Shown piece by piece: positions 1 through 64,000 of a stretch of DNA of 64,000 nucleotides (position 1 is its first letter; each line of letters begins with the position of its first letter). Made by a program: the position numbers and the translations under genes. Source of the stretch: Theobroma cacao (taxonomy: Eukaryota > Streptophyta > Magnoliopsida > Malvales > Malvaceae); NCBI RefSeq assembly GCF_000208745.1, contig NC_030853.1, positions 23,701,282 through 23,765,281 on the forward strand, read 5' to 3'. Under the pieces are notes generated by a model, which was not told the DNA's origin, made no database searches, and saw nothing but the letters and a program-made list of their open reading frames with translations.

Positions 1-1581
1 GTCAATCACATTAAGATGCCGAACATTGCAAATATCTGTGCGGCCAGAGGAACCGGCCTCCAAAATCAAGATGTCAAATTTTGAAACAGACATTGCAAAA
101 TCATGCACCATGTCATGCATCTTGCATGTTATAATATTTCCACACGCATCCTTCTCCACATCTTGGAATAAGGAATTAGACAACAAGTCATTGAAGTGTT
201 TATTACCAATATCCATCATTGACATAGAACTACCATGAAGTGGTTGAAGAAAACCTTCAGCCATCCAAAGTTGAATTAACTGTTCTTTCTCAATGCGGAA
301 GTCTTTAGGGAAAATGGCACAATATGCAAAACACCTTTTGAGAGGTGAAGACAACCGGTCAAAACTTAATCTCAATGCATCTTCCACTGAGCCCCAAACA
401 TCACTTCTATGAATGTTCAACCATGCCTCTTGGCCCATTTCATTGCGCATCGTCCCTCCTATCACTTTTGCTACTAATGGAACACCTTTACATTTTTTTG
501 CAATTTCCTTTCCTATTGACTGTAATTCTTGAGATGTTGCAGAGCTTTTAAATGCTTTTTCTTTGATTATGGACCAACATTCATCGTGGGTTAGTCCTTC
601 GGGGTGGTGCCATTGATCAACAAGTGTTTGCACTTTTAGTGCCACAAGTTCATTCCGGGTTGTTACAATAACTTTATTCCCCTTGTTTCTATTGACTCCT
701 AACAAACAAAGCCTTAGGTCTTCCCACTTCTCAGCACTCCACAGGTCATCAAGAACAAGAAGATACTTTTTCCCTTCTAACTTCTTCTTAAATTTCTCAA
801 GAATCGAATTCTTGTTCTCAAACGATGTAGTGTTTTCGTCAGTAAGATGTTCTAACATATGTCTTAAAATCCTTTTGACATCAAAGTTATCTGACACACA
901 TACCCAGAATTTTACATCAAAGTGCCTTTCCACTTCAACATCATTGTACACTAGTTTTGCCAAAGTAGTTTTCCCAAGACCTGCCATACCTACTATAGGT
1001 ATAACAGAGATAATCTGCCCATCACTCGGGTTGATTAGCAAGTCAACTACTTTTGAGACATCAGCTTTCCTCCCAACAATTTTGGAGTCGTCTAGGAAGG
1101 AGACTGTCTCTTCGTTTGATGCTCCAAGTACAGGAGTTACGTCAATAGCTCTCTGCTGGAGACCAAGCTGATCGGCCAATTTGTTAAGGCCATCCACGGA
1201 TTTATGAATGTCCTTAATTTTTTTATCCATTTTGAGACGAAACAGGATGGGATTGGAGGGAGAAAAGAAGTATAGTACCTTTCTCCTGATTTGGTCTCGA
1301 ATCTCAACTTTCCTTCGAAGAATTTCGTAAGTGAACTCATCTAGCACATCATCAGCCTCATAAGCGACGTCTCTGAGTTTATCCAGCCATAGCTTCACTG
1401 ACTTGTCGTTTCTCTGCCTTTCCTCTGCATCTTGCAAGAGAGCTCGAATTATGGGCAGTGAATAACCCAGCTTTTCCAACTCCTCTTCGAAACCCCATCC
1501 AAGGTTGATATGTTGTATGGCAACTGAAGTAGCTTTTGACACCACTCCTTCCACAACCGCACTGAGAACAGCTTCACCCAT
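1..1581 (-). CDS. CC-NBS-LRR disease resistance protein, N-terminal part (runs off left edge)
   Basis: Intracellular immune receptor of the coiled-coil NBS-LRR (RGA/RPP13-like) class. The frame is open from the ATG at 1579-1581 to the window edge, about 527 residues without an intron. Visible in order: a CC domain (about residues 1-170, starting [12 protein letters not shown], with [20 protein letters not shown]); P-loop [12 protein letters not shown] (about 197); RNBS-A with [12 protein letters not shown]; kinase-2 [10 protein letters not shown] (about 273), whose final Trp is typical of non-TIR proteins; [20 protein letters not shown]-type [31 protein letters not shown]; and the MHD motif as [10 protein letters not shown] (about 485). 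All nucleotide-binding motifs look intact, so the visible part appears functional. The LRR region must lie left of the window. A decayed relative lies just upstream, the usual clustered arrangement of these genes. Pathogen specificity cannot be inferred. Confidence 0.93.
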
Positions 1582-2314
1582 CTTCGCTTAAAAACTCTGG
1601 GAAAGTGGGGGAGTTTGTGTCAGAAACCTTTCAAAAACCAAAGATAACGGTGGTAATCATGGGCAACAAGCATTGAATGATTGTACTCAAAAAACAAACG
1701 TATCAAAGGTTAAAAGACTATACCAGAACGGAAGGCACAGATGAATTGATTTTGATTAATGTGAAAGTCCGTGTTGCCACTTTGACTAACAAGATATCGG
1801 CAGTACACTCCACTTGATCATGTTTATTTATTCCAAAAGCAAATAGTTTAGGTTGATTGAAGCAAACTTTGTTAAGTTCTTTTATTTTATTTTCCATTTT
1901 TTATGTTTTTAATTCTCTATGAGTAGTTTATGTTGAGTTATTAACTTATGTATTAATTTCTTTTATTAGATGTACATTACTCACAATATATGTCTCAAAC
2001 TATACCCTTATACTGAGTTATCTGTATTAAACTAAAACAACAATAGCTAGTGGTGGAGTCACTAATACTGAATCATCCTTTCAATTTTTTTTAATATTTT
2101 TCCTTCTATTTGTATTATCTCTTTTTCAATATTTAAAGACACGAATTATTTTAAGTTATAAAATGAATTTTTTTAGTCTTTTTCTTTCTTTTACTGTTTG
2201 TTTCTTACGATTTAATTTTATATTTTAGCTAGAAATTTAGATGCATTATATGAAATATAATCATCAAAATATTTCATTATATGAAATATTTACAATAGTT
2301 GCATTACCCTTTAT
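1582..2314. other. AT-rich spacer upstream of the NBS-LRR gene
   Basis: About 730 bases between the start of the resistance gene and the truncated copy. It should hold the promoter and 5' leader of the gene to the left. I see no coding frame, repeat or convincing TATA position in it. Confidence 0.5.
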
Positions 2315-3050
2315 ATCATTAACTCCAGACAAACAAAGCTTTAGGTCGTCGTCCTATTGGTCAACCATTCCACAGACCATCAAGTACAAGAAGATAATGT
2401 TTCCCTTCAAAGTTTCTCAACTAAAGCAACCTTGTTTTCAAATATTGAGATTTGCTCACCAATAAAATGATCAAAGGATCTGTTTTAAAATCCTTTTGGC
2501 ATCAAAATTAGCAGACACACACACCCAACAATGTTGCATCAAACTGCCTTGTTACTTCCACATCATTATATACTAGTTTTTCCAAGGTCTGCCATACCTA
2601 CTAACAGAGAGAAGTGGTTTTGAAACACCACTTTCCCTTCCACGTTTGAGTCATCTAGACAGGAGACTTGTCTCCTCATTTGATCCTCCAACTTCAGGAG
2701 TTATGCCTACAGCTAGCTCATCCAAGGTTGGCCAATTTGTCAGGTTAGGGTCATCCAAGGATTTATGAATGTCCTTAAGTTCTTTTAGCCATCTTGAAAC
2801 GGAACTCATCAAGCACATCATCGGCCTCAGTAGCAACATCTTTGAGCTTTTCCAGCCAAAGCTTCACTGAGTTATCCTTTGTTTGCCTTTCCTCTGCATC
2901 TTGCAAGAAAGCTATATATAATTATAGCTAGTGAGTCACCAAGCTTTTCTAGCTCCTCCTTGAAACCCCATGCGAGGTCGATCTGTTCTTTGGTAATTGA
3001 AATCACTCGACACAACTCTACTTAACAGCACTGAGAACATCTTCAGCCAT
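2315..3050 (-). pseudogene. Truncated CC-NBS-LRR pseudogene
   Basis: Degenerate copy of the neighbouring CC-NBS-LRR gene, same strand. It begins at an ATG (3048-3050) reading MAEDVLSAVK and hits a stop at the next codon. Other frames continue the homology: WGFKEELEKLGDSL, then [35 protein letters not shown], the latter matching the CC region of the intact gene, then segments around the linker, and finally sequence equivalent to kinase-2. Homology stops near 2315, so the P-loop region is eroded and everything after kinase-2 is missing. Several frameshifts and internal deletions are needed to align it. It is most likely a dead tandem duplicate. Confidence 0.85.
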
Positions 3051-3855
3051 TTTTGCTACAATACCCCGAAAAAGTAAACAAGTGTCAGAATAACAAAAAC
3101 CAAAGAAAGAAGCAAATTTTGCAGTACTGGAAATCATGGCAAGTTGGCAACAGACACTAAACGGTTAAGAGGTTAATCCAAAATTTTATCTATAAAATGG
3201 TGCATAAGCAAATCCACAAAGATTTCGGATGATGACTAGTTGACAAGTAAGCATCAGCATCAACCCGCTAAAAGAAATTGGAAAAAAGCAAACGACATAA
3301 GGTTTTTATTTTCGGCAATGATAAGCCTTATTGGTTACACAATAAAATATAGTCTTCTCCTTCCTAATGATCAAGATTTATAACACTAGTGCATGTAAAA
3401 CATGGGATGTATGCATAGGCTTCTATTGCTATAACTGCAGTCCTAGGACATATTTGAGGTCTAGGAAACATATCGTAAAAGAGAAAAGGAATTCCAACAA
3501 AATTTGACTCATATACGGAGGGGCCAAGGACCCTATCAACCATGAGTAACAATAAGGATATGGAATTCATACATATACAGAAGGGAGGAATGATACAAAG
3601 GTTGAATATTTGTTTAGGTGAAAACAAAAAATTGGAAGATATGTGGTAAATAGGACACTTCGTAAGCAGCTTGGCTATCGGTTTGATTTCTGATGGAAGG
3701 ATTCAAGAGTAGATTTTTATCTATTTGCCCAACTGCTGTTATATGTACATCTCAGATTTGTGAACTTTGAGCTGTAAGAAGTTCAATGCTTCAGTGATTT
3801 CAAATGAAATCTTACGTGTCAAGGATGTCCTCTTGAAGCATAAAAAGGAACAAAC
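3051..3855. other. Spacer containing the probable 3' UTR of CASTOR
   Basis: No coding sequence recognised. The part next to 3855 should be the 3' UTR of the CASTOR gene (minus strand). The part next to 3051 is the upstream side of the dead NBS copy. Confidence 0.4.
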
Positions 3856-6800
3856 TCATTCCTTCTCTGTGATCACCACAAACACATCCTTCACTGACCA
3901 CCTTCTTCTCTCACTTTTGGCTGGTGGATTGATAACAGCTCTCTCTGCTCTTGCTAAACGATAACCTATAACAATCTCTCGCCTCTGCCGAGCTCGTAAA
4001 ATTATTTCATAGAAACTCAATTCTTCACCTTCATGAAGGTAAAGATCTGCATACCTAATATGCAGCTCATTTCCCTGATAAAACCCAAAAAATTCATAAA
4101 TGATTAACAAGGTTATTGTAATGAGAAGATAAATGATAAGTTCTACGAGCAGCAAGAACCTGAATAAACAAAATGGCTGGCAAAGAGTCAACAGTATAAG
4201 TTAATGCTTCAAGTGCGATAGAATTGTGCAAATGACTTCTAATCAAGTGTTGTTATACTGCTTTAAATGGTTTTAGATCCTTCATAGAACAAGACATAAC
4301 ATATAGTCTGAGTGACCTATATATCATTTTCATTATCTTTCAATCCTTTGGATGAACATGCCAATAGTACAAAGCTTAGTCAAGAGGTTGAGAAACCAAT
4401 TCTTGTCTCTGTAAGTTAATGAAAACAAATGCAGAAGTTTGTTCTTCCCAATCTTTCATGACCTAAACCACATTAAAAAATACATGCAAATACACTAGTG
4501 CTTTGTGTAACAATGAAACTCCCTAAATTATATGAGAAAAGTAAAAGCAAAGATAATAATTAATCTAAGCTATTGGAGCATCAAAAATAACAATTATCAG
4601 TTATATATCAACACTAGAGATAAAAAGCTTTCCGGGTACAGCATTTCTGCATCTGCAAATCTGTAACATAGGAAAAGCAAAGTTCAGCCAACTTTTTTGG
4701 GCAGAAACAGTCCTTCAGTCAAAAGGATAACCAGTTAATGAATATTAGTAAGGTATTAAATTCTGCCTGGACCAAATTGACTCATATCTTCTTCCCAACC
4801 CGGTAGAAAATGGGCAAACATCACTCTTACACCTCATCTATAGTGTCATGCTGTCAATTATTACACATTGGTCCTTCCAACTATCTTTGAACCTTGACCT
4901 GTATTTTGTAGAAATCACACTCAAAGGTAGTATTTGCTAGTCAAGGCCCACATGACTAGAATTAGAGAAGATGTGGATTTATATATAGAAATAGTGATAT
5001 CTCATATACAGATTACTTTGTATGACAGAAGAAATACTATTTACACAGACAAATCTCATTCACATGATTTAGAAGCTCCAGGATAACTTTTTCACAAGTG
5101 ATAAGTTTTTGAAAGGCAACAGCATTAGTGCAGAACCATTTAGCCAAGCTCTTTTCTTGTTTTGTTACTACTTATAAACAAGTCAACATAAAGGTTTCAT
5201 GAAAGAAAGAGTACCTCTTCTGCAAAGAGCTCTTCCAGTACATCATTTATTTGCCGATCCTCTGCAACCATAGCTAATGCCATACTGACTAGCTCATTTG
5301 ATAAAACATAATCACTAATCTTTGACATGGATAATAAATTTTTAGTCCTTGGATCCAGAATTTCACTGATTATTACTGATCTATCTGAAGCTTGCTGCAT
5401 CTCCCCAATCCAGGAACCTTGTGAGAAACTTCCTCTGTGACTGCGTGTTACCATAGCTTCTCTAAACGGAAGACGCTTGGCCTGGCAAAAACAAAATGTG
5501 TAAATTACAAAATTTATGGTTGTGAAAGACAGAAAGACTGAAAGTCAATATCTGAAGTAAAAGCGTGTGATATGCTGTCAAGAATATGCCCGTCATGACT
5601 AATAAGCAAACTTAAAATTTATTCTTATAACTTGTTGATAAGGACCAAGGCGTTCACAAAGAAATTTTCTAATAGTGCGTTATAAACTCGTAAAATGATT
5701 GTTCAAAAAGAACAATAATAACTTCTTAAGATAAGCTCAATATCCAATCCATTAAATTAAATTTGACTTAAAGATCAAAACTCAAAGCACCTGAATATCA
5801 CGAATCAATAGTAATGTGGCAAGAGATCTGGAATCAGCTTGAATGGCTGAATCTTCCACAGATTCATCAGCCAGAATTAGGATCTGTGCAGACCACAAAA
5901 ATATGTTCAGAAATTAAAGATGGAAAAATATTGTAGAAGCCCTGAAAATTGTCTCTTCATCTATCCTAGTTAAAAAAAAAAAAAAAAAACAAGGATATAA
6001 ATGACCTGCTGTGTTTTAATTGACATTTTTAAGGAAACTCATTTAGTAGGATAATAGCCTTCATCTTTAAATTTTCATTATCCAACCTTCATCTAAAATA
6101 TACATTGTCATGGAAATCTGCTAGGTGGCTGCCATGCCTTCTAACATTTACTGTGATTATTAACTGACATTTCCTTACTGTATGCCGTTATCATAAATAC
6201 ACCAGTGATAGAGACACTTACTGAATCAAAAGATTCCAAGGGAAGACTTTCTAGGTTACGTCGTATAACTGCATTCCCTTCACGATTAACCAGTGTTATA
6301 TTTACCAATCTTGTGAGGTCCAGACCACCATCAATAAGCTTCTTTTCCCTCTCATTTTCAAGAACCTCATTGAACATCCAGAGTTCTGACCCAGGAGCTA
6401 GGAAGGCATCCAAAACCTAAACAAACATGAATGAATATACATTGCTAATGTAGCAAAGAATGAACTGCATTCTCTATTGTGCATCAAAAGCAAAAATATG
6501 GAAAGAAAGTCTAGAATTTTATGAAGAAATATTGCAATTAACATTAGATATTGAGTGACAATATCATAGAGAAATTCTGAAACATCAATCACCACAGTTT
6601 ACACAGTGGGAACTGCAGTCAAGAAGCACTTGGCAGCATCATTGTAGATCCCTTGTAATATTACCATAATCATGTCTTCTATATCCCGTCGCCAACCACA
6701 AAGAAGTATTTTTTCTGTCAACTTTGGGACAATAAAGTCTCTGGGTAAATTTCCTCTCCATACCTGCAGCATTCAGCCGAAGAGAAAAAGGAATTAGGAG

Positions 6801-9800
6801 CTTCAATTAGAAAGAACGTACCACAATCATATCATCAATGTCTCTCCTCCATCCACAAAGTAGAATCTTCTGGGGCTTTCTTGCTGGTCGAGCAATGTGC
6901 ATGAATGATGCTTCTTTGACCTGAATGACCAAATTGATTATATTTTTGTAAGTTGTTTTAACTATGGTATGCCCTACTATCTCATCATGGGCATCATCCT
7001 ATTGTGCCAAACCAGAACAGCTTCTCTTTCATGAATCAAAACCTAAACGTGGTCCGCTCCCTTTACATTCCTACTTTATTTCACTCAATTTTTTAGACTA
7101 TTCCATAATTATAGCAACAAACTCTTTATCACATTACACTGAGAGCGAACATAGTGAAAGAGAAACAACCAATTGGCATTCTCTCCAATTTTTTATCCAA
7201 GTTCTTCACTAGTTTCTTGTGTCATCATTGATTATGTTGACTGCAGAACATAGCAATGGCAAGTATTTTATAGTAATAAAGGAAAGGTCATTGTTGCAGT
7301 ATTCTATCACTTCAGCAAGTAAATGGTAAGTGACAAGAAGATCTAACTCTAAGTCTTACTATAGACAAAAGGCAGACAACAAATCTATCATAGACCTACA
7401 ATTGCATTCATTAAATTGTGCATACCAGTACAGGTCATCAGCTCAATGTACAGATGACCACTTCAGATTGAGACAAATTTACAGAACTAAATGAAAACTG
7501 GCTGGAGACCTGATAACGATAAAACCATACTATAATTCTGGCCAAATTGCATGACTGTTTTCTTTCTTCCGCCTATCTGTTTCTGCATTTATTTATTTAT
7601 TTTATTGATTTCTCCATCTAGTGAGCCTCAATGCAGCCTGACTTGAATAAGGCAAGTATCTGATGCCAGATTGGCCAAATAGAATGACAAACAAAAGGAA
7701 AAGGCTAGCAAGAAAGACCAAGAAATTTATTCTGCATTCATAAATGAAATCACCATAGGTAACGTGGCTGGAGCATAGGTGTCATCATCTTCTGCTATAA
7801 CAAGGACTTCATCGCCTTCTTGTAGAACATATGAGTCATCAGGATTCAGGATAATTTTACCCCCATGGGAAGCAACCTTGACTCCACAAGGAATAGCATC
7901 AGGAAAACTGATCAATACATCCTCAAATTGCATACCATCCAACTGAGGCCATCTTTTTATGTAGAACTCACAGTTTTCAAAGCCAAGGATATCTTCCCAT
8001 ATCTGTCATAACCAATCCACAATTATTACAAATATAAATGATAAGGAAGCACTGATAGGGCTGAATACCAAAATAATAAAAAGAAAGAAAATTAAGTCCA
8101 AAAAGATCAACAAGGAACATCAACGTTCACACTGCTGCAAGTGCAATATCACTGAACATAGTTCTCATGGTAAAAATTGCATAACCCAACCTGTGCAAGT
8201 CCTGGCTGCCGTGCACATTGAATCATTAAGCGCCCAATAACATCATGAGCTACAACAGTCTCAACAAGTTCTCCACCAACAAGTTTAACAAGAACCTCGT
8301 TGTCAAGATCACTTAGTTCCACCACAATATGCCCTCTTAGCCCTTCCTTTACTCCTGTCAAACTTAAGACTGTTCTCAAAGCACGAGCATCACTCTGCAA
8401 TAGACCATGAATAAGAGTGAGCACCTGTCATCCAATATCACAGATACATCACATTAACACATCTGCTTAAGACCTGGTCAGCATTTCCATCTTCAGCAAG
8501 GACAATAATTGAACGGGCCTTGGATACAGATACCTAAAAGAATTGGCATGTCAGCATAACAATTAGTGGCGCCAACATGTACAAACACTTTCAGCATTAG
8601 ATATCGTCAGAGAAAATATTTCCCTGATCGTGTAGCACAATGTATAGGTGAATCTAAAGCAAAGTGAAGGTGCAGCAATCACCCTGAAGCACCAGAATTG
8701 ACACAGAAACCTAGGCAAGTTGATTACAAATCTAGAACAAGGTTGACAAAGAACTTGATCTACTTCTGCTACCAACATGTACCCATTTCCTTTAATTTCT
8801 GTGGTTTATAAAAGCGAGAGACTAGTAAAACACTGTTCAAAGGGAAAAATGTGCAAATCAGTCCATATAAATCTCAATGATATGAAGAATGCAATTATAA
8901 TAGCTAAGCTTGGTTACAAAGCTTACAACATCCTTAGGCTTCTAGAAATTGCTTCAAATTAATGAGATATTCTGTAACTTAAAATGAGGGATAGATATTC
9001 ACTGGCTCAATCACAGAAACCATTTTGATATCGATTAAAATCGCCCTCCCTGTTTCCTCAACTGCATTACCTGATTCAGTTTTTTATTTTTAATTACTTT
9101 AAGAGATTTGAATCATTTAAATCTGATAGCTCAGCTTTTCAGTGGAGGGTAACTTATTTTGACATATGAATGGAGAAGAAAAGAACCATACTTTTTTAAG
9201 GTCAGCCAGAATCAGAGGGCTACCGCTTCTGCATATCACAGATGTCCCTCTGAAATCAAACTCCATTTTAGCAATATCAAGCTCCATCTCCTCCTTGTCC
9301 CGTTCAGCCATCACTACGACAATCCCTCCACCCAAACTCTCATTAGCTATGGCAAGTTGGTTGAGCAATGAACCCTGCATCACAACAAAATAATCACAAT
9401 ATAAGGCACAACAGCATAAAAAGCTTCCATACATGCCAATATTGTATCTGAAAAAACTTATAGAGATATCCCAAGTTACCAAAGTGGAATAGGACAATTT
9501 TGGCAATAGCTACAAAAAGGCCAAACCCTCTTATTGTGAAGTCAGAAGGATAATTATAACCCAAACACTAAATCACGCAGTAAGCCTTGGGTCTTGCATA
9601 GAGTACATGCATACGCAAATTCATATATACGTATAATGTAGAACAAGAATGTGGAAACAGATAGATAGAAATCATAGTAGGGAAATTCAGAAAGACAGAA
9701 AAGACTAGGGAGAAATTAAAAACTAGGGAGGGAAAACCAGAGAATTAGATATAAATAATAAACAAAAATGGAAACAGAGGGAATCAATAGAGTGGAAATC

Positions 9801-12170
9801 TGAAACTCAATATTCCAAAACCTCAATATCATCATTCAAAACTAGTGAAACTGAAACAACATGGGTACTTATAAGCTAAACCCTAAACCCTAATAGCAAA
9901 ATATCAAATATAACCCTAACTGCCTTAATAATTACCTAAATACTGAAAATTCGAATTGAACACATAAAACACAGGAAAATAATTAAATGAAATCCTAAAT
10001 AATTTTTAATTGTTCAATCAACTTCTCTTTATCCTGTATCACCATGTGTGTGTATATATCATCAAAAATGTATAATAGGTATGCACATGGTGTAAGTATA
10101 TGTAAAGGTTCTAATGCTAGAATGTTTAGCCTCTATTATGGGGGAAACAGATAATATATAGTAGCTCATTCCCATCAGCCAATAAGCACAAAATTAAATA
10201 TATAAAACCCAAATGAAGAGTCATAACCATAGATAAATTATGGAATCAAAAGTTTACCAATTTATCACTCCATCCAAGAATTAGAGTGTGGTTTTGCTCA
10301 ACAACCTCACTTCTTCCTTTCCTCAACGAATCAAACTTCTCAGAAATTGCATCAGAAACAAGCCCGAGCATCATTGCAAATATAAGCATCCCACCAAAGC
10401 TAATAGAAACAGAAACTAATCTGGGACCGATACCTTCAGAGTTGGCATGGTTACCTGAATCAGCAACAAAAGTCCAAGATAACCAAAGGCAATCTGCTAA
10501 GCTATCATCAGTGACGCCAAAGAGTGCCAAACCTCCGAGACAAATAAGCATTAGAGTAGCAACCAATAAAGCAAGTGGCTTAGCATATGGATGAACTGAT
10601 AAAAAGACATCTACCCGATATTCAAGTTGCTTATTAAGAGAAACCTTTTCAGAAGAGTTTTCTGAGGATCTCAACTTAGATACATGGTCAATATACTTGA
10701 AAATAAAAATAGGTATGGATAGCAGCGCGAGTGAGACAATCAGAGCTAGAATCTTTAAGCCTTTACTTGAAAGATGATCACTCTCTTGCAACATAGTATT
10801 AGTATCTACAGAGTCCAACAAATTGCAAGCTTGTAATCTGATATTCAGATTCGAAATTTGGTCCTACACGCAAGAAATAATTTTCAGTTAGCAAGTTTTC
10901 TCACATGAACTTACTCAAATATTATTACATAAATAAATCAACCCTAGATTTGATAGATGTTCAAAAAAGTATTCATGAACAAGCTTAATTATCACCATTA
11001 TTTTCCTGTAACTTAGAGAAATGAATTAGGCTTCCTCCCAATGGCAGAAAACTAAGGTATCATTTGGTTGTTACTTTTGGAAGGAAAAAGAAAAAAATGC
11101 ATTTCCATACAAAAGCAAATACTACTAATACTTTTATATAATTAGAAATTAAATTTTTGTGGGTAAAAAATGGATTATTTATCTTTTATATGACATAATT
11201 AAATTGAATGTGTGTTATATTTTCTATTCACTTCATTTAATCAATTAGACCATTGCATCATAGCAACTTTTCCTGGTAAAAAAGAAAAGCAAAAAGCAAC
11301 AACCAAATACAGCCCCAGTTAATCATTTACAAATGAATCAAGCATGCATGAACTTTTAAAAAGTTCAGTAAGCGGCTGTAAACTCTTTAAAGTATAAAAA
11401 TTTTGATCAAAATGAAAAATGAACTGAATCACGGGACCAAAAAAAAAACATGTGCATAGACCAATAACTATACAACTAAAAAACATGGCCACTAAACTAA
11501 GCATAAAATATGATCAGCTTTGTAGGGAAAGGCAGCATAAATATTGAATGTACCTGCAATTCGATGACTCGGTTATGTAAAGAGAAATTCTTGTGGACCA
11601 AAGAACCAAAAGCTGTGATTAAAATCTGTAAAGCAAAGCAGACAAAAACTATAAGAAAATCAAAAGGAAAAAGAAGAGTTTTTAATTTTTGAGAGAGAAA
11701 GTGGGGAAAAAAGAGCATACAGCTATAGAAAACGCCATCTTCCACCGGACTTTGATCCGTTGACAGGCAATCCGGATACCCATTTCACCGGACGCCGTTT
11801 TGTCACTCAAAACGTTTTGTTTTCCACCCGAGACGGCATTAGAAACGCCCCGTTTCTGCTCCAAAACGGCGCCGTCTTCTTCTTGTTTCGACGATTTCTC
11901 GCTCCTACGAGTGAAGTCGACTCTGCGGCGAATCCGACTGTACTTGCGGTCTCCATAGGGGGCGGAATCGGACAACGAAACGCTTCGAAACGTCGGCGTT
12001 TTAGAAGGCTTCCAATCAGGAGGAGAAGGGGGGGAATGCCTGGGGATTGTGGTCCACCTTCGGGGGTAATTTGGGGATTGTGAAGGGTGGGAAGTGGAGT
12101 GGATGAAGGAAGGGGAAGGGAAGAACCAGTCCCTGCTGGAGGAAGGAGAGGATTCTGAATCATGGGACAT
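3856..12170 (-). CDS. CASTOR: Ion channel CASTOR, complete 12-exon gene with an alternative exon 8
   Basis: Nuclear-envelope cation channel required in root symbiosis for perinuclear calcium spiking. Exons (minus): 11721-12170, 11554-11625, 10258-10863, 9192-9374, 8474-8533, 8191-8394, 7754-8002, exon 8 as either 6822-6920 or 6665-6763, 6222-6416, 5791-5883, 5215-5481, 3856-4074. All junctions are GT..AG and all joins are phase 0, giving 898 residues with one version of exon 8 (Lotus CASTOR is about 850). The start MSHDSESSPSSSRDWFFPSP matches the family's N-terminus. It has a disordered basic N-terminal region, hydrophobic segments near residues 145-165, 209-232 and 270-290, the pore signature ADSGNHA (308-314), then two RCK-like domains (HTLILGWSDKL and ILLCGWRRDI). 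The C-terminus KDVFVVITEKE is typical. Intron 2 carries a MITE. Family assignment is very secure; the pairing of exon 8 versions is inferred. Confidence 0.96.
6665..6763 (-). other. CASTOR: CASTOR alternative exon 8B (99 bp)
   Basis: Second version of the same protein segment, again exactly 99 bp, phase 0 at both ends, with acceptor CAG/GTA and donor ATG/GTAATA. It starts VWRGNLPRDFIVPKLTE and ends KILLCGWRRDIEDMIM. This version resembles the published Lotus CASTOR sequence (RG.LP.DF..PK pattern, from memory), so it is probably the canonical exon. It lies 58 nt downstream of 8A. Confidence 0.87.
6822..6920 (-). other. CASTOR: CASTOR alternative exon 8A (99 bp)
   Basis: Coding exon flanked by CAG/GTC at its acceptor and GTG/GTACGT at its donor, phase 0 at both ends, 33 codons. 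It starts VKEASFMHIARPARKPQ and ends in the conserved KILLCGWRRDIDDMIV. It follows exon 7 and precedes 8B in transcription order. The first 17 residues differ from 8B and the last 16 are nearly the same. Confidence 0.85.
11056..11316. mobile_element. MITE in CASTOR intron 2
   Basis: About 260 bp with imperfect terminal inverted repeats. The left end reads ATCATTTGGTTGTTAC and the reverse complement of the right end reads CTGTATTTGGTTGTTGC. The interior is AT-rich and non-coding. The TTTGGTTGTT core is common at the ends of plant MITEs (Harbinger or hAT type). I cannot define a clean target-site duplication, so the superfamily stays open. Confidence 0.6.
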
Positions 12171-13621
12171 AGATGGAATAACAGGAAATGATTTGGGGTG
12201 TTTTTTTGAAAATCATGGACCCTTCTTTTGGGGGTGGGGGGGTGTTTGGGATTAGTAGGAACCTGAAGATCGGCATTAGTCAGGTACCACTTTGGATTAG
12301 TTGTGTAAATATTAAATAATCAAATTGTTTTCAGTGATAGTGAAATGCATTGACTCCTTAAATAGCAATTTAAATAAGGATTTTTTTATAAAAATAACAA
12401 TAATAAAGCAAATACCTACCCCTTTTTGTACATATTAGTTTTATTCATATTTTTAAATTGCATTTATATTACATTACATTATATTTTTCTAAAAAAATTT
12501 AAGAATAAAAATTCCTTATTTTAACGTCAAATAACCACTTATCTCTTATATATGATTAACTCTCCTAATTTTATATTCATGTGGTATAGAGTTACACAGC
12601 CTTTTTATTTTCAATTTCAAATGCAAAATATTTAAAATCGATTCTTAAACTCTAATTATTGGACTATTATTCCTTAAACTCTCTAACGACAAGCTTGCAT
12701 AATAAATTTTCCAACTCATTTTCAATGGACTAATAAATAAAATCATTTTCATTGTGAAAATAGATTCAAAGATGGAAACCATTGTTTGTGATAGATACTT
12801 TGTTTGTCACCTTACCACGAGTTATAATATTAGAAAATAATTGTTTAATAATAATATTAGTTATTATTATTTTTAGTTTTAGAATGAGATTCGAATTTAT
12901 GTGTGTTTAACATTTAGTCATATACTTTGATGCATGACTAATACTTGCATTAAAATAAAAAAAACATATTTAGATAAGTAATTCCTTCCTTAATCATACA
13001 CGCTCCTTAACACATAATAAATAATGTCACGCTAGAATGTAGCACATCTTTCTTTTCATTTGATACATATAATTTTAAGTAATACAAAAGAGATAATTCA
13101 CACTCGTCCTATAAATCTTATGTAACTTAGCTTAAGATTTAAAGTTGTGAATTTAATTTGTGAGCTAACAATATATAATCTTAATTTGTCATATATGATA
13201 ATTGTATCATTTTCAACAAATACTTTATATTAGTATATAAAAGAAAGGGTAAAATGAGATTAAGTGCGTTAAATAAAATCTTAATTGATATATCTCACTC
13301 GTCAATATTACAAAGACTTAAATATACAATTAGAGATATTAACGGATTGGTTTTTTACGAGTATTCAAGGTACTCGAACTTTATGAGATTTGAAATAAGT
13401 TCGGATAAGATTTTTAATATTTGTTTTAGGTTCAAGTATCATTTATATACAATAAAGAAAATTTTGACTAAGCCCTTTAATTGGATACTTTAATTTTTAT
13501 TATGTAAGTTAATTAATTTCAAACAATAATACTCCATAAAAATAATTCTTGTTGTAATAAATTATTAAGGTATATATTAAATGGGTCAATAAACTTAAAT
13601 TTTATTCGACCACAGTGTCTC
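12171..13621. other. Divergent intergenic region between CASTOR and SNRNP40
   Basis: Head-to-head spacer of about 1.4 kb. A G/T-rich stretch near 12190-12260 lies immediately upstream of the CASTOR start; beyond it the DNA is AT-rich with no coding frame. The right end merges into the SNRNP40 promoter. Confidence 0.5.
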
Positions 13622-13639
13622 AGCCCAAGTTATTGGGCC
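13622..13639. promoter_or_regulatory. Inverted pair of site II-type motifs upstream of SNRNP40
   Basis: AGCCCA at 13622-13627 and TGGGCC at 13634-13639 form an inverted pair (TGGGCY and its complement), about 120 bp before the end of the untranslated first exon. Site II elements bind TCP factors and are common in promoters of plant housekeeping and growth genes. Function here is inferred from motif and position only. Confidence 0.5.
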
Positions 13640-13763
13640 TGTTAAGATTTTGGCCTTTTCGCCAGCAGGCCACTCCTGCACTAAGTCCAAACCCTTGTTC
13701 CATCCTCCAAATTCAGCATTTCTTTCACTCTCGGCGACGGACGGTGACCTCGAGACATCAAAG

Positions 13764-14963
13764 GTTAGTCCTATCTCTCCCCCTTTCGTTTCTTCTATCC
13801 CTCTTTGCTAATTCCTATTTCCATGGTCAAGGCGCCCTCGCTTCCATGGCTGCGGTGTTATCCCCTTTTCTTCTGTTTATTATTATCATTATTCTTTACT
13901 TTTGATTTCGAATATCTCGTATCTTATCTACTTGGGTTGAGTAATCTGAATAGTTGAGTTTAGATTTGGGGTTTTCTTTTTTAAAATTTTTAGCTTGTTG
14001 TAGTCAATTTCAGATCCACGCAGTGAGCAAAGTTTGTTTTATAAGTTGCACGCTTAACGATCATCGTTTAGGTAGTTATGGATATAGGGTTTAGTTGCGT
14101 GTCAGTAGTTTTTTTTTTTTCTTTTTCTTTTTTTAAATAAAGTGGAGTGTTTGTGGGATTCGAATCCAGCTTCTCTAGCAGGAGATATGTTCCTTTACAA
14201 TTGAATCAAAAGCTGAGGTGGGGTGCATGGATTTGTTTTTTGCCTTTTTAAGTGAACTTACTGTTTTTTGTTATTTAAATTAAAATTTTTGACTTAGCAT
14301 ATTTGTTTTCAGTTAAGAATTCGGTAGAGTAATTTGCCTAGATTTCCATTAAAAAAACGTCATGAGTTAAAGTTGATGGCTCACCATTGTGAATTTAAAT
14401 CAAGGTGAATTGAATCAGTAATTTTACAATATGACATAATTTTCTTAGGGAATCTAATAAACTCCGCATATGGAATTTCACCTAAATTGTACCCTTTGAT
14501 TTATCAGCTTGTATTTGGTTTAAATTCTTTACTGCCCTTTTTGCATTTATGCTCCCTGTTTGGCCTAGTTCATTGGTTTGTTCAAAAACAAAGTTAAATG
14601 TATTTTAGTTTTTAATGTGATTGACACATCAGTATGCATATTTGCACATGTCATGTTCTTCCAATTGGTTGAATTGAATTGTGTTGATGGCATGTATATG
14701 TTATCTTCTTTTTTGTTTACACTCTTATCCACTTATTGGAAGTCCAGTTGTGATGTTAGTTTGGGCATGCTGGGAAGAGGGATAGGATCTCTTGTCAATA
14801 GATTTTCTTGTTCAATTTGCATTTTGAATCGCAATGCCTAGACCTGCCTTGGATGTGCCTATGCTATCTAGATATACTCATTTGTTTTTACCAAATTTTT
14901 TATTTTCTATAATGTTGTATCTCAGAGAAGTATATTTTTCTACTTGTCGAATACTAAGCTGAG
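13764..14963 (+). other. Leader (5' UTR) intron of SNRNP40
   Basis: Donor AAG/GTTAGT at 13763/13764. The acceptor is one of CTAAG, CTGAG or GTTAG between 14957 and 14968, just before the ATG at 14972. Long T-rich leader introns of this kind are common in plant housekeeping genes. The exact acceptor needs a cDNA. Confidence 0.6.
14108..14225 (-). mobile_element. tRNA-derived SINE-like insertion in the SNRNP40 leader intron
   Basis: Read on the minus strand, the segment has a pol III B-box-like GGATTCGAATCCCAC about 60 nt from its head, an A-box-like AATTGTAAAGGAACA upstream of it, and then an A-rich tail (AAAAAGAAAAAGAAAAAAAA type). That order fits a tRNA-derived SINE inserted antisense to the host gene. 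I did not find a clear target duplication. Confidence 0.45.
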
Positions 14964-14971
14964 GTTAGAAG

Positions 14972-16000
14972 ATGGAAATTGTTACGAGGGAAAGTGAAAA
15001 TGCTTTGTCAGGTCCAAGGCCAATGGAGTGGTCTACTGTTCCATATGCTCCTCAAGGACCAGATAGAAATGGAAACAAACGCACATCAAGTCTGGAATCA
15101 CCAATAATGTTGCTGACGGGGCATCAGAGTGCTATATATACAATGAAGTTCAATCCAACTGGGACTGTTGTTGCATCTGGATCGCATGACAGAGAAATTT
15201 TTCTGTGGAATGTCCATGGAGACTGCAAAAACTTCATGGTTCTAAAGGGGCACAAGAATGCAGTTTTGGATCTTCATTGGACCACTGATGGATCCCAGAT
15301 AATATCAGCTAGCCCTGACAAAACTTTGAGAGCATGGGATGTTGAAACAGGAAAACAAATAAAAAAGATGGCAGAGCACTCTTCTTTTGTGAATTCATGC
15401 TGTCCATCACGGAGAGGGCCACCTCTTGTTGTTAGTGGATCTGATGATGGAACTGCTAAACTTTGGGATATGCGTCAGAGAGGTGCCATCCAAACATTTC
15501 CTGATAAATACCAAATTACTGCAGTTAGTTTCTCTGATGCCTCAGATAAGATCTTTACAGGTGGTATTGACAATGATGTTAAGCTTTGGGACCTGCGTAA
15601 AGGTGAAGTAACCATGACACTTCAAGGTCATCAAGACATGATAACAGGAATGAGTTTGAGTCCTGATGGTTCCTATCTTCTCACCAACGGTATGGATTGT
15701 AAACTCTGCATATGGGATATGCGCCCTTATGCGCCACAGAATCGCTGTGTAAAAATTTTGGAAGGGCACCAACACAATTTTGAAAAGAACTTGTTGAAAT
15801 GTGGCTGGTCACCTGATGGAAGCAAGGTCACAGCTGGTAGTTCAGATAGGATGGTGTACATATGGGATACGACAACTCGACGCATCTTGTATAAGCTTCC
15901 TGGCCACGCAGGATCCGTGAATGAAAGTGTCTTCCATCCTAATGAACCTATCATTGGCTCATGCAGTAGCGATAAACAGATTTATCTAGGGGAGATCTGA
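14972..16000 (+). CDS. SNRNP40: U5 snRNP 40-kDa WD40 protein (SNRNP40 / Prp8-binding)
   Basis: WD40 beta-propeller subunit of the U5 snRNP, acting in pre-mRNA splicing in the nucleus. A single coding exon gives 342 residues, the usual plant length. At least seven WD repeats are visible from LLTGHQSAIYTMKFNP onward, with repeats ending in FLWN, RAWD, KLWD, KLWD, CIWD, YIWD and IYLG. The start is the first ATG after the spliced leader and is followed by the family's MEWSTVPYAPQGP-like segment (residues 18-30). An untranslated first exon ends at 13763 (AAG/GTTAGT); the leader intron ends at one of several AGs between 14957 and 14968. The leader intron carries a SINE-like insert. No oddities in the coding region. 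Confidence 0.95.
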   Translation: MEIVTRESENALSGPRPMEWSTVPYAPQGPDRNGNKRTSSLESPIMLLTGHQSAIYTMKFNPTGTVVASGSHDREIFLWNVHGDCKNFMVLKGHKNAVLDLHWTTDGSQIISASPDKTLRAWDVETGKQIKKMAEHSSFVNSCCPSRRGPPLVVSGSDDGTAKLWDMRQRGAIQTFPDKYQITAVSFSDASDKIFTGGIDNDVKLWDLRKGEVTMTLQGHQDMITGMSLSPDGSYLLTNGMDCKLCIWDMRPYAPQNRCVKILEGHQHNFEKNLLKCGWSPDGSKVTAGSSDRMVYIWDTTTRRILYKLPGHAGSVNESVFHPNEPIIGSCSSDKQIYLGEI

Positions 16001-16665
16001 ACTGCGCTGGCATTTGCCACTTGCTTCCAAATTGATAGTTAATGATTGGAAGACTAATCTTGGGAGATTCTTGATGTCCTACGTAGGCCTCGGGAAAGTT
16101 GTATTCATTCTCTGTAGTTTTTAAGCTGAACTTGACATCTTTATTGACTGTGTAATACATTTTGTTCAAAATCCTTACATTTACAGATATTGGTAGGGTA
16201 CGGTCATACAATTAGGGAACTGCAATCATCTATTCAAACAGGGTTTGCAATCTTCCAGCTCCTTTGAGAATTGACTTTGGATTAGGAATACTAAAGGTAA
16301 GTTCTGAGCCTTTGATAAACAAAGTTTTGGTCTAAGGTTCTTTCATGGCCTAAATCATATTAGGGAAATTAGACCTTTGAACTCTGCCTTGGCAACTTAA
16401 AGACTCCAAAATTAACCTAAGGAGTGTTTATTTCATCGTTATGGATTTTGTTTTTCAAAGCGGCTCGTACTTTATTTTCTCAACGATTTGTGGGTCTCTA
16501 GCCTGTTGAGAAGATTTACGTTTTATCCCCAAAATTTTTAAATTATTTGAACCAAGTCCTCGATGTTATTGAACATGGTAGCAATGTGGCCCTCCCGCTA
16601 GTTTGATTTGCTAACTAAGAGTCCAAGACAAATGAATATTTACATGTAGGCATTGATTGAACTTA
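16001..16665. other. SNRNP40 3' UTR and spacer
   Basis: The 3' UTR probably covers the first 200-300 bases. The rest has no gene-like frame and ends at the Tourist-like MITE. Confidence 0.4.
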
Positions 16666-16949
16666 GGGTGTGTTTGATAAACACTTCAAAATTTACAAAT
16701 GATTTTTTTTTTTTTCAATTTTAAAAACCACTTAATGGAAGATTAACCATTTAGTCTTTACTCTTTAGCTATTATCAATGCAAAATACTTACAAAATCAT
16801 ATTTTTCTTTTACAATGGATTCAATAAAAAAGACTTACTTATCATTTAATTTCAGTAACGTATCAAACAATCTTTATATCATAAATTCAGTATTTAAATT
16901 TTTCAAAATTAAAAGTGTTGAATCTTTTTTGAGTTGATCAAACAGAACC
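16666..16949. mobile_element. Tourist-like (PIF/Harbinger) MITE
   Basis: Non-coding, AT-rich 284-bp element bounded by TTA on both sides (16663-16665 and 16950-16952), the target duplication typical of PIF/Harbinger elements. Terminal inverted repeats: left GGGTGTGTTTGATAAAC, right (reverse complement) GGTTCTGTTTGATCAAC. The GG..TGTTTG.T start is the Tourist pattern. It sits about 500 bp before the four-TM gene. Confidence 0.75.
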
Positions 16950-17142
16950 TTATTTTAACAGAATAATTAATTGGAATTTTGGTACATCATAGATATTGAA
17001 TAGTGTACTCTCTATTGACCTTGGGTAACCCAGCTAGCCTTTTTTAGTTCTTTTGTTCTGCTATAAAGAAAAGACAGGTTGTCCCGTGTCTGTTTTCTAA
17101 TCGTTGTTGAAGCACTTTCTGATTAGCCAAAGAGCCTAAAAC

Positions 17143-17202
17143 TAGCCGTTACAAGCTTTAAATTTTATCTTTTAAATACAAAGCGGCCTCTCTCAACGGT
17201 CA
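17143..17202 (+). promoter_or_regulatory. Two MSA-like (G2/M) elements in the four-TM gene promoter
   Basis: CTCAACGGTCA at 17192-17202 matches 10 of 11 positions of the mitosis-specific activator consensus YCYAACGGYYA. A reverse-strand copy at 17143-17153 (complement TGTAACGGCTA) also matches 10 of 11. They lie 200-260 bp before the ATG and 55-115 bp before the TATA box. MSA elements bind three-repeat MYB (MYB3R) factors in plants. Confidence 0.65.
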
Positions 17203-17256
17203 CTTTTCCAGCTTGCCCACTCGAAAATTCGAACGTTGACTCCAACCTCACCACCT

Positions 17257-17262
17257 TATATA
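17257..17262 (+). promoter_or_regulatory. TATA box of the four-TM gene
   Basis: TATATA in a C-rich context, 137 bp before the ATG, placing the transcription start near 17285-17295. Confidence 0.6.
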
Positions 17263-17398
17263 CTCTCCTCCAATAGCTTTCTTTCTACAACAAACCATCA
17301 ATCTCTTCCGGGAACAAAATTTCAAACCCGAAATTTTGCTTCAAAGGATCATCTCTTTCTTTTTGTTTTCATCTGATTCGATTCCAAGCTCTCTTCAA

Positions 17399-17953
17399 AT
17401 GGGTCTCTCAGTTGAGAATTCTGTAACACAATCTCACAGCCGCACCCACAAAATCTTCCTCATCAGCAACTACATCCTCCTGGGAGCAGCCTCGAGTTGC
17501 ATCTTCCTCACCCTCTCCCTCCGCCTCTTACCTTCCCTCTGCGGCTTCTTCCTTATCCTCCTCCACATCATCACCATAGTCGGCGCCGTCTCCGGCTGCT
17601 CCGTGGCCACATCCGGATCAAACAAACGCTACGCGGCTCACATGGTGGCGATGGTGCTGACATCCATATTCCAGGGCTCTGTTTCAGTGCTTATCTTGAC
17701 CAGAACAACTGATTTCTTGGGCTACTTGAAGTCTTACGTAAGGGAAGAAGATGGGGTTGTGATATTGAAGTTGGCTGGTGGGTTGTGTGTGGCTGTTTTT
17801 TGCTTGGAATGGGTGGTGTTGGGGCTTGCTTTTGTGCTGAGGTACTATGCTTTTGTGGAAGGCCATGGGGTTGGTAGTGGCCAATCAAGTCAGAGGAATG
17901 GGAAGGTTCAAGATGAGGATTTGAAGAATTGGCCATGGCCTTTCCAAGTTTAG
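17399..17953 (+). CDS. Four-pass membrane protein, probably mitosis-regulated
   Basis: Single-exon gene for 184 residues starting MGLSVENSVTQSHSRTHKIF. The frame also extends upstream, but only from a TTG, so the ATG at 17399 is the start. Hydrophobic segments lie at about residues 18-42, 44-67, 79-101 and 120-150. A charged loop (KSYVREEDG) precedes the last, and the hydrophilic tail ends NWPWPFQV. It resembles a small plant-specific family (I believe Arabidopsis At5g16250/At3g02640) of unknown biochemical role reported among genes expressed in dividing cells. Two MSA-like elements and a TATA box upstream fit that. No catalytic motif is visible, and family membership is from memory. Confidence 0.85.
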   Translation: MGLSVENSVTQSHSRTHKIFLISNYILLGAASSCIFLTLSLRLLPSLCGFFLILLHIITIVGAVSGCSVATSGSNKRYAAHMVAMVLTSIFQGSVSVLILTRTTDFLGYLKSYVREEDGVVILKLAGGLCVAVFCLEWVVLGLAFVLRYYAFVEGHGVGSGQSSQRNGKVQDEDLKNWPWPFQV

Positions 17954-20639
17954 AGACCTTTTGACAACAAAAAACTTTGATTTTGTTGGGGGAATTCCAC
18001 TTTAGTATTGTAAAATACTTATTGTAATTTCCTATTCTTGTATTGCTTGTTTTATCAGTTTGTGATCAGATTGGTTATTTGTTTTATTAAGTTCAAGAAA
18101 TTGTTGATTTGTTTGTAATTTCTTGCTTGAGATCAAGTTTGTTGATTTATTTTCATTTTCTTGATGTAAGGGGAAAATGAACTTTTTAAAGAATATTCTA
18201 TATGATAAATGACTACTCAGTTTGTCAAATAGAATCCCAAAGTAAGGATTTGAGAGGGAAACGAAAAAAAAAAAAATGGTTCAAGTGAAAAATGTGGAAT
18301 ATGAACAATTGAAAATCCAACTCCTCTATATTTTTTTCTATTATAAAAATTTTTTATATAGTTTAGATAAAAAGTGGGTGTTAATGCTATAGTTCAGATA
18401 GTCCAAGAATTGGAAATAGTTGTCTCCCATTCCATAATCTCATAAACATGGCTACTACCTCCCAAGGAAAGTGGTAATTGTTGTAGTTAAGAGGGTTCTT
18501 GGTTCCATATTTTGCTTGGATATTTAGGAAATTAAAAAGGTTTTAAAATTTAAATTATTTATGCTAACACCAACTAAAATTCTTCCATTCGAATTTCTCT
18601 CTCATTTTGGGCAGCAACATAATTAATAAAAACAATAATGCAAGTCCACCTCACAATGTATTCTCACAAATTGCTACTAGTGTAGAAACAAGAGGGAAGC
18701 TCACAGGCTTTGTCTCGTTTGCTACTTATAAGATGTGTTAGATACATCTTATACATATTTTTTTAATCTTTATTACTATACATTTATAAATTTTTATTTA
18801 TTCATAATTAAATATTATTTATTCAATAATATATATGTAAATGATTATTTTTTATTAAACGTATATTTATTTTGTCTAAATTGACTTATTGTGGTAATTC
18901 TTATACATTTACGTTAATATCTCAACAATATTTATTTCATTTTTATGATTTTTCACATTCATTTTCAGAATATATGTCAAAATTTTTAAAAAAGTTATTT
19001 TCCACTATAATTATTTTTATCCCTATTATTATATATTTATAAATTAATTTCATATTTTCAGTTGTTATTCTAATTTTATTTTATTTTTTATCTTAGAAAC
19101 TGGTCATTATTCGTTGACCTTACAGTAACATGACCTTGCTGTAAAATTTGTTTTGTTCATGTAGAAATCAAAATGTGCTTTGGTTGGTAAGCTCGGTCAA
19201 TCGGTTTAATTTATGTTAATGATACGTGGCATTTATCATGATGGATGGCTGTGGAGGAGAGCCAAACAAGGCCGGAGTGTACTTGAAATCATGAAGAGTA
19301 AAACTCCTTTACCTTAGACCTTTTACCTTAGACAATCTTTGAATTAGTTATAATTTAACCCATGGTTATGGATTAAATTGTTATGTAAATAATGAAAATG
19401 GAATACATAATTTAATATAAATTTTTATGCACCTATTAATTTGAAGAAGTATGGTTAAATAATTTACAATTTATAAAATTTTTTAAAAAATAATTTACAA
19501 TGTGTGTTGATCTTATATGTTACTCTATCAGTCTTTTTTCTTTATTTTTTTTATTTTGAGATGAACAACAAGGAAATATTTTTTTGATACTTAATTCTTT
19601 TCCCATTTTTTGTATTATAAATTTATATTTTATGATTTGTTTACTTTTTTATATTAAAAATTAAATATTTATATATTTTTTGAAAATTACATAATTTTAT
19701 TACTGAGTCTCATAACTAAAATTACTATGGACTTTATGATTACAATCTGATTCAATAAAATAAAAAATAGCGTAAAAAACCATCGAAACTCCTAGTTACT
19801 GAATTTAGAGATGTTCAGGAAATTCAATAAAGTTAATCAAAACACTATCAAGACTAAAAAAAATTCAAATTTTAATATAAAATATATTAAGATTAATTAT
19901 TTTAATTTTCATGAAAATAAAAAAGAGATAAATATTTATAGACAGAAGTAGTAATTTCTAAATGTAATTTTAATGACTTTGATACATTTTTTAATGTTTT
20001 TATTATTTTACTAGGAATACCTATTAACAATTAAAGGCATAACAATAATCATTGTTTTTTTACATGTATTTAAAATGACTTAATTGAACAAGAGAAAACA
20101 ATTAGTTCCATGTTTGAACCTTGTTTTTCATATTTATTATTGAATTATGGCAGTTCTTATAATGTTTATTTTATTTAACATTTTTTATTATTTAACAACT
20201 ATACTACTAAATCTTTTGCAAGAAACTCTAAAAGAAATATTCATAGAAATCCAAATAAAATTAAAGGTAAGTTATAACCAATTTTGAGTTGAAAAATTTA
20301 TCACTCACAATTTATTTTGTCAAAAACTTAATCCATTTTTTTTATCAAAATTAAGTGTTACATTGTTTTGAGCACATCTGACTTACATATATATTATGTA
20401 AATGAAATAATAATATTTAAATTATCAATTAATAATATTTTAAATAAATTATAAATTATTAATATTTAAAATATAAAATAAAAATAAATAATCATAATAA
20501 TATTGAAATTACAAATAAAATAATAATATTTTATAATGTTAATGANATTAATATTTTAAATAAATATAAATTATTGCTATTCAAAAATAAAAAATAAAAA
20601 TAAATAATCACATATATAATAAATGATATTTTTATCTTT

Positions 20640-20840
20640 TTATTGTCTATTCTTTTCTTATTTCAAAATTATTTTTACCAATCAGACACTGCAATAAGTC
20701 ATAATAATTATTCTTACTTTATTTCATTCGTCGTACCAAACTACGTAATAGCTATTATATTTTATTCTCATCTTATTCTATTCCTACATAATAACTTTTC
20801 TATTTCATTCCTATTTATTCTGTGAACCAAACATACTGTA
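20640..20840. mobile_element. Probable MITE terminus
   Basis: Reading the minus strand from 20838 gives ATGTTTGGTTCACAGAATA followed by repeated GGAATAGAATAA-type words, the usual look of plant MITE ends. A second similar internal junction (GTTTGGTACGACGAATG) suggests nesting. I could not find the partner terminus, so only this part is supported. Confidence 0.35.
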
Positions 20841-21334
20841 CAGTGTTTTGTATAATAAAAGAAAGTGATGATTGTAGAAAATATAATTGTTGAGAAGATT
20901 ACATTGTACTATTTGGTTTGTAAGCACTTTACTGTGAATGTAATGTAAATTAACAAAATTATCGTTATGTATAAAAGATATATAAGTTGAATAAATTTAT
21001 AATTTTTAATATAAAATTTGATTTTTCAACTTTAAGCAATTAAAATAATAAATAATAATATTAAAAAATAATATAATATTTTTATATTAATTATATATAT
21101 ATTAAAATATATAAATTTACTAAATATTTATTTTTACCTTAAATTTATAAAAATTAATAATAAAAAGCATTATCCAAAATAAAAATCTCTCTAAATAAAA
21201 AATTATATCGATAGATCACATTATTTTATGGATAGATATTTTTATCTATAGATAGGTATTCAATTTTAAGCATGCCAATTACAAAGTAATTGACTCTTAG
21301 ATTTAGGCTTTATAGTTGATTTATTCCTTCAGGC

Positions 21335-21465
21335 AATATCATTGCCAAGTGTCAAACAAGTAAAGGGGCTTCCTTTATTTCATTACCAAGTGTTAAATAA
21401 AAAAGTCCTTTTGAGGCTTTTTATATTTTATTGCCAAGTGTCAAGGTCTTCCTTTAAATATAGTT
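21335..21465. repeat. Three imperfect direct repeats
   Basis: The phrase CATTGCCAAGTGTCAAA recurs as CATTACCAAGTGTTAAA and TATTGCCAAGTGTCAAG, each followed by a CTTCCTTT-like or CCTTTTGAGG stretch, with spacing of about 45-50 bp. Non-coding. Confidence 0.5.
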
Positions 21466-23557
21466 ATAGATGAGCCTTTTGTATTTTTTTATTTAAATAA
21501 TTTTACCCATGAGCCATTGGGAAATATAAACAATTATCCGGGCTTGCAACACCATTGAGGTTTCTATTTATCATAACTTGCTGAATTTATAGACTTTGTT
21601 ATTTATGAGGATTATGCTTTCCGATTTTTACTTTAATTATTTTCATATTCAAAAACATTTATTTTTCTAGCAAAAATAGTACAATGTGCATATTTGAAAT
21701 ACTTTATACTATATTAAATGAATAAGGTTGAAGTTCCCTAACAAGATGATCTCACCAAACATACCATTGCTCTAATCATTAGAGCTAAAGACCTTCCATA
21801 AGGAAGCCAAAGACATCGAGCTCCTCATGCAACCATAGGCTCCTAAGCATTTCTAAAAGAGAAAGGCATATAAAAGAATTTCAAAAGGACAAATATGATA
21901 TGCATACATCCAAGTATTCCCGCATTACTTTATAAAAAAGAAATCCTCCATCAAAATATTTATCTACAATAACAAGTTCAAATTATATCCTATACAGCCA
22001 ACCAAGTTACAAAGACAATATTTAAATTAGAAAACCATAATTGATGAGAATTTAATAATTTCTAAAACCAAGTTTGAAAAAGCAATGACTTCATCAAAAC
22101 ACAATTAAGTCATTGTTTTAGTTAGCCATAATACGCAGTTTGAATAGGATTAACCTGTGAGCAAAGGTTCTCAGTTCTATCTACCGATTCAAGGCACTAT
22201 GTTTTCCAATTCCTAACAATGCCAACTCTTCTACTCCATGCTTCTTGGGTTTTGATTATCTCATATCTAGATGAAAGAGCTTATGGAACTTGGGATTGGC
22301 TAACCCCCACCATAGGAACATTATCCTACTACGGGCTTCAACTTGCCATCAACTAAAGATAATAGTGGATTCTTCTTAAATTATTCGATGCTTTCTTTAT
22401 GAATATAGCACATGGTGAATCCAAAATTGAAAACTAACGGTAACAATAATTTGTAAGGTATATTATTCAAAACTCTGCCTAATATTGATAGCCATAATGA
22501 TAGAGAATATGTATAGATATAATAACAAAATATAAGTGTAGATGTCCAATTTTGGTTAACTATTATTTCTTGAAGTATTGTGCTACAAAATAAGAACAAG
22601 CGTGGAACAACTATTTCATATGTTATTCTATAGAACAGGAACAAATATGGAACAACTATATTATACGGCGAAGTGAAAGTAACTTAGAACGAGTGGTAGA
22701 GGTCATAAGTTATTTTTACATTTGGAATGTTTTAGAGAACTTGACTTGATAGGTCAGATATGAAAATAGTTAAAAAACTTGTTCTTAACATTTTCTTGAA
22801 ATATATGTGTTTTACCTTTTTTCTTTCTTTCTTTCTTCCAATAGAATGCACGTGGTGCAATATCAAATGTCAACACTCCATTACCCAAAACTAACTCCTA
22901 CTACCCAACTATATGGACATTTTCTTAATATCCCATAAATTGTTCGTTAACGTGCTCTTCCATAATCAGCATGTTTTCCCATGATTGAACTTCGTATCCA
23001 ATAAGTCGTTTTTTAACATGCTTTTCCATGGCAAGTACGTTTTTCCATAATTAAATGTATTCTCTCAACTACTTCTACTTATTATAAATATGAGAGCCTT
23101 AGAGGTTGGGGGCAAGGAAAAAGAATCATAAACTTAGCAGAAACTATCTTCAAAATTCTCTCAAAGCTCTTCCAATTATTCTCTCTACTCAACCCTTTTC
23201 ATCTGCCATGCTCCGCCTCTTTCTCCACCTTTCTTATTCCTCACCACCTATCATCAAAACACTTACGCTTTAAGGATTGCTCTAATCTTTCTCTTTGTCA
23301 CTTCTAATGTATTTTGCTTCACTTATTACAACACGTTCTCTCTCTTTACTAGAAGAACCCTCTACAACAAGAAATAAAAAAACTTGAGAATTAGAAAAAG
23401 AAGTTAGGTATTTTAATATCAAATATAGAATTGGTAATTAGATATAGGTTAGACTACAAACAAATTGTTAATCAGTTACTGCACAAATAAAAAAAATGGA
23501 TAAAAAAGAAGAAAAGAATCTTCATATACTTATAATCAAGTACATTCAAATCAATCA

Positions 23558-24026
23558 TTAGCAGCCAATCTTACAATCCATATTAAGCATGGTGGAATTC
23601 AAATCAAAATCAACGACAGGCATCTTGTAGCGGCACAATGGACATGCATTGCTCTCTTTAAGTCATTTTGTTATGTAGCTTGTGTGATAAGCGTGGGAAC
23701 GTAGCAAGTGTCTGGCTTCTTTCCCCGATTGAAAGATCTTCAAAACACATTGAACACGACTTTACACTCGATTCATCAATCTTTGCCTTCTCCAATCCTT
23801 CGATGGTTGTTATGCTGGCACATTTCATCTTTGGACGAACAGGATCATCTAAGACCACTGCAGCGACATCCTCAATAACCTCCTCAAAATCAATTTCGAG
23901 TATGACAATATCTTCCATGAAAGCATCATCATGATCAACAAAGACCTCGTCCCCTTCGTTGTCCGAAAACATGCTACCTAATGACATGCATAGAATAGTA
24001 TGACTTTCCTCTGATCTCAAGCCCAA
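23558..24026 (-). pseudogene. RING-H2 finger protein pseudogene
   Basis: The frame from the ATG at 24026 gives an acidic N-terminal region and then CSMCFEDLSIGE, the first C-x2-C of a RING finger. A one-base frameshift near 23720-23730 moves the rest to another frame, which reads SHAYHTSYI, a stop (23663-23665) where the family has Trp, then LKESNACPLCRYKMPVVDF and a natural stop at 23558. The middle zinc ligands are also changed: the expected C-x-H-x2-H-x2-C core reads S-H-A-Y-H-T-S-Y, so two cysteines are lost. Three independent lesions argue for a decayed E3 ubiquitin ligase copy and not a sequencing error. Confidence 0.75.
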
Positions 24027-24062
24027 ACAAGGGACTAAAACTTACTCTAGTTCATTAGACAT

Positions 24063-25035
24063 GTTGAAACTTGAAATAGAGAAAACAATGAAAAAAAAAA
24101 AAGAGAAAAAATAGTTAGAAGAAAAGAGGCGTTAATTGGAAACTATTATAAATAAATAAATAAGAGGGGTTAAGAAAAAGGCTTTAATTTGAAGCTATTA
24201 TGGGGCGTTAATTTGAAGCTATTATGTTTAAGTATCTGTAAAAAGGAATTATACAGAACCATTGCTTAATGTTTAAGTAATTTGATAATCATAATGGTAA
24301 TTTATTGATTTTTTTCTCTAAATTAATTTTTATATTCATTTTTATTTAAATATAAAAGATGTAATTATCCTAACTTTTTTAAATTTTTTTATAATTAAAA
24401 ACCTATATTCACTCTGCTATAACCTATAAGATACTGAACGTTTCTCTTGTTCCAAATTCAAAGTTCTTTCATTTTAATAAAAGATAATTTAATGAAAAAT
24501 AAGAAATATACCCCATCCTCCTCCTTCTTCTTCTTTTTTATTTTTCTTTTATAAAATTTTCCTCATTTTGGCCTGTCCCGAAACTGCCCGCTTAAAGCGT
24601 CGAAAGGCTACGAAATTTCCACCTTGACTGAGCTAGAGGATACTGACTACATTCATTGAATGCGGACATAATTTTCTTACAATTTTCTTTGGATTTGTAG
24701 TTCTAAAATATAAAAAAGTATAATCATTATTTTATCTTGAATAATATAATTAATTATGAAACATTAAAATTATTAAGCTATACAACAAAATTAATCTTAA
24801 ATTAAATTATACTAGTGTATAATGATGCTTAGAATTCACCGATACTTCAGTAAATGATAAATTGGCTTAATTAGTGAAGTCAATATCTACACTTTAATCC
24901 TTAATCCTTTGACAGAAAAGAGATCAAATATTAGTGTGACAACAATTGTAATCATAAATCATTATCATTTCCGAACCAATCACAGTAATTACCTTTTCTG
25001 TTCTTTGACTGCTGTTGTTGTGTAATCGTGAGGTG
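24063..25035. other. AT-rich spacer upstream of cysteine synthase
   Basis: No gene seen. It contains a short duplicated phrase (GCGTTAATTTGAAGCTATTATG-like, 24130-24230). The last few hundred bases should hold the promoter of the downstream gene. Confidence 0.45.
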
Positions 25036-25046
25036 TAAATATATAG
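25036..25046 (+). promoter_or_regulatory. Probable TATA box of cysteine synthase
   Basis: TAAATATATAG, 81 bp before the ATG at 25127, giving a leader of about 50-60 nt. Confidence 0.5.
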
Positions 25047-25126
25047 GGCAGTGGCAGAATTAGGACGCAACGGAACAAAGTAGAAATATCTGCACAGTCC
25101 AACAAAACAACCCAGATACAGAGAAA

Positions 25127-28100
25127 ATGGCTGCAGCTGCTTCTTCTTCTCTTTTCTTCAATCCGTTGACTTCTCCTTTCCTCGACTCCAAGAAGAAGCC
25201 GTCCTCTGACCTCTCTCCCGACACTCTTAAACTTGGTTTTTTTGGACCCACCACCAACTCTGCTACTGCTTCTCTGAGATTGAAGAAGCCGGATTATGGG
25301 AAGGGATCGTCTTCTGGTTTCTCTGTTGTCTGTAAAGCTGTGTCGGTCAAGCCTGACACTGACATCGAAGGACTTAACATTGCTGACGATGTTACTCAGG
25401 TCTCATTCTTATTCTTCATTTATTATTTATTATTGGATTTAGGAAATGGGTTACTTTTCTTTTAACCAAATTTGAAGTTGAATCTTTTGTTTCCATGGAA
25501 TTTTAAAATGGGTTGGATTTGTTTCTTGGAAAGTTTTTGCTTTGTTGGTTCTTAATTTAAGTACTATATATTAATTGCTCGGATGCAATTTTAGTACTAT
25601 ATATTTATGTGAATTAGAGTTTGAGAATTTGGTAGGAGTTATTGGGATTGTTATTTTTTTTGGGTGTAATTTGTATGGTAAATGGGTTTTATATTTTTCA
25701 AATTGTGTTTAATATGAATTTTGTATAATGTTTTTTTGCTTATTTTAATGTAACAGTCTGGTGGTATTGTTGGAGGCAATGTTACTTAAGTGAGAAGAGT
25801 TTCATGTTCTCCATAGTGGAGCTATGGGAATTGTGGGATTGCTTGCCTTTGTCTTTAACTTTTAAAGGAGCTCAGTGCTAAAATAGTTTTAACTGGCACC
25901 AAGTAAAAAATTAATTTTAATTTTCATATGATTCCAACTTTTTCAATTAAGCGGGTAAACAAATGAAGATAAGAACCTCAAAAGTTGAAAGGCTTATGTG
26001 CATTCATGTTGGTAATAGTGTTAGATTAGTATTAAGAGTAGTTCATTTGAAGTTCTTTGTTCCTTTTACCAGGATGTCATTTGTCTGAATGAGTTAAGAC
26101 TGGTAGTCCTGCATCTAGAAAGATTATTTCTTCAATTTATGTTTAGAAGTAATTCAAATTATCAAGACACGTTGGCAAGGATGATGATCTGAATATATTT
26201 TTTGGGTTGTGATTGCTGACATAAACATAAGGGAATTGATGATTTCATATTATTACCAGTCAGGGGGAAGAAAGGGTGTTTTCGATACCGTATGTAATAT
26301 GCTAGAGGATGAGTAGTTTGATTTGGTTATCTGAAAATATTATGCTGCTTTTTGTCTACTGATGTTTTGTTAATGGTCTTAATTTACTACTTGTCCCCCT
26401 TTCACTTTCTTATGTGTAGTGCTGAATGCAGTTGTCTTGTCCTAGTGGTCTCCAGATATGTTGTGACTGGTCAGTCCATCTGATAAAAGTACAGGGCTTG
26501 AATCTTGTTTTTAAAATATGAAACCTCTTTTGATTGTGGTATGTGTTATCTTAATGGAGAAAGAAGTGAACTCCTCTGAATCTATTAATCAATGCACCTT
26601 CTATCTTCTAGTGCTTTGTATCGTTTTTTATTCTGTTATATTGGTTGTTTTGTAACACAGCTTATTGGGAAAACACCTATGGTGTACTTGAACAATATTG
26701 TGAAGGGCTCTGTTGCAAATATTGCTGCCAAGCTTGAGATAATGGAACCATGTTGCAGTGTGAAGGACAGGTATTCAAACTTTTGTAAGCATCTAGTAGC
26801 TTGTATGCATGGTTGTTAGGTTTTGTTTCCACTTGGCAAACAACACTTTTGATTAAGGGGACACCCGTCTCAGTTAAGTACTTGAAATCTCAAGATTGCC
26901 ATTCATTCTTTTGTTGAACCCTCCACTAAAATTTTGATAATTATCACATTGTGCTGCATGCTAGTAAAAGCGTATCTTTTAAGGTGGGCTCAACCTGGCA
27001 GCCAGTTCAAAATAACTTTACGTGCATGTAGATAATTAAATTCTTCTCTAGCTAAATTTATTCATAAATGAAGTTAATATCCTGATTAAACTCCCAGAAT
27101 CTCTTGGGTGAGGCTTAAATGCTGCTACTCTGTTCTGTCATTAAAATTTTTTATTCCCCAAAAAAAAAGAAAAGAACAAATTAATATTATTTTCAATTGG
27201 TTTCAGGATAGGTTACAGTATGATAGCTGATGCTGAGCAAAGAGGAGTTATAACACCTGGAAAGGTAATGGAAGGTAGATGGAACTTCTGTCCACATGCA
27301 GGGGATTTATAAGAACTAAATTTATAATCAAATTTCCCTTCTTGTACTGTTTTCACTACTTTGGCTTAATCTTGGTATTCGTGGATAATGGTCTTCTTAA
27401 ATTGGCAAGTTAGGGTTCTCTTTTAGGCATAGGCGCCCTTTTTTATACCAATCTGATACTGTTTCAGCAATCTTTAGCTGAGCATGATGTCTAGAACTGT
27501 CACTATAATTATATTCATCAAGCTTTTAGATGTTTATGTCTAATTTTAGGGTCAATCAATTTAGGCAGTCCTGTTACATAAAGAGGGGCCTATATACATA
27601 CATAACTTAGGGTCATAAACTACATGCTGCATTTTAGTATCACACCAGTTATTAGGCATCTTTTAGGTTTGATCTTTTTGCTCCTGCATGGACTAATGCC
27701 CCAGCTTTGTATCTTATTTCTGGTTATTTATCGACTGGTTTCTAGTGTCAAAACCTGTTATGTTTTATCACTAATGGCTTTCCTAGCTCCCTATAGCTGT
27801 CCACTAATAAAATAGGGCTTGTACTCCAATTTGACTGGAAAAATGTGATACAGTTCATTTGTTTCTTTTCTTTTTATAATGTATATGCTAACATTTAGGA
27901 GAGCATGATTTAACTTACAAAGTCTCTTTCGAGATCATTTTTTAACCTTCATTAGTGTGATACTCATTGTGAGTGTTAACTCTTAGATGTTTTTGAATAA
28001 AATTTTGGTACTAATGACATGTTGCTTACTAATTCTTCTTCCATATTTTCAGAGTATTCTTGTGGAACCTACTAGTGGAAATACAGGCATTGGCCTTGCA

Positions 28101-31100
28101 TTCATAGCTGCCTCAAAAGGATATCGGCTCATCTTGACAATGCCAGCATCAATGAGTTTGGAAAGAAGAGTTCTTCTGAAAGCATTTGGAGCTGAGCTTG
28201 TTTTAACTGATTCAGCAAAAGGCATGAAGGGAGCAGTTCAAAAAGCAGAAGAGATTTTGAAGAGCACACCCAATGCCTACATGCTTCAACAATTTGACAA
28301 TCCAGCAAATCCTAAAGTTTGTAGTTACATTTGCCTATTAATACCTTGTTGAATTTATGGGTTTAGATTAAAATTCATGTTTCCTTTTGCAGATACACTA
28401 TGAGACAACTGGTCCGGAGATCTGGGAAGACAGCAGAGGCAAAGTGGACATTTTTATTGCAGGGATTGGAACTGGTGGAACCATATCTGGAGTTGGTAGG
28501 TTCCTCAAAGAAAAAAATCCTAAAATCAAGGTAATCATTCCCCTTTTATCAAATCCTGCAGCATGGCATTTACATCTCATATACCCTTGTGAACATTATT
28601 GCATTCAATTTTAGAGAAACATTTTAGAAAATTTATCACCAAAGAAAAGTGAACTTGTAGCGTCTCCTACTAGTTGATTGTCTTGGCAGGAAAAAATCTT
28701 TTCAAGAAGGGCTTTGCCTTCTTTTGCGACTGAATCATTGACTGTTTGTATTTTCCTTTGGATATGTCAGGTTATTGGGGTAGAGCCTACAGAGAGCAAC
28801 ATACTTTCCGGTGGAAAGCCTGGTAAGAGGAGATAATTCTGATATAATCATCTTCATGTGTTATTTTTCAGGTATGTGCATCTTATATTAAATGCCCCCC
28901 TTCCCCCCGTAAAATACAGGTCCTCACAAGATTCAAGGGATCGGAGCAGGTTTTGTACCTAGGAATTTGGACCAAGATGTGGTTGATGAAGTTATAGAGG
29001 TCTGAGTTTTATTTTCCTTCTTCCTGAGTCATTGTTTGTGATTGCTGTAAGTCATTTTTAGCTGGCCTTATTATGAACAAAGCAGTAATTCTGAGCTTTC
29101 TTCTATTATTTTTCTCTGCTAGCTTTGGTTTCATAAAGTTTGCTTTTGTTTTAGTTGATAAAGTTTAAATGAAATTTGCCAACAAAGTTTTCTATGCAGT
29201 CATTAAAGTCTATTAACCAGTAAGATGGTCAAGTTAATTATTTTTGGGAATTGTTCTACATGTTGGAGCATTTTTCTTTAAAGCTGCATAACTTCTTTAT
29301 CCATTTAAGTAAGCGGATATGTTAATTCATGCAGCTTCTGGCGAGGTGATGTAGGTGGAGGTATAGGATTTTCACTTTTAATGACTGATCACAGTGTATG
29401 AAGTTAAATGCTGTGCAATGCGCATGGTGTTGTATGAAAGAAAATTGTTTAGACCAAAGGCTATGATTTGTATTTTGCTTGATATTTTACTGATAGATTC
29501 TTTTCGTGGTCCAGTTCAAGTTTTATTGATCTAAACCACCTGCTTTATTATCAAAGTATTTTACAACATATAATTCAATTTCGTTTGGTTTGGTTTTTTC
29601 AGTTCCTATGTTGGTAATTGAAATGGAATGGAGAATATTGGTTTTTAAGATCCATTAAACCTAACTAGATAAAACCGAAAAGAAAAGAAAAGGATAGAAA
29701 AGTGGAAATCAATTGGGTCTAGTTGCAGGTTTGGTGTATGACTTTCGTGTCAAGCATGTTTCTCATAAGTCCATGTCTTTCAAGTCAAATTAGAAGCGTA
29801 AACCGCATGCTCGATTGCAAGCTCTTAATTGATCATGTACACTTTCTCGTGGCTTTGAATTGACAGATATCCAGTGATGAAGCTGTTGAAACAGCAAAGC
29901 AATTAGCACTTCAGGAAGGCTTGTTGGTAAGTTCTTTTTATATAACATTAAAGCAACTTCAAAGTTTGCAGTGAAAGCAAGAAGTGAATGAAGGTCCTTT
30001 ACAAATTACTTGATAATCATCCCATTGCTCATGCAAGCACTAGGAAGTTAATACAAATTAAAAGAAGTCATTTTTTTCGGTACATATGAGGTCTAAGGGG
30101 GAGGGTAGACTCGGACATTGGACCTTAGCCCTCCTAAAGAGTGGTAACAATGGTTAGGCCGACTCTGGGTTGTTGGAAAGAAATCATGTTAAACTACAGA
30201 AGGAGAGGTAGAAGAAAAAATAAAGATTACTAATTTAATTAGACTAACCGTTTTCCCTTAAACTTGTTGGTTGGATAGACCATTGGACGGATATTTATCC
30301 CTTAAACTTGTTGGTTGGATAGACCATTGGACGGATATTTACAGACAAGTCTGCTTAGTGAGCTTGTTTTTGCTCAAGGAAATGACAAAATCTTTTATAC
30401 TAACAAGAATGATTAAGTATATTGTATTTGCATCTGGATTTTGTCCGACTTAAGATTAGTGATAGCTGGATGTATGGCGTAAATGGAGTTGGGTCTAACG
30501 TGGTTTGTTGCTGCTGTGGCTCAGCTTGATGTCAAAAAGGCCTTTTTCCTTCTTTGCTTGAGTTTGAGCTGAGGCTTATCTAAGCCTGTACAACCTGGTT
30601 TGTAACAATTTAGCCTAGCTCAAGCCAGCTTAGTTTGGCTTGCCATTCTAGTAAATTCTTCTGTTTTGGTTCTTTTGTCGTGCTATTCTTCATCATTCTT
30701 AGCTTAAGCAGAACAACTTAGCATGAGAAATCTTAACCCCAAAACCAAAAGAATTTCATGCAACATAGCTATGAATGAGAGAATTGATCTGAAAAGAATC
30801 ACCCTAAATCAAGGAAACAACCTGAAAAACCAATCACGTATTAATTGACGAGGAGAATGACAGTTCAGTCTGTTCTTGAAGGAATCTGACTGTTCCCTTC
30901 ATTACCCTTCTGGCTTTATCATTTTCGATCTCTATCTCTCACTCCTTTATTCTCGTGTCTATGTTGAATCTCCATCTCCCTTGTTTCTCTGTTAACTGAA
31001 AGATGATAAAGTGACAGCTCGGAGAGGTCCTGGAATTCTTAATAAAATCAGTATTTGCTAGATGTGGTTCTGGAGTTATTATTAAAAACTTTTTATTTGC

Positions 31101-32753
31101 ATTACATTACTTTAGTATAGTAAATAAATCAAGCTTTGTATTCACAAGCTTCACCTAAGCCTAAAACAAGTGTAAGGTTACTTGGACTCGGCTCATTAAG
31201 AAAACAAGCCTATCTTAGGCTTGAGTTTGCATAAGACTTTTGAAACCCTAAGAAAATATAAGAAAGAGAGAGAAATAAACAAAAAGAGAGCAAAATAAAC
31301 AGACGGTTGAGTGCACTTTCTCTAATCTCTTGTTCTACATGTGCTATACTACTCCGTCATTGCCAATTTGATTCATTTTACCATGTAATATCAGGTTGGC
31401 ATATCCTCTGGAGCCGCAGCTGCTGCTGCAATGAAGGTTGGGAAAAGATCTGAGAATGCTGGGAAGCTGATTGCGGTGAGTGATTTTGCATACATTAAGA
31501 ACTTGAGCTACTGTTTTAAAGGGAGAATACTTGTATTTGGAAATTATAAACATCAAGTATAACTTGGAAGCTAGCTTTGATGTTTGAAGTACTAATATAA
31601 TTAACAAATTTGTGGAATTACAATTAAAAATTATAATTAACATATTTTATTCTTGCCAAGAAATTGAATGAAGGTTCCAGATCAATTTAGATAGCTATCT
31701 AGGACGAAATTAATACTGAACTATACTCTTAAACTTTATGTTTTGCATGTGCGTGGGCTTTTGGAGAGGGCGGTGGGAGGTGGGATGGAAAAAACAAGTT
31801 ATGGAGGTGTCATAGTCTTTTGAAACTAGGAATGACATACATTAAACAAGTATGTCACACTGAATAACCAGGTGATATTAAAGAATGACTGAAATTAAGA
31901 TTTGCTGGCAAATTGCCTGGACTTGATCTATTTTTCAGGCACATTAGCAATTATAAAGCTCCAACGATGTATTGCAATTTATCTGGTTGAACTCATGTGA
32001 ACATCACACCAAAAAAAAAAAAAAAAACTCATTTGGACATTTCCAACCTGAAGCCAAACTGTTGTGTTCTCGTGCTATATCGCCAACCTGCCTAATTTTG
32101 CTATTTTATTCCCAAACCTTTCCTCCGACCCACCCAATCCCTCTTCTTTTATTATGTTCATTTCTTGGATGCATGTATCAAACATGCTTGGCTATCTGTG
32201 TGTGAGGAACTAATCAAAGCAAAAATGACTTAACTGACGGCTAGTAGTTTTGGCTGTATTCGTAATTGGCTGGCTGACGGTGTATGTCATAGTGGATTCT
32301 AAAAGCATGGTTCTCACTCTTTACACTTTCTTTTACTTTTTGACATTAGCAATCAGGAAAACTCTAAAAGCACAGTTCCCACTATTAACACCTTGTCTTA
32401 CTTTTTGGCATTAGCAATTAGAAAATCAGTTGCATAGGTCATCTCTTACCAAAAACAAATATATATGAATTATCAAGTAATTGTTCGAACAAATATTGAA
32501 TGCAGTTCTTCTCTTTGGTAGCTACACATCCATTTTCAAACGTGTCTCTTTCTATTGCCAGTCATTCACTTTAGGCAGCATGAAGCAAATATACAAATAT
32601 ATTATCTTTTGTTCCTATTTGGCATATGATATAACTCTTGAGAATTTAAAATACTTTCAGGTTGTCTTTCCAAGCTTTGGCGAGCGATACCTCTCCTCTG
32701 TACTTTTCCAGTCTATTCGAGATGAATGTGAGAAAATGCAGCCGGAACCTTAA
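25127..32753 (+). CDS. OASB: O-acetylserine (thiol) lyase / cysteine synthase, plastid type
   Basis: PLP enzyme that makes cysteine from O-acetylserine and sulfide. Exons: 25127-25399, 26661-26770, 27207-27264, 28053-28316, 28393-28530, 28771-28822, 28920-28999, 29867-29926, 31395-31475, 32661-32753. All introns are GT..AG and phases join, giving 402 residues. The Ser/Ala-rich N-terminus ([17 protein letters not shown]) with few acids looks like a chloroplast transit peptide, and the C-terminus [10 protein letters not shown] is typical of the plastid isoform. Key motifs: PLP lysine K126 in CCSVKDR, substrate loop TSGNTG (154-159), phosphate loop GTGGT (261-265), and GISSGAA (347-353) with the serine facing the pyridine ring. 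All active-site motifs are intact. Introns 8 and 9 carry small tandem duplications. A mitochondrial location is the main alternative. Confidence 0.95.
30255..30342. repeat. 44-bp perfect tandem duplication in OAS-TL intron 8
   Basis: Two adjacent 44-bp copies (30255-30298 and 30299-30342) beginning CCCTTAAACTTGTTGG and identical by eye except at the final junction base. The lack of divergence suggests a recent event. Confidence 0.8.
32299..32428. repeat. 65-bp diverged tandem duplication in OAS-TL intron 9
   Basis: Copies 32299-32363 and 32364-32428 both begin CTAAAAGCA and contain CTTACTTTTTGGCATTAGCAA or a close variant. They differ at many positions, so this is older than the intron 8 duplication. 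Confidence 0.6.
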
Positions 32754-33149
32754 AGTCTCCTGTATTTTTTGACGAAAGAAAAAATAGTTTTTGCTTCACA
32801 TAGATTTTGAACCTTTCAGTAATTGTATGTATACCATTGAGAAGGCCTTTGCTTAAAATTCTTAACCTTTGAGTTATGACAGCAGTAAAATTCTTGACTG
32901 GAATACTCTTGCAATGTCATAAACAGAGTTGGTCTTTGATATTTGACTGTTATAGAAGTCCTCAAAAATGATGCAGAACACTATAAACAGGGAAGAAAAG
33001 GTTGAAAGTTGCTCTTCTTCCTGCTAGTGACAATCCCATCCTGGGTCTTTTCATTGTTTTTTCCTTCCTTCTTTTTTTACTTTTTTAACTGTACTTGGTG
33101 ATATTTGGGAACCAGAACAACCCTCAAATATGGGAGCCTTAAATATGCT

Positions 33150-33300
33150 AAGGCTCCTTTTGGTCATCGGTACACTATCACGATGTGATAGGCACGTTTT
33201 GGGGCCAACGGTGCCGCACCATGCTGTTCCGCAAAGCGTGCCCGCAGAGCTTGGTGCGGCACGATTTGCGCCCTCCAACCGCACCATAGGTGTTGTATAA
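33150..33300. repeat. GC-rich inverted-repeat island, probable MITE or hAT remnant
   Basis: An isolated GC-rich patch in AT-rich DNA. TGCCGCACCATGCT (33212-33225) pairs with AGCTTGGTGCGGCA (33248-33261), a 14-bp stem with one mismatch. CTATCAC/GTGATAG (33175-33191) forms a perfect 7-bp stem with a 3-nt loop. GGTGCGG/CCGCACC adds another inverted pair (33253-33284). Clustered GTGCCGC/GCGGCAC words resemble subterminal transposase sites of hAT elements. The element's ends are not resolved. Confidence 0.45.
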
Positions 33301-35036
33301 GATGTGAGACAAGGGGGCCAGTGGTTCCAGTCGCATTAGATCTTTTCCATTTCTAATTTTATCTCCAATGTTGGTTTTCATTTTCACCCTCCATGCTATA
33401 GTTGACTGATGTCCTTGCACACAATTGTCATTTTTTTTCTTCTCTTTTTGTCCTCTACTCCTATTTGCAATCTATAAATAAATTATTATACAAAGATAAT
33501 TTATTATTTTATAAATTTTCTTAACTTTTTGAATGTCAAATACGATACATAATAATTTTTTACTAATTGTTATATTAAGAATTATGTTAATATAAAATAG
33601 TATGTTAATATTTTGAAAACACTTTGACTAGTTATTATATTAAGAATAACGTTAATTAATAAAATATATTAATATTTTTATTAAGAATTTTTCTTAGATT
33701 CATAAAAATATCAAATAATTTATCTGTACATTTTAAGCTTAATGTCTTTAATAGTTTTTTTGTTTTTCTTATCATATCTCATCTTACTGTCATTGTTGTT
33801 TTTTGTTGAGTACAATTTGATATTGTCATTATTAATTTCACCACCGAACGAATTCTAAATTTAGTAATGAATAGGACGGTATAATATAATTTTAATCACA
33901 CGAGATTGAGATTATTAGATATAATTAAACGTGTATATATATGTATATTATAAAGGTATAATTCTAATTACAAGTTTTTGAGTTAGATAAAACCAAACGT
34001 GTATTAAGTTAGGGTTCCGTCTTTGAATTAGTGATCCAAATTCCAACATCACTGTTATAAGCTTTGATGGTGAAAACAAAAAATAATTTACGCAGCGGCA
34101 CATGCTGGCAGTCACATACTTAAATAAAAGTCTAAACTTTAGAAAAAGAAAAAGGTTAGTACAGCGAAGTTAGAGGTCCCCCTATCCTAGACATATAGGT
34201 TATAATTGAACAAGGTGGAGACGGACGAAACTTGAAGTGTATCGTCCTATTTAAACTAATTATTTTAACATTAAGTTGCAAAAAGTTAGAATATGTTTAT
34301 GTTGTTTTATGTCTTTTGCAATCAGTCCTTGACTTTTCAAGCGTGACCCAAACCCAACCACTTTGCTCTGTGGATTCCAAGCATGCACACTTGATTGATA
34401 CATCAACCAATATTTATGTAAATCTTATGGTATTAATTCCTGAATTCGAAGCACAAAGGTAGATTGAAAGGACCACCTTTTTTCCTTCTTTACAATCATG
34501 GTAGATAGATTTATAAAATCATCTCGCATGTGTTGAGAAAGGCATCTCTTTAAAAGAAGTAGCTGATTGTTATAATTGTTTTATATATAAGGCGAATTTT
34601 GATAAATTAGTATTGAAAATTTAAGTTTTAAATAATTTAATTATTATGATTCTTTGGAAATAATTAAGCATCTCTTCAGCGTTTTTTTGTTGTGATAACT
34701 AAAGAAAATTGGGACATGTAGTTCATGGACGAATTATCCTGCATGCAAACTTATGTCAAGATATGAACGAGTTGGATATATGATGACAATTTGTATTAAA
34801 AAATTAGGTTCGCATTCTATATCATTATTTATTTATTTTTATTTAAGTTTCATTGCTTTTTAGTTTTTACATATTTAACCTAATATGATTTAAACACTTA
34901 AGCATTTGATTTATTGATTGATACATAATCTTCATATTTAAAAAGTAAGTTTCGAATTTCTCATCTCTCAATTGTAAAAATAAAAAATCTAATATGATTT
35001 AAGCTGGTCATTAAGTATTAGTGAGTAATCTCCTAA

Positions 35037-35134
35037 TAACTTTCGTCCACTACATTAAATTAAAAAGTATTTGATGAGTCCCATATAACTTTGGTCCACT
35101 ACATTAAATTAAAAAGTCTTTGATGAGTGCCATA
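35037..35134. repeat. 49-bp tandem duplication
   Basis: Two adjacent copies of a unit containing GTCCACTACATTAAATTAAA, differing at a few positions. Non-coding, upstream of the SDR gene. Confidence 0.7.
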
Positions 35135-35529
35135 TAATTTTATTTCGTTTATTGATAAATTTAAAAGGTTTATAATTAATTTAATATAAATTACATATTC
35201 ATTAAATTCCTAATTAAGTTTGTATGAATGTTTAATTTTACGGATTCTGTACCTTTTCAAATTACTCATCAATGCAAATATAAAAAATTACTCATTAATT
35301 AAGTATTAATTTATGACTCATTGGATGGTATACAAATTCTTTATGTAATAATAATACATTAATTATAAATTCTTTTTTATTCCTATCACTTACAATTATA
35401 ATTCATTAAACTTATAATTGTCCAAAACTCAAACACTTCTTTCTATTATTGGATAAATATAAAGTAAAAAATTGAAATGATCCAAAGTGGTGACAACATA
35501 AATTACGGGCTGAGGTGAAAACATCCCAC

Positions 35530-35535
35530 CACGTG
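35530..35535. promoter_or_regulatory. G-box / ABRE-like CCACGTGTC upstream of SDR
   Basis: CACGTG core inside CCACGTGTC, about 630 bp before the SDR start codon. bZIP or bHLH factors bind such sites; one copy is only suggestive. Confidence 0.35.
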
Positions 35536-36112
35536 TCTGAAGGAGAGAGGAGGCTTGGATTCTGCTCCACTGTTGTTGTTCTCGTATGGATAGGCCATTT
35601 TATCTCTCTTAATTTCCTTTTGCGTGTTGACTGTGAATTAATATATATATATATACTTGTTCATTATTATATATATAATTTTGTTTACTGAATTGAACTT
35701 GGTAATATATATATTATATATATCCAATATGGCATCAGAGTCAAGGGGTTAAAATTGGTGAATATTTCTTGGATTATTTATGGTGCAATCAACGTAAATT
35801 GAGATGTAGACATTCCGTGTAATTGGGGAGTACGTTTCAAGCTTTCGTTTTTTTCCTTGAATATGTCCGCACGCCCCTGACCTAAAACTATAGTTCAAGA
35901 CTTCATCAACTGATCAGAGCCATTCCCTTAATCTTGTTAATTTATTGTAACGCCACCCTTAATCCACACTTTGGTTTGCTTTATCTCCCTCCATGTTTAT
36001 ACGCAAAAACCCATTTCTTTATACAATCATGTCATCTTAATGTTCACACTTGTACTAGCTACAGCCTTTTCCTTTATGACCCTCCCCCTTAATTCCTCTC
36101 CCTCTCTCTCGC

Positions 36113-36118
36113 TATATA
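36113..36118 (+). promoter_or_regulatory. TATA box of the SDR gene
   Basis: TATATA after a CT-rich run, only 41 nt before the start of the ATG at 36159, implying a very short leader of roughly 10-20 nt. Confidence 0.5.
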
Positions 36119-36158
36119 GTATATCAAGCTCCAACAGTTTCCCCGCGAGCAACAAATA

Positions 36159-39100
36159 ATGGAATCGAAAGAAGTTGAGTTCTCTTTCTCTTCTCCTCCC
36201 CTCTCCTCAACTAGGTAGTGAAAACAAATCCCTCAGATACTTGGAAAACTTTTCATCAAAACGCATGGGTGATACCCTTTTGATTTAATTTGATGTTTAA
36301 TTTAACATGGGTTTTTCAATTGTTCATGCAGATGGTGGTGCAGGGACACGGTTGCTGTAGTCACCGGAGCCAACAAAGGCATAGGATTTGCGCTAGTGAA
36401 GCGATTTGCAGAGCTGGGGTTAACGGTGGTTTTGACTGCTAGAGATGTAGAAAGAGGAAACAAAGCAGCCGAGTCACTCAGGGAGCAAGGGCTTCCTAAC
36501 GTACACTTCTCTCCCCTTGATGTTTCAAAGCCTGCTTCCATCCAAACCTTTGTGTCATGGCTGGATACAACGTTTGGAGGGTTGGATATTCTTGTAAGTC
36601 TATTAATCATCGCTTGCATTGTAATTGTCAGATATACACATCACAGTTTTAATTTCTCTTTTCTTTTTTTTTTTTTAAAAAAAAAAGATAAAGATAAAGA
36701 TTAATAATAGATAGTACATTTATTTGTGATAAATAGCTCACTATCGTTCTAGGGGCTATTTTGTTTTTTGTGTATATAGATATATAGGAATGAACATTTA
36801 TTAATCTCATATAGTTTAAGGTGCATGTCTTCCATGTGCTCTCATGGCCTGAGATGCTGGACCAGATGCGATCTAATAAGACCAGGGCTTGATACTTTTC
36901 CTTTTTTTTTTCTTTAATTCGTCACACACATTTTCCTTCGTTCATCTACTGTTGAGTATTTTCCACGATGATTATAAGGAGAGAGAGGAGATCACATGGA
37001 GAAATTAGTCTCAGATATGATCCTAATTTCCAAGATTGTTTTCTCAATCAAAATAGTCCTTCCTCCAGTTATGGTTTCCCTGTCATTGATTTTTTTTTTG
37101 GGTCAAATTGAATTCAATTTTGTTCATTATTAACAATATTATAAAGTTATAAATTTGAATAAAAATAAAATTTATAAATTTTGAATTTTAAATTCTTCAA
37201 AATATATTTTGTTCAATTTTTTAAAAAAAATAATAAATAAAATTGAGTTCATTTAATCAAAAATGTCAAACAAAAATAAATAAAGTAGGACAAGAGAAGT
37301 ATTGTCATCAAGGGTTTTGATTATAATTAATGAATATTTTTATGATTATTTTTATTATTATAAGAATTTTGCTAAAAAATTCTAATTAAGAACACTTGAT
37401 AAAATTATTAAAAGACACTTATTGTAATTACTATATTAAATAATATATTTACTAAATTATTGAAAATCATCTCTTTAACTATCAGCTATTGTATTCAATA
37501 TTATAAAAATTAAGAAAAGTATTTTTAACAAAAATCATCAATATAATCAGAATTTTTATATACATATTGAATAAATCTTATTAATAGTTAATGAAAGTCA
37601 TTCGATACAATAGAGATTCTTATATATTTGTAAATTAAATAAATCTTATTAACATTAATAATAAAAAATACTGAAATGATAATTTTAAAATATAATGAAC
37701 AAATATTTTCATCAATTAAAAAGTTTTCCAATATACATAATTTTATATATATTAGTATAATATACAGTTACCTGATGATTCTTCATTATTTCAATATTAG
37801 AGATAAACAAGTAATCTTTTAAACCCTTACCTAATAGTCTCCCTTGATAATGACTGGAGAAAGAGTTTTTAAGCACTAATATACAGAGTTGACACTATCC
37901 CTAATCCCATAAACAAAAATTAATGTGATCGGTGCATCTGATTCTTCATCAAGTTCGAGATTACATAACCTTGTTTAGCAATTGAATTAGGTTTTTCTTA
38001 ATTTATTTTATGTTTGGGTGTGGAAAACCTATATCTTTCTACCAATTGTTTATCATTATATAAATTTGACCAGCACTAATAATTTATTTAGTTTCACATT
38101 AAAATAGTATTAAAAAAAGAAAGAAACTATTGGTCATCAGTGCCTCCTTTCAGTAGTCAAATTTTGAGCTGTATTGTGTATGAATTTCAACATTAACTTG
38201 ATAGTTATGATTCTTCTACTAGCTGTAAAAGAACCAATATTTGTCTTACTTATGCTAGCTATTTATTCTAATTATATGCTACTATATAATAAAAATTTAA
38301 TTAATTGAAAGGCAGCCCTACTTGACATTAATTATATTAAGCACCCTTTCCATATTTAGATTTTGCACTCTATTTTTTAAACATCAACATTGGCATATAT
38401 ATGAGGGTATGACCAAATTAATTTAAATTAAATAATCTATCCCAAGGCATCATATTCTTAACAATTCCATATAGGTTATTGACGGTGATTGGCATTTCAT
38501 GAAAAATATATTAATACTCTAATTATTATTATTATTATTAATTTTTAATTTTCAGGTTAACAATGCTGCTGTTTCGTTCAACGAGATCGATGAGAACTCG
38601 GTGGAGTACGCGGAGACTGTCATCAAAACCAATTTCTATGGAGCCAAGTTACTCACTGAGTCACTCTTGCCCTTGTTTCGCTTTTCAACTTCCATAAGCC
38701 GGATACTTAACATTAGCTCCAGGCTTGGCTCCATGAACGTAAGTAGCAAATAATCTTAATTTTGCTTTAAATTTAAGCTTCCTTTACTTACTGTCAAAAA
38801 ACAAAAACAAAATTGTAATTGATATTAACACTAATAAGTTTTTTATTCCATATCATCATTATATAAATATTTCGTGTCACATGTCAGGACGGAAACTTAT
38901 TTATATTTAATGATTGATTAATTAAGGATGTATTATTTATATAATATTAATAATTAAAATATTATTTTTTTAAACCAATGACTCGATGATCCAAAATAAA
39001 AAAATTTTAAGAAATTCTGTAAATGAATTTTTGATTGTATGAAAATATTAAAGTTTTTTTTAATTTTAATCGAATTTCTTGTGTTACATATATTTATCTT

Positions 39101-39531
39101 AAATTAATTGCAACCATATAATTCCTTGATGCATACAGAAAGTGAGAGACCTTAACATAAAAGCAACTCTGCAAAATGAGAGGCTATCGGAGGAACAAAT
39201 AGAAGAGGTGGTGAATTTGTTTCTTCAAAGTGTGAAGAATGGAACGTGGCAAAGTGAAGGGTGGCCGGAGATATGGACGGACTACTCAGTTTCAAAGCTG
39301 GCACTGAATGCTTATTCTAGGGTTCTGGCCAAGCGGTTCCAAGGGAGTAGATTAAGCATTAATTGCTTTTGCCCTGGCTTCACTCAAACATCCATGACTC
39401 GTGGGCAGGGCACTCACACCCCAGATGAGGCCGCCGAGGTTGGTGCTAGGCTGGCCTTGCTTCCCCCTGACCATTTACCAACTGGACAATTTTTTCTAGG
39501 ATTTGGACCTTATAACAAATCTAAACTATAA
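36159..39531 (+). CDS. Short-chain dehydrogenase/reductase, carbonyl reductase / neomenthol dehydrogenase-like
   Basis: NAD(P)H-dependent oxidoreductase of the classical-type SDR fold, probably cytosolic; substrate unknown. Exons: 36159-36214, 36332-36593, 38556-38738, 39139-39531; phases join to 297 residues. It starts MESKEVEFSFSSPPLSSTRW, as in the plant group related to Arabidopsis At5g51030. Motifs: cofactor loop TGANKGIG (30-37), NNAA (108-111, where the family usually has NNAG), catalytic Ser in ISSR (159-162), YSVSK with Tyr216 and Lys220. CFCPG.TQTSMT follows, as in carbonyl reductases. All catalytic residues are present. Intron 2 is long (1962 bp) and AT-rich. Menthone, salutaridine or general carbonyl reduction cannot be told apart from sequence. 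Confidence 0.92.
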
Positions 39532-40777
39532 AACATTTATCCGATTTATATTTAATTTACTATTAGTGCATAAATTTTATATATTATATATGTGAATCAT
39601 ATGATATTGTCTCATTTAATAAATAAATTTTTAAAAAATAAAAATTTTAAAAAACAAATACTCATGATTTTAAAAGAATTTATTTTGAAAGATTTTTGAA
39701 TTTTTATCTTTACACGTTTATAAGTGTGACGTCTCGTTAATTATGAAGTGTAGTTGAAGAAAACCCGAATCTTATGACGTCTATTTTTTGGCTCTTAAGA
39801 TTAAAGATACTTAATTTTGGGAAAGGTATTACTGGATTAATTTTATATAGCTCTCTTGGGCATATTAGTTGAGCAGTCGAACAGAAGAGGAAAGATGAGA
39901 AGAAATAGAAAAGAAAGGAGGAGAGGAAAAAAGGGCTAAAATTGGAGAGATAAAAAAGGTGAAAAAAGATTAAAGCAATATAAATATAATTAAATATAAA
40001 AAAAAGAAAGAAAAAGGGAAATTTTCTTTGATAATATAAGAACATAATTTTAATTTTATTTATTGTAAAGCAAAAGGAAGAAGAACAAAAATTAAAGGAT
40101 AAAAAAAATATATATATATATATATTCAATATTTTTTAATTTTAAATATTATGTTTTTAATATATTCAAAATTATGTACATATATAAATTAAAAAAAATT
40201 GTAGAAACTATGAAATTTTGTAGTTGCTCTGCGTTAAGAAAAAAGACTACTGAAATAAGGAATTAGAAATTGTTATTAAAGAAAAAAAATTAACATATAT
40301 AAAATTTAACTAAAATAAGAAGGGTATTTTAATTACAGAAGTTTCACTCTTTATGCCATTTTCCATTTTGATAATAACTTATTGTGTAAATATAAATATA
40401 AATATAAATTATAGACTATACTAGATATTGTGTGCCTGTGTGTGATTATGATGTAAACAATTTAAGCTACTCTTAAGTCTTGCTTTATAAATGCTCGAGT
40501 TTGACTCGTTCACTTTTTAATTGAAATTTGGTTTAAGCAACATGAATAACGAATCAAGTATGAGTTTAGTAATATTTATAAAATTTTTAATTTTTTTATA
40601 ATATTTAATGTTTTATTTATACATAAGTAGAGCATTATAATTATTTACATATTTTTTAAGGTTTATTTAATTTTTAAATTCAAGTGCAAACCTACTGTTG
40701 AGTGGGGTTTCAAGCTTTTTATTGAACTTAATTGAGTCAGACTCGAGTCAAACGGGGCTAAACCAAATTTTACTTAA
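39532..40777. other. AT-rich spacer, SDR to COA3
   Basis: No gene seen. Purine-rich stretch at 39890-40110, a short (TA)n run near 40109-40125, and otherwise simple AT-rich DNA. Confidence 0.5.
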
Positions 40778-40807
40778 TGGGCTTTTAGACCAAGATCCAG
40801 GCCCAAT
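40778..40807. promoter_or_regulatory. Site II-type motifs in the COA3 promoter
   Basis: TGGGCT at 40778-40783 and GGCCCAAT at 40800-40807, about 150-180 bp before the end of the untranslated exon at 40960. TGGGCY motifs are enriched in promoters of plant respiratory-chain genes. Confidence 0.5.
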
Positions 40808-40960
40808 ATATTTTGCTTGCCCATCACCATTTCTACCAAATCCAACCGCTGACTGCTGCCTGGGTCTCTGTCTTCCAACTCCGCACTATTTCCTCTCTGT
40901 TTCTCTTTTTGTTCTGAACTCTAGCTAAGCTCAAAACAACCGTCGCCTTGAGATTTCCAG

Positions 40961-41903
40961 GTCAGCTTTGGCTTCCACATATTCTATTTTCTTTTAGAGA
41001 AACAATTTGGGTTTGTAGAAAAGTGTTAGGAAGATTATCACTCCATTATTTTGTAAAAGTTCGAACGAAATACTTATTTGTTTTAACATTAAAATGGTAG
41101 CTGTTGCCTTTGGTGTATTTATATATGTGAATTCAATTTTTTTGAGAGGTATGAGAAATGGGTTTTATTGTTATGGAGTGAAATCGTCGAAATACATGTA
41201 CTACAATCAATGGAAGTGGAAAAGATCACGACTTTGTTAGAGATATTCATTGTTTTGATAATTGTTTGAAGGATAACCCAAAGCCTGATTTTGTTCTTAA
41301 AACCCTTTTGTTTGAAATCATCATTCTTAGTTTGTGTTTTTCAATTTGATTCCTCAGTTTTTGGTTGTGCTTATCTTTAGATTTGTATATGTATTACTAT
41401 CAATTTGTCTGTAAAAATCACTAAGATATATTTGGTTTTTTTTTTTACTACTTGACTTTGTGTATGGAAGCAAAAATTGTGTATAGATACAAAAGCAAAT
41501 AATTTTTTTTAAATAATTAAAAAATTGATTTGATTTTTAGAGTATCAAATGCATGATTTTACTTTTATACAGAACAATTGTGCTGGAGTCAGTGTGGCTT
41601 CCTTTTCTAAATTTTGGTTTTGCTTTTGGCCATTTCTTAGGAAGCAAAATAAAATAGGGAAAAGCTAGCAACAAAGAAATGGAGCCTAAATATTTCTTCC
41701 CTTCAAATTTCCTGTTCTTTATTTCTTTTTCATTGCTTTTTTTCCTTGTTTTTTTCCATCTCCTTTTCCAAGAAATGAATCAAGCATTAACTTTTCTGTG
41801 CTGAAAAAAATAGTTTTTAGGGCCAGCGTGTTCCTTTACTCTCTTTTTCCACCCATTGCCAAGGGAAGTTTTGGAAAGTAGACTGATTTCTTGTGGTTTT
41901 CAG
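40961..41903 (+). other. Leader intron of COA3-like gene
   Basis: Donor CCAG/GTCAGC at 40960/40961 and acceptor TTTTCAG at 41903. The coding sequence starts 43 nt after the acceptor. T-rich, with no inserts recognised. Confidence 0.6.
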
Positions 41904-41946
41904 CTTTGAAGGCATAAACATATTACTCTTACTTTCTGCTTCTAAG

Positions 41947-42150
41947 ATGGCTGGGCTTTTGGGATATAACAGCCTTGCACCAAAGACTAAGAATCTGGTA
42001 GTTGCCGGGGGCTTGACGGCATTTGTATTTGGGGTATATTTCTACACCATGAGAGCTGTTGGTGGTACGGATGAGCTTCAGGTGGCTATAGATAAGTTTG
42101 AGGAGCACAAAAAGCAAGATGCTCGAGCAAGCATGGCATCAAAGGCTTGA
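41947..42150 (+). CDS. COA3: Cytochrome c oxidase assembly factor 3-like (COA3/CCDC56) small protein
   Basis: 67-residue protein, far below usual gene-caller limits but with strong family resemblance. A short N-terminal segment (MAGLLGYNSLAPKTKN) is followed by one transmembrane helix (about residues 17-34, VVAGGLTAFVFGVYFYTM), then MRAVGGTDELQ and a charged C-terminal helix (IDKFEEHKKQDAR). COA3 proteins sit in the inner mitochondrial membrane and help assemble COX1 into complex IV; the role in plants is inferred by homology. The frame is open upstream in the leader, but MAGLLGY is the family start. The leader intron (40961-41903) and site II promoter motifs fit a constitutively expressed mitochondrial gene. 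Confidence 0.85.
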   Translation: MAGLLGYNSLAPKTKNLVVAGGLTAFVFGVYFYTMRAVGGTDELQVAIDKFEEHKKQDARASMASKA

Positions 42151-43614
42151 TCTCTTGACTCTTTCTGTAATAATGAAGTCAAGAACAAGGTAAAGGTCTT
42201 TATGTAAGAGTCACTTATTATGTACCTGAATCAATGTTTTGAACTAATTGTCTTTGTTGGTTATACATTATAGTGTAGCTGGTAATAATGAACTTGACAT
42301 TTTGCTTCTTTCCTTGGACATATTCTTCAAAGTAATGTGTCTTGGTTATACGTTATAATGTACATGATAATCTTTAAAATAAGAGAAGAAAAAAATTTCT
42401 CCTAATTTTTTATTTGCTTGAAGTTTTTCATAAAGTTATAGGTTGCTTTTAACTATTGTTGCTTAGTTTTGCTTCTTTTGTGAGTTTCAGAAGATGAGGA
42501 TTGTAATGCAATTTATGTGAGAAGGTGACGAAGAACCTAACAGGATAGTATATTGACAAGTATGAAAAATCATGTTCAATTTCATTCTGTTGTTAAGTCC
42601 TATGTTGCTTTGAGTCTCTGGCTATACATTTCCTTGAAGTATCCTGCCCAGCACATATTAGATGGAAAAGACTATAGGGTTTGACGCTCCAAATATATGG
42701 AAAAAAACTAAAAAGGATGGAACACACTTATATAGGACAGATGCCCGTATCTGACACTCCCTAATCTGAGTGACATAGTTGTTAACTAATACCAAACTAT
42801 TGGCCTCTTCTGTTCTTGGCTATGATCCTTTAAGACCTTTGAGACTGGAAAGAAAGGCCTTATTGTATACGAGGCTGGCGCCATCAACAAGGTACGGCTT
42901 TGGAAGAGTCAGATTTGTAATCTGGTGACTTTACGAGAAAAGAAAATGCTTACTCCTATCCATCCGCAATATGGGTTAATAAGCCAAACTTGTGCCAGCT
43001 TCCGGTCGGTCCTGGGAGAAAACTTTTGGCTTGGAAAAAGTACATGTCTATGTAATAAACGACTTACTTACACTCCAAAGGGGGTATGACCCTCCACTGC
43101 AAATCATACGATGATCTTGGGAAGCACAGACGCAGCTATGGACAAAGTTTCCGCTAGAGCTTCAAGCATTAATTGCAAGTTTGATTGGGAGAAAAAGCCT
43201 TGACAGTGTATGAATTGTCATGTAAAACACAGTGCAAGTATAAGATCAACGAACAGGGTTGATGCTTGAATCTGGGAGAGGATGTCTCTGATTTGGTGTA
43301 ATAGGAACTCTATCCTTAGTGCTAGTTATAAAAATAAAATAAACATCAAACATTATATTTAAAAAAGAGAGAGAGAGTTTTTGTTAAGAGGATACTTGTA
43401 TAGGAGGTGGTTTCTCGAATATTTAATTCAAAGTAAAATCAAATACTTGGTTCATCTGTAACAAATAAGTGAATATAATTTGCCTAATCCCAGGTGGCCA
43501 TAAAGGCATTGCTGGGCAGATCTTAATGCCTTCAATTAAATCTCAAGATTTGAATTAAGATTCTATGAGTAAACAGAAAACGGGTCACAACCACTATCCT
43601 AGTACTCATTTGGC
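42151..43614. other. Convergent spacer, COA3 and FAM136A
   Basis: Holds the two 3' UTRs. The middle (about 42700-43260) is less AT-rich and could be an old transposon fragment, but no frame or terminal repeat supports that. Confidence 0.35.
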
Positions 43615-45765
43615 TCAAGCACCTATGTTGAAAGAAGCCTTCAATCTTCCAACAAGGTGTGGCATCGTCTTCATGTTATCCTCTATTGACTGGTTGACAC
43701 ATGACTCCAACTCATTGATTGCCTCAGTTTTAATCTGTTGAAGCTTAGCTGATTCAAACTTGTCTTGGCAGACCATCAAGGATCTATTTAACCTTTCCTA
43801 CATCCATTAGAACAAGTATTCATTAGTGTACTATTATGGTGCAATATCTGACATGAAAGGTCAACACAATTGCACAAAACATGAAGAATCCTTAGATTGT
43901 GCAAAAGAATTAACTTCAATTTGCACCATAAATAACAAAAAAATGAAGAATCCTTTATCTAAAGTAGAAAAACAGTTTTTCTTCAAAGAACAATAACAAG
44001 ATTTCTAGCTCCAATCACCAAGTCTTCCTCCACCAGACAGACATTATTTATATGGTGAAAATAAATTCCCTGAGTGATGAAAGAAACATACTGATTGAAT
44101 CATTCAATATACCAACAAAGTGACTAGAAAAGCAACATTAAATAGAATTTTTCCTGCACAACTCTTTTTCTTCTTCTTTGTCCCATCCTCATATCTCTTT
44201 ATCACATTATCCAGTTTTCTATTTCAATCTCCAAATGGAACAAATCTACAATACTAGTCTGGTATTGAGTTTAGTTGCCCAGCTACATTGGAATCAGTAA
44301 TCACATTCAATCAGGTCTACACTTTACAAACTATGTTGCAGTAATAACTCTTTGCCGAATGCTTTCTACTGCACGTAAAATCAACTTTAAGGTATCCTAT
44401 ACTGCATTTGAATGCATTTTCCAATAAATAATCATTGATTCAGGTTAAAGAAGCAAATAAACTTCTCCAGAGACTAGCGCAAGTTAACTACCATTGGCCG
44501 TACAGAAGCAAAAAGGGGGAGGGATGAATAGCATATGAGCCAATAGCCTCTCATAGAGTACATTCCTCCATTATTGTCCGGAACTTATGGTAGCTGACTG
44601 GATTGCTCGCAGGGAAGGTACTCGATACAGAATTTTGTGATACATGGGGATAGTGAACTTTCTATATGACAGAAAACCAAATGGAGAAGGATCTTCACCT
44701 TTGACATTTCCTAACAAAGGAAAGGGGTAGTGTTTGTCCATCACATCATATCAAATCCAAGGATCCTCTCTGTTTAACTACTTAGAAAATGCATACCAGT
44801 TGAAAGAAGAAATGCGAGAGCAAATGCATTTAATATTGCTAACTTTTGGAAACCCTTCTGAAATAAAGCTCCAGGAAAGCATTCAAAACAGACAATAACA
44901 GCAGCTCATATTTAAAATGGAAAGAAACTGTATAAGGTCCCTAAATTTGTAAAGATAGAAAGAACGGAGGTCAAGTGGAAGAAAGAAATGAAGTGAAATT
45001 TGAAGAAAATTTTAGCCTTGGAAAGGTAAAGCTGTTCAATGAAGAGAAAACCGAAGCACAGTAAAGTATTTTTCTGGAACCAAAAATTAGAAAAACAAAT
45101 GAACTTACTTGAAACTTGGCCATCTCATTCTCAAAATGCTGTTGAGCATTAACAACAGGAACACTGCAATGTTCTACACAATTGCTTATCTCCTCTTGTT
45201 TCCTTCTTCTGTCAAAGCACTCGTACGCACACTTGAAATACGCTTGCTGCAACCAATCATCATGAGAATTTTAAACAAAATAAAAATCACCACAACCAAG
45301 GAGTTAAATTCTTTATCAGAACTGATTAGCCAAAACAATTAAAACAAATAAACAGACTTGATATCTTACAAAATTTCCAAAAAACTAAGAAAAACGTAAA
45401 GGCTTTGATACCCAAAGCAATCAGCAAGTTCAAAACTTTACCTTCTAAATCTCTATATGGTTCTAACAATTCCTAAGCATGAACAAAACAGAACCCATTG
45501 ACCAAAACGAATCAAACAGCCCGGAGAAATCATACAGGGGTTATAAACATGAGAAATTGACAAACAGAGAAAAGATGCCCACGAAAAAAAAGACAAGTCA
45601 AGATCCCAACTTTGGGGTAGAAAGAGAGGAGGAGACCTGAAGAGTGAAATTGATGTGGTCTTGGACAGGAGCAAGTTGAGCTTGAGCAGCCAAATTCACT
45701 TCATTCAGTTTCTTCCTCATTCTTTCTGAAACCAATTGCTGTTCCATTGCTGCTATGTGATCCAT
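43615..45765 (-). CDS. FAM136A-like protein (DUF842), twin CX3C
   Basis: Small conserved eukaryotic protein of the mitochondrial intermembrane space. Exons (minus): 45637-45765, 45109-45246, 43615-43797; phase 0 joins, 149 residues. It starts MDHIAAMEQQLVSERMRKK. Two CX3C motifs, CAYEC (49-53) and CVEHC (66-70), flank the FDRRRKQEEI helix, the layout expected for import by the Mia40 disulfide relay; further cysteines are at 99 and 122. The length matches the family. Intron 2 is long (1311 bp). The promoter is shared head-to-head with SLP2 (743 bp between start codons). Molecular function is unknown even in animals. Confidence 0.9.
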
Positions 45766-45949
45766 TTTCGTTTCTTTTTTTTCTCCCTGCTTTCCTTTTT
45801 GATTCTTTCCAACTTACCTGTTATAGGGTTTATAGGGTTTTTGGCTGCTGACAAGCTGCTCAAATCAGAAGTTCAAAGGAGTTTAGTTTATTCTGTTGAA
45901 GAGCGGTCAGGTCCAAGTCCAACCATCCAACCCAATAGTAATTATCCAT

Positions 45950-45966
45950 TGGGCTCAAACAGCCCA
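45950..45966. promoter_or_regulatory. Inverted site II pair in the FAM136A/SLP2 divergent promoter
   Basis: TGGGCT (45950-45955) and AGCCCA (45961-45966), 185-200 bp upstream of the FAM136A start and about 550 bp upstream of SLP2. The same motif class occurs at COA3 and SNRNP40. Confidence 0.5.
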
Positions 45967-46508
45967 TGTTGAAAAGAAATTTACTAATTTTTTTATTTGA
46001 GAGTAATCTACGAGGTGGTTGGTTTAATATTTAAAAAAATTTCTAAATTATTTAATAAGTTTTAAAAAATATTTATTTGTTATTAAATGTTTATATTTTT
46101 ATTTTGTCTAAATAAATTCTCATGATTTACAATTGACTGCATAATTTATCTTCAAATTTTAACTCTTTAAAGATCCTACAAAGTTTTAAATTGATTTTTT
46201 GTTTGTTTTGCCTAATAAATTGAAAATTTCAATCCTTAAGATGCAGTATTATTATTGTAATTTTAAGAATCGGAATATTTGAGCATTTAATTTTTTAGTA
46301 ATTTTATGAATTGAAAATATTTTGTTTAAAAAAAATGGAAATTCGAATTATGATTGATAGAAGAAAAAGAAAATTGCATGGGGGTTGGATACGAATACTG
46401 GGATTTGCTGCTTGCGAGACAGGCTTTCACGTTTTTCAGTCAATAAATTTACCTTTGTCCTTCTGTATCCTGGATTACAGCAGACGCAACCATCAAAAGC
46501 GAAAGCAA
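45967..46508. other. Rest of the FAM136A/SLP2 intergenic region
   Basis: AT-rich. The reading frame of SLP2 extends upstream to 46311 but without family similarity, so it is taken as promoter and 5' leader. Confidence 0.45.
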
Positions 46509-47708
46509 ATGGAAAACAGCACCAAACCACTACAACAACAAAACCAATCATCTCCAACATGCGAAAACCTTCCGTCACTCCTCTCGTCATTCGTCGACAC
46601 CTTCATAGACTTCTCAGTCAGCGGTCTCTTCTTACCCCAACAGCAACAAACTCCTCAGAAAGCCCTTCAAACTCATATCCCTTCCCCCGATCGTCTAGTT
46701 GCCATCGGCGACCTCCATGGCGATCTTGAGAAATCCAAGCAAGCCTTCCGTCTCGCCGGCCTCATTGATGGGTCCGATCGTTGGTCGGGTGGGTCCGCCA
46801 CCGTTGTTCAGATTGGCGACGTGCTTGACCGTGGTGGGGAGGAGCTCAAGATTCTTTATTTCTTGGACAAGTTGAAGCGTGAAGCTGTTAAAAGTGGTGG
46901 GCAGTTGATAACTTTGAATGGTAATCATGAGATAATGAATGTGGAAGGTGATTTCAGGTATGTAACTGAAAAGGGTTTAGAGGAATTCAATGTTTGGGCT
47001 TATTGGTATGGTGTAGGGAACAAAATGAAGAGTTTGTGTCATGGGTTGGAAAAGCCTAAGGACCCTTTTCATGGGATCCCTCTCTCGTTTCGTGGCGTGG
47101 CCGAAAGGTTCTATCATAGTATCAGAGCGAGAATTGCTGCATTGAGACCTGATGGTCCAATTGCTCGTAGATTCTTAGCTGATAATTTGACTGTTTTGGT
47201 TGTTGGGGAGTCTGTTTTCGTGCACGGAGGGCTTTTGGAGAAACATGTGGATTATGGATTGGAGAGGATAAATGAGGAGGTGAGGGATTGGATTAATGGG
47301 TTGATGGGGAGGCGTGCACCGGGATACTGTAAAGGGAGGAATGCTGTGGTTTGGTTGAGGAAGTTTTCTGATGAGTTGGCAAAGAATTGTGATTGTTCAC
47401 TTCTAGAACATGTCCTTGCTACTATTCCTGGTGCAAAGAGGATGATTATGGGTCATACGATTCAAGAGATTGGGATTAATGGTGCTTGTGATAATAGAGC
47501 AATAAGGATTGATGTGGGAATGTCGAAAGGATGCATCAATGGGTTGCCTGAAGTTTTGGAGATTAATAGGAATTCAGAGTTGAGGGTGTTGACTTCGAAT
47601 CCAATGTATCAGAACAAGAATAAATCTTATGCAAATGCTGAAAGGAAAGAAGGGCTTGGATTGTTAATACCAGAAAACGGGCCAAAACAAGTTGAAGTGA
47701 AAGCTTAG
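46509..47708 (+). CDS. SLP2: Shewanella-like protein phosphatase 2
   Basis: Metal-dependent PPP-family protein phosphatase of bacterial ancestry. Single exon, 399 residues from the ATG at 46509 (MENSTKPL); Arabidopsis SLP2 is about 390. An in-frame ATG at 46311 would add 66 unlike residues and is rejected. PPP motifs: GDLHGD (67-72), GDVLDRGG (103-110), GNHE (138-141), VHGG (238-241), and GHT (315-317) close to the C-terminal metal-binding region. In Arabidopsis, SLP2 lies in the mitochondrial intermembrane space and is activated by the Mia40 oxidoreductase; tyrosine-phosphatase preference is reported. Cysteines at 176, 274, 294 and 296 could serve in disulfide formation. No oddities. Confidence 0.95.
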   Translation: MENSTKPLQQQNQSSPTCENLPSLLSSFVDTFIDFSVSGLFLPQQQQTPQKALQTHIPSPDRLVAIGDLHGDLEKSKQAFRLAGLIDGSDRWSGGSATVVQIGDVLDRGGEELKILYFLDKLKREAVKSGGQLITLNGNHEIMNVEGDFRYVTEKGLEEFNVWAYWYGVGNKMKSLCHGLEKPKDPFHGIPLSFRGVAERFYHSIRARIAALRPDGPIARRFLADNLTVLVVGESVFVHGGLLEKHVDYGLERINEEVRDWINGLMGRRAPGYCKGRNAVVWLRKFSDELAKNCDCSLLEHVLATIPGAKRMIMGHTIQEIGINGACDNRAIRIDVGMSKGCINGLPEVLEINRNSELRVLTSNPMYQNKNKSYANAERKEGLGLLIPENGPKQVEVKA

Positions 47709-50533
47709 AAGTTTTGACTATCTAAACTGCTGAAAGCTGTTGCCTCAAATATACTGCACATATATTCATTTGCTGGTAACTAGGTAGCATGAAGAACTCA
47801 TTATTGGGATGTGCATTTTTTGATGTGCACTTGAATTGCAGTCTTTTGTTATACAGTCATTGATTTAGGAATTTGATCAATATGAAGATTCCTTTAGCAA
47901 TTTTTGGTTGTTGACCCCTTTGTTTGGCTTGATGTTGTTGCTAGTGTTTAAATATAGCCTCAGAAAAGTTTCTCTGCTAGCTGTGTGCGTTGATGTGAAC
48001 TGTACCTTGTACTGGAATGTGCGTAATAAAAACTTATCCAAGAAATTCAGTCGATTCTTCTTCTGTTATTCTGCATAAGTGCCTTTTCTTTCTACAGCCT
48101 TGTAAGAATTAAGCTATGCTTTGTTGATGCAGTCTCTGATTAAGTGAGGAACCTATTTGATAAGAGGTTTTGCCTGTCACCAATATGATGATACCTTTTT
48201 TTATTTTTTGTCCTTGGGTATGCTGTACATGGAATTTTTAGCATGAAAGTCCATTCAACCTCATCCAACCATATTCGCACCAGAATTCGGAAGTTTGATG
48301 GAGAATTTTATCTTGGCATCCATAAAGAGCTATATTATCATATTGTTGTAAGGTTTTTACAGTTTTTGTTGCTAAGATACCATCTGTTGTAGGAATCGGG
48401 GGTGAAGGTTCAACATATAGGAGGAAAAAGTCTATTTCTTTGGGTGGCCGGGGAGGGGTGAAGGTGTAAATAGCCTGTGTTACTATGAATACAATAATAT
48501 TTCTGATAGCAGAAGATGTAAACATCTTGAATTGAAACTGCAAGAGCTTGCGTTTCCAGCTTAGAAGATGGGCCCAAAACAACTGAATTGTTTTGAGCTT
48601 GTTCATTGATTTTCTGTTGTGTGTAACTGTCTCTTCCCTTAAACATATCTCATCAGTAGATGAAAATGATATGGAATTTTCCAGTAAAAGTTCATAATTT
48701 AGAACTTGTTTTTATAGATTTGACATTTAGAAGTTCATCTTCATGACATATTTATTTTTGTGGCCTTAGTACCAATATCTCTGGTTGGTTTAAGAGGTCT
48801 TTATTTGCCCTTTTCTTCATATGTTCTCCCTAAGTGGTGAATTTAGAGCACTGGCAAACAGTTTTTTTTTTCTATTTGATGAATTGCTTGTCTGTTTATG
48901 TACAAGATCAAGCAGGTGGAGAAAGAAGACAGAATTTGCCTATCCTTCTAGAAGGAGAGAATGAGTCTCATGGCAATTACAAAGTTAAGGAAAAAAAAAC
49001 ACTGTCGAATTATATGAGAATATACCCTGGCATTACCTTTTACATGATCTAAGCTTTGTATGAAGATAGTGAATTGGTTTGATTTGAGGATGGAACAAAA
49101 AATATTGATTTGATTGAAGCTGCCATTATACACAACATGAAAGCTAATTACCAGGTACTTGGAATAGCTTGCAAAGTAAGGGGGTCATTCTTTCTCATGA
49201 AATTCTTTTGACTTCTGCTGGATAATTATATCATATGCACTTAAATAATTTGATTATTCTTTGTTTTCTATATCTATATCTTCACATTTTGTGTCATTAT
49301 TTTTATTAGGTGGGGTAGAATTTGGGCTGATTTTAGTATATGTATGATGCATTCTTTTATAAATTTCTCATGGCTGCTCTCACTCACATTCTGGGGCGAA
49401 GACATTGTTATTAAATATGAGCATTTAAGGGGAAGCAATGGTCAATTTTCATGAAATTCTCACATTTCCAGACTTGAGATTTGTTTTTCACTCCTGTAAT
49501 TAGAGGGACAGGAAATAACCTGCTGCTTATATATGGGGACTTTGCTTTCGGTTAGGTTTCCTAAGGTTTCTGCTTATCCATCTTTTGGCTGGGTAAACTA
49601 TGCTTTGACAAAGAAGTATGCCCTACAGAATTATGTTTGACTGTCTTTACAAATATTTTCTTACTATTAATGTCTTCCCTCAGTGTTAGTGGTTGATGTT
49701 AGTATTACCATGGTAGTTATTGTGCAGAATAATAATATCTCAGATGTATAATCAACACACCTTTGTACAAGGTGGAAATTATTTTGCCTCGATTTTGATC
49801 TTAAAAGGATCAATGGGCAGTAAAAACTATCGTTTAAGAGCCATTTGAAAGTTTGAATTCTACCACTTGTGTGTGTGAAGAGAAAGGATATAGCTGCTGT
49901 CTTGCAGAGGCTTTGGCAAGCATGAGTTGAAAAGTTGAGGATTATGTGAGGCATTTTTTGGTCCAATCCCTCCTTTATGTTAGGTACTTACAGTGGAGTC
50001 CATCCTTTAAAACTATCCTTCAGTTGAACAGAATTCATTAATCTTTACTGCTTTCTTATGTTAAGAGAAAAGAAGATAGTTGGTGATGATGCCTTGGCAA
50101 GTTGAGGATCGGTGAGGCTCTTTTTTGTCCCACTCCCCTCCTTTGATACCATCTTTCAATTACTCCCTAGCATTTGAAAGAAAAAAAGATAGAAACAAAT
50201 TTGAGGGTCATTGTTGTTGATATAAGCACGCATACTCAAATAATATGGCTTCAGGAAATGCAGATTCAAACCATACATGACAATGGAATGCAAACACCCA
50301 AAGCAAATTTATGTCTGCCAAGATTTTAGGAACAATTCCATATATCAGATTCAGATCTCTCAAGCCTTAAGCTTTTTTTCTTTTCCTTGCCTTCTTCCTT
50401 GATATATTTATTTTTTTGGATTTGATTGATAGGACTTATCTTCATGCCTTAATTTCTTTGCATGTTTATGATGAATGTATTTGAAACGTAACACAGAAAA
50501 GCCAAACCACAGAAAAGGTTTGCTATCTGAAAC
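47709..50533. other. Gene-free region after SLP2
   Basis: The first few hundred bases are SLP2 3' UTR. The rest shows no convincing gene. An imperfect duplication (about 49905-49985 versus 50085-50150, sharing TTGGCAAG..GTTGAGGAT and GTCC..TCC..CTCCTTT) suggests transposon debris. Confidence 0.45.
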
Positions 50534-50705
50534 AGCCCAAGCCCAGCCCAAGATTACACATTAACCTGAACCCAGGTACAAGTCCAACAAAGCCACTAAC
50601 CAACCATACAAGGGCAGTCCTGTCATTTTATGTTAAAAATTCAGTCTCCGATTATTAGGGTTAGGGTTTTTATTTTTAGGTGGTCACCTCCCACCTCTAT
50701 ATAAA
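50534..50705 (+). promoter_or_regulatory. Strong translation-type promoter: three site II motifs, telo-box, TATA
   Basis: Three AGCCCA motifs (50534-50539, 50540-50545, 50545-50550, complement TGGGCT), a double telomere-like motif TTAGGGTTAGGGTTT (50655-50669, containing the telo-box complement), and TATATAAA at 50698-50705. This combination and order is known from promoters of plant ribosomal-protein, translation-factor and snoRNA genes. A transcription start near 50730 would fit. Confidence 0.7.
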
Positions 50706-50912
50706 GGACCCTTTACCATCATCAGTCTGTATCTTTTCACAGGGCTCCTCCCTTTCGCCTTTCTCCTCCTCTCTTTTCAAGATTGGTATATTTTGTGTAG
50801 GATCGTACGTTATTTTACTTATTTATTTTGCGAAAGCTTTTTCTGTTAAAAGGTTTTAGTTTGGCAAGGAAAGAAGCCAATTTGCAGAGCAGGGGCGTCA
50901 AAGTATATAAAA

Positions 50913-51043
50913 ATGGCGTCATTTGCATTGAAGGTTGGCGATAGCATTAAGCGATTCTCCGTGCCCATCAAATTTTATTTTCGTTTTGATCGTGGCCTCG
51001 AACAAGTCGCTACATTTTTAATCTTCTTTTTATTGCCTTTTTA
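50913..51043 (+). CDS. Unidentified short frame downstream of the telo-box promoter
   Basis: After a possible leader intron (donor near GATTG/GTATAT at about 50786, acceptor TTTGCAG near 50886), the first ATG opens a frame reading MASFALKVGDSIKRFSVP and stopping after about 43 codons (TAA near 51042). I do not recognise it. It may be the first coding exon of a broken housekeeping gene, a real short protein, or chance. No further exon was found before 52.5 kb. Confidence 0.25.
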
Positions 51044-51049
51044 ATATCA

Positions 51050-52543
51050 ACAAAGTAGATAATTTGAGTGTTGGTGATGGAATAAATAATATTCTGCAAA
51101 AAAAAAAATGGTATTGTTTATGATGATAGAAAGGGTCAAACGATCATCATAAAGAAGTCTGTCACCTGTTGAGATGGGTTCTAATTTTTTGAAAGAGATT
51201 GGTACTGCGTTTTGATTTAATTTTAGGGTCTAAAAGAAAAACGTTTTCGGAGTAAAACACGAAAAATTAAAAAAAAACAATACTCTCAAAGCAGTGTAGG
51301 ATTGATTAATATTAATATTTAACTTAAAATATTAAACAAATTAAAAATATTAATATTTAAATTATTCTAATATTATTAAAATTAAAAAAATATTTTTTAA
51401 TAAAATTATTCAATATAATTTAATATCTTTTATTGGTAAATCGAAAATTAATGACTAAAAAAATGTCCTAATGATGTCATGTTGCAAATAATAGAAGAAA
51501 AAAATATTTTGGATTGCTATAGTTTATATAAATAACATAAAATATTAAATTTTTTTGTAATATATTTTAAATTGAAAAAACTTTTCCAACCCAAGTTATT
51601 TTTCCATTACTAATCTGATGCTGCTTGTTGCTACAGAGAGTGCCAGGATATTTTAATTCGAATTTTATACATATTTTTATTAAAATTTTAAATTACTTTC
51701 TATCTGTTAATAAAATTTAATTTTCCTATATATTATTAATAAAAATTAAATTAGTAAATTAAAATTTAAAATCATACTTATAATAATCAATTAATTTTAA
51801 TAAATAATTCATTAATTATAAAAAGTTTATAAATGATCAATAATACATAAAATTTAAATTTAATATCAAAAGTCTTTTATCTAAAATCAAATTCAGTTAA
51901 TGATACCATAAAATAATTTTAGTATTTAAACTCAATTATACAGCATTTTAATCGAACTTACAAATTATAGAGTGTCTTAATTTGACTTAAATCGGATCCA
52001 ATAACATAAAAAAATATGAATTACCCATTACCACCCCTAAGCGAAAGTGTCACTGTAGCCCAGAAGTCCCCATTAAATTAGCTTATAACAATCTTAAACA
52101 AAATATGTACAAAAATATTGAGTCACTGAAATGTATTGAAAAGGAATTTCTTATTGCAAACTATGGGGTATTGCCATCATTATCACCAAAATTGCCATAA
52201 GAAGATTATTTGCTTAGACTCTGGAAACTATAGAAAGAACCAAAAGGAACAACACAAACTCGAGCGAGGACGAGACTATCTAAAACAACACAACATCAAA
52301 AGCTACAGCAGCCCCTATCTCAATTATCCAATGACACCACACACCCAGAAACAACTGTATCTACACCCCAACCGAAGCCACACACCTCCCAAACAATTCC
52401 TCCCCTTACATATGCCACATTAAAAATGGAATTTAAAGAGAAGTTGCAGCTTGATCATGTTTCTCTATAGCTCTGTTTTTCCTTGAATGAGAAGACACTT
52501 GCCACACAGTGACACAGAAAAATTGGTTCTTCTTTTTTAAGAC
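51050..52543. other. AT-rich convergent spacer before SAD
   Basis: No gene recognised. 51290-52010 is extremely AT-rich with many TTAAAT words. The right end is the 3' UTR of the desaturase gene. Confidence 0.5.
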
Positions 52544-54889
52544 CTAGAGCTTCACTTCTCTATCAAAAATCCAACTGAACGGAATACTGGGTGCTTGCTT
52601 GGCCCTCCCTTGAGCCCTCTCCTCTAGCCTTCTGATTCTTGGAGGAAGTCCACACACATAATCTTGAGCTTTACGCCCATCCGCTGAAAGTCCAGTCAGC
52701 TCCTTCACCTTCCATCTCTCCACCAGGAACTCCAGAATATCAGCGTAGTCCTTGGCAGTGTAAACCCCAAGTCTTTGTGCAACAGCTGAGAAGTGGTCGA
52801 AAAGGTTGTCATCTCGGCCATCATACATCAAGTGGGCAGGCATCGAGATTTTCTTTCTCATCATGTCAGCAAAGGCCAGGACAGTACCATCAGGATCAAT
52901 CTCAAAGAGCTTTTCCACGATTTTAGTATAAGCTGTCTCATGGCGCCTTTCATCCGAGGCAATCGTCCCACATATTTGAGCCAACTTAAAGTCCCCATGC
53001 TCCTTGGCAAGTCTGGCTGTATTCCCATGGGAGATAAAAGTTGCCCTTTCTTGGAATGATGTGTAGATGAATCCAAGATAAGGGCTGTTTTCTGTGCGGG
53101 GATCCTATAAATACAGAAGAAGAGACTTTAAAAAGATTGATCAATAGGGGGGAAAAGAGCTCACTGGATGGATTGTACCACTCTAAAAATGGCATCTAGC
53201 CTGTATGTTTATTTTGAGGTGAAAAGTAGTTAAATGTCATAATATACACAATTTAGTGAAATTCCAGCATTGATACAGTGCAATGTTAAGATGAATGCAT
53301 TTTCACAAGGTGTAACTCCAAAATAGAAGATAAATAGAAACGAAAAGGAAGCCTATACTTTGTGTGCATGGATTTTCTCATCCCCTCCGCACTCAAAGAA
53401 AACACCACCAAAAGACTAAAGAAAAAATAACTTAATAAATTGTCACCAAGAGACCCCGATATGCAGTCCTTCAAAGAATTGCAAAGGATTTAATAAAGTC
53501 ATAAATGTCAAGTGCATTTAAAGGTTCAAAATCAAACTATAATGAGTGAATAAATTGAGTAGCAAGCATCTTACCATTCCTGATCCAATCAAATACTGGA
53601 TTGTCTTCTCAATTTGTCTCATGTCCACTCTTCCAGACAAGTAGAGATACTTATTAAGTAGATCACCATGCCTATTTTCTTCAGCTGTCCATGCCCTCGT
53701 CCAAATTGCCCAAGAGGTGAGGCTAGCACCCGTTTCATCAAGAACTCCATCTAAGGTATTAAGCATTGTTTGGTAAGTTGGAAGGGCTTCCTCTGTGATC
53801 ATATCACCAACCAAAACAACAAAGTAATCATCTGGAATCTCCTTAGCCCTTTCCCTTAGTTCTTTTACTTGCTCATCAAATCCATCAGAAGCAGGATCTG
53901 GAAGAAAATCCTGGGGTTGCCAACATTTCTCAACTGGTTTGAGGTGAACTAAAATGTTCTGCTCAGCCCAGTTCTCCAAAGATTTAAAGATCTCAATCTT
54001 TTGTGGTGGCATGGAGTGGGTGACCTGAACATGCACCTCCCGAGGAGGCATGAAAGGCTTTTTGACATTCTCAACCTCTCTGCATTAAGTAAATAAATCC
54101 TATGTAAGCAAGGATTACATTCTCACAGTTCAGATCTGCAAGTAAGGATTAAAAGGCAACAATAAATTGCATAAGCACAAATCTTATCTCTTTACTGCAT
54201 GTTCCAGAATATCCAGCACATGAAAACAATAAAGCAGGGACCAAAAGGATATGCAATAACAATTTATGAAACATCTTTAAATGTTGGCCCAAAAATAGCA
54301 GCTTTATATACTTTGTGTAAGATACCCCAGGCTGCTGATTACAAAACCAGACTACGTTTCAACATAACTAGTAATACATTATCAAATAGAGTCATTAATT
54401 ACTGGGCCATAAATTAGAACTCAAGTTCTAAAATCCCAGAAGCCACAATTTAGTGCGAAAATATTTAGTGTCCGAAGCAAAGCCCTTTAAGGCTAGAGGT
54501 GCACCAAATATAAGGAAAGGAACATGTAGGAGATCAAATGAGAGTTCAGGAAATGGGGTCAAATCATTATTCGCACAAGGTCTGCCACTGTGAATATCAC
54601 CTTATGAAATGCGAAAAGGATTAGTTTGTCATTTTAACTTGCTCAAACTAGTCCCAGCTGTAACTCAACACAGCCAGTACATGACAGATAAAGATTTAAG
54701 AAATATTTTGCTTTGAGATGTTCAATGAAGTACAAGCATGTTACTGCAGAAACCTCACTGTTTGCAGTGCACAAACTACTTGTAAGGCCTTGTCCCTCTC
54801 TGCAAAGTACATGTAATCGGCTCCCATGTTTCTTTTTACATTTCTTTTTAAAACAAAGTGCAAATGCACTTTTAATAATTGCAACTATA

Positions 54890-54925
<36 letters not shown>

Positions 54926-57900
54926 TATTCCAAGATGTTAGAATAAAGGGCTTTAAAGTGCTATAAGTAGCAAAAACATAGAGCAGACCCAGTAGGGGAA
55001 TCGGCATTCTATAGTAGCATAAATAAGTGACAGCATCCAAGACATCAAATGAAAAAAGAAATGTTAAGTATCAAACTTAAAAATTGCCAATTGTTTATCT
55101 GATTTTTTAAAAATTGTAAATAATCATGTTTTTAAGTGCTTTTGTATAAGTACAAACTTATTAAATGCTTCTTCTGTCCTTTCAAAAAGAAAAAAAATGC
55201 TTTATCTGCACAACCCATAGCTTATGACCATATGACCACTAATTAAATGATAAGAATTTACATTGCAAGAACCATTTGGAAAGTAATGTAGGTTGACTAC
55301 ATTACCATTTATCAGAAAGAACACAAATAGCTATCAACCTACTCTCAACAACCACAAGAAAAACCATATTGCTGAGACCATATGATGGAACCCAAAGAGA
55401 CACTCAGACCAAACATGAGGAAAATCGTATGCAAATAAGGGAAAATGGATAGAAGTCCATAAACATCAGTACCTCACAAACCATACAAAAACTACGGCAA
55501 GAGTAGACTACAAAGAGGCAGTTCATGGATAACCCCCCAGAAATGCACAAAACAAATACCAGGAAAAATGCTCATGGAAAATTATTTTAAATATTCTTTT
55601 TCCAGTACATGCATATAGCCATGACTTAAAGGTTGCAAGTAAGGTAATAATCAAATATCCTTCACCTGATACAGGAAGAATGTTCAAAGTATCAAAACTA
55701 TGTTAACCAAGTTGAGTATTTATACTCTTTGAGAAAGGTAAAAAGATTATAAGGAGATTTAAAGATCAAATATGAAGAAAAAGTACTTCAAAATCAGTTA
55801 ATTAAAATGTTAACAAACGACAACATTTAAAAGTAAAAAAGTCCACTCCTAAGAGAAATCATGAGGAACATATGTATTCTGTTTAAAAGGACAGATTTTT
55901 TTTTTTAAAAAGGGAACAAGAATAATAGAGTACTGAGGAGTAAGGACAACAGATTCCAAACTACTCTACCAACTTGAATATTCTTTCAAGGTATAGATTC
56001 AACCATAGTGCAAAAAACAGTAACGTGAAATTACTTAAAAGAAAGAGGAAAACTACCCATCAGCCAGTATGTCTAGAGAACCTGAACTACTTCCACCAAC
56101 TTGATTATTCTTTTCAAGACATAGATTCAACCATGTTGAAACAAAGTACATTGAAATAAATGAAAAGAAAATAGGGCAAAATTACAGTAATACATCAGCT
56201 AATAAAATGTTCTTAGATCAGAAACATGACCCAAAAACAGTAAGATCCTTTTGTGTAAAGTATTCATAAGATTGGAAATTAAATTAAACAAAAGAGGTAA
56301 CATAAATACAGAAACAAATGACATAGTGACATATAACGGAAACATTCTCACATGGTATGGGAGCCCCAAAAATCACCCTGAGTATCAGCAAGAGCATATT
56401 ACATCATGAATCAGGAACAGGTATGCATGACACAAAAACCTTGAACAATTTGTTTTTTGTATGAATGAAAAGGGATGAGGCCCAGATACATATGCGCAAA
56501 TGAGACGCTTCTAACCCATCAGGAGCAACATCAAGGATAAAAACTTTCAACATATTGGCTAAACTACTCAAGACTCCATCATATCAACAGGTAAAAAACA
56601 TGCAACAGGTGGGAGAAAATGCTTGAAAGACCATGATCCAAAAAAGACAAATTAGGAAATCGTAAATAACAAATTTACCCCAAAATTAATAAAGAAGATA
56701 AGGTTTACCTAGACAAAGCATAAAATTGCTTTAAAAAAAGAAACGAAGAAGAATGTATTACACAACAGAAATAGCATCCAATTAATGCAAACCCAAAGAA
56801 TAAATTCCTTTAGACAAAGTTAGTTGAGAAAGAAATTAATCTCCTAACAGGCCCCAATACCACCCATTGAAAGAGACAAAAAGAAAAACACTGTAAGCCT
56901 TAACATCATAGATTGCATTAAAAACCAGATAATCAATAAAAAGAAGTTGAATAGAATAAGATTATCAGGAATTAGATATTTTTAGTTTCTTTAATTCCTC
57001 TCAAACAAAAACAAGACATGAAACTGGAAAACCAAATATTTGACTTTTCTTCAAATCAAACTTCACTTGAAAGAAACTACTAGAAGAAAAAGCTGTCAAA
57101 AATTTAAAAAAAAAGGAAGAAAACGTTTTCCAGGTTGCTTTGATTGTACGTCTTTCTTTGAAAACCGTCCCAAATACGCTTTAAACAAATGGAACCTGTC
57201 ACTATCAAACCCCCATGCTTATCTTGCAGTCAAACCAATTGTAAAAAACAAGAAATTCACATCACGATTAATACACTCAAGAATAATAAAAGAAAAGAAA
57301 GCATAAGAAAGTTAAATACGATACATGAACCTTTTTCTCTCTCAAAATTAATAGCACTCGTGAATTTCAATGAAGCACATAAGAAAGGCTTATATCAAGT
57401 TCTCAATGTCTCAATTTTAATAATGCAAATACAGACCACCCAGCAACATGAAATCAAATTACAAAAAGATCAAAAGAAAGATGGTGAACATATTCACTAC
57501 TAGAAAGGCGACCAAAATTACTACAAGAAATGTGCTATTCCTATCATTGCACCTAATTAAGCACAATTTGATATAGAGAAGCAATTGATAATAATAACAA
57601 TGAGCTTTTTTTTTTTTGAACTGTAATAATAATAAAGAGCTAAAAAGTACTAAAACCTAGAATACGAAATGGACCTTATTTCAATGATTTCTAAATTAAA
57701 ATTAACAAACCCAAATGGAAAGGAACAACATTAGAGGCCATTTAACATTAAGAACATTTAGATCATAAGACATCACCACATAAAAGAGAGCTCTTGAAAT
57801 CCATGTTGGCAAAAACAACAAAGACCCAGATCCAAAATCAACTAAAACTCAAGGAAAGTAGTCAAGATCCATGCTTTAACAAGAAAATAATGATGTTAGA

Positions 57901-58079
57901 CTAATTAACAAAGACAAAATTAAAAAAGAAAAGGAAAGAAAGAAAGGCACTAACTTGGAGCCAGAACGAAGAGTGGAGGCCATGAAAAACTTGGGAGATC
58001 TGAGGCTGGCCATTGGTGGAAGAGCAAAATACGGAAGTTTCTGAGATTGAGAAGTGATGGGATTCAATTTCAGAGCCAT
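52544..58079 (-). CDS. SAD: Stearoyl-[acyl-carrier-protein] 9-desaturase, chloroplastic
   Basis: Soluble plastid di-iron enzyme that converts 18:0-ACP to 18:1 delta-9 using ferredoxin and oxygen. Exons (minus): 57955-58079, 53575-54079, 52544-53104; 396 residues, identical in length to the castor enzyme. The first 33 or so residues ([20 protein letters not shown]..) are a transit peptide. Iron ligands are all present: Glu138 (ITEEAL), Glu176 and His179 (EENRHG), Glu229 (FQERAT), Glu262 and His265 (DERRHE), each equal to the castor mature position plus 33. The C-terminus [13 protein letters not shown] is typical. [10 protein letters not shown] and SPYLGF segments match ordinary 18:0 enzymes, so an unusual chain-length specificity is unlikely. 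Intron 1 is large (3875 bp). Divergent or variant FAB2 paralogues are the only alternative. Confidence 0.96.
54080..57954 (-). other. Large first intron of SAD
   Basis: 3875 bp, purine-rich on the plus strand (pyrimidine-rich in the transcript). It contains an (ATAC)n microsatellite at 54889-54918 and a diverged direct repeat of about 90 bp (around 55968-56050 and 56096-56165, sharing CAACTTGA.TATTCTTT.CAAG and ATAGATTCAACCAT). No exon-like frame was recognised inside. Confidence 0.6.
54889..54918. repeat. (ATAC)n microsatellite
   Basis: About seven uninterrupted tetranucleotide repeats followed by a short (AT)n run, within SAD intron 1; likely length-polymorphic. Confidence 0.9.
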
Positions 58080-58698
58080 TTGTTCTGCGTTTGCTTGGTT
58101 CTGGTTTTTTTCTCTGCTTATTTGGTGCTTAAGACCCCTCTGGCTATTCTCTTTGGGCTTCTGCTTCAGCAGCTTCACTTTACTCCACAAAAGAGAAAAA
58201 ACACACTTTGCGAAAGAAAGGGACAATAAATAGAGCGCCCACTCAGTGGATATCAAATGCATCCACTTTAACACTTTAGCCCTAACTTTCCTTTTAATTA
58301 CTGATTGCCCATCATTCCTACCCTCCCTATTGAATTTTTATTTCGTGAAATTACGACATAGGAACAACAAATTCGATAAATATTATGAAATATTTCATCT
58401 AAATGAAATTCTATAACTGTCAAAATTTGTCTCGAAAAAGCTTTTTATTTGTGTTTATTACTTTTTTTTGGCTGAAAGTGAAGTAGAATGGTACTGATAT
58501 ACCAATTCGAATCAGGCAAAATTGGACCACTCTTTCATTGCATAGACGTCCCCATCACTCTACAACGTATGCTTGCAATTCCTCCATGAAAGGATAATAA
58601 TTTGTTCTTCTATACATAAATAAATAATTTTTTTAAAGAAAGTTTATGAGATAGCAGGGAATTTCAGCTTTGAATCTCTATTAAGTTGTATCTTAACG
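58080..58698. other. SAD promoter region
   Basis: Upstream side of SAD (minus strand). A TATTTATT-like box lies near 58222-58232 on the minus strand (CTCTATTTATTG), about 145 bp before the ATG. Nothing else recognised before the foldback element. Confidence 0.4.
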
Positions 58699-58707
58699 AT
58701 TAAGTTT

Positions 58708-59271
58708 AGGTTAAATATTTTGATATTTTAAAATTTTGATCAAAATTATACAAAAATTTATTGATTTGAGAAATAGATACTCTGTTTTAAAAACCTTAAC
58801 CCTGTTAATAAAAAAACAAAAAATTAAAATATCTTTAATTTTTATTTTTAAAATTTTTTCCTTAAAAAATTTTTATTTCCAAATCATATTTGACGCATCG
58901 CCCTCCCTCAAGGGAGTGCATCAACGACGCTCGCCTAGGGAATGCAGATTTGGCCGCGCCCCCTCAGGGGAGTGCAGCAATAATGCTGCCTTAGGGAACG
59001 CAGATTTGGCCACGCTCCCTCACGGTAATGTGACAATGGCATTCCCCCAGGAAGTGCAGCTAGAGAGGGAGCGCGATGTGCCAAACCCGACCGAATTTGG
59101 CTTGGAAGTAAAGTTCTTTTAAGAAAAAAAATGAAAAATAAAGGATATTTTAGTTTTTTTATCTTTTCTGTTTATGGTGTTAAAGCTTTTAAAATAGCGT
59201 GTCTATTTCTCAAACCAATAAATTTTTATATAATTTTGATTAAAATTTAAAGGTGTCTAGGCATTTTACCT
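58708..59271. mobile_element. Mutator-like foldback element with GC-rich tandem-repeat core
   Basis: A 564-bp element with terminal inverted repeats of about 150 bp. Left and reverse-complemented right arms share long stretches such as ATCAAAATTATA.AAAAATTT followed by ATTG.TTTGAGAAATAGA. It is flanked by a near-perfect 9-bp duplication (58699-58707 ATTAAGTTT, 59272-59280 TTTAAGTTT), the size made by Mutator-like transposases. The core (58905 to about 59074) is GC-rich: three copies of a 56-bp unit, each starting CCCTCA. The frame crossing the core is not gene-like. Confidence 0.75.
58905..59074. repeat. 56-bp GC-rich tandem repeat, three copies
   Basis: Units start at 58905, 58961 and 59017, all with CCCTCA; the first two share GGGAGTGCA and GCAGATTTGGCC. 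The third copy is the most diverged. This is the core of the foldback element. Confidence 0.8.
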
Positions 59272-59390
59272 TTTAAGTTTTGGATGTCTTTTGCACCCTA
59301 ATAGTAATTATTTGTTTTTATTTTTTTACATACTTGAGAGCTTGTTATAAAATAAAAATAAAAGGTAAAAAATTAAATTATAAGTACACA

Positions 59391-59945
59391 AGAATACATA
59401 AAGTATACATAAAAACTTAGTATCTGTTATATATAATAAAATACTTTAATGCTTAAAATTACTCTAAAATATTTTTAAAAATTTAAATAAAATCAGTATT
59501 CTTTTATTACGGACTATCGAATTCTTACATTTTATTTTTTACAAAATAAATTCTTATAACTAACAATTTATTAATTAGCATTAGTCAAAACATTACTTGT
59601 CATATCATGTCCACATAAAGCTAACGTGATATTGATGTGAAAAATTAAAAATGTGATGCGATTATGTCAACATGTAACGTGATCATTTATTATGATATGT
59701 CAACATACACATAATATAAAAATGACAAAAAGTATTTTGATTAACAATATATTAATTAATTGTTAATTATAAAATAAAAATACAATAATATGACTTAACG
59801 TAATAAAAGAATACAAATTATTTAAATTTTTTTAAATAATTTATAAACTTTTTAAAATATTATGTCTCGAAAATAGAAATTTGTTTTTCGTCTAAACGAT
59901 TTTTTCATGTTTTCTTTTTTTCTTTCAAAAACAAATAAGAAAAAT
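59391..59945. repeat. Repeat family A, copy 1
   Basis: About 555 bp, AT-rich, non-coding. It shares long segments with copies 2 and 3, for example ACTTAGTATCTGTTATATAT, TAACAATTTATTAATT and CATGTTTTCTTTTTT. Boundaries are approximate. Confidence 0.65.
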
Positions 59946-59949
59946 AAGG

Positions 59950-60335
59950 AGCAAACACAAATTAAATAAAACATTTAAGTAATTGGTTTAGTAATTAATA
60001 CATGAAACCTTTGTCAAAAGCCAATGTCCATATATTAGAATTGAATACCCATTTGGTATTTTAAGGGCCTGGTCCTGGAGATCCAAAGCCGTTGATGTTT
60101 AGTATAATTAAGCGGTGTCAAGAATCTAACCATAGCAAAAAAATAAGTCATTATACTTTTTATTCTAATTAATTGAGTCTTCTAGCACTTATTTTAAGTC
60201 AATTACTTTTTTTATTAGAAAAGATCATGTAAATTAATACGAGTAATCCTTTTTACTAATTGATATATATTATTATATATAATATATATATATATATTTG
60301 AGACATATATATTAATAACACATGGCAAAATTTAA
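59950..60335. repeat. Repeat family B, copy 1
   Basis: Shares with copy 2 the phrases ATGAAACCTTTG, TTAGAATTGAATACCCATTT, GAGATCCAAAGCC and AGAAAAGATCATGTAAATTA. Direct orientation. Boundaries approximate. Confidence 0.65.
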
Positions 60336-60404
60336 TGAATTTCATTGACAAAGAGAGTTAAATCATTAACAATATAGTCCACTCGTTTTCATTTTAAATG
60401 AGGG

Positions 60405-60885
60405 GCAAATAAAACATTTAAGTATTTGGTTAATAATTAATGCATGAAACCTTTGCCGAAAGCAGGTGTCTAGATATTAGAATTGAATACCCATTTGCAT
60501 TTTAAGGGCTTGGCCCTGAGATCCAAAGCCATTAATTTTAGTACGTAGGAAGATAATTAGGCACTGTAAATAAGTCATTATACTTAATAAATTTTCATTT
60601 ACGTCCTTATTTTTTTATTATAATCAATTGAGTCCTCTAGCACTTATTTCAAATCAATTGTTTTTTTATTAGAAAAGATCATGTAAATTAACGTCAGAAA
60701 TCCTTTTTATTAATTGAGTTAAGATTGTCACATTTGAATATACAATGTGAATATGCAATGTGAAACCAATTTTTCCACATAACGAAGAGGACCCAAAATA
60801 AATTTGGTCATACGACAGTAATGAAAATGAAAAAAAATAAAAGTTTTCGTTTTTATATATTTGAGACATATATATAAAAACACAT
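60405..60885. repeat. Repeat family B, copy 2
   Basis: Direct repeat of B copy 1, about 455 bp further right, with roughly 140 bp extra (about 60717-60855) that copy 1 lacks, so one copy has an insertion or the other a deletion. Confidence 0.65.
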
Positions 60886-61440
60886 AAATAATATATAAAA
60901 ACTTAGTATGTGTTATATATAATAAAATACTTTAGTGCTTAAAATTACACTAAATTATTTATAAAATTTTAAATAAAATTATTATTCTTCAATTACCTAC
61001 TATCAAACTCTTACATTTATATTTTGAACTAAAGAAGTTCTTACAACTAACAATTTATTAATTGACGTTAGTCACAACACTATTTGTCGTTTTATTCCCA
61101 TGTGATGTTGATGTAAAAAATGAAAAATGTCACAAGATTATGTTAATATGTCACATCATCATTTATTATGATATAATAATATATCACGTTAATATTACAT
61201 AATATAAAAATGACAAGTGGTGTTGCAACTAACAACAATTAATCAATTATTAGTTATAAAATAAAAATATAAGAATATGACTTAACGTAACAAAAGAATA
61301 AAAATTTATTTAAATTTTCTTGAGTAATTCATGAACTTTTTTAAGTATCATGTATCGAAAAAATAAGTTTGTTTTTTCATCTAGATGATCTTTTCATGTT
61401 TTCTTTTTTACTTTAAAAAACAAATAAGAAAAATAAGTGT
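60880..61440. repeat. Repeat family A, copy 2
   Basis: Same orientation as A copy 1, offset about 1.49 kb, with similar divergence throughout. It follows B copy 2 directly, so the order in the cluster is A1-B1-B2-A2-A3. Confidence 0.65.
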
Positions 61441-61599
61441 TAGCTCTATAACGTTCAAATTGATCTCAGGTTTTGAATTGACAAAAAAAATTACCAAAAT
61501 TCATTTAGTCTTGGAATATCAAGTCTAAACATATCCTAATACTTTCAAATAAGTTTGAGAAGAAAACCAATGAAAAAAGACTTGAAAAAGTATATTCTA

Positions 61600-61930
61600 A
61601 TCCAAATCTATCGATATATGTTCTTTATGTATCGATACATCTGAAAAGTATCAATAGATTTTAAAATCTATTGATATGTGATCTTCAGAAAAATTAAATT
61701 TCAAAAAGTCAAACTTAATCCATCTATACATTTTCTAATGTATCGATAGAAATATAATAGAATAATTACTATCTCAAAAGCATCGATATATTTATTAAAT
61801 ATATAGATAGATTTTCAACAGAATGCTTGTTGCTTCAAAAGTATCAATACATTTTCAACGAAATAACCAAAACCTTACATGAAAGTTCAAAAGTATTGAT
61901 ACATGACAAAATGCATTGATATATCATAGT
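61600..61930. repeat. TATCGATA-rich degenerate repeat
   Basis: Many variants of TATCGATACAT and its near-complement (TATCGATATAT, TATCAATAGAT, TATTGATATGT) spaced by about 20-60 bp, often as paired inverted words. Possibly internal or LTR sequence of a decayed retroelement; no coding remnant is visible. Confidence 0.5.
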
Positions 61931-62439
61931 GGGAATTCAAAAATAAAAGAAGCAATTAACATAACCATCAACAACATTTATTAAAATTAAGGGTGTTACA
62001 ATAAAGGTCCAGTTAACAGATGTTTATAATTTAATAAACACATAACGTCAATAATTAAGTATGATTAAGACTTAAAAAGACATTAGTTAAGATGATAGTT
62101 ATATATACCTAATATAAAAGACAATGTAATTATCTGTCAATATAGAGCAGAATGTTAGGTATATAAACCACCAAACCGTCATGTTAGGTACTTTTAAGTA
62201 CGGATTCACCTTTATTGTATCATTTAATAAACTACTTATTTCGTCATTAAAGGATTCAACATTTTTTATTTTAAATTATTTAATTTTTAAAGCATAACAT
62301 TTTAGTTACCAACATAAATAATGCATTCTTGATCATCCAACCATTAAATATTAACAGGTCTCCAAATTTGTATTCCATGTTATTGTTTTGCATCAGGTGA
62401 TCAACTTTGTCATCATTCTTGTAGAAGTTAAATTAACCC

Positions 62440-62889
62440 TTAATTAAATATTTATAAAAGTTAAATTATTTAAAAAAATTCAAATAAATATTTATTTTTT
62501 ATTACGTTCATATCAAATAAGCTCTTATGATTAATAATTGATTAATTATCATTAATTAAAATGTCACTTATCATTTTCTCTCCACATAGCATTGATGTAA
62601 ATGATGAAAGATGTGACATGATCATATTATCATGCCAAATTAGCATGTCACGTCATCATTAATTATGATATATTAATATACACGTTAATAGTATACAACA
62701 TACAATGACAACTGATATTTTAATTAAGTCAATTATTAATTATAAAAACTTATTTGACGAAAAAATAAAAATATAAGAACGTATTTAACTCAAAATAAAA
62801 ATACAAGACTTGATTAAATATAATAAAAATATATAACTTATTTAAATTATCTTAAAGTAGTTTAGAGTTTTTTTAAATATTATGTCATC
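62440..62889. repeat. Repeat family A, copy 3, cut by the CACTA element
   Basis: Matches the middle and right part of copies 1 and 2 (ATTAATTATGATATATTAATAT, TTTAAATATTATGTC), then stops abruptly at the CACTAC terminus where the other copies continue. The CACTA insertion therefore came later. Confidence 0.6.
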
Positions 62890-64000
62890 CACTACAAAAA
62901 AAAACAGGTTTTTTCTGATGGAAAAAATTTTGTTAAAATTTTTCGACGGATTTCCGACGAAAATTTTTCAACGGAATTTTTTCGTTGGAAATCTATAGGT
63001 AAATTTTTTTTTGGGGGGAAAAAATTTCAACCACCATTTTTTTCAACGAAATTTCCAACGGATTTTTCGTTGGAATTTTCCAACGAAAAATTTTCCGTTG
63101 GAAATCCATTAGAAAGTTAAATGATTCAAAAAATTTAAAGACCGGTAAAGTTTTCAACAAAAATTTTCATTGGAAAAGGTTATTACCAACGAAAATTTTC
63201 TAATGAAATATTCCGTTGAAAAATTCTATTGGTAATAGTATTATTTTATTTAATTTTTTAAAAATATTTTATACTTTTTATAAATTTTATTAATCTTTTA
63301 TAAAAAAATAGATATTAGTAAAAGCAAATACATACATATTGAAGTTTATAATATTTAAAAGTTTAAGTATGTTTTCTTTTGATTAATTTTGTACATTTTT
63401 TTAAAACTTTATTGAATCATACATTAAAATTTAATTTTGTAACATTAAAAAAATTATAAAAAAAATAAATTTGTTAATTTTATGAAACTACATGATAAGA
63501 TATNNNNNNNNNNNNNNNNNNNNNNNNNNNNNNNNNNNNNNNNNNNNNNNNNNNNNNNNNNNNNNNNNNNNNNNNNNNNNNNNNNNNNNNNNNNNNNNNN
63601 NNNNNNNNNNNNNNNNNNNNNNNNNNNNNNNNNNNNNNNNNNNNNNNNNNNNNNNNNNNNNNNNNNNNNNNNNNNNNNNNNNNNNNNNNNNNNNNNNNNN
63701 NNNNNNNNNNNNNNNNNNNNNNNNNNNNNNNNNNNNNNNNNNNNNNNNNNNNNNNNNNNNNNNNNNNNNNNNNNNNNNNNNNNNNNNNNNNNNNNNNNNN
63801 NNNNNNNNNNNNNNNNNNNNNNNNNNNNNNNNNNNNNNNNNNNNNNNNNNNNNNNNNNNNNNNNNNNNNNNNNNNNNNTATATATATTAATATGTTTTAT
63901 ATGTAAGCTTATGGTAAATTTTATTTATATGATTACAGTTATTAATTTTATTAGTTATTATCATACTTTTTATAAAATCATATTGATAATTAATTATACA
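62890..64000. mobile_element. CACTA (En/Spm) transposon terminus, runs off right edge
   Basis: Starts CACTACAAAAAAAAAC at 62890, the conserved CACTA terminal motif, preceded by ATC as the possible 3-bp target duplication. The next 350 bases carry many short subterminal repeats in both orientations around TTCCAACGGA / TTTCGTTGGAA / TCCGACGAAAA, typical of transposase-binding arrays. The following AT-rich sequence up to the gap, and beyond it, has no transposase frame. The other end is outside the window. Confidence 0.8.
63504..63878. other. Assembly gap (375 N)
   Basis: Run of N within the CACTA element, probably an unresolved repeat. Any frame spanning it is meaningless. Confidence 0.99.

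Follow-up and report, generated by a model that had tools for sequence, protein, structure and literature searches.

Here we report that exon 8 of the CASTOR ion channel gene of Theobroma cacao is a genuine tandem pair of homologous exons, 8A and 8B, located in the 64,000-nucleotide stretch of DNA analysed in this study (hereafter the window). In the reading that we favor, with a probability of roughly 0.85, each mRNA would carry one copy of exon 8, the short intron between the copies would hinder their joining, the exchange of one copy for the other would replace a linker of the channel and thereby alter its Ca2+ response, and 8A would have been lost in legumes.

The cacao gene comprises 12 exons and one extra version of exon 8 (Table 1). 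Both exon-like blocks of the original prediction are present at the positions given there, each of them open, preceded by AG and followed by GT. The adjacent copies are equal in length and phase and have 14 of 16 residues in common in their second half, where our recount again gave nine silent differences, two replacements and five identical codons. The first 17 residues, which were said to differ, do so at 16 positions, the initial V being common to both copies through a silent change. The reading frame is kept with 8A or 8B alone between exons 7 and 9, as had been anticipated, and also with both or neither; in silico splicing yields products (without the stop) of 898 aa with either exon alone, 931 aa with both and 865 aa with neither. 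The 8A product is identical over 898/898 residues to a deposited protein, "ion channel CASTOR isoform X2 [Theobroma cacao]" (P0069), and a 931-aa cacao model (P0001) joins both exons.

Table 1. Exons of the cacao CASTOR gene and the intron separating 8A from 8B (positions in the window)
Feature	Position	Strand	Remarks
Exon 1, carries ATG	11721..12170	(-)	
Exon 2	11554..11625	(-)	
Exon 3, membrane part	10258..10863	(-)	ADSGNH filter motif
Exon 4, RCK1	9192..9374	(-)	
Exon 5	8474..8533	(-)	
Exon 6	8191..8394	(-)	
Exon 7	7754..8002	(-)	AEDDDTYAP near exon end; E-D-D corresponds to Lotus E552, D553, D554
Exon 8A, 99 bp, phase 0	6822..6920	(-)	VKEASFMHIARPARKPQ then KILLCGWRRDIDDMIV; same in deposited P0069
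Intron 8A/8B, 58 nt	6764..6821	(-)	CTAAT branch-point-like sites (A at +15 and +28) and pyrimidine tract
Exon 8B, 99 bp, phase 0	6665..6763	(-)	VWRGNLPRDFIVPKLTE then KILLCGWRRDIEDMIM; version in solved Lotus CASTOR
Exon 9, acceptor common to 8A and 8B	6222..6416	(-)	
Exon 10	5791..5883	(-)	
Exon 11	5215..5481	(-)	
Exon 12, carries stop codon	3856..4074	(-)	

The cacao protein scores 1052.7 bits against LjCASTOR versus 895.9 bits against MtDMI1, which stands for the DMI1/POLLUX side, which places it in the CASTOR clade, and in the tree it stands among 32 CASTOR rows on a branch with support 100/100. The 8A product contains the Castor_Poll_mid and RCK domains (PF06241, 151.9 bits; PF22614, 34.7 bits). 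Among the 271 proteins that we collected, a set built without a POLLUX-specific query, the part after exon 8 is closer to DMI1 only in P0170, which is of the 8B type, and narrowly in P0078 (401 versus 396 bits), five truncated proteins with no match after exon 8 having been dropped from this comparison. The Cryptomeria protein (P0083) is not closer to DMI1 in this part, which speaks against grouping the gymnosperm genes with POLLUX.

A second exon in relatives, the check put forward with the original prediction, was sought by protein searches, which found 8A across the seed plants sampled, in monocots, magnoliids, eudicots and two gymnosperms. With the 8A segment of P0078 as a query, which would miss 8B-only proteins since the two have few words in common, 99 of 101 candidates were listed; all the named ones are seed plants, and three rows are nameless (two tagged "lgn" and the query itself). 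Over the last 16 columns, the majority residue of a column accounts for 92-100% of 85 distinct 8A segments and for 58-100% of 38 distinct 8B segments, and its mean share in the first 17 columns is 78% in 8A and 82% in 8B; these counts were anchored on the end of exon 7 only (260 of 271 proteins anchored), and 22 of the 271 were omitted as unplaced or low-scoring. Both exons are thus conserved in the seed plants sampled, as judged from the sequences, and the conservation of 8A excludes a chance origin.

The 271 proteins were collected with three queries, two of them directed at 8A, which biases the class counts: 100 carry 8A only, 86 both exons and 85 8B only, so that 8A is present in 186 of them, one (P0239) having escaped the classifier pattern and been assigned to the 8A class by hand. 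None of the 271 lacks both exons, though two of the queries came from exon 8 itself. Among the 74 isoform-labelled proteins of non-legumes, which like the species lists were picked and typed by hand from listings, 64 have exactly one version (44 with 8A, 20 with 8B). Among the matches listed (120 of 1097) for a query neutral with respect to exon 8, 45 non-legume species are represented, and 14 of them have distinct proteins with 8A alone and with 8B alone. The two proteins of one species often sit on equally long contigs, and those of Craigia (P0091 and P0231) differ at 19 positions, every one within exon 8. Long open reading frames with one version also occur on "lgn"-tagged contigs of 2.7-3.8 kb, too short for introns of cacao size (8A in P0134 and P0222; 8B in P0206, P0252, P0254 and P0267). 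These deposited proteins agree with the proposal of two isoforms differing in the linker between RCK1 and RCK2, and since 14 non-legume species have the two kinds of protein separately, the pair is best read as mutually exclusive. The strict form of exclusion is probable, as far as protein models rather than reads can tell: the one-version proteins favor it, whereas six of the 74 labelled proteins join both exons (Solanum, two Nicotiana, Salvia, a Populus hybrid and C. melo makuwa) and count against it.

With 58 nt, the intron between 8A and 8B is the shortest of cacao CASTOR, the next having 79 nt. It measures 52-66 nt in nine sources, cacao included: Populus, Cucurbita, Phragmites and Eragrostis each have 54 nt, Linum has 56 nt, Erythranthe 58 nt, Papaver 66 nt and, given an assumed start of 8B, P0131 52 nt; outside cacao the lengths were read from proteins translating through the intron, which favors short introns. 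No length was obtainable for P0129, and P0145 ends too early for the read-through peptide test. All nine read-through peptides tested, which are not independent, permit a GTAAGT start and a CTAAY with its A at +25 to +28, while a random peptide permits CTAAY with A in +22 to +30 at a frequency of 0.065. Both putative branch-point adenosines of the cacao intron lie less than about 50 nt from the 5' site, and a likely branch site some 25-28 nt from the 8A donor would leave the U1 and U2 snRNPs unable to assemble together, so that the too-short intron would probably hinder the joining of 8A to 8B. If the intron were retained, the cacao frame would run into a stop after four codons (VRSF). This intron, short in other plants too, could explain the exclusion, a point that goes beyond the original prediction.

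A mechanism of this kind has counterparts in known systems. In alpha-tropomyosin, Smith and Nadal-Ginard (1989) are said to have found that an unusual location of the branch point enforces the exclusion of one exon by the other, which resembles the mechanism proposed here; the alpha-tropomyosin branch point lies far from the 3' site, whereas the whole CASTOR intron has only about 52-66 nt. Exons 4a and 4b of vertebrate OGDH are, as proposed for those of CASTOR, two mutually exclusive exons derived from an ancient duplicate; the intron is size-restricted, and the distance from its 5' splice site to the branch sites, 25-41 nt, is under a threshold of about 50 nt (PMC7969005). OGDH is an animal enzyme and CASTOR a plant channel; the branch points were mapped in OGDH and are predicted in CASTOR, and the same holds for a difference in Ca2+ sensitivity between isoforms, demonstrated in OGDH and expected in CASTOR (PMC7969005). 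Among seed plants, a MADS-box gene of Picea abies, which encodes a transcription factor and is unrelated to CASTOR, is also reported to have mutually exclusive exons (PMC6243048).

Three other explanations were weighed against this reading. Both exons might be constitutive and the 931-aa form, with its doubled linker segment, the normal protein; 8A is joined straight to 8B in 76 of the 271 models, the cacao one among them, and both joins are in frame. We regard this as very improbable given the predominance of one-version proteins among the labelled models, the species with separate proteins of each kind among the matches listed, and an intron close to the lower limit for splicing, although 58 nt is no absolute barrier, since validated introns down to 56 bp have been described (PMC6310983). 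Of the 76 models, 70 lack an isoform label. The single copy in solved Lotus CASTOR and in Medicago DMI1 also stands against a constitutive pair, with little weight because they are legume proteins, in which 8A was not seen. Still less credible, and nearly negligible in our estimate, is that 8A is a decaying, functionless duplicate and its use splicing noise; its absence from the listed legume proteins suggests that a plant can live without it, but its conserved second half, its range from Cryptomeria to rice and cacao, and the nine silent as against two replacement changes that separate its shared half from that of 8B argue against such decay.

An unlikely but more serious alternative is that splicing is alternative without being strictly exclusive, with a minor third isoform containing both exons (Solanaceae, Salvia) or a nonproductive, intron-retaining RNA that damps expression. 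The labelled two-exon proteins of Solanum, Nicotiana and Salvia point in this direction, as do models that keep the intron in Populus (X5), Cucurbita (X1) and Phragmites (X2) and P0131, an "lgn" sequence representing 38 member sequences, which keeps the intron and ends inside it. The labelled models with both exons are a minority, however, and some may carry copied names.

For mutually exclusive exons, the favored reading, the position of exon 8 suggests a consequence for gating. It corresponds to residues 565-597 in Lotus CASTOR numbering, in keeping with its predicted placement at the RCK1-RCK2 linker, given as 553-580 in the Lotus structure paper, where E552, D553 and D554 are Ca(II)/Ca(III) ligands and Arg589/Arg590 the Ca(I) lock (PMC6697748). 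The ligands are encoded at the end of exon 7, the lock in the shared half of exon 8, so that the variable half is the linker between them. An 8A/8B swap would replace this tether and might give two channels with a different Ca2+ response. The same channel has been solved in its 8B version (PDB 6o6j, 6o7a and 6o7c): the LjCASTOR segment matches cacao 8B at 22 of 33 residues and cacao 8A at 14 of 33, and in the portion of the paper available we found no 8A form, nor the words "splice" and "isoform" in its main text (PMC6697748). AlphaFold models of the Craigia pair, built from 37 rows of 72 eligible 8A-only proteins (A1) and 38 rows of 67 8B-only proteins (A2), were set aside at a mean pLDDT of 40.9 (8A) and 36.6 (8B).

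Among the matches listed (120 of 1097), 8A was found in none of 25 legume species (40 proteins, as protein models and not legume DNA), whereas at least 26 of the 45 species outside the legumes have it. Legumes, as far as the listed protein models reach, appear to have lost 8A; its absence from these proteins is an observation additional to the original prediction. CASTOR has mostly been studied in legumes. Automatic annotation already lists the 8A and 8B isoforms; no description in print was found in a literature search judged by titles and abstract openings, in line with the original prediction, which knew of none, and the tables of DMI splice variants to which PMC9114929 refers could hold a mention.

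CASTOR has a part in the nuclear Ca2+ oscillations required for root symbioses (PMC6697748). If the swap in the gating ring is as conserved as it seems, one gene would provide two sensors, and the exon pair may give two differently tuned channels. Tentatively, and at somewhat less than even odds, a splice switch conserved in seed plants over some 300 million years may retune this nuclear Ca2+-release channel through the tether between its two Ca2+-binding clusters, and with it the range of Ca2+ or the rhythm at which the nucleus spikes. Such a switch would date from before the divergence of CASTOR and POLLUX or from close to it; the few POLLUX sequences seen would not have retained it, and legumes would have lost it again. 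Present knowledge of CASTOR, mainly from legumes, would then cover one of two forms, the main model species would lack the other, and the legume loss would be a natural experiment on how the pathway changed in nodulating plants. Forcing the use of one exon would offer a handle on the control of spiking, both in roots and in settings other than symbiosis.

The coding region of cacao CASTOR runs on the minus strand from the ATG at 12170 to the stop codon at 3856, and comprises 12 exons plus one extra, exon 8 occurring twice. The original prediction of tandem, equally sized phase-0 exons with good splice sites was borne out, as was its claim that one exon alone keeps the frame: inclusion of either 8A or 8B yields 898 aa, splicing in both yields 931 aa and omitting both yields 865 aa, every combination being in frame. 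The gene model is confirmed by the deposited 'ion channel CASTOR isoform X2 [Theobroma cacao]', which the 8A product matches at all 898 residues. Exon 8B is the version found in the solved Lotus CASTOR, with which it shares 22 of 33 residues versus 14 of 33 for cacao 8A.

Features located in the window, by position
Feature	Position	Strand	Description
Coiled-coil NB-ARC resistance-type gene	7-1578	minus	Rx_N, NB-ARC, WH_DRP domains; runs to window edge
CASTOR exon 8B	6763-6665	minus	99 bp, phase 0 both sides, AG/GT borders
CASTOR exon 8A	6920-6822	minus	99 bp, phase 0 both sides, AG/GT borders
WD40 protein	14972-15997	plus	single uninterrupted ORF
Calcineurin-like phosphoesterase ORF	46335-47705	plus	Metallophos
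FA_desaturase_2 gene, at least 2 exons	52547-54084	minus	domain in ORF 52547-53104; further ORF 53518-54084

Elsewhere in the window, the region at about 2300-3060 (minus strand) looks by eye like a decayed copy of the start of the adjoining NB-ARC gene. The WD40 ORF, which we take to resemble the U5 snRNP 40-kDa splicing protein, may be an intronless copy, and the desaturase gene is presumably acyl-ACP desaturase-like. Unknown bases at about 63460-63910 are read as X within an ORF.

Whether 8A and 8B are ALTERNATIVES was addressed using an exon-8-neutral query, the Lotus CASTOR residues after exon 8, which found 1097 proteins. Among the best 120 of these 1097, 75 named non-legume proteins from 45 species comprised 27 with 8A only, 40 with 8B only and 8 with both, and separate A-only and B-only proteins occurred in at least 14 species. 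The two forms lie on equally long contigs in several species (Cornus, Ziziphus, Alnus, Hevea, Ricinus, Durio and Cucurbita maxima), and the two Craigia forms are distinguished by 19 positions, every one inside exon 8. In our collection of 271 proteins, a hand-picked set of 74 non-legume proteins labelled 'isoform X' held 44 A-only, 20 B-only and 6 joined forms, the remainder keeping the intron (3/74) or using an inner 3' site of 8B (1/74). The other 197 proteins, legumes included, join 8A to 8B in 70 cases, as expected wherever an annotation supplies a single model per gene; this set is also biased toward joined forms, since these score highest with an 8A query. Contigs of 2.7-3.8 kb with the source tag 'lgn' and long ORFs carry A (P0134, P0222) or B (P0206, P0252, P0254, P0267), and are probably spliced RNA, because the cacao CASTOR exons span 8.3 kb.

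In the Solanaceae proteins P0039, P0041-P0043, P0045-P0049 and P0060, threonine replaces a near-invariant cysteine of 8A (KILLTGW), and 8A is joined straight to 8B; their 8A-8B intron may be longer. Models in Persea, Urochloa and Papaver (P0038, P0119 and P0068, respectively) join 8A to an inner point mid-8B, a pattern expected if the closest functional acceptor were farther downstream.

The 8A-8B intron is 58 nt long in cacao, the next shortest CASTOR intron being 79 nt, and its retention brings a stop after four codons. Goodall and Filipowicz, in 1990, reportedly placed the plant intron minimum near 70 nt. As deduced from proteins reading through it, the intron measures 54 nt in four other genera (Populus, Cucurbita, Phragmites, Eragrostis) and 66 nt in Papaver. 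In Linum (56 nt) and Erythranthe (58 nt), the residues downstream could code for 8B in a shifted reading frame; for the collected protein P0131 the length is 52 nt, provided that 8B starts there as in related grasses. All nine tested read-through peptides, which are related to one another and were selected for reading through the intron, can encode GTAAGT at its start and CTAAY with the A at +25 to +28, an arrangement that a random peptide allows within +22 to +30 at a frequency of 0.065. The cacao intron itself has two CTAAT sites, with the A at +15 and at +28, the latter A lying 30 nt from the 3' end. Exclusion of 8A and 8B could be enforced by the short intron between them. For OGDH, PMC7969005 attributes mutual exclusion to branch points placed 25-41 nt from the 5' splice site, which is under the steric threshold (~50 nt); by comparison, the candidate branch site here, at +25 to +28, is predicted from sequence. 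A short intervening intron is also given as the cause of exclusion in PMC6071210, and validated introns of 56 bp, mentioned in PMC6310983, count against an absolute bar.

A second exon 8 in other plants, sought as the original prediction had proposed, was found across angiosperms and in two gymnosperms. Protein searches with the 8A stretches of cacao (best 120 of 240 proteins listed) and of the collected protein P0078 (99 of 101 candidates listed) returned, among the matches listed, rosids, asterids, early eudicots (Papaver, Stephania, Coptis), magnoliids (Persea, Tasmannia), monocots (rice, sorghum, Curcuma, Dioscorea) and the gymnosperm proteins from Cryptomeria and Gb_17779, the latter presumably Ginkgo judging from its prefix. 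In segments anchored on the exon 7 end alone, the 8A and 8B sets differing in taxa, every one of the final 16 columns of 8A has its majority residue at 92-100% (85 distinct segments), compared with 58-100% for 8B (38 distinct segments), and the averages over the first 17 columns are 78% and 82%, respectively; both copies are therefore under strong selection. In an RCK tree of 36 sequences with exon 8 left out, midpoint-rooted and with bootstrap not settled, both gymnosperm proteins, each with 8A and 8B, group beside DMI1/POLLUX, away from 32 angiosperm CASTORs (100/100). Simple scores for the part following exon 8 place P0078 marginally nearer DMI1; Cryptomeria is not nearer. These placements suggest, as a rough result, that the exon pair could date back to the CASTOR/POLLUX split or even predate it.

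In the exon-8-neutral list (best 120 of 1097), all 40 legume proteins were 8B-only; they represent 25 species, Bauhinia, Acacia, Glycine and Lotus among them, and 8A occurred in at least 26 of 45 non-legume species, a lower bound since Ipomoea triloba was scored 8B-only there, yet its 8A isoform turns up in the P0078 search (Fisher P = 2.6e-7 by species, kinship ignored). No legume was seen among the named matches of the two 8A-directed searches (120 and 99 listed). The one protein of Quillaja, which belongs to the legume order without being a legume, carries 8B. The protein models point to a loss of 8A in legumes.

Exon 8 corresponds to residues 565-597 in Lotus CASTOR numbering, which was checked at twelve named residues. 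In the structural report, the Ca(II) and Ca(III) ligands include E552, D553 and D554, the Ca(I) lock uses R589 and R590, Ca2+ binding at both clusters tightens the attachment of the RCK1 N-lobe to the remainder, and the Ca2+ curve is bell-shaped (PMC6697748). The three acidic residues sit at the end of exon 7. The arginine pair lies in the half common to the two versions of exon 8 and is kept in both; thus, the variable half (565-581) is the stretch between the two Ca2+ clusters. A natural guess is that the 8A/8B swap alters Ca2+ affinity or the bell-shaped curve.

Automatic annotation already lists CASTOR isoforms, and a literature search judged at title and abstract level gave no description of the 8A/8B pair. 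It probably belongs to a known kind, that of mutually exclusive exons separated by a steric intron. Because the channel was characterised in legumes, the apparent absence of 8A there could account for the pair having seemingly escaped description. The exon pair is notable for the protein concerned, its age and the legume gap.
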